Assembly (NCBI GenBank): GCA_031279415.1
Contig: JAITIP010000028.1
Coordinates: 1 to 48,210 of the forward strand
From: Candidatus Endomicrobium procryptotermitis
GTDB taxonomy: Bacteria; Elusimicrobiota; Endomicrobiia; Endomicrobiales; Endomicrobiaceae
DNA: 48,210 nucleotides
Direction of reading: 5' to 3'
The stretch's first letter is position 1; every line of letters starts with the position of its first letter. Made by a program: the position numbers and the translations under genes. This document shows, piece after piece, positions 1-48,210 of this stretch. Below the pieces are notes generated by a model. That model was not told the origin of the DNA. It was given only the letters and a program-made list of their open reading frames with translations, and ran no database searches.

Positions 1-114
1 CAACTTATTCTAAAATCTTTCACCTTCATTATATTTCTTTGAGAATGTTCATTCTATGCCCCCTTCTTTATTTTATCTAAAAAAAGAGACATCTCTATTT
101 TGACCTTGATGAAA

Positions 115-143
115 TTGACACATTAGTAGATTTTTTGTATCAT
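115..143 (+). promoter_or_regulatory. sigma70-type promoter of tRNA-Val
   Basis: A perfect -35 box TTGACA (115-120) is followed after exactly 17 bases by TATCAT (138-143), five of six matches to the -10 consensus. The expected transcript start near 150 lies about 15 bases before the mature tRNA 5' end. Position and spacing are seen directly; activity is inferred. Confidence 0.75.
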
Positions 144-164
144 TTTCTTTCAACTTCGTATTTT

Positions 165-240
165 GGGCAGTTAGCTCAGCTGGAAGAGCATTTCCCTTAC
201 AAGGAAGAGGTCGCAGGTTCAAGTCCTGCACTGCCCACCA
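165..240 (+). tRNA. tRNA-Val (anticodon TAC)
   Basis: The cloverleaf folds cleanly. The acceptor stem GGGCAGT (165-171) pairs with ACTGCCC (230-236), the D stem GCTC pairs with GAGC, the anticodon stem TTTCC/GGAAG has one terminal U-G pair, and the T stem GCAGG pairs with CCTGC around TTCAAGT. The anticodon loop CTTACAA gives anticodon TAC (198-200), which reads GUA valine codons. The CCA end is encoded (238-240). No U-rich terminator follows before the next gene 45 bases downstream, so read-through into the glycosidase genes is possible. Confidence 0.97.
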
Positions 241-285
241 GTACACAAGCCTTTCAAAATAACAGAATAAATACGGGAGCATAAG

Positions 286-2334
286 ATGAAAATTATGAAA
301 TCAGTTTTTTTGTTTATGACAATTTCCTGCCTTGTTTTTTCTTCCACAATATCTTTTGCCGAATCGGAAGCAAAATTTGTTATCCCAAAACCTCCTAATC
401 CGAAAGAAGTAAGAAAAGTTGTTGATGCAGCTGAAAAATATAATAAATCAATGAAGTATGATACTTCTAAATCTTTTCATATCGATTATCCCGGGAGGGA
501 AAAGTGGATAGATTATGAAAAATATGGCGAATTCCAAAATCTCGGAGAAATGAATTACAAATATGTGGTAAAAGAAATGGCGGCACTAAGAGAGGCATCC
601 GGAAGCGGAATATATCCGAACAGCCAAAGCATATTTAAAGAAAAAGGATACGAAGATTATATTAAAAAAGGAAAGCTTAAAGGTAATAAATGGGCATTCG
701 TAAACAGTGCAGATTTTCAGGCTAATTTTTATAAATGGGCTATAGAAAAAGACGATCCTGGAGTTAAACTTTATTACACCGCCCATGCTTTAGAGAAGTC
801 CGGAAATTATGCTCAGGCCGTCAAAGCTTATTATGCCTGCCTTGTTTTTTTTCCTAAATCCATAGGGTATACGCAGTGGAAAACTCCTTGGTATGTAGGA
901 ACCGTATGTATAGATAAAATTAAATATTTGACGAGAAAATATCCGGAACTTGGAGTAAAACTTGAAGGTGCTGAAATTATTATTAAAAACAGGTACGATA
1001 ACAATAAAAATGATGATGTCTTTTATGTAAACCCCGGAAAACTTGTTCCTGCAAAAGCAAAAGATTTTGAAAGAAAATACGTCAATTTAGATAAAATCGG
1101 CATAAAAAAAATAATAGGAACGGGAAAAGTAAAACTTATACAATATAACAATAATCATTTTCAGCTTACCGTAGATGACAAACCTTATCTTATAAGAGCT
1201 ACGTGCTATTCTCCAAGTCCCATAGGCTTATCTCCGGATAATGGTTCTCTTAATACGGACATGGGCTGGTCTATAGCGGATTCAAATAAAAACGGTTTAA
1301 TTGATGGACCATATGAAGCGTGGGTAGATACGAATAGAACTGAACGTCAGGATGCAGGCAAGCCTAATATAGGTGATTTTGCATTAATGAAAGAGATGGG
1401 AATAAACACTATAAGATTATATCATTATCCGAATTTTAACAAAGAACTTTTAAGAGATGGATATGAAAATTACGGTTTTATGTACATGATAGGAAACCTT
1501 TTGGGAATGTACGCTGTGGATTCAGGAGCGGAATGGTACACCGGAACAGATTACACAAATAAAGAGCAAAAAGAAAGAATGCTTGCAAGCGTTCGCAAAA
1601 TGGTTGAAGAATATAAAGACGAGCCTTATGTTTTGTTGTGGGTTTTAGGAAATGAAAACAATTACGGCACTGTCGGCACGCAGGGGGTTTTTGCGGGCAC
1701 CAGCAATCAGGCGCAAAAGCAGCCCGATGACTATTATTCTTTTGTCAATGAATGCGTAAAACTTATTAAATCAATAGACCCTTATCAGCGTCCTGTGGCA
1801 ATATGTAACGGCGATACTTATCTTTTGGACAAATGTGCTCAGAATGCTCCAGATTTAGATATTTATGGAGCCAATGCTTACAGGGGAGAACAGGGATTTG
1901 GACCTTTGTGGTCCGATGTTATGAGAGAGTATGGAAAACCTATTTTAGTGACGGAGTTTGGCTGTCCTGCGTATGCGGAAGGCTGGGAGACCGCAAGAGC
2001 AGAAGCCGCGCAGGCAAATTATCATAAATGGAACTGGACGTCTCTTGAAGACAATATGTCGGGCGTTGTCGATGGCGCAGGAAATGCTTTGGGAGGAGTG
2101 GTGTTCGAATGGGTTGATGAATGGTGGAAAGCGGGTCCTCCTCCGGAATTTGATCCTTCTGCTCACGATTTAATAACGCAGTGGATGGGTCCTTTTCTTG
2201 ACGGCGGCGCATACGAAGAGTGGTTCGGAATAACTTCTCAGGGAGATGGCAAAGATACTCCTTTTAAAAGGCAATTGAGGCAGTCTTATTTTATGTATAA
2301 AGATTTATGGAAAAAATACGGCAAAAATAAATGA
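286..2334 (+). CDS. secreted GH2-like (clan GH-A) glycosidase with N-terminal TPR-like region
   Basis: A 682-residue exported protein. Residues 1-25 are a signal peptide (MKIMKSV... hydrophobic ...SFAES). Residues of about 145-220 contain a TPR-like helical pair, and from about 290 the protein resembles the TIM-barrel catalytic module of GH2-type clan GH-A hydrolases. Candidate acid/base is E457 in WVLGNEN (the clan's Asn-Glu signature) and candidate nucleophile is E557 in LVTEFG at the end of a strand. An unusual insertion around residue 330 (DSNKNGLIDGPYEAWVD) looks like a calcium-binding DxNxNGxxD loop. The GGGAG ribosome site lies just upstream of the ATG. It overlaps the next, paralogous gene by ATGA, so the two are probably translationally coupled. 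The substrate cannot be told from sequence; beta-glucosidase, glucuronidase, mannosidase or glucanase activity are all possible. Confidence 0.8.
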   Translation: MKIMKSVFLFMTISCLVFSSTISFAESEAKFVIPKPPNPKEVRKVVDAAEKYNKSMKYDTSKSFHIDYPGREKWIDYEKYGEFQNLGEMNYKYVVKEMAALREASGSGIYPNSQSIFKEKGYEDYIKKGKLKGNKWAFVNSADFQANFYKWAIEKDDPGVKLYYTAHALEKSGNYAQAVKAYYACLVFFPKSIGYTQWKTPWYVGTVCIDKIKYLTRKYPELGVKLEGAEIIIKNRYDNNKNDDVFYVNPGKLVPAKAKDFERKYVNLDKIGIKKIIGTGKVKLIQYNNNHFQLTVDDKPYLIRATCYSPSPIGLSPDNGSLNTDMGWSIADSNKNGLIDGPYEAWVDTNRTERQDAGKPNIGDFALMKEMGINTIRLYHYPNFNKELLRDGYENYGFMYMIGNLLGMYAVDSGAEWYTGTDYTNKEQKERMLASVRKMVEEYKDEPYVLLWVLGNENNYGTVGTQGVFAGTSNQAQKQPDDYYSFVNECVKLIKSIDPYQRPVAICNGDTYLLDKCAQNAPDLDIYGANAYRGEQGFGPLWSDVMREYGKPILVTEFGCPAYAEGWETARAEAAQANYHKWNWTSLEDNMSGVVDGAGNALGGVVFEWVDEWWKAGPPPEFDPSAHDLITQWMGPFLDGGAYEEWFGITSQGDGKDTPFKRQLRQSYFMYKDLWKKYGKNK

Positions 2335-3596
2335 TCTTAAAAAAAATCGGATATTTCATAATATCTCTGCTGTCTGTATTTTGTTTTATTCTTATTTTTA
2401 ACGCTGTTTTGTTGGCAGCTGATATCAATAAGATTGAAGTTGTTCGCGAACAGTTCGGCTGGAAATTGCTCATTAACGGAAAACCTTATTTTATTAAAGG
2501 AATCGAATATTCTCCAGATGCTATAGGTACATATCCAGATTCAAATGAGTGGATGTGGAAAGACGATAACAAAAACGGAAAAATAGATGCTCCCTACGAT
2601 TCATGGGTAGACTTAGACAGGGACGAATTTCAAAATATAGATGAAAATCCGATAGGTGATTTTGCTCTTTTAAAAGCCATGGGCTGTAATACGATAAGAA
2701 TATATAATTCAGAAAATATAAATAAAGAGCTGCTTAGAGAGTTGTATTATACCTACGGGATTAGAGTCATAATGGGTAACTTTTTAGGAGCTTATACAAA
2801 AGGAAGCGGCGCGGACTGGTTATCGGGCACGGACTATACAAACGAACTTCAAAAAATAAAAATGAGAGCAAGCGTCAGAAAGATGGTAAGAGAACATAAA
2901 GATGAACCTTATGTTCTTATGTGGATGCTTGGGAATGAAAATGACGTTCCCGGAAACGAAATAAATTCGACTAAAACAAATACAAACGCGTGGAAATACC
3001 CCGAAGAGTACGCGAAGTTTGTAAATGAAATCTGCATAATGATAAAGCAGATGGATGGTAACCACCCTGTAGGTATATCTAATGCAACTACAAACTTTTT
3101 GAAATATTATAAAGAATTTGCTCTCGAAATAGACGTTCTCGGTTTTAATCAATATACTGGTCCCTATGGGTTTGGAGTTTTATGGAATAAAGTAATTACG
3201 GAATTTGACAGACCTATTCTGATAACGGAATTTGGAGTAGACTCTTATAATTCAAATAAAGATACCGAAGCTGAACTTTATCAGGCCAAATATCATGCTA
3301 CGGCATGGAGAGATATAGAACAAAACAGTTATTGGGGGAAAGGCAAAGGAAATGCGATAGGCGGAGTTATTTATTGCTGGCTTGACAAATGGTGGCTTAT
3401 AGGTTCTCCGAAAGTGCATGACACGCTGCTAGGTTCATGGAAAGGACCGACAAATGACGGTTTGTTCAATGACGAATGGCTCGGAATATGCTCACAGGGT
3501 GACGGTAAACAAAGCCCTTTTAAAAGACATTTGAGAGAAGTATATTATACATATCAGGAATCTTTGTGGGTTGACGATATATCCGCAAGAGAGTAG
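2331..3596 (+). CDS. secreted GH2-like (clan GH-A) glycosidase, paralogue of the preceding gene
   Basis: A 421-residue exported protein, essentially the catalytic half of its upstream neighbour without the TPR-like region. Residues 1-30 form a signal peptide (hydrophobic core FIISLLSVFCFILIF). The same landmarks occur in order: the DDNKNGKIDAPYDSWVD calcium-like loop, IGDFALLKAMGCNTIRIY, GTDYTNELQK, the acid/base candidate E203 in WMLGNEN, and the nucleophile candidate E300 in LITEFG. Both proteins end with a similar stretch (GDGK..PFKRxLR). Tandem duplication with domain loss or gain is the simplest history. Both candidate catalytic glutamates are kept, so both copies are likely active, perhaps on related bonds. 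The ATGA overlap with the upstream gene implies shared translation. Confidence 0.8.
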   Translation: MILKKIGYFIISLLSVFCFILIFNAVLLAADINKIEVVREQFGWKLLINGKPYFIKGIEYSPDAIGTYPDSNEWMWKDDNKNGKIDAPYDSWVDLDRDEFQNIDENPIGDFALLKAMGCNTIRIYNSENINKELLRELYYTYGIRVIMGNFLGAYTKGSGADWLSGTDYTNELQKIKMRASVRKMVREHKDEPYVLMWMLGNENDVPGNEINSTKTNTNAWKYPEEYAKFVNEICIMIKQMDGNHPVGISNATTNFLKYYKEFALEIDVLGFNQYTGPYGFGVLWNKVITEFDRPILITEFGVDSYNSNKDTEAELYQAKYHATAWRDIEQNSYWGKGKGNAIGGVIYCWLDKWWLIGSPKVHDTLLGSWKGPTNDGLFNDEWLGICSQGDGKQSPFKRHLREVYYTYQESLWVDDISARE

Positions 3597-3956
3597 GTTG
3601 TGGATTCAAGAAGTTGCTAATAAGACCTCCTGTATTGTCCATTCTATATATCATAAGTTATTAACTTAACAAAGGCTTTTGGCATTTTAGAAAACATATC
3701 AATACAAAGCATTGTTTGACTGCAAGCTTGTTTTATATTGACAATCCAGCTGATTTGTCATCAAAAAAAAGACACAACGACACTGCCTGCCGCTAACTTC
3801 CTTTTCCCTTTTAAAAATTTAACAATAGCTACTAGATTAATCTTTTTCTTTTGCTTCAATTGGCATGTTGAATTTGAATTTGCTTCTTATTCATTGACAG
3901 AAACTTATTTATAATGTAAAATTAATAATTAAGTCTATAAATAAGGATTGCATTTA
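3597..3956. other. 360-base intergenic region
   Basis: AT-rich, with no credible ORF. It separates the glycosidase pair from the barrel gene. It contains the promoter described at 3894-3922 and a short sequence at about 3754-3783 that resembles, in inverted orientation, the intergenic sequence at about 18555-18585. No clear terminator with a U-tract is seen after the glycosidase pair. Confidence 0.6.
3894..3922 (+). promoter_or_regulatory. sigma70-type promoter of the barrel/OmpA gene
   Basis: TTGACA (3894-3899), 17 bases, then TAAAAT (3917-3922). The expected start near 3929 leaves a leader of about 28 bases carrying AAGGA (3943-3947) nine bases before the ATG at 3957. The tempting TATAAT at 3910-3915 is only 10 bases from the -35 box and is not the natural partner. 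Confidence 0.7.
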
Positions 3957-6812
3957 ATGAAATTTTATCCGATTCTTACGGCTTTAGTTTTATTATTTTT
4001 TATAAGTATTTCTTTCACTTCTTTTTCACATGCAGCAGGTTCAGACGTATTCAGCCCTTATGTAAACTATAACAGAATTGATGCGGATAACCTTGATACA
4101 GGTACAATCGCAATTAAAGGAGAATTTATTTTTGATTTTATTTTCCATAAACTCGGAGATTATTGGTACACTTCAAACGATATTCTGGGCATAAATAAAT
4201 ATTTCAATTACAAACCCGTAGGTGCTAACGGAAAACCTTTAAATGTGGACAATAAATGGCAGGATACTTTTGGCCAGACTTTTTTATTTAACGTTGGCAT
4301 TAAACCGCTCGATTGGTTTTTTGCCGAATTCGGTTTTGCCATGATAGGCGATTATGCTGATAAATACTGGGTTCCGATAAATCAGGAACACAGAATGGAC
4401 GTATGGGATGTAAGAGGTCCTCATTTTGAATGGCATAGCGCTAGAATCGGTATAAAAAACGATTGGGCTAGTTTGACATACAGCAGAAATTACGGACATA
4501 TGGATTGGCGCTATGAAGGAGATATGTTTGATTTGTTTCCTGTAATGGACAATCCGGATAATTATCTTCGCTATTCCGGGCATCATACGGCGGATTACTG
4601 GGAATTGAAAATGAGAGGCGTGTGGGGTGATTTAGATGTTGTGTACGGCGAGGAGGCTCTTCAGGATTACAATCAAGGCATATATATTAAATACACGAAT
4701 ATTTTTGGCAGCAATATTAATTTTTATTATGCGGATCATCAGATTCCTTATGGAAATCCGACAGTTCCCGAATGGAATAATTTATTTGAATCATCTCGGG
4801 ATTTTGGTGATTCAAGAGAAAGAATGCGCACGTTTGAATTAAGTACAGATTTAAATATAATCGGAAATACTCTTCAAATAGGAGCGATATATAGACCGTT
4901 TAGGCTGGGGTGGGACTATGAATATGTTAAAGATGTAGGAGCGGGAAACGGTGTTGACGGAACAAAATATGAATTTTATGAAAATACTACTAAAGAAACT
5001 GATGCTCTGGGAGGCTCGCTAAAACTTTCTATCCCTAAAAAGATACCGGGTATAGATTTGGTGAAATTAGGATACGAATATAGAGGTTTGGTTGCAGGTA
5101 ACAGGCAAAAAGTTGATATTTCCGCAGAAAAAAAGCTTTCAAATCGTTCTAATATATATGGCGGATACTATTATCAAAGGCCTTTAATTGGAGCAATGCC
5201 GATGGTTTTTTCTGGAGGAGGTTCTGGACCTTTAGTTTCAAGTGGTCGCGGGCCTGAAAGTCCTTTTTGGGTTTGGTGGCGCAATCCTGTAAGCGGTTTT
5301 GACAACAGGGAAACAAGCGCTTTTTCGCTTGTCTATACTTACGACCCCACTCCTTCAACGTGGTTTTATATTTATGAGCCGAACATACCCATAGGATACA
5401 ATTTAAATCCGCAAGAAGATGCACCTTTTTCTTTTGCGGTAAAGCTTAATTTTGAGAGGTATTTTGGGTTTTTAGACAGGCAGGAATATTGGGAATATGA
5501 TGGTTCAAGTGTATGGGAAGATTCGTATGCCAACGGTACCGACGCTCCAGACAGATATGTAGGCTCCTTGTATTTTCTTTCGCAATTTATTAAAGATGAA
5601 GTGAAAATATTGTACGATTTTGAAATCGGCGAAGATTTGGCGACTTTAAGTTATCCATATCCAAATACCAAAGGCGAGGATGCAAGAGAAACATTTATTA
5701 CGCCTATGATAGGATATTTTAAAACAAGTTTAAGCGTTGAAAGGAAGCCTTATTTTTTTAAAGCCGCCTATTTAAAGAATTATTGGGGGCCGGAAGACTG
5801 GCATAGATATTTCGGTTCCGTTTATGATGAAATATATCTTGCCCATATAGACAGAAATATCGGGGAATGGTTTAATGTCGGAGCAGAATATGTGGGTGCA
5901 AGAAGAACGAACCAGAAGGTGCTGGACTCTATAGCAGGGAAGCTTTCAAGAAATGAAATGGGCTTTTTTGATGAAATAAGGATATTTTTTAAAGTACTCT
6001 TTGATGTGACTCTGGATTTCGGTTCAAAAGATATGGACGCTCCTTTTGTGGTTGAATATGATAAAACGCCTCCTGAAGTTGCTCTTAAAGTCACTCCGGA
6101 TATTATCTATCCTGAAAGCAATCAAAAAGCTATAATTGAACCTTGGGTATCGGATTATTCCGGAATTGATACGTGGAAAGTAACTTTAAAGAATACAAAC
6201 GGAGAAATAGTAAAAACTTATTCCGGAGACAGAGAGCCCCCTTATGAGCTTGAATGGAACGGAAAAGAAGAAAGTACGCGTAAAGATCTTCCAGACGGAC
6301 CTTATTATGCCATTCTTGAAGCTGTAGACAATTATGGAAATCGTGCGGAAACCGAACCGTTAAGAATAATAGTAGCTTCAACGCCAAAAGAAGCGGAAAT
6401 AAAAGAAACCGAAAGAGGACTCATAATAACGTTAGGTGCAAAAGTGTTGTTTGATTTTGATAAATTTAATCTCAAGAGAGGTGCAAGGCAGACAGTGAAA
6501 GAAGTTGCAGATCTTCTCAAAATGTATCCTGACAATAAAATATCCGTTGAGGGTCATACTGACTGGAAAGGATCTGTTTCATACAATCAGAAGCTTTCTG
6601 AAAACCGCGCAAAATCAGTTAGGGATTTCTTAGTGAAAGAAGGAGTTGATTCAAGCAGAATCAAGATGGTGGGATACGGTAAATTGAGACCTGTAGCTTC
6701 AAATGAAACTGCAAAAGGAAGAGATCAAAACAGAAGAGTTGAAATCATAATATTGAAAGATGACGATTCAAGTGTAAATCTTTCAGAAGAAAATATAGAA
6801 ACAGAGCGGTAA
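3957..6812 (+). CDS. outer-membrane beta-barrel protein with Ig-like and OmpA C-terminal domains
   Basis: A 951-residue envelope protein. I chose ATG 3957 over the upstream TTG (3948) because AAGGA is correctly spaced only from 3957. Residues 1-26 are a signal peptide (cleavage near SHAAGS). Residues of about 35-690 are rich in alternating aromatic/polar strands, as in large beta-barrels, with many Trp, Tyr and Gly. From about 702 (DKTPPEV) comes an Ig/FlgD-like fold (DLPDGPYYAILEAVDNYGN). From about 822 to the end is an OmpA/MotB-type peptidoglycan-binding domain (VLFDFDK, VEGHTDWKG, LSENRAKSV, DQNRRVEI). It would sit in the outer membrane and grip peptidoglycan. It heads the run of Trp-rich secreted proteins, 14 bases before the first, so it may be their surface partner or an oligosaccharide channel. 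That role is inference. Confidence 0.8.
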   Translation: MKFYPILTALVLLFFISISFTSFSHAAGSDVFSPYVNYNRIDADNLDTGTIAIKGEFIFDFIFHKLGDYWYTSNDILGINKYFNYKPVGANGKPLNVDNKWQDTFGQTFLFNVGIKPLDWFFAEFGFAMIGDYADKYWVPINQEHRMDVWDVRGPHFEWHSARIGIKNDWASLTYSRNYGHMDWRYEGDMFDLFPVMDNPDNYLRYSGHHTADYWELKMRGVWGDLDVVYGEEALQDYNQGIYIKYTNIFGSNINFYYADHQIPYGNPTVPEWNNLFESSRDFGDSRERMRTFELSTDLNIIGNTLQIGAIYRPFRLGWDYEYVKDVGAGNGVDGTKYEFYENTTKETDALGGSLKLSIPKKIPGIDLVKLGYEYRGLVAGNRQKVDISAEKKLSNRSNIYGGYYYQRPLIGAMPMVFSGGGSGPLVSSGRGPESPFWVWWRNPVSGFDNRETSAFSLVYTYDPTPSTWFYIYEPNIPIGYNLNPQEDAPFSFAVKLNFERYFGFLDRQEYWEYDGSSVWEDSYANGTDAPDRYVGSLYFLSQFIKDEVKILYDFEIGEDLATLSYPYPNTKGEDARETFITPMIGYFKTSLSVERKPYFFKAAYLKNYWGPEDWHRYFGSVYDEIYLAHIDRNIGEWFNVGAEYVGARRTNQKVLDSIAGKLSRNEMGFFDEIRIFFKVLFDVTLDFGSKDMDAPFVVEYDKTPPEVALKVTPDIIYPESNQKAIIEPWVSDYSGIDTWKVTLKNTNGEIVKTYSGDREPPYELEWNGKEESTRKDLPDGPYYAILEAVDNYGNRAETEPLRIIVASTPKEAEIKETERGLIITLGAKVLFDFDKFNLKRGARQTVKEVADLLKMYPDNKISVEGHTDWKGSVSYNQKLSENRAKSVRDFLVKEGVDSSRIKMVGYGKLRPVASNETAKGRDQNRRVEIIILKDDDSSVNLSEENIETER

Positions 6813-6826
6813 AAAAGGGGGAAATA

Positions 6827-7429
6827 ATGAAAAAAGTATTCAGCTTTTTAGTTGCGGCATCAGTTGTGGCATCACTTTCAGTGATGGTTTTTGCTCAGAG
6901 GGCGGGATCAACCTTCAAGCCTTTTGCGGTTTATGTTGAGAATGCTTCAAAAGAAAACCATTATGCTCCTTCTGGCTGGATGGGGGATTACGGAGATATT
7001 AAGATTAATCTTGCAAACACAGAAAAACCCAGAAGCGGCAACACTTGTATTAAAATTACTTACAGCGGAAAAATGACTCAGGGAGCAGGCTGGGCTGGCA
7101 TTTATTGGCAGCATCCGGCTAACAATTGGGGCGAAAAGAAAGGTGGCTACAATTTAACCGGTGCAAAAAAACTTACTTTTTGGGCACGCGGAGCTGTAGG
7201 CGACGAGAAGATTGCCGAATTTAAAGTCGGAGGAATTACGGGAGAATTCGCTGATTCCGATTCTATGTCTATCGGTCCTATAGAACTTACTAAGGAATGG
7301 CAGAAATTCACTATTGATCTTAAAGATAAAGATATTTCCCATATAATAGGCGGTTTCTGCTGGGCAGCGTCAAAAGATGACAATCCTAATGGATTTACGA
7401 TATTTCTTGATGATATGATTTACGAATAA
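6827..7429 (+). CDS. secreted Trp-rich beta-sandwich protein, carbohydrate-binding-like (paralogue 1)
   Basis: A 200-residue protein with a signal peptide (1-23, ending VMVFAQ) followed by a single module. The module begins near FKPFAVYVENAS and has the family's landmarks: APSGWMGDYGD, SGNTCIKITY, GAGWAGIYWQHPANNWG, GGYNLTGAKKLTFWARG, then a closing IFLDDMIYE. Three other proteins downstream share these. The dense exposed-type Trp/Tyr residues and the LDD-x-x-YE end are what one sees in jelly-roll carbohydrate-binding modules, but I cannot assign a CBM family. No lipobox is present, so it should be released to the periplasm or outside. A strong G-rich ribosome site precedes the ATG. Confidence 0.75.
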   Translation: MKKVFSFLVAASVVASLSVMVFAQRAGSTFKPFAVYVENASKENHYAPSGWMGDYGDIKINLANTEKPRSGNTCIKITYSGKMTQGAGWAGIYWQHPANNWGEKKGGYNLTGAKKLTFWARGAVGDEKIAEFKVGGITGEFADSDSMSIGPIELTKEWQKFTIDLKDKDISHIIGGFCWAASKDDNPNGFTIFLDDMIYE

Positions 7430-7440
7430 TAAAATTATTT

Positions 7441-7473
7441 CAAGGCGGCGGCATAATCAAAGCCGCCGACTTG
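7441..7473 (+). other. GC-rich hairpin between paralogues 1 and 2
   Basis: CAAGGCGGCGGC (7441-7452) pairs with GCCGCCGACTTG (7462-7473) with one mismatch, loop of nine bases. There is no U-run after it; instead the next ribosome site follows. It could be a leaky terminator, an mRNA-processing or a stabilising stem that sets the relative level of paralogue 1 over the downstream genes. Confidence 0.6.
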
Positions 7474-7484
7474 GAGAATATAAC

Positions 7485-8165
7485 ATGAATAAGAAAATGT
7501 ATTTATCTTTTTTATCTTTATCTATAGCATTACTTTTGTCATTTAGCTTTATTTGCGCCTGTGCGTCGTCAAATTTTGCTAAAAATAAGATTGATAAATC
7601 TGCCGCCCTTAAGCAGGATGATCTTACACCGCAGGAAAGAGCTCAGCTTGCTTTTTACGTCTATTCGGACTTTAAAGCCATATTAAATCATTACTATCCT
7701 TCTGGCTGGATGGGAGATAGCAGAGATTTATCGTTTAATCAGCAGTATGCCAGAGATATTTATGCAGGAAAACATTGCATAAGAGTACAGTACACGCCAA
7801 GAGGATCGCAGAGGTGGGCTGGAATATACTGGCAGCAACCTTCAAACAACTGGGGTGATAAACAAGGTGGATTCGATTTAAGTAAAGCCACTTATGTAAC
7901 TTTCTGGCTGAAAGGCGAAAAAGGTGGTGAAGTTGTAAGCGAAGTTAAAATCGGTGGACTTAAAGGCGCTTTTCCGGATTCTGCAGAAGCAGCAACTAAG
8001 AAGAAGATAGTTCTTACAAACGAATGGAAGCTTTATTGGATAGATTTAAGAAAAAAAGATACATCTTATATAGCTGGAGGTTTTTCGTTTGTGGTAACTA
8101 GGTCGGACAATCCTAATGGCTGTACATTTTATATGGATGAAATAAGGTATGAGATGAACAAATGA
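7485..8165 (+). CDS. Trp-rich beta-sandwich protein, probable lipoprotein (paralogue 2)
   Basis: A 226-residue exported protein. The N-terminus has a long hydrophobic core and then FICACASS, which fits a lipobox (I-C-A-C), so outer- or inner-membrane lipid anchoring is likely though not certain. The module starts near residue 50 and keeps the family signature: YPSGWMGDSRD, AGKHCIRVQY, RWAGIYWQQPSNNWGDK, GGFDLSKATYVTFWLKG, and FYMDEIRYE at the end. It is clearly homologous to the product of 6827-7429. The stop codon overlaps the next start (ATGA), which suggests coupled translation with the divergent paralogue that follows. Confidence 0.75.
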   Translation: MNKKMYLSFLSLSIALLLSFSFICACASSNFAKNKIDKSAALKQDDLTPQERAQLAFYVYSDFKAILNHYYPSGWMGDSRDLSFNQQYARDIYAGKHCIRVQYTPRGSQRWAGIYWQQPSNNWGDKQGGFDLSKATYVTFWLKGEKGGEVVSEVKIGGLKGAFPDSAEAATKKKIVLTNEWKLYWIDLRKKDTSYIAGGFSFVVTRSDNPNGCTFYMDEIRYEMNK

Positions 8166-8845
8166 AGAAACTGATTTTGCTTTTCACTATTTTTATGCTT
8201 GCTTTTGCTGGCTGTGAAAGAAATCCGGCCGGGTCGCTTATGTATAATGGAGTATATGACTCCGATCCTTCAATATGGTCAGATCCATTTATACTTTATA
8301 TTAACGGGGACATCAGAACAAGAGTTGTTCCATTTGACAGCGCTATAGGTGCTTACACTAATATTTGGGAAAAATACAGGCATCTAGGCAATGAGCTTGA
8401 AGCAAGCTATAATGGCGTTTCGCACAGCGGACACAAGTGCATAAAAATGAAATGGTCCGGAGATTTCAGCGAAACATTTGAGAAAGGTGATCGGGTAAAT
8501 AACGCAGCTTTTTGGTTTACCACCACAAATAATGGCAGCGGAAAAAATTTAACTTTTGGCAAATACACAAAAATCTCTTTCTGGTGTAAAACGGAACTTG
8601 CAAGCGATACTGAAGTCGTAATTAACGTTTTTGGTCATGAGTATCCGTCAAAAGATATAGTAATACCTTCCAGTGAGAACTGGAAGCATTATGAAGTTGA
8701 TATTTCATCATATAATGCATCTTCGGTTAAATCATATATTTCCGTCACAATGCAGCCTAACTCAACCGCTCCGATTGACTCTGAAAACAATAAGTACTGT
8801 GGTGGCGGAACGATATATCTTGACGATATAAGGTTATCAAGATGA
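8162..8845 (+). CDS. divergent beta-sandwich lipoprotein (paralogue 3)
   Basis: A 227-residue protein with a clear lipobox FAGC at C18 (MKKLILLFTIFMLAFAGCERNP). The rest is a diverged version of the neighbouring module: SGHKCIKMKW matches the SGxTCIKxxY strand, KYTKISFWCK matches the FWARG strand, NWKHYEVDISSY matches the WxxYxIDL strand, and IYLDDIRLSR matches the C-terminal LDDxxYE. The WxGxYWxxPANNWGD core is replaced by an unrelated Thr/Asn-rich loop (AAFWFTTTNNGSGKN), so ligand preference has probably changed. It overlaps the previous and next genes by four bases each (ATGA). Confidence 0.7.
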   Translation: MKKLILLFTIFMLAFAGCERNPAGSLMYNGVYDSDPSIWSDPFILYINGDIRTRVVPFDSAIGAYTNIWEKYRHLGNELEASYNGVSHSGHKCIKMKWSGDFSETFEKGDRVNNAAFWFTTTNNGSGKNLTFGKYTKISFWCKTELASDTEVVINVFGHEYPSKDIVIPSSENWKHYEVDISSYNASSVKSYISVTMQPNSTAPIDSENNKYCGGGTIYLDDIRLSR

Positions 8846-9321
8846 AAAAAATAATACTTTTGACAATTATTGCAGTTTTGATTATTAATTCTGCTGCTTA
8901 TGCGGGAAACATCAAATTAGATTTTTCCAAAGCTAAGCCTGTAAATGCTTTTGTGCGTTCAGCGTTAATGCCAGGCTGGGGGCAGGGATGGAATAATCAG
9001 CCCGTAAAAGCGTGGGTTACTTTTGGAGTTTTTGCAGTTTCAGCTGCAGGAGCGTTTTATTTTAATTCTCAGGCCTTCCATAAATATGAAAAGCATGAAA
9101 TCAGCGGTAAATATTATGACGAATATGAAAGTAATTATACGACTTCTCAGATTTTAACTTTTGTCGCTATCGGAACATGGCTTTATTCGATTGTCGACGC
9201 GTATTTCGTAAGCAAACATCAGATAGATTTGCTGCCTCCAGTTACGTCGTATTTAAATTTTTATTATGATGATAAAAATGACGCCTATTATTTGATATAT
9301 TCTAAAAGGTTTGATATTTGA
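8842..9321 (+). CDS. DUF5683-like membrane protein
   Basis: A 159-residue protein with an N-terminal signal or membrane segment (KIILLTIIAVLIINSAAYAG), a short FVRSALMPGWGQGWNNQPVKAW motif region typical of DUF5683, and two further hydrophobic segments (WVTFGVFAVSAAGAFYF and LTFVAIGTWLYSIVDAYF) flanking a charged Tyr-rich loop. DUF5683 proteins are found in diderm bacteria next to outer-membrane proteins, and their function is unknown. It overlaps the preceding lipoprotein gene by ATGA, so the two are coupled. It may help assemble or localise the beta-sandwich proteins, but this is only a context guess. Confidence 0.65.
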   Translation: MKKIILLTIIAVLIINSAAYAGNIKLDFSKAKPVNAFVRSALMPGWGQGWNNQPVKAWVTFGVFAVSAAGAFYFNSQAFHKYEKHEISGKYYDEYESNYTTSQILTFVAIGTWLYSIVDAYFVSKHQIDLLPPVTSYLNFYYDDKNDAYYLIYSKRFDI

Positions 9322-9347
9322 CAAATAAATCGTTATATATGTAATAT
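9318..9347 (+). promoter_or_regulatory. possible promoter before paralogue 4
   Basis: TTGACA (9318-9323) overlaps the end of the upstream gene. It is followed after 18 bases by TAATAT (9342-9347); a perfect TATAAT at 9345-9350 is 21 bases away. It suggests that 9382-10332 can be transcribed separately from the genes before it. Confidence 0.45.
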
Positions 9348-9381
9348 AATACATTTTATTACGCGAGGATATAATTATAAA

Positions 9382-10332
9382 ATGGACAATAAAAAGACTA
9401 CTGTTATGCTTATAATTCTTTTAGTGATTCTCATTGTTCTTATGTTTTTAAGAGCATGTGGCATGGGACCATGGTATGATAAAAAAGATCAAGACAAAAA
9501 TGAAAATATTAAGCCTATTGAATCTGAAGTTTTTACCGTTAAAAACGATACTAATACGGTAAATATTTCTATAAATGAAGTAACAGTTGGCTCAAATACG
9601 GTTACTGCTGTAATTGAAGAGGAAATTGTAAAAGAAGAACCTAAACCAAAGCATGAGGTGCTTGAACCAAAACCTGTCGTATCTAAACCTGTTCCTAAGC
9701 CGGCTGTAAAACCAAAACCAAAACCTAAACCAATATCTAAATCGGATTTACCGAAGCCTGCCGTGCAAAAACCAAAAAAAGAAGTTGTTACTACGCCCGT
9801 TTTTACGAACAAATCAGGGTTTAAACCTTTTTATGTATATAGTGAGGTAGGCATAAAAGAGAATCATTATTCGCCTTATGGTATGATGGGCGATATCAGT
9901 TCTCTTACTATAGAACAAAGTTCCAATGAAAATCCTCATTCTGGCAAAACATGTATAAAAGTTATTTATGATCCTAAAGGCAAGTCCGGCTGGTCAGGCA
10001 TGTATTGGACTGAACCAGCAAACAACTGGGGAGACAAAGGTTTTGGGTTTAATCTTACAGGAGCGGAACGAATTTCTTTCTGGGCAAGGGGAGAAGAAGG
10101 CGGTGAAATTATAAGTAATTTTATAATGGGCGGTGTTCAAGGCAAACAATATGAAGATTCCGATTCAAGAGCCATAGGACCGATAGAGCTTACGTCGGAA
10201 TGGAAACAATATTTTATTTATCTTGAAGAAGCCGACTTGTCAAATATCATCGGCGGTTTTTGTTTTACAATTACAAAATCAAACAACGCAATGGGTGCGA
10301 TATTTTATCTGGATGATATAGTTTATGAGTAG
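9382..10332 (+). CDS. membrane-anchored beta-sandwich protein with Pro/Lys periplasm-spanning linker (paralogue 4)
   Basis: A 316-residue protein of three parts. Residues of about 5-26 (TTVMLIILLVILIVLMFL) are an uncleaved signal anchor. Residues of about 85-135 are a Pro-Lys-Glu repeat region (KPKPKPKP and similar), the type of stiff extended linker used by TonB and other periplasm-crossing proteins. From about 148 a complete Trp-rich module follows: SPYGMMGDISS, SGKTCIKVIY, GWSGMYWTEPANNWGDK, FGFNLTGAERISFWARG, and FYLDDIVYE. So the same module released or lipid-anchored elsewhere in the cluster is here tethered to the inner membrane and held out across the periplasm. It is not a TonB protein: no TonB C-terminal domain is present. 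Confidence 0.75.
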   Translation: MDNKKTTVMLIILLVILIVLMFLRACGMGPWYDKKDQDKNENIKPIESEVFTVKNDTNTVNISINEVTVGSNTVTAVIEEEIVKEEPKPKHEVLEPKPVVSKPVPKPAVKPKPKPKPISKSDLPKPAVQKPKKEVVTTPVFTNKSGFKPFYVYSEVGIKENHYSPYGMMGDISSLTIEQSSNENPHSGKTCIKVIYDPKGKSGWSGMYWTEPANNWGDKGFGFNLTGAERISFWARGEEGGEIISNFIMGGVQGKQYEDSDSRAIGPIELTSEWKQYFIYLEEADLSNIIGGFCFTITKSNNAMGAIFYLDDIVYE

Positions 10333-10456
10333 AAATGTCGCCCGCCAGGTCTGTCATCAATATTGTTTTCTATTTCATTGTGACTTTCACCACAATTTAT
10401 GTTTGTAGTTTGTCGTTGCCAAGTTTTTAAGCTTAATAATAAAAGAGGAGAAGAGT

Positions 10457-11668
10457 ATGAAAAAAATCGTTTTTGTCTTAGTCTCATTCTTAGTGTGTGG
10501 TTTTGTTCTCACCGCTTGTTCGCCAGAGGGGAAAAAGACCAATAAAAACCAACTCTCAAGCCAAATAACCGTAGAAGTAATGCCCGATGTAATAACAGGA
10601 AGAATAACTGCAAGTAATCCTTCGCACACATTGATGTCCATTGTTAAAAATAACGGTGTTGTTCAGCCAAATGTATCGGTCACTTGGAATGTATATCCTT
10701 CAACTATGGGGGTTTGCATTCCCAAACAGTCTTCTTCTACGGTATTTACAGCTGATACAACTCAAACAGGGAGCGGAACAATAATCGCTTCTTATAATGG
10801 AGTAAATTCTGCTCCCGTCAACTTTTCTATAAATGAAGAACCATTGATAATCGATTCAGTTGTAATATCTCCTTCGGTGACACAAAGTATCGTCAGTACG
10901 CAGACAGTTACATTTACGGCTACGGCAAAAGCTGGAACTACTACTGTTACAGGAGTTGGAACCCAGATAACTTGGACGGTAACAGGACCCGGCAGCATAT
11001 CTCCAAATCCCAGCAACAGCGGCTCTTCTGTTACATTTACTCCTTCTGGCACTGCAGGCAATGCAGCCGTTAAAGCAAGCTATGGTACTGTAAACAGCAG
11101 TGTTGTCAATGTTGTAATAAGTACTGGGACTGGAGGTGAAAGCTCTACAAAGTTTTTAGTATATAGCGATGCAGGGTTGACTACTGAAAGCGGAGGGATA
11201 AATTATAGTGAATTTGTTTGGACATATCCCTCAGGGCAAGAAGCATCTCCTTGTGCTTTGATGACTGAAAAAACAGATGGTGGTGGTGCTCCTGGTGATA
11301 CCTCTAAATATTTTGTAATAATAAATAATTATGATGCACAAACTAATAAAGTGTGTGGTTGGAATTTTAAATTGTATACGAAAAAAGATTTGACAGCTTA
11401 TACTAAACTAGTTTTTTATGCAAAAGGAACTACAGCTTCAGATAAATTATCCGTTGAATTTGGCAGTGTTAACAATGGAGATAGTGGATATTTAAGTACA
11501 CCAAAGCTTTTTAATCTAACTACATCATGGCAGAAATATGAAATTGATATATCTGCCATTAATAGAACTTCAATAGGAATTCTTGCCAATTTTATTTTTG
11601 CAAATGAAGCCAAACATGGTAACATACCAAATGAAACTGTATATATAGATTATATTTATTTTGAATAA
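10457..11668 (+). CDS. lipoprotein with two Ig-like domains and a C-terminal beta-sandwich module (paralogue 5)
   Basis: A 403-residue protein. The lipobox LTAC puts the lipid-modified cysteine at C21. Two bacterial Ig-like (Big-type) domains follow, about 35-130 and 133-228, rich in Thr/Ser/Val with TVTFTATAKAG and SGSSVTFTPSGTAGNA. A Gly/Ser hinge (STGTGGESS) leads to a C-terminal module of about 170 residues (FLVYSDAGLTTESG, KLVFYAKG, WQKYEIDISAI, VYIDYIYFE) that is a remote relative of the neighbouring modules, again without the PANNWG core. Ig stalks plus a terminal binding module suit display on the cell surface. A strong terminator follows, closing the cluster. Confidence 0.75.
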   Translation: MKKIVFVLVSFLVCGFVLTACSPEGKKTNKNQLSSQITVEVMPDVITGRITASNPSHTLMSIVKNNGVVQPNVSVTWNVYPSTMGVCIPKQSSSTVFTADTTQTGSGTIIASYNGVNSAPVNFSINEEPLIIDSVVISPSVTQSIVSTQTVTFTATAKAGTTTVTGVGTQITWTVTGPGSISPNPSNSGSSVTFTPSGTAGNAAVKASYGTVNSSVVNVVISTGTGGESSTKFLVYSDAGLTTESGGINYSEFVWTYPSGQEASPCALMTEKTDGGGAPGDTSKYFVIINNYDAQTNKVCGWNFKLYTKKDLTAYTKLVFYAKGTTASDKLSVEFGSVNNGDSGYLSTPKLFNLTTSWQKYEIDISAINRTSIGILANFIFANEAKHGNIPNETVYIDYIYFE

Positions 11669-11683
11669 ATAAGCTGCTTTATA

Positions 11684-11716
11684 AAAAAGGCGGTCGCTTA
11701 AAAGCGCCGCCTTTTT
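11684..11716 (+). terminator. rho-independent terminator closing the beta-sandwich cluster
   Basis: AAAAAGGCGG pairs with CCGCCTTTTT, and an inner CGCTT pairs with AAGCG; the stem is GC-rich and ends in a U-run. The A-run in front means it may also work on the other strand. Confidence 0.85.
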
Positions 11717-11847
11717 AATTTATCTATTAGTTACAGTTGCACTATGCCATTACGACCTCATTAATTTTGTATAATATCACAACCAAAATTAACACTTAGA
11801 AAAGATACTGTAAATGCTGCGTGCAGCTCTGACTGTCGGGAGGATAA

Positions 11848-13890
11848 ATGTCTAAAATAAAAGAAGATATATCAATGTCATACTGGAAAAATGAAGACGA
11901 TGTTGACGATTATGTAAAAAGATGCTTTGACAAATTGGGCAAAAGAAAAAACATTGACTATACTCAAAAGTCGTCAATGTCCTACTATATGAAAGAAGCA
12001 CTTAAAAGTTCTGCAAAAACCAAACAGAAATCAAATTTCGGCGTGCCTGATTTTCAAATTGAAAAATTCAAACAAAACAACACAATTTTACCTGTGATAA
12101 TTGAAAATAAATTTCATTTAAACAGACTCATATTTAAGCCTAATAAAGATATAAAACAAGATGATAAGTCAATCAGCGCTTATGCCGTCAACGGAGCTTT
12201 ATATTACGCTAAAAATATGATTGCAAGCGGCAAATATCGCGAAGTTATCGCCATAGGCTGCGCCGGCGACAATGCCGCAAACGTTCAAATCAAAGTTTAT
12301 TATGTCTACGGCTCTTCGGAAGGCGCCTATAAAGAAATGTCAAATTATATATCTTTTGACTTTTTGGAAAACCAAAAAACCTTTAATGATTTTTATAAAA
12401 ACGCCACTATTACCGAAGAAGATAAGCATAAAATTTTAATTAACAGCCGTGAAAAACTTCAAAAATACGCCAAAGAATTAAATAAATTAATGCATAATCA
12501 CTCAATCACTGCTCCGCAAAGGGTTTTATATGTTTCAGGCATGCTTCTTTCAATGCAAAGTTTATTTGGCAAGGATAATGAGCTTCTCAAAACAGGGCTT
12601 ATCCCTGACGATTTAAAAGACTTGCAAACGAATTCAGGCAGAGACGGCGTGATAATAGTAAATCAAATAGAAAATTATTTAGAATCCAGAGATGTGCCGC
12701 AAGATAAACGCGGCTTAATGCTTTCTGAATTTAATGAAATCAAAAAAGCTCCGCTGCGCGATAAAACGACCGAGCGTGACAAATTAGTTGAAAAACTACT
12801 CAATAAAGAATCCAGCGTCAATAAGCAGATTTTTACTTATATTTACGAAAATATTTATAAATCCATAGACGGCATGGCAGGACATCTTGATATTATGGGC
12901 GAAATGTACAGCGAGTTTTTAAAGTATGCTCTCGGCGATGGGAAAGAATTAGGAATTGTTTTAACGCCGCCGTATGTTACAAAAATGATGGCTCAAATTT
13001 TAGGTGTTGACAAAGATTCTAAAGTTATGGATCTAGCCACAGGCTCGGCAGGTTTTTTAATTTCGGCAATGCAAATAATGATTGAGCAGATAGAAAAAGA
13101 ATATGGCAAAGGTTCTACAAAGGCAAATAACAAAATAGAAAAAATTAAAAAAGAACAGCTTTTAGGAGTTGAATTAAATATCCAAATGTTTACGCTGGCT
13201 TCAACAAATATGATTTTAAGAGGCGACGGCTCGTCAAATATCAAAGCCGCCGACTCGTTTAAAGAACCTCCTAAACTTTATCGCGATTTCAGAGCTGATA
13301 AACTGCTTTTAAATCCGCCTTTTACTTTTGAGGAAAACGGAATGCCATTTTTGAAGTTTGGCTTAGAAAATATGAAAATCGGCGGCAAAGCGGCAATTAT
13401 TATTCAAGATTCTGCAGGAAACGGCAAGGCGATAAAATCAAATAAAGAAATATTAAGGCATAATCAGCTTATAGCAAGTATTAAAATGCCCGTTGATTTA
13501 TTTGTGCCTATGGCCGGGGTACAGACTTCGATTTATATTGTAGAGCATACAGGAAAGCCTCACGATGAGTCAAAGCAGGTGAAATTTATAGATTTTAGAA
13601 ACGACGGCTATAAAAGAACCGAGCGCGGTATTATTGAATCGGACAACCCCGTCCAAAGATATCAAGACATTGTTCAAATTTTTAAAAATGGAAAAACTGC
13701 CAAAGTCAAAGCTGCGTGGAATTTAGAAAAGCAATTCGTTATGGAAGAAATAGATGACAGCGGTGTGGGTTGGAATTTTGACCAACACCAAAAAATTGAC
13801 ACAAAACCGACTGAAGCCGATTTTATGAAAGTTGTAAGCGATTATTTGGCATGGGAAGTAAAGCAAGTTTTAACGGCAGATAACAGTTAA
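11848..13890 (+). CDS. BcgI-like fused restriction nuclease / N6-adenine methyltransferase
   Basis: A 680-residue protein whose partner is the S-type subunit just downstream. The N-terminal domain has a PD-(D/E)xK nuclease pattern: V-P-D68, then I-E86-N-K88 at the end of a hydrophobic strand. The second half is a gamma-class N6-adenine methyltransferase of the HsdM type, with the SAM-binding motif DLATGSAGF (395-403) and catalytic NPPF (489-492). Cleavage and methylation in one chain with a separate specificity subunit is the type IIB arrangement of BcgI; a type I system would instead need a separate HsdR helicase, and none is present here. GGGAGG precedes the start. No truncation is seen, so this subunit looks intact. 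Confidence 0.85.
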   Translation: MSKIKEDISMSYWKNEDDVDDYVKRCFDKLGKRKNIDYTQKSSMSYYMKEALKSSAKTKQKSNFGVPDFQIEKFKQNNTILPVIIENKFHLNRLIFKPNKDIKQDDKSISAYAVNGALYYAKNMIASGKYREVIAIGCAGDNAANVQIKVYYVYGSSEGAYKEMSNYISFDFLENQKTFNDFYKNATITEEDKHKILINSREKLQKYAKELNKLMHNHSITAPQRVLYVSGMLLSMQSLFGKDNELLKTGLIPDDLKDLQTNSGRDGVIIVNQIENYLESRDVPQDKRGLMLSEFNEIKKAPLRDKTTERDKLVEKLLNKESSVNKQIFTYIYENIYKSIDGMAGHLDIMGEMYSEFLKYALGDGKELGIVLTPPYVTKMMAQILGVDKDSKVMDLATGSAGFLISAMQIMIEQIEKEYGKGSTKANNKIEKIKKEQLLGVELNIQMFTLASTNMILRGDGSSNIKAADSFKEPPKLYRDFRADKLLLNPPFTFEENGMPFLKFGLENMKIGGKAAIIIQDSAGNGKAIKSNKEILRHNQLIASIKMPVDLFVPMAGVQTSIYIVEHTGKPHDESKQVKFIDFRNDGYKRTERGIIESDNPVQRYQDIVQIFKNGKTAKVKAAWNLEKQFVMEEIDDSGVGWNFDQHQKIDTKPTEADFMKVVSDYLAWEVKQVLTADNS

Positions 13891-13932
13891 AAAAAGCGGC
13901 TTGGCAGCGGCAAAATACAAAAAGGCAAATAA

Positions 13933-14547
13933 ATGCAATATAAAAAATTTAGAATCGGAGATTTATTTTATAAACCTGATTTAAAATTTATCGGTGAATA
14001 TCCGTTTAAATATATAAAACGCGGCAATTTATCTAAAATTAGAAATAAAGAGTTTGATTTACCTCTTGTTAATGCAAAGCATGGCGATAACGGCATTATG
14101 TATTATGGCCGCTTGTCAGACTTTGAATATGTAGAAAACAGCATTGCCATTATTGCCGACGGTGCCGTTTCCACGGGCGATGTATATCCCCAAATTCATA
14201 AAACAGGAGTTTTGTATAATGCGTATTTAATCAAGCCTTTTACAGATTTAAAAAGGGAAGCGTTAATTTATTTATCTGTAGTTATTAAAAAATCTGTTAA
14301 ATTAAAATTTAGCTATGAAAATAAGGCGACTTGGAATAAAATTAAAACTGAACAAATTGAACTTCCAGTAATGTCTGAAGGCAGTCCAGACTACGACTAT
14401 ATGACCGCTCGCATTCGCGAGCTTGAAGCCGCTCGCATTCGCGAGCTTGAAGCCTATTTAAAAGTTACAGGATTAAGAGATTATATACTTACGGAAAAAG
14501 AGAAAAAGATTTTAGTTGATTATCGTCGGGGGGGGGGGGGGGGGTAA
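13933..14547 (+). CDS. specificity (S) subunit, first target-recognition domain, ending at a 17-G tract
   Basis: A 204-residue S-type protein for the fused enzyme upstream. Residues 1-155 form one target-recognition domain (KKFRIGDLFYKPDL, LPLVNAKHGDNG, IELPVMSEGSPDYDYM). The conserved linker follows: ARIRELEA twice in tandem, then YLKVTGLRDYILTEKEK. The frame then enters an uninterrupted run of 17 G (14528-14544), reads Gly codons and stops at TAA immediately after. A second recognition domain continues in another frame. With 18 or 15 G the two would join into an S protein of about 380 residues; with 17 G a half-S is made. In EcoR124-type and NgoAV-type systems half-S proteins can pair and give symmetric target sites, so the short form may still work. 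Confidence 0.85.
   Translation: MQYKKFRIGDLFYKPDLKFIGEYPFKYIKRGNLSKIRNKEFDLPLVNAKHGDNGIMYYGRLSDFEYVENSIAIIADGAVSTGDVYPQIHKTGVLYNAYLIKPFTDLKREALIYLSVVIKKSVKLKFSYENKATWNKIKTEQIELPVMSEGSPDYDYMTARIRELEAARIRELEAYLKVTGLRDYILTEKEKKILVDYRRGGGGG
14407..14454 (+). repeat. 24-bp perfect tandem duplication in the S-subunit linker
   Basis: Two identical 24-base units (14407-14430 and 14431-14454), each encoding ARIRELEA. Each unit contains an internal inverted repeat, GCTCGC-attc-GCGAGC. Being a multiple of three, a change in copy number keeps the reading frame but lengthens or shortens the helical spacer between recognition domains. Confidence 0.95.
14528..14544 (+). repeat. 17-G homopolymer tract (candidate phase-variation switch)
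   Basis: Seventeen consecutive G within a low-GC genome, located exactly at the junction between two halves of the S gene. Slippage changes the reading frame: 17 G gives an immediate stop, while 18 or 15 G fuses both halves. The length is as given in the assembly and may vary between reads or cells. Confidence 0.95.
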
Positions 14548-15077
14548 ATTTTAAACCCTTCCGTATAGGTGATTTATTTTACATTGGCCGAGGTAATATC
14601 CAAAATCAGAATCAACTAGTACCCGATAAAAATGGTATTTCTTTTATTGCTCAAAACGATAACTCAAACGGTCATGTTAAGAAAGTCAAACAAGAATTCA
14701 ATAAAGTATTCCCTAAAAACAGCATTGTCATTGGCAGACAAACTGCGGTTATTTATTTTCAACCGGAGAATTTTATAACTACTGATGGTGTTTTAGTATT
14801 AATGGAAAAAAAACAAAATATAAAAAATTCTGAAATGGGGTTATATATAACTGTCTCTATAAAAAAACAGCTTGAATCATTTAGTTATTCAAATACAGTT
14901 TCGTCGGCAAAACTTAATTCTATTGAAATATTGCTGCCTTGCACTTCAGAAGGCAGTCCAGACTTTGAATATATGACCCAATTCATAAAAATTCAACAGA
15001 AACTTGCGATAAAAAGTGTGATTGAATGGAAAGACAAACAAATTGGAATTACAAAACAAATAACGACAGATTTTTAA
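14548..15077 (+). pseudogene. out-of-frame second target-recognition domain of the S subunit
   Basis: About 176 codons readable from the G tract in the frame that differs from 13933-14547. It begins NFKPFRIGDLFYIGRGN, a clear duplicate of the first domain's start, and runs to EILLPCTSEGSPDFEYM and a C-terminal helix ending ITKQITTDF. There is no start codon or ribosome site near its beginning; the first in-frame ATG (14802) lies inside the domain. It carries no internal stop, so the coding frame has been maintained, as expected for a phase-off segment rather than a decaying pseudogene. Confidence 0.8.
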
Positions 15078-15162
15078 AAATATTTTGAGTAGTAACAAGC
15101 AGGCGGAGTAAAATGAGGATAATTGATATAAAATAAAAAATTTCGGTTAGGAGGGGGAAACA

Positions 15163-15375
15163 ATGTTTGTCAAAGTAAGAGGAACTAAAGCAGGCGTACA
15201 TGGAGAAGGAGAGTTCATAGTAAATTTGGAAAGCATAAAAAGCATTGAAGTTTTGCTCGGTGAAAATAAGATTTTATATTTGTTTGACGATTCAAAAGGA
15301 ATAATGATAAAAGATGAAGATTATGAAAGACTTTACTCTTTGCTTGATGTTAAAGACTGCACGCTTGCTGGTTAA
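15163..15375 (+). CDS. small conserved-looking protein of unknown function
   Basis: A 70-residue acidic protein (MFVKVRGTKAG...) preceded by a very strong ribosome site, AGGAGGGGG, five bases before the ATG. It reads as a compact alpha/beta domain: strand FVKVRG, strand EFIVNLESIKSIEVLLG, strand KILYLFDD, then a short helix DEDYERLYSLL. I do not recognise a family. It lies alone between the S gene and a convergent gene pair. The ribosome site and composition support a real gene. Confidence 0.65.
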   Translation: MFVKVRGTKAGVHGEGEFIVNLESIKSIEVLLGENKILYLFDDSKGIMIKDEDYERLYSLLDVKDCTLAG

Positions 15376-15376
15376 T

Positions 15377-15931
15377 TTATTTTTTTTCAATGCTGCCGAG
15401 TGAAATTGATTTTATAAATTCTTCGGCAGCTTTTTCGTTTTTAACTGAATAAGGGTAAATGCTTAATATCTGCCAAAAATGTGTTTTATACGTTATAAAT
15501 TGCTGTTTAATCCCAAATTTTTTACCGCCTTTTTCAAAAGTTCCCTCAAGAAGAATACTGTCAGCCATTCCGATTTTATTTTCGACAGTTTTATAGTTGA
15601 ACTTATTGTCTTTAAATTTTGCCACAGCTGTACTGATTCCCGACTGAAGTCTGGCTTTGTTTTTATATTCACAGTAATGGACGATATATTCGACTTTTTT
15701 ATATATCGAAGAGTAAAAGTATATGGTTTTAATTTTATCTTTCAGCTGTTCTTTAACGTTTTGCTCGGTAAGTTCCCGTCTGGTTAAAGGCGGCGCGGTA
15801 ATGGTAACAGCGGCCGTTTCAATGTTCTGTTCTATGGGAGCATTCTTTTTTTCCTGATTTTTAGCTGAAATATTTACCGCGGCAAACAGCGCTGCAAGTA
15901 TTACAAATATTATCAATGATTGTTTTGTCAT
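15377..15931 (-). CDS. exported protein of unknown function (second of a tandem pair)
   Basis: A 184-residue protein with an N-terminal signal or membrane segment (SLIIFVILAALFAAVNISA). The mature part has landmarks shared with its upstream neighbour: an early TVTAPPL-like stretch (AAVTITAPPLTRREL), a middle IYKKVEYIVHYCEYKNK, and a late FGIKQQFITYKTHFWQILSIYPYS. The neighbour has VTVTAPLLEKKSL, FYKKAEYSLIYTLYKNE and FWQVLSVFPYS in the same order, so the two arose by tandem duplication. The start overlaps the upstream stop by four bases (ATGA). No function can be assigned. Confidence 0.75.
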   Translation of the reverse strand: MTKQSLIIFVILAALFAAVNISAKNQEKKNAPIEQNIETAAVTITAPPLTRRELTEQNVKEQLKDKIKTIYFYSSIYKKVEYIVHYCEYKNKARLQSGISTAVAKFKDNKFNYKTVENKIGMADSILLEGTFEKGGKKFGIKQQFITYKTHFWQILSIYPYSVKNEKAAEEFIKSISLGSIEKK

Positions 15932-16506
15932 TTTTTCTTTTCCGCCTTATGGACTATGACTTCATCTATGATAACGGAATTTATATAGTTTTTTGACGAC
16001 TCTTTATTTGCCTGTGAATAAGGAAAAACCGAAAGCACTTGCCAGAAATTCAATTTTCTTTTTATCAACAGAATTTCTGCTCCAAATGGTTTTCCATCTA
16101 TGTCAAAAGTTCCAGAAAGCGTAACCATCTTGTCTTCACCTTTGGAATTTTGTGAAACATCGTATTTAAACGATTTTCCTTCAAAAATATTAACAATATT
16201 TTTTTGCGCGTCTTCAAGATTTATTTCGTTTTTATAAAGCGTGTATATCAGCGAATACTCGGCCTTTTTATAAAATGTTCCATAAACGGCAGCATATTCA
16301 ACTGAATCTTTCTGCGACTGTTTAATCTGCTCTTCGTTTAAACTCTTTTTTTCAAGCAGCGGAGCTGTCACAGTTACTGAAGCTTCTTCGATGTATTGTT
16401 TTTTAGGTTCATTTTTTGCAGATTTAAACTGCATTCTTGCATTGCAGGAAATAACTGTAATTCCAACTATCGCCACAAATATCCAAATAAACGTTCTCTT
16501 GCTCAT
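15928..16506 (-). CDS. probable lipoprotein of unknown function (first of a tandem pair)
   Basis: The longest reading frame starts at 16554, but ATG 16506 is better: GAGGAG lies 11 bases upstream, and it places a classical signal with lipobox VISC (C21) at the N-terminus (MSKRTFIWIFVAIVGITVISC). The 192-residue product is homologous to the next gene along its whole length and is a lipid-anchored version of it. It contains a strand-rich C-terminal half (TLSGTFDIDGKPFGAEILLI). It is transcribed divergently from the ABC-F gene and coupled to its paralogue by ATGA. Confidence 0.75.
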   Translation of the reverse strand: MSKRTFIWIFVAIVGITVISCNARMQFKSAKNEPKKQYIEEASVTVTAPLLEKKSLNEEQIKQSQKDSVEYAAVYGTFYKKAEYSLIYTLYKNEINLEDAQKNIVNIFEGKSFKYDVSQNSKGEDKMVTLSGTFDIDGKPFGAEILLIKRKLNFWQVLSVFPYSQANKESSKNYINSVIIDEVIVHKAEKKK

Positions 16507-16613
16507 AATGGAAGAATCTCCTCTAAAATTATTTAAAAATTTCTTATACCGCAAGATATAAGAATTAAATAATATTATATAATATGCAGAAAATTAAAAC
16601 TATATAACGGCAA

Positions 16614-18458
16614 ATGATAAAAATTGCAAATCTCAATAAATCATTCGGAAGCAGAATTCTTTTTGACAATCTCAATCTGAGCGTCAATGAAAAAGAACGC
16701 GTCGGACTGGTTGGAAGAAATGGTCACGGAAAAACCACTTTATTTAAAATTATTCTTGGAGAAACGGAATACGATTCCGGTTCCGTAAGCATGCCTAAAA
16801 ATTACAAAATAGGTTACCTGGAGCAGCATATCAATTTCACAAAACAAACGGCAGTTGAAGAAGCCTGTCTGGCATTGCCCAAAATGGAAAAAAACGAACA
16901 ATGGAAAGTGGAAAAAATTCTTTCAGGGCTTGGGTTTTCCTCTTCTGATATGCTGAAAAATCCTCTTGACTTTTCCGGAGGTTATAAAATCCGCATAAAT
17001 CTGGCAAAAGTTTTGTTGTCGGACGCAAATATGCTTATGCTTGACGAGCCGAATAATTATCTTGATATTGTGGCTATAAGATGGCTTTCTTCTTTTTTGC
17101 GCGGCTGGAAAGGCGAACTTATGCTTATAACGCATGACAGAAATTTTATGGACAGCGTCATAACACATTGTGCTGCGATTCACCGCACAAAAATAAGAAA
17201 AACATACGGAAACACGCAGAAACTTTATGAGCAGATAGAAAAAGAAGAAGAGATTTATGAAAAAACAAGACAGAATCAAGAGAAAAAGAGAAAACAGACA
17301 GAAATTTTTATCAGAAGGTTCAGAGCGAAAGCAAGGCTTGCGGGCATGGTGCAGTCCAGAATTAAATGTCTTGAAAAACAGGGAAATATGGAAGAGCTTC
17401 CTGAAATAGAAAATCTCGATTTTTCTTTTTCGGGAATTGCATTTCATGCGGCGAAAATGCTGGGAGTCCATAATCTTGGTTTTGGATATACTGCGGACAA
17501 TATGCTGATGCAAAAACTCTCTTTTGATATTTTAAAAAAGGACAGAATATGCGTTATAGGTAAAAATGGAAAAGGTAAATCGACTCTTTTAAAACTTTTA
17601 GCTGAAAGGATTGTTCCCATCGAGGGAAGCATAAAAAAACATCCCGATTTAAAAATATCTTATTTTGTGCAGTCGGACAGCACAAATCTTATCGCACAAA
17701 GAACGGTTTTCGAAGAAATTATGAGTACTGACAGCGAATGCCTGCCTCAAAAAGCAAGAAATATTGCGGGCGCGATGATGTTTAGCGGCGATGATGTATC
17801 AAAACAAATCAAAGTTTTAAGCGGAGGGGAAAAAAGCCGTGTTTTACTTGGAAAAATACTTGTCAAGCCTGCCCATCTGCTTCTTCTGGACGAGCCTACA
17901 AATCATCTCGATATGGAATCATGCGAAAGTCTTATTGAAGCCATTGAAGAGTTTGAAGGTTCGGTTATAATGGTTACACATAATGAAGAGCTTCTCCACA
18001 ATATAGCCAAAAGGCTTATAGTTTTTGACAGAGGCAGAGTAAGCGTTTTTGAAGGCTCTTATAGGGATTTTTTAAACGGCAGAGGATGGGAAGATGAAGG
18101 CGATAACATAAAGTCAAAAGACGATGTAAAAAATAAAAATTTGGGCAGAGAAGAAATCAAAAAGCAGAGAGCATGTCTTATTCAGAAAAAGTCCGCAGTT
18201 TTAAAACCTCTTGAAGAAAAAATTATAAAACTTGAAAAAGAAATATTACAGAAAGAAAAAGAACTGCAAATAAATACAGAAAAACTTATCAAGGCTTCGA
18301 TTGAAAAAGACATAGAATTTCTTGCCGAAGGTCCAAAAGTGGATAAACGATTAAAAGCTGAACTTGGCTTTTTATATGATGATTTTTCCGATGTAACCGA
18401 AGAGTTTGAAAAACAATCGGAATACTTTAAAATTAAAATGATGAAATTTGACGGATAA
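16614..18458 (+). CDS. ABC-F family ATPase (ribosome-associated)
   Basis: A 614-residue soluble protein with two ATP-binding cassettes and no membrane segments. Cassette 1 has Walker [10 protein letters not shown] (about 35-43), signature [10 protein letters not shown] and Walker [13 protein letters not shown]. Cassette 2 has [18 protein letters not shown] and [12 protein letters not shown]. The linker between them (about 200-265) is a long charged helix pair, as in the P-site tRNA interaction motif of ABC-F proteins, and a coiled coil (about 520-600) ends the chain, like Uup. Family members act on the ribosome in translation rescue, early elongation or antibiotic protection. Which of these applies is not decidable here. 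It stands alone, divergent from the lipoprotein pair. Confidence 0.9.
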
Positions 18459-18534
18459 ATACAACATAGAAAAAAATTGCCGCATATGATGGCCTATTGT
18501 GTATCTTCTTTTCCCTGTCAAATCATTTAAAAAA

Positions 18535-18583
18535 GACACCGAAAATATATTATAGTTTGTCGTTGTTTGTCTTTTTTGGTGTC
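18535..18583. repeat. imperfect inverted repeat upstream of serA
   Basis: GACACC (18535-18540) with adjacent A-run pairs with GGTGTC (18578-18583) and its T-run. It lies between the ABC-F stop and the serA promoter. It might be a weak terminator, but no U-tract follows the right arm. Part of it resembles the intergenic sequence at about 3754-3783 on the opposite strand. Confidence 0.4.
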
Positions 18584-18608
18584 ATTTTACTTGACAAGAT
18601 TCGTTTTC

Positions 18609-18637
18609 TTTAAAAACAGGTTTATTTATGTTATAAT
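18609..18637 (+). promoter_or_regulatory. extended -10 promoter of serA
   Basis: TTTAAA (18609-18614), 17 bases, TATAAT (18632-18637) preceded by TGt, an extended -10. The start would be near 18644, leaving a leader of about 27 bases with AGGAGG at 18662-18667. A perfect TTGACA at 18591 is 35 bases from the -10 and is not its partner. There is no space for a riboswitch after this start. Confidence 0.65.
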
Positions 18638-18670
18638 ACCACATAAAAAAACCGATAAAATAGGAGGAGA

Positions 18671-20302
18671 ATGGAAAAAATGTATAAAATTTTAAAGACT
18701 TATAAAAGTGATGAAGGGCTTGAGGCATTGATATCGAACAAAGAGTTTGAAATAGTTACAAAGGACAAGCCTTCCTCCGATAAGTACAAAACGCTTAAGG
18801 AAGAATTTGATACAGTTGATGAAGATTTAAAAAATTTTATAAAGGATATAGACTGTCTTTTAATACGTTCTGAAGTCAAGGTTTCTGAAGCTTTTATAAA
18901 GGCCGCACCAAAACTTAAATTTATCGGCAGAGCCGGCACCGGCGTTGACAATGTTGACAAAGATGCAGCGACCCAAAAAGGAGTTATCGTAGCAAATGTA
19001 CCCGGCGGAAATACGATTTCTGTAGCCGAGCATACTGTAGGACTGATACTTTCCATGGCTAGAAGCCTTCCTGATGCCGTCATTTCAATGAAAAACAAAA
19101 AGTGGGAAAAAAAGAAATTTATGGGAAATGAAATATTCGGAAAAACTCTTGGACTTATCGGACTTGGGAGAATAGGCACTGAAGTCGCAAAAAGGCTGTT
19201 GTCTTTTGGAATGAAAGTTGTGGCTTACGATCCGTTTGCAAATACCGAAATTGCCAAAGCCAACGGTATAGATTTAATAGCTCTTGACGAAGTTTTTGCA
19301 AAGTCCGACTATCTTTCTATACATTCTCCACTTACGGACGATACTAAAGGAATGATAAACGCAGCCAATATATCCAAAATGAAAGACGGAGTAAGAATAG
19401 TTAACTGTGCAAGAGGTGCGATTATTAATGATAAAGATTTGTCGGAAGCCGTAAAATCCGGAAAAGTTGCGGGCGCTGCTCTGGACGTTTTTATAAAGGA
19501 ACCTCCGGAAGAATGGACTTTAATTGAAACTGAAAACGTAATAGCCACTCCTCATTTAGCTGCATCAACCGAGGAAGCGCAGGTAAAAATAGCGCAGGAA
19601 ATGAGCGAAGTTATAATAGATTTTTTTACTAAAGGTCTTATAAGAAATGCCGTAAACGTTCCTACGGTTGATTGGGAAACTTATAAGAAAATGAAACCTT
19701 ACATAGAACTTGCTTCAAAAATCGGTTCTTTTCAGGGGCAAATTGCCGAAGGTGGAATTATAAATGTAGAGATAAGCTATTTCGGAAATATTGCAGCCTT
19801 TAATATCAATCCGCTTACAGTGGCTTATCTTGAGGGCTTGTTAAGCCATATTCTCGATATAAAAGTGAATTCCGTAAACGTTTCTCTTATAGCAAAGGAA
19901 AGAGGAATTAAAATAAAACAAATCATAAACCGCGATATAGATGATTATGTCGGTTCAATCAACGCCAAACTCAAAACTGATAAAGGCGAATTTTTGATGT
20001 CGGGAACTCTTTTTGGTGATACAAATCCAAGGATAGTAAATATTAACGGACTAATCGTTGACATTGTACCTTCTGCCGGAAAAATACTTATCATTAATGA
20101 TGACAAGCCCGGTGTAGTCGGCAGAGTGGGCGCCGCGCTCGGTGACAACAATGTAAACATCGCAGGAATGAATGTAGGAAGAAAAGTTGTCGGCGGAGAA
20201 GCGCTTACTGTTATTGAAGTTGACAGCGCTATCTCAAACGATGTTATTGACAAAATTGCAAAAATAAAAGGTGTAAAAAAAGCGAAATATATAGCTTTAT
20301 AA
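18671..20302 (+). CDS. serA: D-3-phosphoglycerate dehydrogenase
   Basis: A 543-residue cytoplasmic enzyme that oxidises 3-phosphoglycerate to phosphohydroxypyruvate with NAD+, the first step of serine synthesis. The NAD-binding motif is G164-L-G-R-I-G169. Catalytic residues of the D-2-hydroxyacid dehydrogenase family are present: R248 (NCARGAIIND), E277 and H295 (ATPHLAAS). The long form is seen: an intervening ASB-type domain (about 330-455) and a C-terminal ACT domain (ILIINDDKPGVVGRVG onward) that usually mediates serine control. AGGAGG lies three bases before ATG 18671; an in-frame ATG at 18680 with 12-base spacing is an alternative start. No serB or serC is nearby. Confidence 0.95.
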   Translation: MEKMYKILKTYKSDEGLEALISNKEFEIVTKDKPSSDKYKTLKEEFDTVDEDLKNFIKDIDCLLIRSEVKVSEAFIKAAPKLKFIGRAGTGVDNVDKDAATQKGVIVANVPGGNTISVAEHTVGLILSMARSLPDAVISMKNKKWEKKKFMGNEIFGKTLGLIGLGRIGTEVAKRLLSFGMKVVAYDPFANTEIAKANGIDLIALDEVFAKSDYLSIHSPLTDDTKGMINAANISKMKDGVRIVNCARGAIINDKDLSEAVKSGKVAGAALDVFIKEPPEEWTLIETENVIATPHLAASTEEAQVKIAQEMSEVIIDFFTKGLIRNAVNVPTVDWETYKKMKPYIELASKIGSFQGQIAEGGIINVEISYFGNIAAFNINPLTVAYLEGLLSHILDIKVNSVNVSLIAKERGIKIKQIINRDIDDYVGSINAKLKTDKGEFLMSGTLFGDTNPRIVNINGLIVDIVPSAGKILIINDDKPGVVGRVGAALGDNNVNIAGMNVGRKVVGGEALTVIEVDSAISNDVIDKIAKIKGVKKAKYIAL

Positions 20303-20330
20303 TTTGCATATTATTATGATAAGAGCTGTA

Positions 20331-20368
20331 AATGAACCTCTGCACAGCAAGCTGTGCAGAGGTTCATT
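20331..20368 (+). terminator. perfect 18-bp palindromic hairpin after serA
   Basis: AATGAACCTCTGCACAGC (20331-20348) and its exact reverse complement (20351-20368) are separated by only AA. This very stable stem lies 28 bases after the serA stop. The following bases (TCTCTATTTGTCTC) are U-rich but not a clean U-run. A terminator for serA is the simplest reading; the perfect symmetry is unusual. Confidence 0.6.
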
Positions 20369-20480
20369 CTCTATTTGTCTCTTGCTAAAATGCTTCTTTT
20401 TTCAAAGACAACATTCAGTACGCGTTTTTATCTTTGCACTAAGATTGTCCAGTCGAACCCTGCAAAAATACCTTCAAAAT

Positions 20481-20489
20481 TGATATAAT
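20481..20489 (+). promoter_or_regulatory. extended -10 element immediately before miaB
   Basis: TGaTATAAT (20481-20489), a perfect extended -10 with no recognisable -35. The predicted start near 20496 is about three bases before the miaB ATG at 20499, and no Shine-Dalgarno sequence is present, so the transcript may be leaderless. Confidence 0.55.
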
Positions 20490-20498
20490 TGCAAAATA

Positions 20499-21758
20499 AT
20501 GAATTATTTAATAGAGACAATCGGATGTCAGATGAATGTCTGCGATTCCGATATACTAAATTCAGTTCTTTTGTCATATGGCGGTACAAAAGTAAATACT
20601 TTGTCCGATGCGGATGTCGTCATTATTAATACTTGCGCAGTACGCGCTCAGGCTGAACAAAAAGCTTTTTCTTTTTTGGGAAGAGTTGACGAGTTTAAAA
20701 AGGAAAAAAAGCGCGGTTTGAAAATTGTGGTCGTCGGCTGCATGGCCGAAAGACTCGGGGACAAAATAAAAAGACGTTTTCACGGAATTGACCTCATCAT
20801 AGGTGCAAAAGACATAGGTAATGCTGCGGTAAGAATACTTGATTTGTGCGGTATGGATAAAAATGTAAAAAGTGAAATACATGGAGAAAAATCAGATATA
20901 GTGCGTTATGTGACGATTATGTGCGGCTGTGACAATTACTGCTCTTACTGCATAGTTCCTTCTGTGAGGGGGAAAGAGATAAGCTTTGATTACAAAAATA
21001 TTATCAACGAATGCAGAGTTATGGCCGGAAATGGAGCCAAAGAAATAATACTTCTGGGACAAAATGTCAATTCTTACCGGTGCGGAGATGTTAATTTCGC
21101 TTCTCTGATAAAAAAAGTTTCTGAAATCGATGAAATTCAAAGAATAAGATTTATGACAAATCACCCGAAGGATTTGAGCTCTGAATTAATTGAAACGATG
21201 GAGGCACATTCCAAAGTGTGTCCACATATACATCTGCCGATGCAGTCGGCTTCAAATAAAGTTCTGTATGACATGGAGAGGAAATACACTTATGAACATT
21301 ATCTCGGACTTGTGAGCATGCTCAGAAATAAAATTCCTGATATTAACATTACAACTGACATTATCGTCGGCTTCCCGGGTGAAACGGAAGAAGACTTTCT
21401 GACTACTTTAAAAGCCATACAGCAGATACGTTTCGGGGGGTTGTACGTTTTCCGTTATTCTCCGCGACCTAATACGAAAGCAGCGGCCATGCGCGATGAT
21501 GTGCCTTTGGAAGAAAAGAAAAGGCGGCATGCGATAATACTTGAAGAATCAAACAAAATATCGGTTGAAATAGTGTCAAAATATGTAGGAACCGCACAGG
21601 AGGTTTTAACGGAAAAACACGAAAATGGAATTCTGCAAGCAAGAACGAGAAGCGCAAGAAAAGTGTTTATAAAAGGTGGAGAAAAAGATTTGGGAAGAAA
21701 CATGAATGTTTTGATAAAAGAAGCAAAAATAAATTCTCTTTTCGGCGATATTATATGA
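20499..21758 (+). CDS. miaB: tRNA-2-methylthio-N6-dimethylallyladenosine synthase (MiaB-type)
   Basis: A 419-residue radical-SAM methylthiotransferase that converts i6A37 to ms2i6A37 in tRNAs reading UNN codons. The N-terminal UPF0004 domain contributes three cluster cysteines (IGCQMN, NTCAVR, VGCMAER). The radical-SAM cluster ligands are C144, C148 and C151 (CDNYCSYC). The C-terminal part is a TRAM domain (about 355-419). Its substrate is made by MiaA, encoded at 27217 in the same run of genes. MiaB and the related RimO/MtaB enzymes share this layout; IETIGCQMN and the overall length favour MiaB. Its stop overlaps the next start (ATGA). It opens the long gene run to about 33,768. Confidence 0.92.
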   Translation: MNYLIETIGCQMNVCDSDILNSVLLSYGGTKVNTLSDADVVIINTCAVRAQAEQKAFSFLGRVDEFKKEKKRGLKIVVVGCMAERLGDKIKRRFHGIDLIIGAKDIGNAAVRILDLCGMDKNVKSEIHGEKSDIVRYVTIMCGCDNYCSYCIVPSVRGKEISFDYKNIINECRVMAGNGAKEIILLGQNVNSYRCGDVNFASLIKKVSEIDEIQRIRFMTNHPKDLSSELIETMEAHSKVCPHIHLPMQSASNKVLYDMERKYTYEHYLGLVSMLRNKIPDINITTDIIVGFPGETEEDFLTTLKAIQQIRFGGLYVFRYSPRPNTKAAAMRDDVPLEEKKRRHAIILEESNKISVEIVSKYVGTAQEVLTEKHENGILQARTRSARKVFIKGGEKDLGRNMNVLIKEAKINSLFGDII

Positions 21759-22339
21759 AAAAATCTAAAAATATCAAGTTTGTAATTTTGCTTTTATTGT
21801 TTTTGCTTACCACATGGTACCTTCTTTACGGGCTTAATCGCATAGGAATCTTTAAAGAAAATATTTATTATAATGAAGTAAGAGCCGCCTCTCTTTTGTT
21901 TAACGTAGATCCGATTCTTATTGAATCCGTAATGAAAAGAGAATCTAATATGAATCCTGAAGCGATTTCTAACAAAGGCGCCGTTGGACTTATGCAGATT
22001 ATGCCAAAAACAGCTCTGGAAATTTCTGAACATATCATTTTCGGCGATTATAATGAAAATAAACTTACCGACCCTTCGATTAACATAATGTTCGGCGCAT
22101 ATTATCTTTCAAAACTTTTGGACTATTACAACAATAATTTGATTCTTGCTCTGGCGGCTTACAACGCTGGCATAGGTAATGTCGATAAGTGGCTTGAGAA
22201 AGATCCTGATATAGCAAAAAAGTTTTCAAAAATACCGTTTAAAGAAACAAGAAAACACGTAAAGGCTATTGTTATCACATATACTTTTCATAAAGGAGCG
22301 CTACGATTAAAATCTCTTATGAAAACAAAGAAAAAATGA
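21755..22339 (+). CDS. lytic transglycosylase (SLT domain), membrane-anchored
   Basis: A 194-residue protein with one N-terminal membrane segment (about 8-28, FVILLLLFLLTTWYLLYGL) and a soluble lysozyme-like SLT domain. The catalytic glutamate is E63 in MKRESNMNPEA; GAVGLMQIMP and ALAAYNAGIGNVDKWL are the other family hallmarks. It would cleave the MurNAc-GlcNAc bond in peptidoglycan with formation of an anhydro end, on the periplasmic side of the inner membrane. It overlaps both neighbours by four bases (ATGA), an odd but tight pairing of cell-wall and nucleic-acid genes. Confidence 0.92.
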   Translation: MKKSKNIKFVILLLLFLLTTWYLLYGLNRIGIFKENIYYNEVRAASLLFNVDPILIESVMKRESNMNPEAISNKGAVGLMQIMPKTALEISEHIIFGDYNENKLTDPSINIMFGAYYLSKLLDYYNNNLILALAAYNAGIGNVDKWLEKDPDIAKKFSKIPFKETRKHVKAIVITYTFHKGALRLKSLMKTKKK

Positions 22340-24882
22340 CTCCTCTGATGCAGCAATACTGGAGCATAAAATCCGAATATACGGGGATCATTTTGTTTTT
22401 TCGTTTAGGTGATTTCTATGAAATGTTCGGTGATGACGCCGTCAAGGCCTCTCCGGTTATGGAAGTGGTGCTTACTCAGCGCGCGGGGATGCCCATGTGC
22501 GGAGTTCCACATCATTCCGTCAACACATATATTAGAAAACTGATAAATAAAGGGCATAAAGTTGCAGTCTGTGAACAGATAGAAGAGGCTGGAGCATCTA
22601 AAGGCATAGTCAAAAGAAGCGTTGCAAAAGTTATCACGCCCGGCACTGTTCTTGAAGATACTTTGCTTGAATCGAAAAAAAACAATTATTTAATGTCCGT
22701 ATATTTTGACGAAAATACTTTTTCGGGAGCTTTTGCCGCGGCGGATATTTCCACCGGAGATTTCTTTGTTTCAGAATGCTCTTTAAAAACTCTTGAATCG
22801 GAAATTTCAAAGTATAATCCCGGAGAAATCGTCATAAATTCAAAAAATCTTTTAAATCCTTATATTGCTCAGTATGTTGAAAAACTTAAAATTCCCGTAT
22901 CGGAAGTTGAAGAGAAATATTTTGATTTTCCTTCGGGAATGCAAAAAATTCAAAAGACGTTTGGCCCAAATTCCGTTAAATCGTTTGGGCTTGACAAAAA
23001 AGAAATCGTCTCGGCCTGTGCGGCGGTTTTAAATTATATAGCTGAAACTCAACCTCAGTCGGTTGGAATATTTTCTTCGATAAATCATCTAAGGAATACG
23101 GATTTCATGTGTCTTGATGGCACGGCTATAAGAAATTTGGAACTGCTCTATTCGATGTCTTCAGGAAAAACGGAAAACTCTCTTCTATCGGTAATGGATG
23201 GCACTAAAACACCTATGGGCGCCAGAACCTTAAGGCAGTGGCTTATAAAACCTCTTATAGACACGGTTAAAATCAAAGAAAGGCAAAAAAAGGTAGGCTT
23301 TTTTATCGAAGATAGCATTATACGCAAAGAGATACGCGAAAAATTAAAAAACGTTTCCGACATAGAAAGAATTGCCGCCCGCATATCTTCGTCTTCGGCC
23401 AATCCCAGAGAGATATCGGCGTTAAAAGATTCTTTGCGTGTAATAAATGGAATCGCCGCAATATTAAATAGCGATGAAAAACTGAATGCGCTTAAAGATA
23501 AAAATGATATTATAATTAAAAAAATAGAAGATACTTTAGTTGAAGAACCGTCCGTTTCATTAAAAGACGGCAATGTAATAAAAAGTTCCGTAAGCGCCGT
23601 GCTTGACGAATTACGCAGGCTTTCTACAGACACAAAAACGTATATATCGAATCTCGAAACAAAAGAGAGACAGAACAGCGCAATCAATAATCTGAAAATT
23701 GGTTACACTTCTATTTTTGGATACTATATCGAAATTTCAAAAGCAAATATACCTCTTGCCCCAAAACACTATATAAGAAAACAGACTCTTGCAAACTGCG
23801 AAAGATATATAACAGAAGAGCTTAAAGAGCTTGAATCCAAAATTTTATCTTCTCAGGAAAAAATTTTAAGATTGGAAAGCGAGCTTTTCAATATTTTAAG
23901 GCAAGAACTTGCGACATGCTGCAACGATATTTTAAAAACTTCCCATGCAGTAGCCGAGATCGACATCTTCTGCGGCTTTGCCCAAAACGCTCTTGATTAC
24001 AATTATACATGCCCTGAAATCAACGATGGGACCGACTTAAATATTCAGGAGGGGAGACATCCTGTAGTAGAACGCATTTTAAAATCTGGAGAATTCGTCG
24101 CCAACGACACTGATTTTAAATGTGAAAGTTCACGCATAATGATTTTGACGGGTCCTAATATGTCCGGAAAATCCACATATTTAAGGCAAAACGCTTTGAT
24201 AGCTATAATGGCGCAGGTGGGTTCGTACGTTCCGGCAAAAGCTGCCACAATCGGAGTAATCGACAGAATTTTCACAAGAATTGGAGCCGGCGATAATCTT
24301 GCCGGCGGAGAATCGACTTTTATGGTTGAAATGACCGAAACGGCAAATATATTAAACCAATATACTTTCAGAAGCTTGATAATTCTCGATGAAGTCGGAA
24401 GGGGAACTTCTACTTATGATGGAATGTCTATAGCATGGGCGGTCATCGAGTATTTTGCCGATGAAAAACGTGAGGCAAATTTGGGTGCAAAAGTGCTGTT
24501 TGCCACGCATTATTTTGAACTTACAGAACTTTCAAAAAAATATAAAAGCGTTATCAATTTCAGCGTGGACGTAAAAGAGTGGAATGGTGATGTGGTGTTT
24601 CTTCATAAAATAAAAGAGGGCAGTGCGGACAGATCTTACGGCATACATGTTGCGAAAATAGCGGGAATACCGCACAAAGTTATAGAGCGGGCGAACTCCG
24701 TTCTCAGAGAACTTGAAAAAAAACGCGTAGAACCTTCAAAGCTTAACGAAAGTGCACAAATAGAGTTTTTCTGTGCAGCAGAACCCCAAATTTTGATAGA
24801 ATTAAAAAAGTTGGATATTGATAACATGAGCCCTATGGAAGCATTTAAAATTTTGAGTGAATGGAAGGAGAAATATAAATAA
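22336..24882 (+). CDS. mutS: DNA mismatch repair protein MutS
   Basis: An 848-residue mismatch sensor of usual length. The mismatch-reading Phe-x-Glu is F27-Y-E29 (GDFYEMF). The ATPase has Walker A GPNMSGKST (606-614), Walker B with DEVGRGTSTYDG, and the ATHYFEL switch. The C-terminus carries the short helical tetramer/dimer tail (MSPMEAFKILSEWKEKY). It works with MutL, encoded two genes downstream; the MutL here has endonuclease motifs, so repair is expected to be MutH-independent. ATGA overlap with the upstream gene. No defect is seen. Confidence 0.97.
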   Translation: MTPLMQQYWSIKSEYTGIILFFRLGDFYEMFGDDAVKASPVMEVVLTQRAGMPMCGVPHHSVNTYIRKLINKGHKVAVCEQIEEAGASKGIVKRSVAKVITPGTVLEDTLLESKKNNYLMSVYFDENTFSGAFAAADISTGDFFVSECSLKTLESEISKYNPGEIVINSKNLLNPYIAQYVEKLKIPVSEVEEKYFDFPSGMQKIQKTFGPNSVKSFGLDKKEIVSACAAVLNYIAETQPQSVGIFSSINHLRNTDFMCLDGTAIRNLELLYSMSSGKTENSLLSVMDGTKTPMGARTLRQWLIKPLIDTVKIKERQKKVGFFIEDSIIRKEIREKLKNVSDIERIAARISSSSANPREISALKDSLRVINGIAAILNSDEKLNALKDKNDIIIKKIEDTLVEEPSVSLKDGNVIKSSVSAVLDELRRLSTDTKTYISNLETKERQNSAINNLKIGYTSIFGYYIEISKANIPLAPKHYIRKQTLANCERYITEELKELESKILSSQEKILRLESELFNILRQELATCCNDILKTSHAVAEIDIFCGFAQNALDYNYTCPEINDGTDLNIQEGRHPVVERILKSGEFVANDTDFKCESSRIMILTGPNMSGKSTYLRQNALIAIMAQVGSYVPAKAATIGVIDRIFTRIGAGDNLAGGESTFMVEMTETANILNQYTFRSLIILDEVGRGTSTYDGMSIAWAVIEYFADEKREANLGAKVLFATHYFELTELSKKYKSVINFSVDVKEWNGDVVFLHKIKEGSADRSYGIHVAKIAGIPHKVIERANSVLRELEKKRVEPSKLNESAQIEFFCAAEPQILIELKKLDIDNMSPMEAFKILSEWKEKYK

Positions 24883-24883
24883 A

Positions 24884-25360
24884 ATGGTCTTGAGCAAAAT
24901 CTTCGATTCCAAACGGTTGAAATCTAAAAAAATGGAGCGGAAAATGGTTGAAAAAAGAAAAAACCGCAGAATGCCAATTATCAAACAATTTGGAGAGCCC
25001 ATGATGATACAGATGGAAGGTAAATCTGTTCCAGGTGTGATTTTAGATTTATCGGCCGACGGGGTTTCAATGATAACTTATGCCTATATTCCAGTTGGCA
25101 CAGAAATCTGCATGACCATAGATCTTCCTATGCTGAAAACAAGACCCATGAGCGGAAAGATCATATGGACTATGTCGAAAGGCGATATGTGGCGCATTGG
25201 GATTTACATCGGCACTATGGATACGCTCGATGCAAAATATATCAACAGAATGGCCATAGATTTCAATGACTGCGAAAACAAAATTTCGCTCGGCGTGCCT
25301 GATGTATGCATAAAAAGATGTTCGTATCATCAAATTTGCGAAAAACCGCAAAAGATATAA
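24884..25360 (+). CDS. PilZ domain protein with cysteine-rich C-terminal tail
   Basis: About 158 residues from ATG 24884, just past the mutS stop; a GTG at 24857 inside mutS and ATG 24944 are alternatives. AAGGAG lies 13 bases before 24884. The PilZ cyclic-di-GMP signature is complete: RxxxR in EKRKNRRMP, then DLSADG (D/N-x-S-x-x-G). A PilZ barrel follows (VPVGTEICMTIDLP, SGKIIWTMSKGDMWRIGIYI). The C-terminal tail has four cysteines (DCENK, DVCIKRCSYHQIC), spaced so that they could bind metal. It would be a c-di-GMP receptor or adaptor; no effector domain is attached. Wedged between mutS and mutL, it has no obvious tie to repair. Confidence 0.85.
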   Translation: MVLSKIFDSKRLKSKKMERKMVEKRKNRRMPIIKQFGEPMMIQMEGKSVPGVILDLSADGVSMITYAYIPVGTEICMTIDLPMLKTRPMSGKIIWTMSKGDMWRIGIYIGTMDTLDAKYINRMAIDFNDCENKISLGVPDVCIKRCSYHQICEKPQKI

Positions 25361-25362
25361 AA

Positions 25363-27129
25363 ATGCCTATAAATATATTATCACAAGAAACTATAAACAA
25401 AATTGCTGCAGGAGAAGTGGTAGAGCGGCCATTAAATGCCGTTAAAGAGCTTGTAGAAAACTCTCTTGACGCATGTGCGTCTTCAATAACGGTTGAAATA
25501 CTGAAAGCGGGAAAAAAACTTATAAGAGTTTCCGACAATGGCTTCGGTATGGACAGGAAGGATTTGGAACTTTCAATACTTAGGCATGCGACAAGCAAAA
25601 TAGAAGATTTTAACGATTTGTCGCATATAAATTCTCTCGGATTCAGAGGAGAAGCTCTTGCTTCGATAGCTGCCGTATCAGAATTCGAAATAAAAACGAG
25701 AAAAAAGGGAGAAAGTTCCGGATGGAAATTGTTTGCTGAAGGCGGAAAAAATATTGATATATCTCCGCAGTCGCTTGCGGAAGGAACAATAACCGAAGTG
25801 AGAAATTTGTTTTTTAATACTCCCGCAAGGCAAAAGTTTTTAAAAAGTGATTCCACGGAAAAATCCAGAATAATAAATTCCCTTGAAGAAGCGGCTCTCG
25901 TAAACTGCGATTGTGCGTTTAAACTTATTTCTGAGAATAAAACCGTCTTTTCCTGTGCTGTAACGAAAAATAAGATTGAAAGAATAGCTGACATTATCGG
26001 AAAAGGTTTTGCTTCCGTACTTAAAAATGTAAAAATAAACCACACAAAAGCCGCTTTCGACATATATTTTACTGGACGTGAAGATTCGCAGCCCAACAAA
26101 AATCAGCAATATCTTTTCGTAAACGCAAGACCGCTAAACATACCGAAATTTCTTATACATTCTATTTATCAGGCGTACAAAGAGTCTATACCTCATGACA
26201 AACATCCCGGAATTTTAATATACGTAATGATAGATCCTTCCGATATAGACGTAAATATTCATCCAGCAAAACGTGAAATAAAGTTTGCCAATGAAGGAGA
26301 AATTTACGATATAATTTTTAAAGTGCTTAAAAATGCTTTGACTTCGCATACACATCCGGAAATCGTCATAAATACAAAAGTCGAAGAATTTAAAATACCC
26401 GGAAATAAAAACTATTACGACGAATACCGTAAACCTTGGCAAAAAAACACTTTTATTACTGAACCTAAAACATATTATGTTCGGCCGAAACACAATTATA
26501 ATATCGAAAATTATGCAAATCTTTATGGCAAACAGCAAGATTTGCAAGAAGGCAGCAATGATATCATAAAAGTTTTAGGGCAGGTTTTTGATACGTATAT
26601 AATAGCGCAAAAAGACGGCGGCTTATATATTTTTGACCAGCATGCCGCCGCCGAACGCATAAGATATGAAATTTATCTTGAGCAGTCGAAAAAAAATACT
26701 TTGAAGCTGCAGCAAATGCTCATACCGGAAAATCTTGAGCTTAATCCGAGCCTGTCCGAACTTTTGAAAGCAAACCTTTCATTGTTTAACGACTTGGGTA
26801 TAGTTGTCGAAGAGTTTGGGAAGAACGCTTTCAGAATAACTGCATATCCTGCACTGTTGGACAATATATCTATAGAATATATAATAAAATCAATCATTGA
26901 AGATTTAGAAGTTGAAAAAAATATCGAAATAGAGAAAAAAAGAGAAAAGATTATCCGTTCTGCTTGCAGGGCAAGCATAAAAGCTGGAGACAATGTCTCT
27001 GACATTGAAGCAAAAAAGCTTATTAATGATTTGTTTAAATGTAGCCATCCATTCACATGCCCGCACGGCAGACCAACGGCATATAAAATATCTTTAAACG
27101 AACTTGAAAAATATTTTAATAGAAAATGA
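25363..27129 (+). CDS. mutL: DNA mismatch repair protein MutL (endonuclease type)
   Basis: A 588-residue protein. The frame opens at 25306, but MPINILSQETINKIAAGEVV at 25363 matches the family's universal N-terminus and starts two bases after the PilZ stop. GHKL ATPase motifs are present: ELVENSLDA, DNGFGM and GFRGEALASI. The C-terminal domain has the nuclease motif DQHAAAERIRYE from residue 425, matching DQHA-x2-E-x4-E, plus the conserved ACRASIKAG and CPHGRP segments. It should therefore nick DNA itself, as in species lacking MutH. It is followed by miaA, a gene order (mutL-miaA) common in bacteria. Confidence 0.96.
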   Translation: MPINILSQETINKIAAGEVVERPLNAVKELVENSLDACASSITVEILKAGKKLIRVSDNGFGMDRKDLELSILRHATSKIEDFNDLSHINSLGFRGEALASIAAVSEFEIKTRKKGESSGWKLFAEGGKNIDISPQSLAEGTITEVRNLFFNTPARQKFLKSDSTEKSRIINSLEEAALVNCDCAFKLISENKTVFSCAVTKNKIERIADIIGKGFASVLKNVKINHTKAAFDIYFTGREDSQPNKNQQYLFVNARPLNIPKFLIHSIYQAYKESIPHDKHPGILIYVMIDPSDIDVNIHPAKREIKFANEGEIYDIIFKVLKNALTSHTHPEIVINTKVEEFKIPGNKNYYDEYRKPWQKNTFITEPKTYYVRPKHNYNIENYANLYGKQQDLQEGSNDIIKVLGQVFDTYIIAQKDGGLYIFDQHAAAERIRYEIYLEQSKKNTLKLQQMLIPENLELNPSLSELLKANLSLFNDLGIVVEEFGKNAFRITAYPALLDNISIEYIIKSIIEDLEVEKNIEIEKKREKIIRSACRASIKAGDNVSDIEAKKLINDLFKCSHPFTCPHGRPTAYKISLNELEKYFNRK

Positions 27130-27151
27130 TGAATATGGAAGATTGAATATT

Positions 27152-27191
27152 GGAAGTAATGCCATCTTGCGCTAAGGATGACATTACTCCC
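27152..27191 (+). repeat. 15-bp imperfect hairpin between mutL and miaA
   Basis: Left arm 27152-27166 pairs with right arm 27177-27191, with two A-C mismatches and a 10-base loop (ttgcgctaag). There is no U-run after it. It could be an mRNA-stabilising or processing stem, or a decayed mobile palindrome. Confidence 0.55.
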
Positions 27192-27216
27192 AAACTTATA
27201 AGCTTAAAAATTACTA

Positions 27217-28077
27217 ATGAAAAAAATAATCGTTATCTCAGGGGCAACGGCAAGTGGAAAAACTAAAAAGGCCGTTGAAATATGTAAAAAAGAAAACGGC
27301 GAAATCATTTCGTGCGATTCAAGGCAAATTTATAAATATCTTGACGTCGGCACTAATAAAGAAGGCGTCATGCAGGATAACGGGTTAAGGCGGGTATCCG
27401 GAATCGTTCAGTATTTGACTGACTTAATCGAGCCTGACAAAATTTACAACGCCGCTGATTTTGTAAAAGATGCCGATTTTGCGATAAATCAAATTATCGA
27501 AAAAAAGAAAATACCCGTAATTGCAGGTGGAACGGGTCTGTACATAAAAGCCTTGCTTTATGGACTTGATGAAATGCCTAAAGCTGATGATAATCTGAGA
27601 AAAGAATTAAAATTGAAAACCGTCGATGAATTATACGATCAGCTTTCAAAACTTGACCCAGAAGCAGCGGTAAAAAATAGAAAAAATCCGCAGAGACTTC
27701 TGAGAGCGCTTGAAGTAAACATTTTATCTGGCAAAACGATGTCGGAACATTTTAAACCTAAGAAACCAAGATATGATTTTATTCATTACAACATATACGT
27801 TGAAAATGAAATTTTATACGAAAGAATAAATAACCGCTGTAAAAAAATGATAGATAGAGGAATGACAGAAGAAACGCAAAAAGTTCTTGATATGGGTTTT
27901 GACAAAAACTGTCCTGCATTAAACTCAATAGGTTACAGACATATAACGCGCTGTTTAAATGACGAAATTTCAAAAGAAAAAGCGCTTGAAGAATTTTCAA
28001 AAGATACGAGACATTATGCAAAAAGACAAAACACTTGGTTTAGGTCACAGTCGGATATGGAATTTATAAAGGGTTAA
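27217..28077 (+). CDS. miaA: tRNA dimethylallyltransferase
   Basis: A 286-residue enzyme that transfers the dimethylallyl group from DMAPP to A37 of tRNAs reading UNN codons, giving i6A, the substrate of MiaB at 20499. P-loop GATASGKT (9-16; the usual family form is GPTASGKT, so the Pro is Ala here), catalytic DSRQIYKYLDVGT, and GGTGLYIKAL are seen. The C-terminal RRxxTWFR-type segment is KRQNTWFR. It is a little shorter than E. coli MiaA (316) but complete. The gene follows mutL after an 87-base gap holding a hairpin and has no clear ribosome site. murJ follows two bases after its stop. Confidence 0.95.
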   Translation: MKKIIVISGATASGKTKKAVEICKKENGEIISCDSRQIYKYLDVGTNKEGVMQDNGLRRVSGIVQYLTDLIEPDKIYNAADFVKDADFAINQIIEKKKIPVIAGGTGLYIKALLYGLDEMPKADDNLRKELKLKTVDELYDQLSKLDPEAAVKNRKNPQRLLRALEVNILSGKTMSEHFKPKKPRYDFIHYNIYVENEILYERINNRCKKMIDRGMTEETQKVLDMGFDKNCPALNSIGYRHITRCLNDEISKEKALEEFSKDTRHYAKRQNTWFRSQSDMEFIKG

Positions 28078-28079
28078 CA

Positions 28080-29636
28080 GTGGAAAAGGAACATAAACAG
28101 CTTACCAAAAACGCGGGAAAAACGGCTTTCGGCACAATGCTTTCAAGAATACTCGGCTATATCAGAGATATGCTTGTCGCTAACTTATTCGGCGCCGGAA
28201 TTTTTGCAGATGCTTTTTATGCGGCGTTCCGCATACCGAATCTTTTTAGAAGGCTTTTAGGCGAAGGCTCTTTTTCTGCGGCTTTCATTCCGGTATTCAG
28301 CGAATATCTTAACACGAAAGAAAAAAGCGAAACTCAAAAATTCTTAAATGCCGTTTTTACGGCTTTATTTTTGGTTTTGCTTATAGTGTCCGTTCTTGGA
28401 ATGTTCTTTGCACCCGTGCTTGTAAAAATAATAGCATGGGGATTTACAAATGATCCTGAAAAAATGCAGCTTACCATAGAACTTACAAGGCTAATGTTTC
28501 CTTTCATTTTGTTTATATGTCTTGCCGCTTTTCTTCTTGCAGTTTTAAATACATTATATTCTTTCTTTTTGCCGGCGTTGGCGCCGTCTGCTTTAAGTGT
28601 TTGTGAAATATTTTATATTTTGGCTTTTGCTCCGCTGTTTAGTGCTGAAAGCCAGATAAAAGGTCTTGCTGTAAGCGTCATCGCGGGCGGAACTATTCAC
28701 TTTCTTATACAATATCCAAAACTTAAAAATTTAGGTTGGAATCTAAAATTTAATTTTAATTTAAAACATCCCGGCATAAAAAAAATAGCTTTTCTGATGA
28801 TACCTTCACTTATAGGTCTTTCCGTAGACCAAATAAACAGTTTTGTCGATACGATATGTGCTTCTTTTCTTGACGGCGGCTCGATAACGGCTTTATATTA
28901 TTCCAATAGGGTTATGCAGCTTCCACTTGCGATTTTTGGTCTTGCTTTTGCAAGTGTATCTTTGCCGGCAATGTCAAAAGCATATGCTCAAAAAGATATG
29001 ACAATGCTGAAAAATTCTTTAAACTATTCGATACGTTTCACGGTTTTTGTGCTTCTTCCTGCTGCGGCAGGATTAATGGCTGTAGGTCTGCCAATTATAC
29101 GCTTATTGTTTGAGCACGGCAAATTTGATTTTTCCGCGTCTTTAATAACAAACAAAGCACTGTTTTTTTATTCCATAGGACTCCCCGCATATGCGATGGC
29201 AAAGATTTTTGCCAATGCTTTTTATGCTTTTCAGGACACGCGCACTCCGGTAAAAACTGCCATCTGGGCAATGATACTTCACGTTATTTTGTGTATAATT
29301 TTAATGTATCCTATGGGAGTGAGCGGGCTTGCTCTTGCCACGGCTTTAGCATCGTATTTTAATATGTTTTTGCTTATACTCTATTTAAGGAAACGGATAG
29401 GCAAACTTGGCCTGATGAAAATAATATTTTCAGGGTTAAGAGCGTCGGTCGCGGCTGTGGCTACGGCAGCCGCCGCATGGTATGCCTGCAAAGTGTCCGA
29501 TACGATTTTTATATCGGTTCCCGCAGCCGTATTTGCGGGAATTATCGCGTTTTTAGTGATATCAAAACTGTTTAAATCTGAAGAATTAAATGCTCTTTTT
29601 CAAATATTTAAGAGAAAAACAGTTCAAGGAGATTAA
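28080..29636 (+). CDS. murJ: lipid II flippase MurJ
   Basis: A 518-residue polytopic inner-membrane protein of the MOP superfamily that flips lipid II for peptidoglycan synthesis. Start is GTG (28080), giving MEKEHKQLTKNAGKTAFGTMLSRILGYIRDMLVANLFG, the typical MviN/MurJ N-terminus. About 14 hydrophobic segments are seen. Family landmarks include FYAAFRIPNLFRRLLGEGSF, the cavity region with several arginines, and YAFQDTRTPVKTA. The next gene starts directly at the stop codon (29637). Confidence 0.95.
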   Translation: MEKEHKQLTKNAGKTAFGTMLSRILGYIRDMLVANLFGAGIFADAFYAAFRIPNLFRRLLGEGSFSAAFIPVFSEYLNTKEKSETQKFLNAVFTALFLVLLIVSVLGMFFAPVLVKIIAWGFTNDPEKMQLTIELTRLMFPFILFICLAAFLLAVLNTLYSFFLPALAPSALSVCEIFYILAFAPLFSAESQIKGLAVSVIAGGTIHFLIQYPKLKNLGWNLKFNFNLKHPGIKKIAFLMIPSLIGLSVDQINSFVDTICASFLDGGSITALYYSNRVMQLPLAIFGLAFASVSLPAMSKAYAQKDMTMLKNSLNYSIRFTVFVLLPAAAGLMAVGLPIIRLLFEHGKFDFSASLITNKALFFYSIGLPAYAMAKIFANAFYAFQDTRTPVKTAIWAMILHVILCIILMYPMGVSGLALATALASYFNMFLLILYLRKRIGKLGLMKIIFSGLRASVAAVATAAAAWYACKVSDTIFISVPAAVFAGIIAFLVISKLFKSEELNALFQIFKRKTVQGD

Positions 29637-30254
29637 ATGTATTTAAAATACTTTGTCATTTTGTTTATTTTAGTTTTGACTCTTTCCACAGGAATATTGA
29701 TAGGAAGTAAAATGTTTTCAAACTTCAAAATAACGGAAAATGAGTCAAGCACGGACATAAGAATAGCTGTAAAAGAAATACTGCCGGCCGCTGAATACAC
29801 AAGTCTTATTTACCATTATACATCCGTAATAACTCATTCTGAAGCCGCAAAACTTTTCAGTGTTGATATTCCTTTGACAGAAAAAAAGGCCATATATACT
29901 ATAGATGGAACAATAAAGATGGGGTTTAATTGTGAAAACATACAAATAGAAATCACTTATGATAATATAATCATGCGCATGCCTAGAATAATGATATTGT
30001 CACATGAAATTTATCCGGAAACTTTTAGCCTGTTTGACGAAAGGTCAAGTCTTTTTAACAGATACACTTTAAAAGACGCCAATGCAATACAACTGGCAAA
30101 TAAAAGCGAGATGGAACTGAAAATACGACAAAACAGAGGCTTGTACGTACAGGCAAGAAAATTTGCAGAACAGCAATTCACATCTTTGTTGGAAAATATG
30201 CCAGGCATAAAAGGAAAATATACAATAGTGTTTGAATGGAATTCAAAGACGTAG
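29637..30254 (+). CDS. DUF4230-like single-pass membrane protein
   Basis: A 205-residue protein with one N-terminal membrane segment (YFVILFILVLTLSTGILIG) and an extracytoplasmic domain: KEILPAAEYTSLIYHYTSVITHSE, then an AIYTIDGTIKMGFN strand and IIMRMPRIMILSHEI. Order and wording fit the DUF4230 family (unknown function) but this is recognition by eye. It starts immediately at the murJ stop, so is co-translated with murJ. An envelope role is plausible. Confidence 0.7.
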   Translation: MYLKYFVILFILVLTLSTGILIGSKMFSNFKITENESSTDIRIAVKEILPAAEYTSLIYHYTSVITHSEAAKLFSVDIPLTEKKAIYTIDGTIKMGFNCENIQIEITYDNIIMRMPRIMILSHEIYPETFSLFDERSSLFNRYTLKDANAIQLANKSEMELKIRQNRGLYVQARKFAEQQFTSLLENMPGIKGKYTIVFEWNSKT

Positions 30255-30346
30255 CGTCAGGAATCGAGAAGGTGTTGCATCTATTGCCGCTGACGACAAA
30301 CTTCTCTAAGTTTCAAAACAGCTGATCTTCAGCCTTTAAATTAACT

Positions 30347-31624
30347 ATGAATAAATATCTTGAAAACATACCAAAACTTCCAGGCGTGTATATTATGCGT
30401 GATGGAATCGGGAACATAATATATATAGGTAAAGCGATAAGTCTTAAAGACAGGATTTCGTCTTACTTTCACGCAGATATAAATTCAAAAGCTGCGGCAA
30501 TAATATCGGCGATGCGTAAAATAGATTACATTTTGTGCGTTTCTGAAAATGAAGCTTTGATAGTTGAAAGGCAGCTTATCAACAAAGTTAAGCCGTATTT
30601 CAATGCAATGTGGAAAGACGATAAATCTTATCCTTATATAAAGCTGACAAATGAGGATTTTCCAAGACTTTTTATAACTAGAAAAAAGCTTAAAGACGCT
30701 GCTTTGTATTTCGGGCCGTATCCGCAGGCTTTCTATATGAAAAAACTTGTCCGCTGGTTGTCAAAACTTTTTAAAATGCGTACATGCAAGTTAGAATTTT
30801 CAGAAGACAAGTCTCCGGATGAAAAAAAAGTAAAGTCATGCATATATTTTCACACAGAAATGTGTCCGGGCCCCTGTATGGGTAAAATTTCTTCGCAGAA
30901 ATATAAAGATTCCACAAAAGACATCGAGCTCTTTTTAAATGGAAAATTTAAAAAGCTTGAAGATGAATGGGAAAGTAAGATGTACGAACTGAGCTCAAAA
31001 ATGGAATTTGAACAAGCAAAAGAATTGCGCGACAGGATCTTTGCCGTTCGTTCAATGGGGGAAAGAGTTATGATAACGAAAATTACGAAAGAAGACATAG
31101 AAAAATCCGTTGAAAGAACTGACAGCATCAGCGAACTTAAACAGGTTTTAGGACTCAAACATATGCCTGTGGCAATAGAAGGTTTTGACAATTCAAACAT
31201 GCAAGGAACAAACGCTGTTTCTTCTATGGTAAGATTTCTTAACGGGCTGCCTGACAAGAAAAATTACAGAAGGTTTAAAGTTAAAACAGTAATCGGAGCG
31301 GATGATTTTGCTACAATGCGGGAAGTGGTTTTGCGCAGATATTCTGGACTGATAAGAAGAAACGAGAAAATGCCGGATCTCATTTTAATTGATGGAGGCA
31401 AAGGACAGCTTGAAGCAGCAAAAAGTGCTCTTGACGAAATGCAGCTTCCTCTTCCTTTAATTTCTATCGCAAAAAGAAATGAGGAAATATTTATGCCACA
31501 TAAAGACAAACCACTCATATTAAGCAGACATTCTCCCGCTTTAAGGCTTTTACAATCTGTAAGAGACGAAGCGCATAGATTTGCCATAACGTATCACAGA
31601 AAACTTAGAGAGAAAATAATATGA
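30347..31624 (+). CDS. uvrC: UvrC, excinuclease ABC subunit C, lacking the C-terminal HhH domain
   Basis: A 425-residue nucleotide-excision nuclease, against roughly 600 for typical UvrC. The N-terminal GIY-YIG nuclease is intact (GVY at 13-15, YIG at 26-28), then the cysteine cluster (CKLEF, KSCIYF, EMCPGPCMG), the UvrB-binding UVR helix (FEQAKELRDRI near 220) and the RNase H-like nuclease with D281, D349 and H410. The protein ends at YHRKLREKII, just where the (HhH)2 DNA-binding region normally begins. The stop overlaps the next start (ATGA), and the downstream DNA is fully used by another gene, so this is a clean end and not an assembly frameshift. Incision might depend more on UvrB contacts. 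Confidence 0.92.
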   Translation: MNKYLENIPKLPGVYIMRDGIGNIIYIGKAISLKDRISSYFHADINSKAAAIISAMRKIDYILCVSENEALIVERQLINKVKPYFNAMWKDDKSYPYIKLTNEDFPRLFITRKKLKDAALYFGPYPQAFYMKKLVRWLSKLFKMRTCKLEFSEDKSPDEKKVKSCIYFHTEMCPGPCMGKISSQKYKDSTKDIELFLNGKFKKLEDEWESKMYELSSKMEFEQAKELRDRIFAVRSMGERVMITKITKEDIEKSVERTDSISELKQVLGLKHMPVAIEGFDNSNMQGTNAVSSMVRFLNGLPDKKNYRRFKVKTVIGADDFATMREVVLRRYSGLIRRNEKMPDLILIDGGKGQLEAAKSALDEMQLPLPLISIAKRNEEIFMPHKDKPLILSRHSPALRLLQSVRDEAHRFAITYHRKLREKII

Positions 31625-33768
31625 ATCCACTGGGAGTATTTTATTTTTTATCTTCGATATTCACGGCGGCAGTCGTTTTTACGACTATGTCAAGAAAAGG
31701 AAAATCCAATGTAAACGTTTATTTTTCGCTTTTCTGTCTCTCGGTAACGATATGGTTTTTTTGTTTTGGAAATATGGTCATAAGCAAAAATGAGCACAAT
31801 GCATTTATATGGAGCAAAATTGGATTTACGGGAATAGCTTTTAATGCGATTTTTCTTTTAAGATTCGTTTATGCCTTTACAAAAAAAATCGTAAAGTCAC
31901 AGACTTTTATTTTTTTCTATGCGGCCGCTTTGATTTCCGTCGTTTTAAATTTTGCGGCTGGCATTTTTATAAGCGGCATAAGTGAACATTTTTTTGGGTT
32001 TTATCCTCAGGCGGGAATTTTATATGTCATAATACCGTTGCAGCTTATCTTTTTTATTTATTTGTGTTCAAAAAATTTAAAATCCTATTTAAGACGACCG
32101 GACTTAACCGCTTACCGACATAAGCAAATAAGAAATATCAATAAATCCCTTTACATCCTTTATGTTTTGCTTTTAGATATTGTTTTGACTTTCGTTGGTA
32201 TTTCAATATATCCGCCGGGCGCGGTTGCAATGGCGATTTTCATATCGGCAATAGTCATAACTTTAAGAAGATATGGAATTTCTGACATAAAAATCATTAT
32301 AAGCCGAGCCTGCATAATGATAGGGCTTGCGGTCGTAATTTTATCTTCTTCGTATTTCGTGTGGAAATACGCGAACTCATGGTTAATATCTTCTGTATTG
32401 ACTTTTATCTTAACAGTTATAGGAACATATATCTACAGAACTGCCGTGGACAAGGCCGAAGATCTTTTTCTTGCGGAACAAAAAAAATATCAAAACACGC
32501 TCATACAGGCGGCAAGCGGCATGGCAAGAGAGCATAATCTCTCAAGACTCCTGAAACTTATATCCATGATAGTAATGCACGAACTAAAAGTTAAAAACTT
32601 TGCTGTATTTCTTGAAAACAGTGTAAAAAAAACTCTTGAATGCCATTATATAAGGCCTTCTGTTCCATGTGAAATCATATTTTCTTATTCGTATATGCAC
32701 CCTTTTATAATGTTTATAAGAAATAAAAAAAGGCCTTTTGTTGCCGCCGATCTGCCTTTATACATAATGAATTCGGCCGATCTGCCTTTCCGACCAGATT
32801 TTATCATTCCTTTTTTCTTCGACAACGGCACAAACGGCTTTATGATTCTTTCGTCTAAAAAAGACGACATGCCTTACACCAGAGAAGATATAAGAACTTT
32901 TGAAGCTCTTTCACGTCAGACTTCTCTTGCCATAGAAAGTTGTTTGTTTTTTGAAGAGTTTAAACGTACGCAGGAAAAAATATTTGCCGCTGAAAAACTT
33001 GCTTCTGTGGGCGGACTTGCCGAGGGCGTCACTCATCAGATAAACAACAGATTAAACCAGTTTTCGATGATTGCAGGAGAGTTGAAATATGAAATCGAAG
33101 ATTTTATAAAATCAAATGTGGAACTCGTAAACGAAAATGAGATGCTGAAAAAAACAATGGATTACGTGACAGAACTTTCTGATTCTTTAACGCAGAACAT
33201 CAAACGCACGGATACCGTTATAAAAGGCATTCTAAACTATTCGAGAGCTGAAAAGCAGGGAACATGGTTTTCGAGCTTTTCCCTTCGGGAAGTTTTTGAC
33301 CTTTCTCTTGAACTTTTAAAACTGAAACACAAACTTCACAAGGATTTTTCCATAGAATTTAATTTTCAAAACGATGATGATAAAATATACGGCATACGTT
33401 CGCAGATTATAGAAGCCGTGTACAATATCATAGATAACGCCTATGAAGCAACAAAAGAAAAATACGAAGATTTGAAAGAAGCAGAAAAACTCATGTATAA
33501 ACCTTTAATTACAGTATCGCTAAAACATACAGACTTGAAACATATTTTTTCTGTGGAAGATAATGGCTGTGGAATAAAGGAAGAAAATATAAGCAAAATT
33601 TTTTCCCCGTTTTTTACGACAAAATCTTCTTACAAGTCAGGAACAGGCATAGGCATGTATATAGTCAGAAGAATGATCGAAGAAAACCATAGAGGAAAAA
33701 TTTCTTTTAAAAGCGAATATGGAAGAGGAACAAAGATTATTTTTGAACTGCCAAAGGAGATATTGTAA
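31621..33768 (+). CDS. membrane histidine kinase with GAF-like domain
   Basis: A 715-residue sensor kinase. Residues 1-245 hold about seven or eight membrane segments (MASE/7TM-like sensor). A GAF-like domain follows (about 290-445, ending FEALSRQTSLAIESCLFFEEF). The phosphoacceptor is H472 in LAEGVTHQINNRLNQ, an HxxNN form like the HPK4 group. The HATPase domain has N-box NIIDNAYEA, DNGCGI, FFTTK and GTGIGMYIVRR. The gene overlaps uvrC by ATGA. No response regulator is adjacent, so its partner is elsewhere; the decayed 33769-34221 stretch just downstream is where one might have been. Confidence 0.9.
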   Translation: MNPLGVFYFLSSIFTAAVVFTTMSRKGKSNVNVYFSLFCLSVTIWFFCFGNMVISKNEHNAFIWSKIGFTGIAFNAIFLLRFVYAFTKKIVKSQTFIFFYAAALISVVLNFAAGIFISGISEHFFGFYPQAGILYVIIPLQLIFFIYLCSKNLKSYLRRPDLTAYRHKQIRNINKSLYILYVLLLDIVLTFVGISIYPPGAVAMAIFISAIVITLRRYGISDIKIIISRACIMIGLAVVILSSSYFVWKYANSWLISSVLTFILTVIGTYIYRTAVDKAEDLFLAEQKKYQNTLIQAASGMAREHNLSRLLKLISMIVMHELKVKNFAVFLENSVKKTLECHYIRPSVPCEIIFSYSYMHPFIMFIRNKKRPFVAADLPLYIMNSADLPFRPDFIIPFFFDNGTNGFMILSSKKDDMPYTREDIRTFEALSRQTSLAIESCLFFEEFKRTQEKIFAAEKLASVGGLAEGVTHQINNRLNQFSMIAGELKYEIEDFIKSNVELVNENEMLKKTMDYVTELSDSLTQNIKRTDTVIKGILNYSRAEKQGTWFSSFSLREVFDLSLELLKLKHKLHKDFSIEFNFQNDDDKIYGIRSQIIEAVYNIIDNAYEATKEKYEDLKEAEKLMYKPLITVSLKHTDLKHIFSVEDNGCGIKEENISKIFSPFFTTKSSYKSGTGIGMYIVRRMIEENHRGKISFKSEYGRGTKIIFELPKEIL

Positions 33769-34221
33769 TAAACCAAATTGGCGTAAACAAACAAAGACTC
33801 TTCTATAGGCAGCATAAAAATAAAATCAAATATAGCCAAAAAGTGATATGCAGGTTCTTGCAATAGGCGGAAAAAACCGACTCTCAGTGATGCGCAAAAA
33901 CCTAAGAAAGAAAGTAATGAGGAAAATCTTGACACCGCTTTTCATACATTTTTTTTAGATGGGAAAAGGATAGATGAATCAAAAGATATAAAGGTAAAAG
34001 ATTGACCGATGGACTTAAGGCAGTAAGTGTAATTAGAGAGTTAGAAACTATAAAGTCGATGTTTGCAAAAGTTTAAGTGTTGCTGAAGGATCGCATAAAG
34101 CTGAAAATTTTATTTTGCAAAATTATATTATAAAACATCAATCATATTATTTCAAAATAATGTTTTAAAGAATTCTGAAAGGATGGTTTAAAACATGGTC
34201 AAAGGGATGAATTGGCCGCTA
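33769..34221. other. 453-base region without intact genes, probably decayed coding DNA
   Basis: The plus strand has short coding-like pieces in several frames broken by stops, for example EENLDTAFHTFFLDGKR near 33920 and DGLKAVSVIRELETIKS near 34010. No start or full ORF is credible. Near its end, ATGTTTTAAA (34160-34169) is repeated inverted at 34187-34196, with a further TAAAACAT at 34131-34138. This AT-rich hairpin might end the minus-strand operon. I cannot name the ancestral gene. Confidence 0.5.
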
Positions 34222-36345
34222 TTAATTTTTTGTGTATTTTTTAAATAATCTCACCATTACATATGCGATCATTGCGCCTATTGCTGCGCCGGTTAGTACA
34301 TCTGATGGGAAATGGCTTCCTACGTATATTCTTTCGAAACCCATTCCAAAGGCAAAAATTATATACCAATACCAATACTTTTTTACCAACATATACATAA
34401 CCGTACATACCGCAAAAACCGTATTTGTATGTCCGGAAGGAAAAGAATTTTTGTGAACAGTTTCATAAAAAACATTTACATTTTCGTCTCCGAATACACT
34501 TAGGGGACGAGGTCTTTCAAAATAAGCCTTCATGAAATATACGATTAATGCAGATGTCACTAAAACGCTTGTCATAAGCATTATATCCGTCCAGAAATGT
34601 TTTTTATCGGAGGTCCACATAATAGCTATTGATATTATTAAGATTGAAATTACTCCTAGATTAAAATTTTTTGAATCGCAAAAAGAAATCACCGACATGT
34701 AAAAATCTAAAATTTTAACATGCATAATCGAATTAATAAATTTAAAAACTTCATGATCGGCTTTGATAAGTCCATCGGAGATATTCTTTTTATCTCTGAG
34801 AATATTTGCCGTGTATTTTTCTTCAAGCCTTAACGGTTTAAATTTTTTGCATTCGGTAAAAAAGAAGTTTTTAATTTTTTTGCCATTTCTGTATATAGAA
34901 AATTCGCGTGGCTGCGAATATGTATCAAAAGCGCTGCCATATTTTTGAGGGTCAAAATAAAAAAAATCGTTGCATATAAAAATCGCATCTCTATCTGCCA
35001 ATTTTTTCAGACTCCTCTGCCATAAATCATAAGCGTCTATTTTGTCACTTAAACAATAAATTCTGATGTCTGGCGCGGCGAAAGCTATCTGACTTGCAAG
35101 ATAACTTTTATGTGTAAATATGAAGGGCTTGTTTTTATCGGGATAAGAATTCGTTATCTTTTTTATTTCCTCTCCGACTTCTTTCCAGCCAAATAAATCA
35201 TTTGAAATATCGACTCTTTCCGCTTCAGGTATGCCATATTTGATTTTTTGAGCCTGCTGTTCGGGCATAAACTTTTCGATGGGTATAATTTTATATATTA
35301 AGTGCAGAGATGCAATAATAAGGAAAATTATCGTAAATGCCCATGCGATAATCGTATAAATTTTAAACCATTTTACTTTCCAATATTCAAGAGTTATATG
35401 GGCAACGTATATTGTTAAAACAAGATAACCCATGGCAGGCCAATGTGGCAAAACTTCATTAAATGTGGCTATAAAGTTGAAAAGAATTAATGTCGGAAGA
35501 GAAAAACAAGCAATAATTAAAGCTGTTCTGTCTTTCTTTTTCCATGCTTCTTTCACACATAAAAAAGCGGCGGCAAAAAAAACTAAAAATATTGTCGGCG
35601 ACAAATATCCTGACTGCGCTCCGAGAGACCGCAAGAATAAAAGCAAAGAAAATTTTGGCATGGAATTCCCAAAACCATGTCTCATCTGAAAACCGAAAGA
35701 AGCCCAGTTATTTTCTATATTCCACAAAATTACAGGAATAAATATCGCCGCCATAATAAAAAATGCCAGATATGGTTCTTTCTCTTTAAACCAAAATCTG
35801 TGTTTCGGCGAAAGAATTAAAAATAAAGTAATTCCTATGGGAATCATAATGGCATTGTATTTGGAAAGCAGTGCAAAACCGACTATTACTCCCAGAAGAT
35901 ACCAATATTTTTTCCCGTTTGTTTCTATTATTAAAAGAAAAACAAGCAGAGAAATAATCCAAAACAATGCTAGAGGAGAGTCGGGAATCGATACTACTGA
36001 ACCTAAAAATGAAAATACGGGCAAAACGTTTAATAAAAGCGCTCCTACAAATGCCGTTTTCTCATTGTAAAGCTTTGAAGCGCAGATAAAAAATATCCAT
36101 GAGGCTGTAAAAAAAATAATTACTGCAGGAAAACGCACAGCAAATTCGGTATTTCCGAAAATGAGAGTTGAAAGTTTGATTATATAAGCAATAAGCGGCG
36201 GATGGTCAAAATATGACAAATCCAAAAATTTTGTATAAACCCAATAATGCGCTTCATCTACGGTTAACCCCACTTTTCCTATAAAAAGCAGCCTTAAAAA
36301 AGCCGTAACGGCGTTAACCATCCAAAACCGTAATTTATAATCCAT
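34222..36345 (-). CDS. GT39/ArnT-like membrane glycosyltransferase fused to a PAP2 phosphatase
   Basis: A 707-residue protein of two membrane enzymes in one chain. Residues of about 1-420 are a GT-C transferase of the GT39/ArnT type, with the acidic loop TVDEAHYW (about 27-34), YFDHPPL, and about 10 membrane segments; such enzymes use polyprenyl-phosphate sugars as donors. Residues of about 420-545 are soluble. From about 565 a PAP2 (type 2 lipid phosphatase) domain follows: KAYFERPRP, PSGH with H639, and ERIYVGSHFPSD supplying Arg, His and Asp. All three PAP2 motifs look complete. Its donor could be made by the GT2 gene just upstream (1-base TAATG overlap). Likely use is decorating lipid A, a glycolipid or cell-surface glycan and dephosphorylating a lipid carrier; the exact substrate is unknown. 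Confidence 0.85.
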   Translation of the reverse strand: MDYKLRFWMVNAVTAFLRLLFIGKVGLTVDEAHYWVYTKFLDLSYFDHPPLIAYIIKLSTLIFGNTEFAVRFPAVIIFFTASWIFFICASKLYNEKTAFVGALLLNVLPVFSFLGSVVSIPDSPLALFWIISLLVFLLIIETNGKKYWYLLGVIVGFALLSKYNAIMIPIGITLFLILSPKHRFWFKEKEPYLAFFIMAAIFIPVILWNIENNWASFGFQMRHGFGNSMPKFSLLLFLRSLGAQSGYLSPTIFLVFFAAAFLCVKEAWKKKDRTALIIACFSLPTLILFNFIATFNEVLPHWPAMGYLVLTIYVAHITLEYWKVKWFKIYTIIAWAFTIIFLIIASLHLIYKIIPIEKFMPEQQAQKIKYGIPEAERVDISNDLFGWKEVGEEIKKITNSYPDKNKPFIFTHKSYLASQIAFAAPDIRIYCLSDKIDAYDLWQRSLKKLADRDAIFICNDFFYFDPQKYGSAFDTYSQPREFSIYRNGKKIKNFFFTECKKFKPLRLEEKYTANILRDKKNISDGLIKADHEVFKFINSIMHVKILDFYMSVISFCDSKNFNLGVISILIISIAIMWTSDKKHFWTDIMLMTSVLVTSALIVYFMKAYFERPRPLSVFGDENVNVFYETVHKNSFPSGHTNTVFAVCTVMYMLVKKYWYWYIIFAFGMGFERIYVGSHFPSDVLTGAAIGAMIAYVMVRLFKKYTKN

Positions 36346-37046
36346 TATACGCTGCCCGTTATCTTTAGTTTTAACACCTTAAACAAATATTTAATAAGCG
36401 TACTTGGACGCAGCTTTGATTCGCCCGACATTCTTGAAAGAAATTCTATCGGATATTCTTTTATTGTAAATTTATTTTTTTTCAAATAGTAAATAACTTC
36501 AGTCACGATAAACGGATCGTCCGCTTTTAAATCATCGACAAACTTTTCTAAGACTTCTTTTTTAAACATTCTGTATCCCGAAGTAGGATCTTTTATCTTT
36601 ATCCCCAACATTATCGATAAGTATAATTTCGAAATATTACTGATGATCCGCCTTAAAAAAGTTCTACTTTCGTCTTTTCCACCGTTGATATAACGCGATC
36701 CTATAACCACATCGCATTCTTTTATCATATCGTAAAATTTTGGTATATATTTCGATGCATGTGAGCCGTCACCGTCCATTTCCACTATATATTCGGCACC
36801 TATTTCTAAGGCTTTTTTAAAGCCATCCTTTCCAGCATAACCCCTGCCTTTTTTTTCTTTTCTGAGAAGCAGATAAACTTTTGGATTTATTTTTGACAAT
36901 TCTTCAACTACTTTATAGGTTCCGTCCGGTGACATATCATCTACTATCAATACATGTACATCTATACCGCAATTCAAAACGTCTTCTATCATCCGTTTTA
37001 TGTTTGCGGCTTCGTTGTAGGTGGGAATCATTGCCATTATTTTCAT
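36345..37046 (-). CDS. DPM1-like polyprenyl-phosphate glycosyltransferase (GT2)
   Basis: About 233 residues from ATG 37046, which has AAAGGA nine bases upstream; the upstream TTG at 37076 overlaps the previous gene and lacks a good ribosome site. It is a GT2 enzyme: MIPTYNEAANI, VDDMSPDGT, EMDGDGSHASKYIP (metal-binding DxD), IGSRYINGG, DPTSGYRMFKKEVLE. No C-terminal membrane segments, as in soluble DPM1-type synthases, which make dolichyl- or undecaprenyl-phosphate sugars. It sits between a GT9 gene and a GT39 gene that needs such a donor, so it probably feeds it. Confidence 0.9.
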   Translation of the reverse strand: MKIMAMIPTYNEAANIKRMIEDVLNCGIDVHVLIVDDMSPDGTYKVVEELSKINPKVYLLLRKEKKGRGYAGKDGFKKALEIGAEYIVEMDGDGSHASKYIPKFYDMIKECDVVIGSRYINGGKDESRTFLRRIISNISKLYLSIMLGIKIKDPTSGYRMFKKEVLEKFVDDLKADDPFIVTEVIYYLKKNKFTIKEYPIEFLSRMSGESKLRPSTLIKYLFKVLKLKITGSV

Positions 37047-37059
37047 ATAGATTAATCCT

Positions 37060-38193
37060 TTATAAATATTTTTCAACCGCTTCTATAACTTCTCCGTCAG
37101 AGATTAAATCCATACAATTTTCGTCGAATTCACATTCATGCCTATAACAGCATATACAGGATTTTTTTGATTGAAGCTTTATGCCTCGTCCGTAAACTTC
37201 AATTTCAGCAAGCGAAGTAGGACCGAATATTGCAACTATATTCTTTTTAAGTCCCGCCGCAGCATGTAAGGCCATTGTGTCCCCGCAAACAATTATATCG
37301 CATAAATTTATCATCGCAAAAAAATCTGCAACTGTGTTATTTATGCCGGTCGAATAAACATTTTTAATATTTTCATTCAAAATAGAATTTATTTCTTCTT
37401 CGTCATCTTTTCCACCTAAAAGTAGAATTATGTATCCTTTTGACGAAAAATGTTTTGCTATAGAGATAAATCCGGAGGTATGCCATTTTTTCATTCTCCA
37501 TCTTTTACCAGCTCCGGGATTTATTCCGATGATTTTTTTCTCGAGTTTAATATCATTTTCTTTTATAAATTTTTTGGATTTTTTAATGGACGACTCTTTA
37601 AGTTCGACGACTATTTCGTAATCGTCTTTGGGAATTTTTGTTATTTGAGCCATCCAATGTTGATATGTGAAGATATTGTCTTTTTTTAATTTGTCGTAAG
37701 CGCTCATTTTTAACCATTTTTCGGCAGCTTCATTTGAACAGACAATATTTCTGTTATTATCCAAAACATAACCGAAAATTGCATGGTTGCATGAAAGCTT
37801 TGCAAGAGTAAGGCTTTCCGCAGCCAAGTCAAGATTTATGACGATATCAAAAAAGCTTATCGCAAGAAATTTATTAATTTTTTCATCATTGATTATTATA
37901 TCGTCTATATATTTGTTATTTTCGAGTACCTGCGAATTATTTTTATCTACAATCCATGAAATTTTGCTTTCTGGATAAACTTCTTTTAACCCTTCGAGCA
38001 TAAACGTAGTTCTTAAAACATCTCCCATAGCGCCGAGTTTTATGATTAATATTTTTTTCTCTTTGCTTTGAGATGACAATTTCTCATACTTTTTACATTC
38101 GTCGCAGATCATATCATTATTTTTCTGGTATATGCACGGACGGTCAAGAGGAAAATAAACGCAATCTGTATAGACGTCATATTTATCTTTCAT
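37060..38193 (-). CDS. GT9 heptosyltransferase-like glycosyltransferase with Cys-rich ends
   Basis: A 377-residue enzyme of the ADP-heptose:LPS heptosyltransferase family (GT9). After a 45-residue extension come KILIIKLGAMGDVLRTT (the family's N-terminal motif), INPGAGKRWRMKKW, ILLLGGKDD, and CGDTMALHAAAGLKKNIVAIFGPT. The N-terminal extension has four cysteines (C11, C20, C30, C33), and a second Cys group (CICCYRHECEFDENC) lies near the C-terminus; together they look like a metal site. It is the first gene of the minus-strand operon. LPS-core or glycolipid glycosylation is likely; the actual sugar is unknown. Confidence 0.88.
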   Translation of the reverse strand: MKDKYDVYTDCVYFPLDRPCIYQKNNDMICDECKKYEKLSSQSKEKKILIIKLGAMGDVLRTTFMLEGLKEVYPESKISWIVDKNNSQVLENNKYIDDIIINDEKINKFLAISFFDIVINLDLAAESLTLAKLSCNHAIFGYVLDNNRNIVCSNEAAEKWLKMSAYDKLKKDNIFTYQHWMAQITKIPKDDYEIVVELKESSIKKSKKFIKENDIKLEKKIIGINPGAGKRWRMKKWHTSGFISIAKHFSSKGYIILLLGGKDDEEEINSILNENIKNVYSTGINNTVADFFAMINLCDIIVCGDTMALHAAAGLKKNIVAIFGPTSLAEIEVYGRGIKLQSKKSCICCYRHECEFDENCMDLISDGEVIEAVEKYL

Positions 38194-38498
38194 AATTTAC
38201 TAAGAATACAAAATTTTGAAAAAACGGTCAAACTGGAAAATATCCGAGAAACAAGGCAAATATTTGAAAATTGCTGCATATTTTCCGTTAATGAAAAATA
38301 TAATCTGATGTATAAAAAATAATATGCCATTTTATTGGCAGATAGAATACACCACAGCAATCTTATGCAAATATCCTGACTGACATACAACCAAAAATAT
38401 GTCAAATGGAAGAATTGACTTCTTATACTCTCCGTCGGAAATTGAGTATATCACAAATGATTTTATAAAAGTTGCTACCATGAACAATCGATTATAGT

Positions 38499-38527
38499 TT
38501 GACAAAATATAAAAATGCTGGTATAAT
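38499..38527 (+). promoter_or_regulatory. consensus promoter of initiator tRNA
   Basis: TTGACA (38499-38504), 17 bases, TATAAT (38522-38527), with TGg in front of the -10. Every position is consensus. The predicted start near 38534 is about three bases before the tRNA. Confidence 0.9.
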
Positions 38528-38536
38528 TCTATAAAT

Positions 38537-38610
<74 letters not shown>

Positions 38611-38621
38611 TAAAAAATATT

Positions 38622-38653
38622 AAACAGCGGCTTAGTCTAATGCCGCTGTTTTT
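38622..38653 (+). terminator. rho-independent terminator of initiator tRNA
   Basis: AAACAGCGGC (38622-38631) pairs perfectly with GCCGCTGTTT (38642-38651) around a 10-base loop and runs into TTTTT. Strong and correctly placed, 12 bases after the tRNA. Confidence 0.93.
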
Positions 38654-39007
38654 ATATAATTAATACGAATCAATTCAAAAAGCTATAGCATTTGTACTTG
38701 TTTTTGTTGCTGCTCGGTTTTCTGGTTTCTAAATTTTTCCTGTCTTAATTAATAAAAAATGTATAAAACAAATGAATTATTTTGTATAATAGTTAATTGC
38801 CGAGTATAACAGATAAAAATTATTTACCTCTGTTTATTAAGCAAAAAATTAATTTTATAAAAAAAAGATATCATCAGCTCAATGCATTATCGTTAAAATA
38901 TTTTTTTAAAATAAAGTTCTTTTTTATTTGTGTCTGTACATTGTTTTTATATGTGAATAAAACATTTTAAATATTTTATTTGATAAAAATAGAATGGAGC
39001 TGTTTTA
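38654..39007. other. 354-base AT-rich intergenic region
   Basis: No ORF or RNA gene is recognised. It contains a TATAAT at 38785-38790 without a good -35 and a GGAG ribosome site just before 39008. It presumably holds the promoter for the PorV-like gene. Confidence 0.5.
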
Positions 39008-40534
39008 ATGGCAATGATAAAAAAAATTATCTTTTCTCTTATTTTTGTATCTTTTCCGATTTTTTCTTATGCTGCAACTTCAGTGGGAACTACTGCCGTG
39101 CCGTTTTTGAAATACGGCGCAGGGGCGAGAGCGGCGGGTATGGGTAACGCTTTTTCAGCCGTAACCGAGGCCGGTTCCGATATGATTTATTGGAATCCTG
39201 CGGGTTTGGCGCCAATAAATAGACAAGATGTTTCGCTGATGTATTTATCCGGGCTTGAAGGCATTTCTTATGGATGGCTCTCATATGCCATTCCTACTCT
39301 TTATGGTTCTTTCGGAGCTGCCGTACAGTATATGTCTTCGGGAAATATAGATGGCAGAGGAATAGACGCGCAATCTATTTCGGATTTTTCCACTTATGAT
39401 TTGGCAGTGTCATTATCTTATGCGAGATATTATAATTTCAAAAATGCTGGCGCTCTTGATTATGGGGCAAATTTGAAATACATTTATTCAAAGATAGACA
39501 ATTCGGCTAGTGCTTTCGCAATCGATGCCGGAGCAGTATTTACATTAAACGATAATATGACGTCATTTGCAATTGTTATGCAGAATGTAGGAACAAATTT
39601 GAAATACAATGAAGAAAGTGAAGTTCTTCCTTTTGTCGTAAAATCTGGGATATCAAGGATATTTTTTAAAAAACTTCTTGTAACCATTGATTTAAATTTT
39701 CCTAATGACAATGATATTTTTCCTTCGTTCGGAGCAGAATATCAGATAAATATAATACAGAATACCAATATAGCATTGAGAGCTGGATATGACGGCAGGC
39801 AAAAAGATATTGACGGTTTTTCCCGCATAAACACTGGTTTCGGATTAAAATACATGGATTATATTTTCGATTATGCTTTTTCTCCTTACGGAAATCTCGG
39901 AGATGTTCACCGCGTTTCTATCGGCATGATGTTCGGAAGAGAATTTGATAGAGAGGCCGCACGTAAAAATAAAGAAGAAAAAAAGAAAGAAAGAGAGCAA
40001 AGGATTTCTCAGGAGTTGTCTCAGTCGCATGTTCATGTTCAAGGTTACGCACAGCCTATGCAAACCGATGAGATAATTTATGGAAAAATATTTTCCGATT
40101 ATGAATATGTGGAAGAAACTGAAGCTCAACCGGTACGGCCGGTAAGAAAAAATATGGAAGAAGTTGCGGTAGTCAATTTCATTTCTCCGAGACTTCCTTT
40201 GCATGAACTCAATGTATATTCACAAATGTTGAGAAAACAGTTATTTGAAACGGGGGCTTTTTCACCTTTAGAAGCTGAAAAAGTTAAAAGCATATATTCA
40301 GGAAATGTTTTTCTCAAAAATGGCGACATAAATAATATTTTTAAATTCACCAAAGTGAAAAAGGTTATAATCTGCAGCGTTATAAGAAGAGGAGATAGTC
40401 TTAATTTTGCAATAAGTGTTTACGATGAACAGCTCAAAGTTAAAAAATACAATATGGTAAGCAAGAATTCTTTCAGGTATGCAAATGAAGCTTTACAAGA
40501 TTTTGCGCAGCAGCTTGCAGAGGAAATACAATAA
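39008..40534 (+). CDS. PorV/PorQ-type outer-membrane barrel with C-terminal CsgG-like domain
   Basis: A 508-residue exported protein. Signal peptide 1-22 (SYAATS). Residues of about 25-310 are a PorV/UPF0164-type barrel: FLKYGAGARAAGMGNAFSAV and MIYWNPAGLAPI are the family's hallmark start. A charged linker (ARKNKEEKKKEREQR) follows. From about 375 comes a soluble alpha/beta domain (VAVVNFISPRLPLHELNVYSQMLRKQLFETGAFSPLEAEKV...) resembling CsgG/TolB-N-type folds. In Bacteroidetes PorV is an outer-membrane component of type IX secretion, but no other T9SS gene is seen here, so no such role is claimed. The next gene starts on its stop codon. Confidence 0.82.
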   Translation: MAMIKKIIFSLIFVSFPIFSYAATSVGTTAVPFLKYGAGARAAGMGNAFSAVTEAGSDMIYWNPAGLAPINRQDVSLMYLSGLEGISYGWLSYAIPTLYGSFGAAVQYMSSGNIDGRGIDAQSISDFSTYDLAVSLSYARYYNFKNAGALDYGANLKYIYSKIDNSASAFAIDAGAVFTLNDNMTSFAIVMQNVGTNLKYNEESEVLPFVVKSGISRIFFKKLLVTIDLNFPNDNDIFPSFGAEYQINIIQNTNIALRAGYDGRQKDIDGFSRINTGFGLKYMDYIFDYAFSPYGNLGDVHRVSIGMMFGREFDREAARKNKEEKKKEREQRISQELSQSHVHVQGYAQPMQTDEIIYGKIFSDYEYVEETEAQPVRPVRKNMEEVAVVNFISPRLPLHELNVYSQMLRKQLFETGAFSPLEAEKVKSIYSGNVFLKNGDINNIFKFTKVKKVIICSVIRRGDSLNFAISVYDEQLKVKKYNMVSKNSFRYANEALQDFAQQLAEEIQ

Positions 40535-41100
40535 TGATAATAGGTTTAACCGGCTCATATTGCTCCGGAAAAGATACCGTAGCGGATTATATAGTACAAA
40601 AACACGGTTTCGGACATTATTCTTTATCCGAGATTATCAGAGAAATAATGAAAGATGAGAATATTGAATCTACCCGGGAAAATCTTATCGTTTTTGGAAC
40701 AAATCTCAGAGCGCAAAATGGAAATGGGATTCTTGCAAAAAAAGTTTTGGAGAAAATGGAAGACAAGAATTATTGTATAACTTCAATAAGACATCCCGAC
40801 GAGGTAAATGAACTAAGGAAAAGAAAAGATTTTATTTTAATAAATGTTGATGCTCCAAAAAACATACGTTTTGAAAGAATGCGTAAAAGAAAACGTACGG
40901 GTGATCCAGAAACTTTTGAAAAGTTTATCGAATTTGAAAAAAGAGAATCACAAAACGAAGGAACTGGACAACAGCTTACAAAATGTGCGAAAATTGCAGA
41001 TATGATTTTTATAAACGATTTAAACGATATTAATGCTTTAAACATAAAAATAGAACAGCTTCTTTTCGATATTTCTCTCCGTTTAAAACAAAATGTCTGA
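40534..41100 (+). CDS. P-loop nucleotide/dephospho-CoA kinase-like protein
   Basis: A 188-residue soluble NMP-kinase-fold protein. The P-loop is G7-S-Y-C-S-G-K13-D-T at the N-terminus, followed by YSLSEIIREIM, a lid-like basic region (RFERMRKRKRTGDPETF) and an ADMIFIND strand. It resembles dephospho-CoA kinase (CoaE) and the deoxynucleotide kinase-like group often linked with dCMP deaminase, and I cannot separate these. One-base TAATG overlap with the upstream gene, eight-base overlap with the next. Confidence 0.7.
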   Translation: MIIGLTGSYCSGKDTVADYIVQKHGFGHYSLSEIIREIMKDENIESTRENLIVFGTNLRAQNGNGILAKKVLEKMEDKNYCITSIRHPDEVNELRKRKDFILINVDAPKNIRFERMRKRKRTGDPETFEKFIEFEKRESQNEGTGQQLTKCAKIADMIFINDLNDINALNIKIEQLLFDISLRLKQNV

Positions 41101-42343
41101 AATTTATGATGTTGTAATTATAGGAGCAGGAGCCTCTGGAATGACGGCCGCTGGCCGCGCTGGAGAAAGCGGACTAAAATCCATTGTTTTAGAGAAAAAA
41201 TCACGTCCAGGAATAAAACTTTCGATTACGGGAAAAGGAAAATGTAATTTAACAAACAGCGCTGCCATAAAAGATTTTGTTAAATATTTTAAAAACGGAA
41301 AATTTCTATATTCGGCTTTTAGAACTTTTTCAAATGAAGACACAATATCTTTTTTTGAGAGTTTAGGAGTTGCCTGTAAACTTGAGAGAGGAGGAAGATA
41401 TTTTCCCATAAGCAATAAAGCTTCGGATATAGTGAATGCATTGATAAAATACGTTAAAAAAAGCTCATCGATAATCACATCTTTTGAAGTCAAATCTGTC
41501 ACTAAAAAAGAAAACCTATTTATTATAAACGATAAAATTTTTACAAATAACGTAATTGTTGCCTGCGGGGGAATCACTTATCCGTCTACAGGTTCAACAG
41601 GCGACGGATACAAAATCGCCGAATCTTTTGGTCATACGATTTCAAAACCTGCTGCGGCTTTAGTGCCGGTGAATTTAAAATCCGACTATTTAAAAGAATT
41701 AAAAGGTTTAAAACTTAAAAACGTTGAAGTTTCGCTTATCAATGGAGACACGATTGAAGCAAAAGAGTTCGGAGAAATGGAGTTCACTGCTTTCGGAGCT
41801 GATGGACCGATAATACTTACTTTGAGTGGCATTATAAGCGATATAACAAGTAATCCAAAATTATTCTTGTCTTTAAATTTAAAGCCGGCACTTGATAAAG
41901 ATCAGATAAATCAAAGGCTTATCAGAGAACTGGATAAATTCGGTCAGTATCAGTTGAAAGATATGTTCAAAGAACTTCTTCCCGTACAGATTATAAAACC
42001 TTTTATCAAATATTGCGGTTTGTCTATGACAAAAAAATGTTCGCAGATTAACAGATATGAAAGAAAAAAGATACTGAATTGTCTTGTCTGTTTCAGTTTT
42101 GAGATTTTATCCTTGAGGGACGTAAAAGAAGCGATTATTACCAGGGGCGGAGTCTTGACCGATGAAATAGATCAAAAAACTATGCAGTCTAAAATCGTTA
42201 AAGGGCTTTATTTTTGCGGAGAAGTTATCGATATTGATGCACCTACAGGAGGCTTTAATTTGCAGGCTGCGTTTTCAACGGGCTATTTGGCTGGAAATTC
42301 AATAAAAAAATATAATTCGGAGAATAAAAATGAGCATATTTGA
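41093..42343 (+). CDS. HI0933/BaiN-family flavoprotein
   Basis: A 416-residue FAD-dependent oxidoreductase. The dinucleotide motif GAGASGMTAAG begins at residue 11; KLSITGKGKCNLTNS, CGGITYPSTGSTGDGY and the C-terminal FCGEVIDIDAPTGGFNLQAAFSTGYLAG are the HI0933 hallmarks. Members are annotated as aminoacetone oxidase or NAD(P)/FAD-dependent reductase; the physiological substrate is unknown. Overlaps neighbours by 8 and 14 bases. Confidence 0.9.
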   Translation: MSEIYDVVIIGAGASGMTAAGRAGESGLKSIVLEKKSRPGIKLSITGKGKCNLTNSAAIKDFVKYFKNGKFLYSAFRTFSNEDTISFFESLGVACKLERGGRYFPISNKASDIVNALIKYVKKSSSIITSFEVKSVTKKENLFIINDKIFTNNVIVACGGITYPSTGSTGDGYKIAESFGHTISKPAAALVPVNLKSDYLKELKGLKLKNVEVSLINGDTIEAKEFGEMEFTAFGADGPIILTLSGIISDITSNPKLFLSLNLKPALDKDQINQRLIRELDKFGQYQLKDMFKELLPVQIIKPFIKYCGLSMTKKCSQINRYERKKILNCLVCFSFEILSLRDVKEAIITRGGVLTDEIDQKTMQSKIVKGLYFCGEVIDIDAPTGGFNLQAAFSTGYLAGNSIKKYNSENKNEHI

Positions 42344-42599
42344 AGCAGTTATGATGTTATGTTTTGGAAGTGCATGGCCTTTTTCCATATATAAATCTTA
42401 CATTTCACGCAGCAATAAAGGTAAAAGTATTTGGTTTTTAATAATAGTTATAGTCGGTTATTTAAGTGGGATTTTGTATAAAATCTTATATAATTTTGAT
42501 TATGTCGTAGCTTTTTACATATTTAATCTTCTTTTGGTTGCAGCTGATTCTGCACTTTATTTCAGAAATTATATTATTTTAAAAAAAGAAACTGCCTAA
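42330..42599 (+). CDS. small PQ-loop/SemiSWEET-like membrane protein
   Basis: An 89-residue protein of three membrane segments. WPFSIYKSYISRSNKGKS is a PQ-loop-like motif (proline plus following Ser/Lys-Gly-Ser), and the single triple-helix repeat is the size of SemiSWEET transporters. It may work as a homodimer moving a small sugar or metabolite, but this is family inference. It overlaps the upstream gene by 14 bases. Confidence 0.7.
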   Translation: MSIFEAVMMLCFGSAWPFSIYKSYISRSNKGKSIWFLIIVIVGYLSGILYKILYNFDYVVAFYIFNLLLVAADSALYFRNYIILKKETA

Positions 42600-42608
42600 A
42601 GCGTTATC

Positions 42609-42638
42609 TTGAAAGTATCAGGTAAAAAATTATATAAT
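42609..42638 (+). promoter_or_regulatory. promoter of OmpA-like lipoprotein gene
   Basis: TTGAAA (42609-42614), 18 bases, TATAAT (42633-42638). The predicted start near 42645 is about six bases before ATG 42651. The longer reading frame beginning with TTG at 42609 starts inside the -35 box and is therefore unlikely to be the true start. Confidence 0.7.
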
Positions 42639-42650
42639 CCGATATATTAT

Positions 42651-43184
42651 ATGAAGAGAAAATATAAAATATTCCTTGTACTATTGTCGTCATTGTTTTT
42701 TTCGGCTTGTTGCTCAAAACTTCAAAACCATGGGGATTATCTTGACGGAGCTTATATTCACGAAAAAAATAAAGATATGTTGTCGAGCAAAGAAATTTTG
42801 GTTACTTCTTTATTTGTCGCGACAAGCCATATTCCAGAAGAAATAAGAACGGATATAGAATTTTTTGAACATGGAAAATCTTTTCTTTCAAAGGAAGCAA
42901 GAAATAAAATCGACCATTTTGCCGCAAAGATTCTGACTTATGAAGATTATTCGATAACGATTGAAGGACATGAAGACATTTCCGAAGCGGGTTACGAAGA
43001 AAATTGCAATAAGATTTCGATACAAAGAGCTGAAAACGTAAGAAGTGCACTGATAAGAAACGGTATAGACAAGGATAAAATAGAAGTTACATCAATAGGA
43101 ATATCGTCCCACCATTCTAAAGAAAAGATGGAAGAAAGTAAGCAGCAAAACAGAGTAGTTATTATTGAAGCGGAATTTTGGTAA
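42651..43184 (+). CDS. OmpA/Pal-like lipoprotein
   Basis: A 177-residue lipoprotein. Start at ATG 42651 gives MKRKYKIFLVLLSSLFFSAC with lipobox FSAC and C20; the promoter just upstream rules out the TTG at 42609. The C-terminal half is OmpA/Pal-like: IEFFEHGKSFLSKEARNKI, IEGHEDISEAGYEEN, ISIQRAENVRSALIRNGI, KQQNRVVI. The usual GHTD is GHED here, and an insertion follows, so peptidoglycan binding may be altered. There is almost no leader RNA and no ribosome site. Confidence 0.8.
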   Translation: MKRKYKIFLVLLSSLFFSACCSKLQNHGDYLDGAYIHEKNKDMLSSKEILVTSLFVATSHIPEEIRTDIEFFEHGKSFLSKEARNKIDHFAAKILTYEDYSITIEGHEDISEAGYEENCNKISIQRAENVRSALIRNGIDKDKIEVTSIGISSHHSKEKMEESKQQNRVVIIEAEFW

Positions 43185-43211
43185 AAATTTAAAATTAATC
43201 GGGAGCTTGGG

Positions 43212-45881
43212 ATGTCAAAAATTTGGAGTTACAATGATTTTGGAGAGTTGACCGTAAACGATTCAAGAAAACTGCCTCAGCCTCTTATTCATATGCTTGC
43301 CAACGGTCCGCATTATTTTTCAATTTGTGATAATTTCTTAAGAGGTTTTAGCGGTTTTGATTATACGAAAATGTTCGGAGAATTTGACGGTCCAAATTTT
43401 CCGAAAGGGCAGGCAAGATTTTTGTGGGTAAGACCTCACGGCGAAAAGCCTTGGCTTGTAAATAATTACGATTTAACAGTTACTGAAACCGAGGAACCTA
43501 AATACGAAATGGGATTGGGATATGCGCGTTTCGGCGGAAAATCAAAAAAAAACAAACTTTCTGTGTCAGCTACAATATTTGTGCCGATCGATGAAATGAC
43601 CGAAATATGGTTAGTAGAAATTAAAAACAATTCTAGTAAAACACAAACAGTTGATTTTATTCCTACCGTGCCTATATTTGCTGGAAACAGGGCTTATGCA
43701 GAATACCACAGAGACGTCGTAAGGCTTTACAATAAAAGCAAGATAACCGACCATATTGAAATTCTTCCGGGTCTTGAGTGGGTTGAAGGTTTTACGGATT
43801 CAAGTGATATCTGTTATTTTATGGGAGCGCAGACGCAAAAGGGCAAAAAAGGAAACAGGTTTTATTCGGACAGGGAAACTTTTCTCGGTGCGAATAATAT
43901 GTGGCTTAAACCTCAGGCTGTTCTTGGCAATGAAGTGCCGAAAGCTCAATGCTATGGAAAAGAAGCCGTAGGGGCAATTGAATTTAAAAATGTTTTGATT
44001 CCCACAGGCAAATCTGAAAAATTCATAATAGTTAACGGCATTGCTTTTGACGGAAGTAAAGGTGCAAAAAAAATTCTAAAAAAATATGATTATGCAGGTG
44101 TACAAAAAGCTTTTGAGAGATTAAATGCGTTTTGGCGTGAAAGGACATCGAGAGTTGTCATAACTACGGGAAACAACAATTTTAATGTTTCATGGAATAA
44201 ATGGTGGTGCTACCAGTTGTCAATGAGATACTGGTTTGGCAATACGGGACATCCGCAGACGGATTACGGTTCTGACTTTTCTGGCTGGAGAGATTTTTGG
44301 CAAGACATGATGGCAGCTACAGTTGTCGATCCCAAAGGACTTGAAGAGAGAACGATGAAAACTCTTGAGGGGATCCGCATTGACGGAACAAATGCTACAA
44401 GATTTTTTGCAAGAACAAAAGAGTTTGGCAGTGATGAAATAAACGGATTATGGTGCGATCATCCTTACTGGACGGTACAAACAGTTATGATACTCGTAAA
44501 TTTTCTCGGAGACTATGATTTCCTGTTTCGTTCTGAAATAGCGTATTTTAAAGACGCTTACAGAAGCAGAGGCGAAGTCAAAGATTTTAACTGGAAAGCA
44601 GGTGCTATAGGAAATCAGAAAACCTCCAGTGGTTCAATTTATAAAGGAACTGTTATCGAACATCTTCTGGTGCAAATGCTTACGATGTTTTATGACGTAG
44701 GAAACAATAATCTTCTCAAGCAAAAAAGGGCAGACTGGAATGACGCTGTAGATCAGGTAAAGGGAGAAAATATAACTTTTACCTTCGGTATGGCTTTAAA
44801 CTGCAATGAAGTCGCTGATTTGCTTGAAAAAGCCACAAAATATAAGAATATCGCTGAAATTGAAGTTTTTGAAGAGCTTGCTATGCTTATAGATAAATGG
44901 AAAACTCCTGCTGACATACCGGCAAAGGAGCGTTTTAGAAAATTGTCAGCTTATCTCAATAAAGTAAACGGTAAAATCAGCGGTAAGAAAATTAAAATAA
45001 AAGTTGACGACATATTAAAAGATTTGAGAAACAAAGCGAGGCTTTCGATTGCAAATGCCAATAAAAAGGCATGGAACGGCAGCTATTACAGCGGGTATAT
45101 TTTTGATGACGGAAAAGCCGTTGATACTATATTTAAGAAAAACGCTTTATCAAAAAAGAATCCTTCTTCTGACGATTTTGAAATAATGCTTATGCCACAG
45201 ACTTGGTCGCTTGTGTCGGGCGGAGCGGATAAAATTAAATCGACCGACAAAGTGATAGATTCGGTTTTAAAATATCTTTATGATAAAAAAGAAGGAGCTT
45301 TAAAATTGAATTATCCTCCTTATTTGAAATTCGACAAAGCGATAGGAAGAATTACAGGTTTTGCCGCGGGGACAAAGGAAAATAACGCTATTTTCTGTCA
45401 TGCGAATTTATTTTTCATATGGGCTATGTTAAAAAGAAATAGGGCGGAAGACGCTTATAAAATATTTTCCGGAATCAATCCACTCAATCACAAACACGAA
45501 ATATTCAGAAGTGGACCGTGGATACCTGAATATTACGTTTCTTCGGATAATCCGAATATTGCCGGAAGAGGAGAATATCCGATACTTACCGGTTCGGCGG
45601 CATGGACAAGATATTTGTTTCAAAACTTTTTTTTCGGTGTCAGAGGAGAACTTGACGGTTTAAGAATAGATCCGCATCTTCCCGCAAACAAAGACTTTGC
45701 CGAATGCTCATTAAGCATAAAGTTCAGAGGCGCACATTACCATATAAATTTTTTTAATAAAAATCTTAAGAAAAATACTGAAGCAAAAAAAATTATTGTC
45801 GACGGGAAAGAAATTTTTGGAAATTTGATTTCCGCTTTTGAAAAAGGTTCACACAATATTGAAGTACATCTGGATAAATAA
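43212..45881 (+). CDS. GH94-family glycoside phosphorylase
   Basis: An 889-residue cytoplasmic enzyme with no signal peptide, from the family of cellobiose, chitobiose and laminaribiose phosphorylases (formerly GT36). N-terminal beta-sandwich (WSYNDFGELTVND, FGGKSKKNKLSVSATIFVP), then an (alpha/alpha)6 barrel with WFGNTGHPQTDYGSDFSGWRD, DHPYWT, and the acid-bearing DWND motif at 508-511, and a C-terminal sandwich (ELDGLRIDPHLPA). It would split a beta-glucoside with phosphate to give alpha-sugar-1-phosphate, saving ATP. GGGAG precedes the start. The substrate is not predictable, but a glucan-derived disaccharide is usual. The next gene starts 11 bases later. Confidence 0.88.
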   Translation: MSKIWSYNDFGELTVNDSRKLPQPLIHMLANGPHYFSICDNFLRGFSGFDYTKMFGEFDGPNFPKGQARFLWVRPHGEKPWLVNNYDLTVTETEEPKYEMGLGYARFGGKSKKNKLSVSATIFVPIDEMTEIWLVEIKNNSSKTQTVDFIPTVPIFAGNRAYAEYHRDVVRLYNKSKITDHIEILPGLEWVEGFTDSSDICYFMGAQTQKGKKGNRFYSDRETFLGANNMWLKPQAVLGNEVPKAQCYGKEAVGAIEFKNVLIPTGKSEKFIIVNGIAFDGSKGAKKILKKYDYAGVQKAFERLNAFWRERTSRVVITTGNNNFNVSWNKWWCYQLSMRYWFGNTGHPQTDYGSDFSGWRDFWQDMMAATVVDPKGLEERTMKTLEGIRIDGTNATRFFARTKEFGSDEINGLWCDHPYWTVQTVMILVNFLGDYDFLFRSEIAYFKDAYRSRGEVKDFNWKAGAIGNQKTSSGSIYKGTVIEHLLVQMLTMFYDVGNNNLLKQKRADWNDAVDQVKGENITFTFGMALNCNEVADLLEKATKYKNIAEIEVFEELAMLIDKWKTPADIPAKERFRKLSAYLNKVNGKISGKKIKIKVDDILKDLRNKARLSIANANKKAWNGSYYSGYIFDDGKAVDTIFKKNALSKKNPSSDDFEIMLMPQTWSLVSGGADKIKSTDKVIDSVLKYLYDKKEGALKLNYPPYLKFDKAIGRITGFAAGTKENNAIFCHANLFFIWAMLKRNRAEDAYKIFSGINPLNHKHEIFRSGPWIPEYYVSSDNPNIAGRGEYPILTGSAAWTRYLFQNFFFGVRGELDGLRIDPHLPANKDFAECSLSIKFRGAHYHINFFNKNLKKNTEAKKIIVDGKEIFGNLISAFEKGSHNIEVHLDK

Positions 45882-45892
45882 GGGGAATAACC

Positions 45893-46408
45893 ATGAAAAG
45901 AATTCTTTTAGTTTTATTTGCCGTTTTTTTTGTTATATCCGATGTTTATTCCACTAATCTGATTAAAATCACAAAAATTACAAACTCAATACAGATAAAG
46001 ACTCCCGATGGAGAAATTGTCATATACAGAGATATCAACAAAATTCCAGAGTTGATATACGGATCGAAAATACTCGCTTTGGGCGGTACGGCAGAAATTA
46101 GAATTTTTAATATGGCTTCGGTTACTCTTGAAAAAAATCAGGAAATTCTGATTTTAAAACATCCTGTGTCCAAAGAAATAGAAATTTCAAAAGTAGAATC
46201 GAGAAGTAGAAATCCCATAATAAAAGTGTGGCTTGCAGATTATGCTTTGGCAACTTTCGGAAGTGACACGAGAGTGACTTTTCATGAAAAATATCCCAGC
46301 ATCGTTTTTAAAGTAAGAAGGGGAGAAGCTTTGGTTAAAGGACGCGAAGGAAGATACGCTATAGCTTCCGGCGAATATTATGAAGCCAAAAAAAATCTTT
46401 TGAGATAG
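45893..46408 (+). CDS. exported FecR-like protein
   Basis: A 171-residue protein with a signal peptide (MKRILLVLFAVFFVISDVYS). The mature part is strand-rich: IQIKTPDGEIVIYRD, IYGSKILALGGTAEIRIFNMASVTLEKNQEILI, and a later VRRGEALVKGREGRYAIASGE. The pattern of short strands with G-x-A-x-I/V resembles the FecR domain, but no sigma-regulator context is present. AGGGGAA precedes ATG. It lies directly after the GH94 gene and 9 bases before rfbC. Function unknown. Confidence 0.6.
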   Translation: MKRILLVLFAVFFVISDVYSTNLIKITKITNSIQIKTPDGEIVIYRDINKIPELIYGSKILALGGTAEIRIFNMASVTLEKNQEILILKHPVSKEIEISKVESRSRNPIIKVWLADYALATFGSDTRVTFHEKYPSIVFKVRRGEALVKGREGRYAIASGEYYEAKKNLLR

Positions 46409-46417
46409 GAAAAATAA

Positions 46418-46966
46418 ATGCCATTCATCTTTAGAAAACTTGATATTCCTGACGTATTTGTGATTGAGCCTAAAAAATTTGAAGACGAAAGAGGTTTTTT
46501 AGGGGAATTGTTTCAAGAATCAGCTTTTAAAGACGCCGGAATCAGAAGACATATAAGACAAATCAATCTTTCAAAATCGTCAAAGGGTGTTTTAAGAGGA
46601 CTTCACTATCAGCTTAATCCTCACGCTCAGGGAAAATTTGTGCGTGCAGTTTGTGGAAAAATATTTGACGTAGCGGTAGATTTGAGAAAAAATTCTCAAT
46701 ATTTCGGAAAATGGGTGGGAATAGAGCTTGATTCGCAAAGTTTAAACATGGTATTTATTCCAGAAGGTTTTGCGCATGGATTTGAAGTACTTTCCGAGAG
46801 CGCCGAGTTTGAATATTTTTGCACGGAAATTTATAATCCCGAACATGAAAGAGGAATTCTTTACAATGATCCCTTCTTAAATATTTCGTGGAAAACAAAA
46901 AATCCGATAGTTTCACAAAAAGACACTTCTTATCCTTTATTTGAAAACGCCGAATATAATTTTTAA
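46418..46966 (+). CDS. rfbC: dTDP-4-dehydrorhamnose 3,5-epimerase
   Basis: A 182-residue cupin-fold epimerase of standard length that makes dTDP-4-keto-L-rhamnose for surface polysaccharide. FEDERGFLGELF, the catalytic-His segment RGLHYQLNPHAQGK, VAVDLRKNS, FIPEGFAHGFEVLS and the Tyr of FCTEIYNPEHERG are all present. rfbA, rfbB and rfbD are not in the window, so the pathway is incomplete here. Confidence 0.93.
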   Translation: MPFIFRKLDIPDVFVIEPKKFEDERGFLGELFQESAFKDAGIRRHIRQINLSKSSKGVLRGLHYQLNPHAQGKFVRAVCGKIFDVAVDLRKNSQYFGKWVGIELDSQSLNMVFIPEGFAHGFEVLSESAEFEYFCTEIYNPEHERGILYNDPFLNISWKTKNPIVSQKDTSYPLFENAEYNF

Positions 46967-46969
46967 TAT

Positions 46970-47247
46970 CACAAACAGAGCAGCAGTTGAAAATTTTATC
47001 AACTGGTTCATTAGATAAGCTTACAAAAGAATTTATTAAAGTTTTTTAAATTCAATAATATTGATTTTAAAGCTCCCGATGAAAATACGCTTGACATAAC
47101 TGCGGCATGCATGAAAGCGGTTGAAAGAGAACTTTAAGTCGCATATCACTTACAAATTCTGTATATGCAATATCTTCAAAATTTCAAATAAGCATGCCTT
47201 TACTGGAAGATTCTTTGGAAAAATACGCAAAACAATATGAAGATTAA
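46970..47247 (+). pseudogene. frame-disrupted gene remnant upstream of the phosphoribosyltransferase
   Basis: Coding-like pieces continue across three frames: SLDKLTKEFIKVF, then KFNNIDFKAPDENTL...KAVEREL, then SRISLTNSVYAISSK...EKYAKQYED and a stop at 47245-47247. The final stop overlaps the ATG of the following gene (TATGAAGATTAA), an operon-like overlap that would be unlikely by chance in non-coding DNA. I do not recognise the protein. At least two frameshifts are needed to join the pieces. Confidence 0.5.
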
Positions 47248-47743
47248 TAATTTGGATAAATTAATTTTTGCCGTAAATTATTGCGATATGGATAAATTCC
47301 ATATGTTTATGCGGGATTTTAAGACAAAAAAGGATGTATTTAATAAATATGTGGATATATTATGTGAAAAAATAATACTCAATAAAGATTTTTTGGATGG
47401 GTTTGATTTTTTTGTTTTTGTTCCATCAAATAATTTGCAAAGAATAAATTTTTCAATGAAAATTGCGCGGATTTTATCTCAAAAACTCGGTAAATTTTTA
47501 AACGAAAAACTTCTTCAAAAAATTAAAGTAATAAAAGAACTCAAAACTCTTCCAGAAAAAGAAAGATATAAGGAAATAAAAAATTCCTTTACGGCATCTT
47601 TAAAAGGCGGAGAGAGAATATGTATTGTCGATGATGTAACTGCATCCGGTGCAACTTTAAGCGAAATCTCAAAAATATTAAAATATGCTGGAGCGTCTTG
47701 CATATACGCAGCTGTAATAGTGTCGTATGATATGCAAAAATAA
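47237..47743 (+). CDS. ComF-like phosphoribosyltransferase
   Basis: A 168-residue type-I PRTase-fold protein. The PRPP-binding motif is CIVDDVTASGATLSE (about 129-143), preceded by the strand FFVFVPSNNLQR and a helix-rich hood. It lacks the N-terminal zinc-finger of ComF proteins. Substrate unknown; DNA-uptake, nucleotide salvage or regulatory roles are all possible. Its start overlaps the end of the decayed gene upstream. Confidence 0.75.
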   Translation: MKINNLDKLIFAVNYCDMDKFHMFMRDFKTKKDVFNKYVDILCEKIILNKDFLDGFDFFVFVPSNNLQRINFSMKIARILSQKLGKFLNEKLLQKIKVIKELKTLPEKERYKEIKNSFTASLKGGERICIVDDVTASGATLSEISKILKYAGASCIYAAVIVSYDMQK

Positions 47744-47747
47744 ATTG

Positions 47748-47990
47748 TTAGGGTAAAGGAGATATATCCCCATTTAAGTTAAAGGCTATTTTTTACAGGA
47801 TATATTGTTTGTTAAAAAGTTGACTGAGCTAATCGCTTAGGACATTTACTTAAAGGCACAAGACCTTTTAACCCTAATTCTTTTTTTGCTTTACGCCATC
47901 GTTTAATAATTCTTTCATTAATGCCAGTTATTTCAGATATTTCGCTTAAAATTAGTCCTTTTGGCTTTAATTATCAACTTTGACCCTAAC
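47748..47990. mobile_element. small transposon-like remnant with imperfect terminal inverted repeats
   Basis: GTTAGGGTAAAG (47748 onward) is matched inverted at the other end by GTTAGGGTCAAAG (reverse complement of 47978-47990), a single-base difference, about 243 bases end to end. Between them lies the minus-strand helix-turn-helix fragment given separately. No clear target duplication is seen. Confidence 0.45.
47812..47970 (-). pseudogene. helix-turn-helix fragment, probably from a transposase
   Basis: About 52 codons without a start codon, bounded upstream by stops. The reading KGLILSEISEITGINERI continues into IKRWRKAKKELGLKGLVPLS and then CPKR, a helix-turn-helix with the W-R-K/GL spacing common at transposase N-termini. 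It lies inside imperfect inverted repeats. The rest of any transposase is missing. Confidence 0.45.
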
Positions 47991-48070
47991 GGAAAAGATT
48001 ATTTAGAGTCACGAAAATAGTATAAAAAAGTTCACATAAATTTTACAATGGGGTAACAAAAAATTAACAA

Positions 48071-48210
48071 GGGGAGGGTATAATGATATGTGGTGTGGAG
48101 AAGGGAGGGAGAGGTAAGATGTGGTGTGGAGGAGGAGGGAAGGAGCTGTTGATGTTTATAGTATTTATAGTAGGTATAAGGAGAAGGAAGGGTAAAAGTG
48201 AAAAAGGAAG
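48071..48210. other. purine-rich low-complexity end of the window
   Basis: About 140 bases, almost all G and A on the plus strand, with a repeated ATGTGGTGTGGAG (near 48087 and 48119), G-runs, and TATAAT at 48079-48084 without a -35. Composition is quite unlike the rest of the window. No gene is supported. Confidence 0.7.

Follow-up and report, generated by a model that had tools for sequence, protein, structure and literature searches.

Exactly between the two target-recognition domains of a BcgI-like specificity (S) gene of Candidatus Endomicrobium procryptotermitis lies a tract of 17 consecutive G (Table 1). Gene structure, homology and precedent make it likely that this tract is a specificity switch, in which tract lengths of the 3n class yield a full two-domain S protein and other lengths a half-S protein. 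The order of the genes and the logic of the reading frames fit such a switch, the catalytic motifs of the associated enzyme are intact and homologues from several phyla have a G tract in the corresponding position. Tract length varied between these homologues and we infer that it also varies within the population from which the assembly was made. The window referred to throughout is the whole stretch of DNA that was analysed (48,210 nt).

Table 1. Coordinates in the window of the elements of the BcgI-like locus.
Feature	Position	Strand	Basis or remark
RM gene, fused nuclease and N6-adenine methyltransferase, 680 aa	11848..13890	+	Pfam, PADLOC, motifs
S1 half-S gene, 204 aa, one target-recognition domain and connector helix	13933..14547	+	17 G as assembled
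Perfect 24-bp x 2.1 tandem repeat, codes RIRELEAA-RIRELEAY	14405..14454	+	In connector helix of S1
17-G tract	14528..14544	+	Proposed slipped-strand switch
S2, second target-recognition domain, 177 codons	14544..15077	+	Pfam Methylase_S 5.1e-15
Stop cassette TAAATTTTAAAC	14545..14556	+	Ends both non-fusing frames within 0 and 3 codons

The RM gene encodes nuclease and N6-adenine methyltransferase in a single chain. Its product matched Pfam N6_Mtase (5e-30) and, over residues 14-675, PADLOC REase_MTase_IIG (1e-210), and it carries a PD...ExK-like nuclease motif (GVPDF at residue 65, IIENK at 84) together with methylase motif I (DLATGSAGFL at 395) and motif IV (NPPF at 489). The separate S gene, which starts at 13933, follows directly downstream and has recognition domains like those of type I systems, both halves matching Methylase_S or Specificity_II models (S1 against PADLOC Specificity_II, 7.9e-15). 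These matches and motifs bear out the first-pass annotation, which had proposed a BcgI-like system whose nuclease and methylase share one S protein. The separate HsdM and HsdR of an NgoAV-like type I restriction-modification system are not what is found here, as the methylase chain is a fusion with the nuclease. BcgI, a type IIB enzyme compared by families and names only, has in common with the locus the RM fusion and the two-domain S. We know of no poly-G switch in BcgI itself.

The tract is the only run of at least 7 G in the window; the longest run in windows simulated with a first-order Markov model was 11, with a mean of 6.8 over 200 trials. As assembled, the open reading frame at 13933-14547 gives a protein with the C-terminus RRGGGGG. 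The effect of tract length on the frame was recounted over 12-22 G. Tracts of 12, 15, 18 or 21 G fuse S1 and S2 into a protein of 379-382 aa, those of 14, 17 or 20 G are followed by an immediate stop and those of 13, 16, 19 or 22 G lead to a stop after GKF. Read from the last G, the S2 frame ran through 177 codons without a stop, whereas stops numbered 14 in one of the remaining frames and 16 in the other. What had been claimed at first pass was correct in every respect, namely 17 G between domains beginning KKFRIGDLFYK and KPFRIGDLFYI, a one-domain S at 17 G, fusion at 15 or 18 G and a second domain free of stops. The tract may not be exactly 17 G long, since errors are common in homopolymers and a poly-G contig end occurs elsewhere in the assembly. 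Over its more than 100 bases, that contig end (G000:C24:22666-22799) is almost purely G, interrupted only rarely by T or C, and is probably a sequencing artefact.

S1 was 50% identical over 196 aa to a second-position half-S of Helicobacter and 42% identical to a second-position domain from a Spirochaetia genome. This resemblance to second-position domains elsewhere indicates that recognition domains have moved too. S2 shared 48% identity over 175 aa with a domain in second position from a Neisseriaceae genome and had no match among PDB chains. A start scan placed the earliest in-frame ATG, GTG or TTG of S2 at 14802. S2 therefore lacks a usable start codon and is probably made only via fusion. 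In the structure model of S1, which has a mean pLDDT of 52 and is usable in the connector helices only, a long helix (residues 154-179) covers the tandem repeat. The number of connector-repeat units varies among homologues and the 24-bp repeat is a possible second length-variable element.

In the proposed mechanism, replication slippage would alter the number of G in the tract. Lengths of the 3n class (12, 15, 18, 21) would give the two-domain S and hence methylation and cleavage at an asymmetric bipartite site, while at other lengths, including the assembled 17, the half-S S1 would be made alone and pair with itself on the RM subunits. Paired S1 would recognize a bipartite palindrome in which each side is the first half-site, and a changed number of 24-bp repeats would alter the spacer. 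Since half-S S1 would direct RM to a palindromic site, the switch would act on specificity and not as an on/off control. The likely benefit would be a population mixed in its anti-phage restriction specificity and methylation pattern.

The first-pass annotation had known of no such case in a fused nuclease-methylase system. This was incorrect, as such cases have been described in Helicobacter pylori. In HpyUM032XIII (H. pylori UM032, K747_03825, S1/S2) a tract of 12 G splits S1 from S2; S1 alone is active on the palindromic CYAN7TRG, the fused S is active on CYAN7TTC and S2 is inactive without S1 (Lee et al. 2015, PMC4450513). The locus described here shares with it the fused RM gene, the poly-G between two recognition domains and a half-S followed by a downstream remainder, with one frame that fuses the domains and others that stop. 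It differs in having 17 G and a host outside Helicobacter, and the motifs are established for HpyUM032XIII. The RM protein is homologous to those of Helicobacter systems with tract-bearing S genes, at 55-57% identity. Krebes et al. (2013, PMC3936762) reported tracts of 13/14 G in HP1471 and JHP1364, both BcgI-like S genes. In HpyH1III, described as homologous, CYAN6TRG methylation was gained or lost in step with the tract in isolates from human volunteers (PMC7448279). Since what was published is the appearance or disappearance of a single motif, the fused form may on occasion be inactive. HpyH1III, HP1471/HP1472 and JHP1364/JHP1365 resemble the present system in being BcgI-like or homologous with a phase-variable G tract, and differ in belonging to H. 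pylori; the JHP1364/JHP1365 system (Hpy99XXII) was reported to be inactive as it occurs in its strain. In the HsdS of NgoAV (PMC6789123), truncation at a poly-G also changes specificity and LEAT repeat number acts as well, comparable to the 24-bp repeat here; NgoAV is however type I with separate M and R subunits and no fused RM.

Tracts at the homologous junction were found in six Helicobacter orthologues (RM 55-57% identical), where they comprised 13, 8, 9, 13, 9 and 8 G, in frame in some and out of frame in others. The homologue from Clostridiales (RM ~70% identical) had an in-frame tract of 9 G, and out-of-frame tracts of 11 and 10 G were seen in homologues from Helicobacteraceae and Neisseriaceae, respectively. 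In Helicobacter canis (L121:3971-8200) a single frame of 1410 aa encodes RM and three recognition domains, the third of which is preceded by 13 G in frame. The junction tract was absent from Treponema, Paenibacillus and one Neisseriaceae homologue. Eight Helicobacter S loci lacked a tract of at least 8 G, and at least two of these (L159, L164) have unsplit S genes, which indicates that the tract is dispensable for function. TAA or TAG stands directly 3' of most of the 18 tracts listed. Such a stop hints at selection, which is suggestive only, many of the tracts being related by descent; G_n-TAA alone was rejected as proof of selection, as TAA also follows two other tracts of the same genome, both on C2. 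Other arrangements were also observed in the Helicobacter family. In L194 (G116) and L201 (G115) four recognition-domain frames stand in a row downstream of the RM gene, in cassette-like arrays with tracts of 12-16 G between the frames or at their starts. In L163, L170 and L200, AG/GA repeats coding for RERERERE lie near the inter-domain junction, replacing or alongside poly-G.

Homologues of RM were searched for with the single RM protein as query. The closest was a Clostridiales Family XIII protein (~70% identical), followed by proteins from other Clostridia, Treponema and Paenibacillus (60-64%), Helicobacter (52-57%) and staphylococcal phages (~30%, one annotated bcgIA). The best matches among the 59 other members of its own family were ~30-40% identical and partial or distant. 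In the RM tree the window protein grouped with two Clostridia proteins (support 100/99); its pairing with L112 alone was weaker (82/68). Because of this grouping, horizontal transfer is the simplest reading of how the RM locus was acquired. No other BcgI-like S gene with a tract of at least 8 G was found in the stretches fetched from 100 relatives.

The genome contains a further BcgI-like system (L022:4255-7202; G000:C37:63254-66201), which has 14 G between its two recognition domains. This tract is out of frame as assembled, and 13 or 16 G would fuse the domains. The C37 RM is 27-29% identical to the window RM, and its tree branch is long and its placement unsure. The two switches probably arose separately, as the fetched relatives of the C37 RM had no tract. 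A third system (C4) has an unsplit S of 327 aa and no tract. A search of the genome for silent recognition-domain cassettes returned these three systems alone, with no such cassette. Poly-G was also observed in genes of other kinds. In the gene of a D12-class adenine methyltransferase (L193:2181-2189; G000:C20), a tract of 9 G within the FLGGGG motif leaves the frame broken as assembled, with MethyltransfD12 matches in both pieces, and this gene is likely a phase-variable orphan methylase. A 10-G tract (G000:C36:60751-60760) just upstream of a FeoA gene possibly reflects promoter-type phase variation of iron uptake. Assignment of a C1 tract to an AbiEii-like gene was dropped, there being no Pfam confirmation. 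Within the Endomicrobiaceae, tracts of at least 11 G were common in several genomes, numbering 17 in G026, where most of those examined were intergenic or near short frames, 43 in G009 and 23 in G025, while certain other genomes had none. In G014 a SpoVG gene is interrupted by an 11-G tract (L192:771-781) that puts it out of frame, and each of its pieces matched SpoVG.

An on/off switch, in which activity would depend on the fused S and the half-S would have none, is the usual mode of most phase-variable methylase genes. It is also in line with Hpy99XXII (JHP1364/JHP1365), for which activity was shown only with a frame-corrected S, although the start site was altered too (PMC3936762). We nevertheless consider it unlikely here, given that S1 alone suffices for activity in HpyUM032XIII, the closest analogue to have been tested (PMC4450513), and that S1 of the window retains a full recognition domain along with its connector helix and terminates cleanly at the tract. 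Less probable still is a gene locked out of frame, with S1 as the working subunit and S2 as a relic. The assembled length is indeed out of frame, as is that of the C37 system, but the S2 frame has no stop over its 177 codons and its product is 48% identical to a domain from another phylum, orthologous tracts vary in length and a tract of 17 G would be expected to slip frequently.

Slippage during transcription or translation would provide both forms from one DNA sequence with no change in the DNA. Although possible on long homopolymers, it is best known on A/T runs, and the change in HpyH1III tracks the status of the DNA tract as confirmed by Sanger sequencing (PMC7448279), leaving this about as improbable as the locked gene. 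The least probable explanation is an assembly artefact hiding one open frame without a tract. The C24 contig of the same assembly does end in artefact-like poly-G, but the tract at the S gene is internal with both halves joined in the expected order, homologues from several phyla likewise have a tract between the two domains and the family member G014 also has tracts of at least 11 G. A poly-G specificity switch that alternates between half-S and full S is consequently the reading we prefer.

It may be, though we hold this tentatively and at somewhat less than even chance, that junction poly-G in BcgI-like S genes arose more than once and was selected for providing a clean half-S along with a full S. 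One Endomicrobiaceae lineage would then hold two unrelated switches (17 G and 14 G) and a 24-bp spacer repeat, and with these several methylation and restriction states. New in the present genome are the C37 system, whose tract of 14 G occupies the same junction, and the perfect 24-bp x2 connector repeat. With two unrelated systems in one genome sharing the junction tract, and with the stop so frequently direct, selection for half-S becomes testable.

A literature search returned no paper on phase variation in Endomicrobiaceae, and in the literature found the switch has been demonstrated only in Helicobacter. The poly-G specificity switch already proven in H. pylori very probably extends to Elusimicrobiota. 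The locus indicates that the switch travels horizontally together with its enzyme, and it places such a switch in a family that includes endosymbionts of termite-gut protists.
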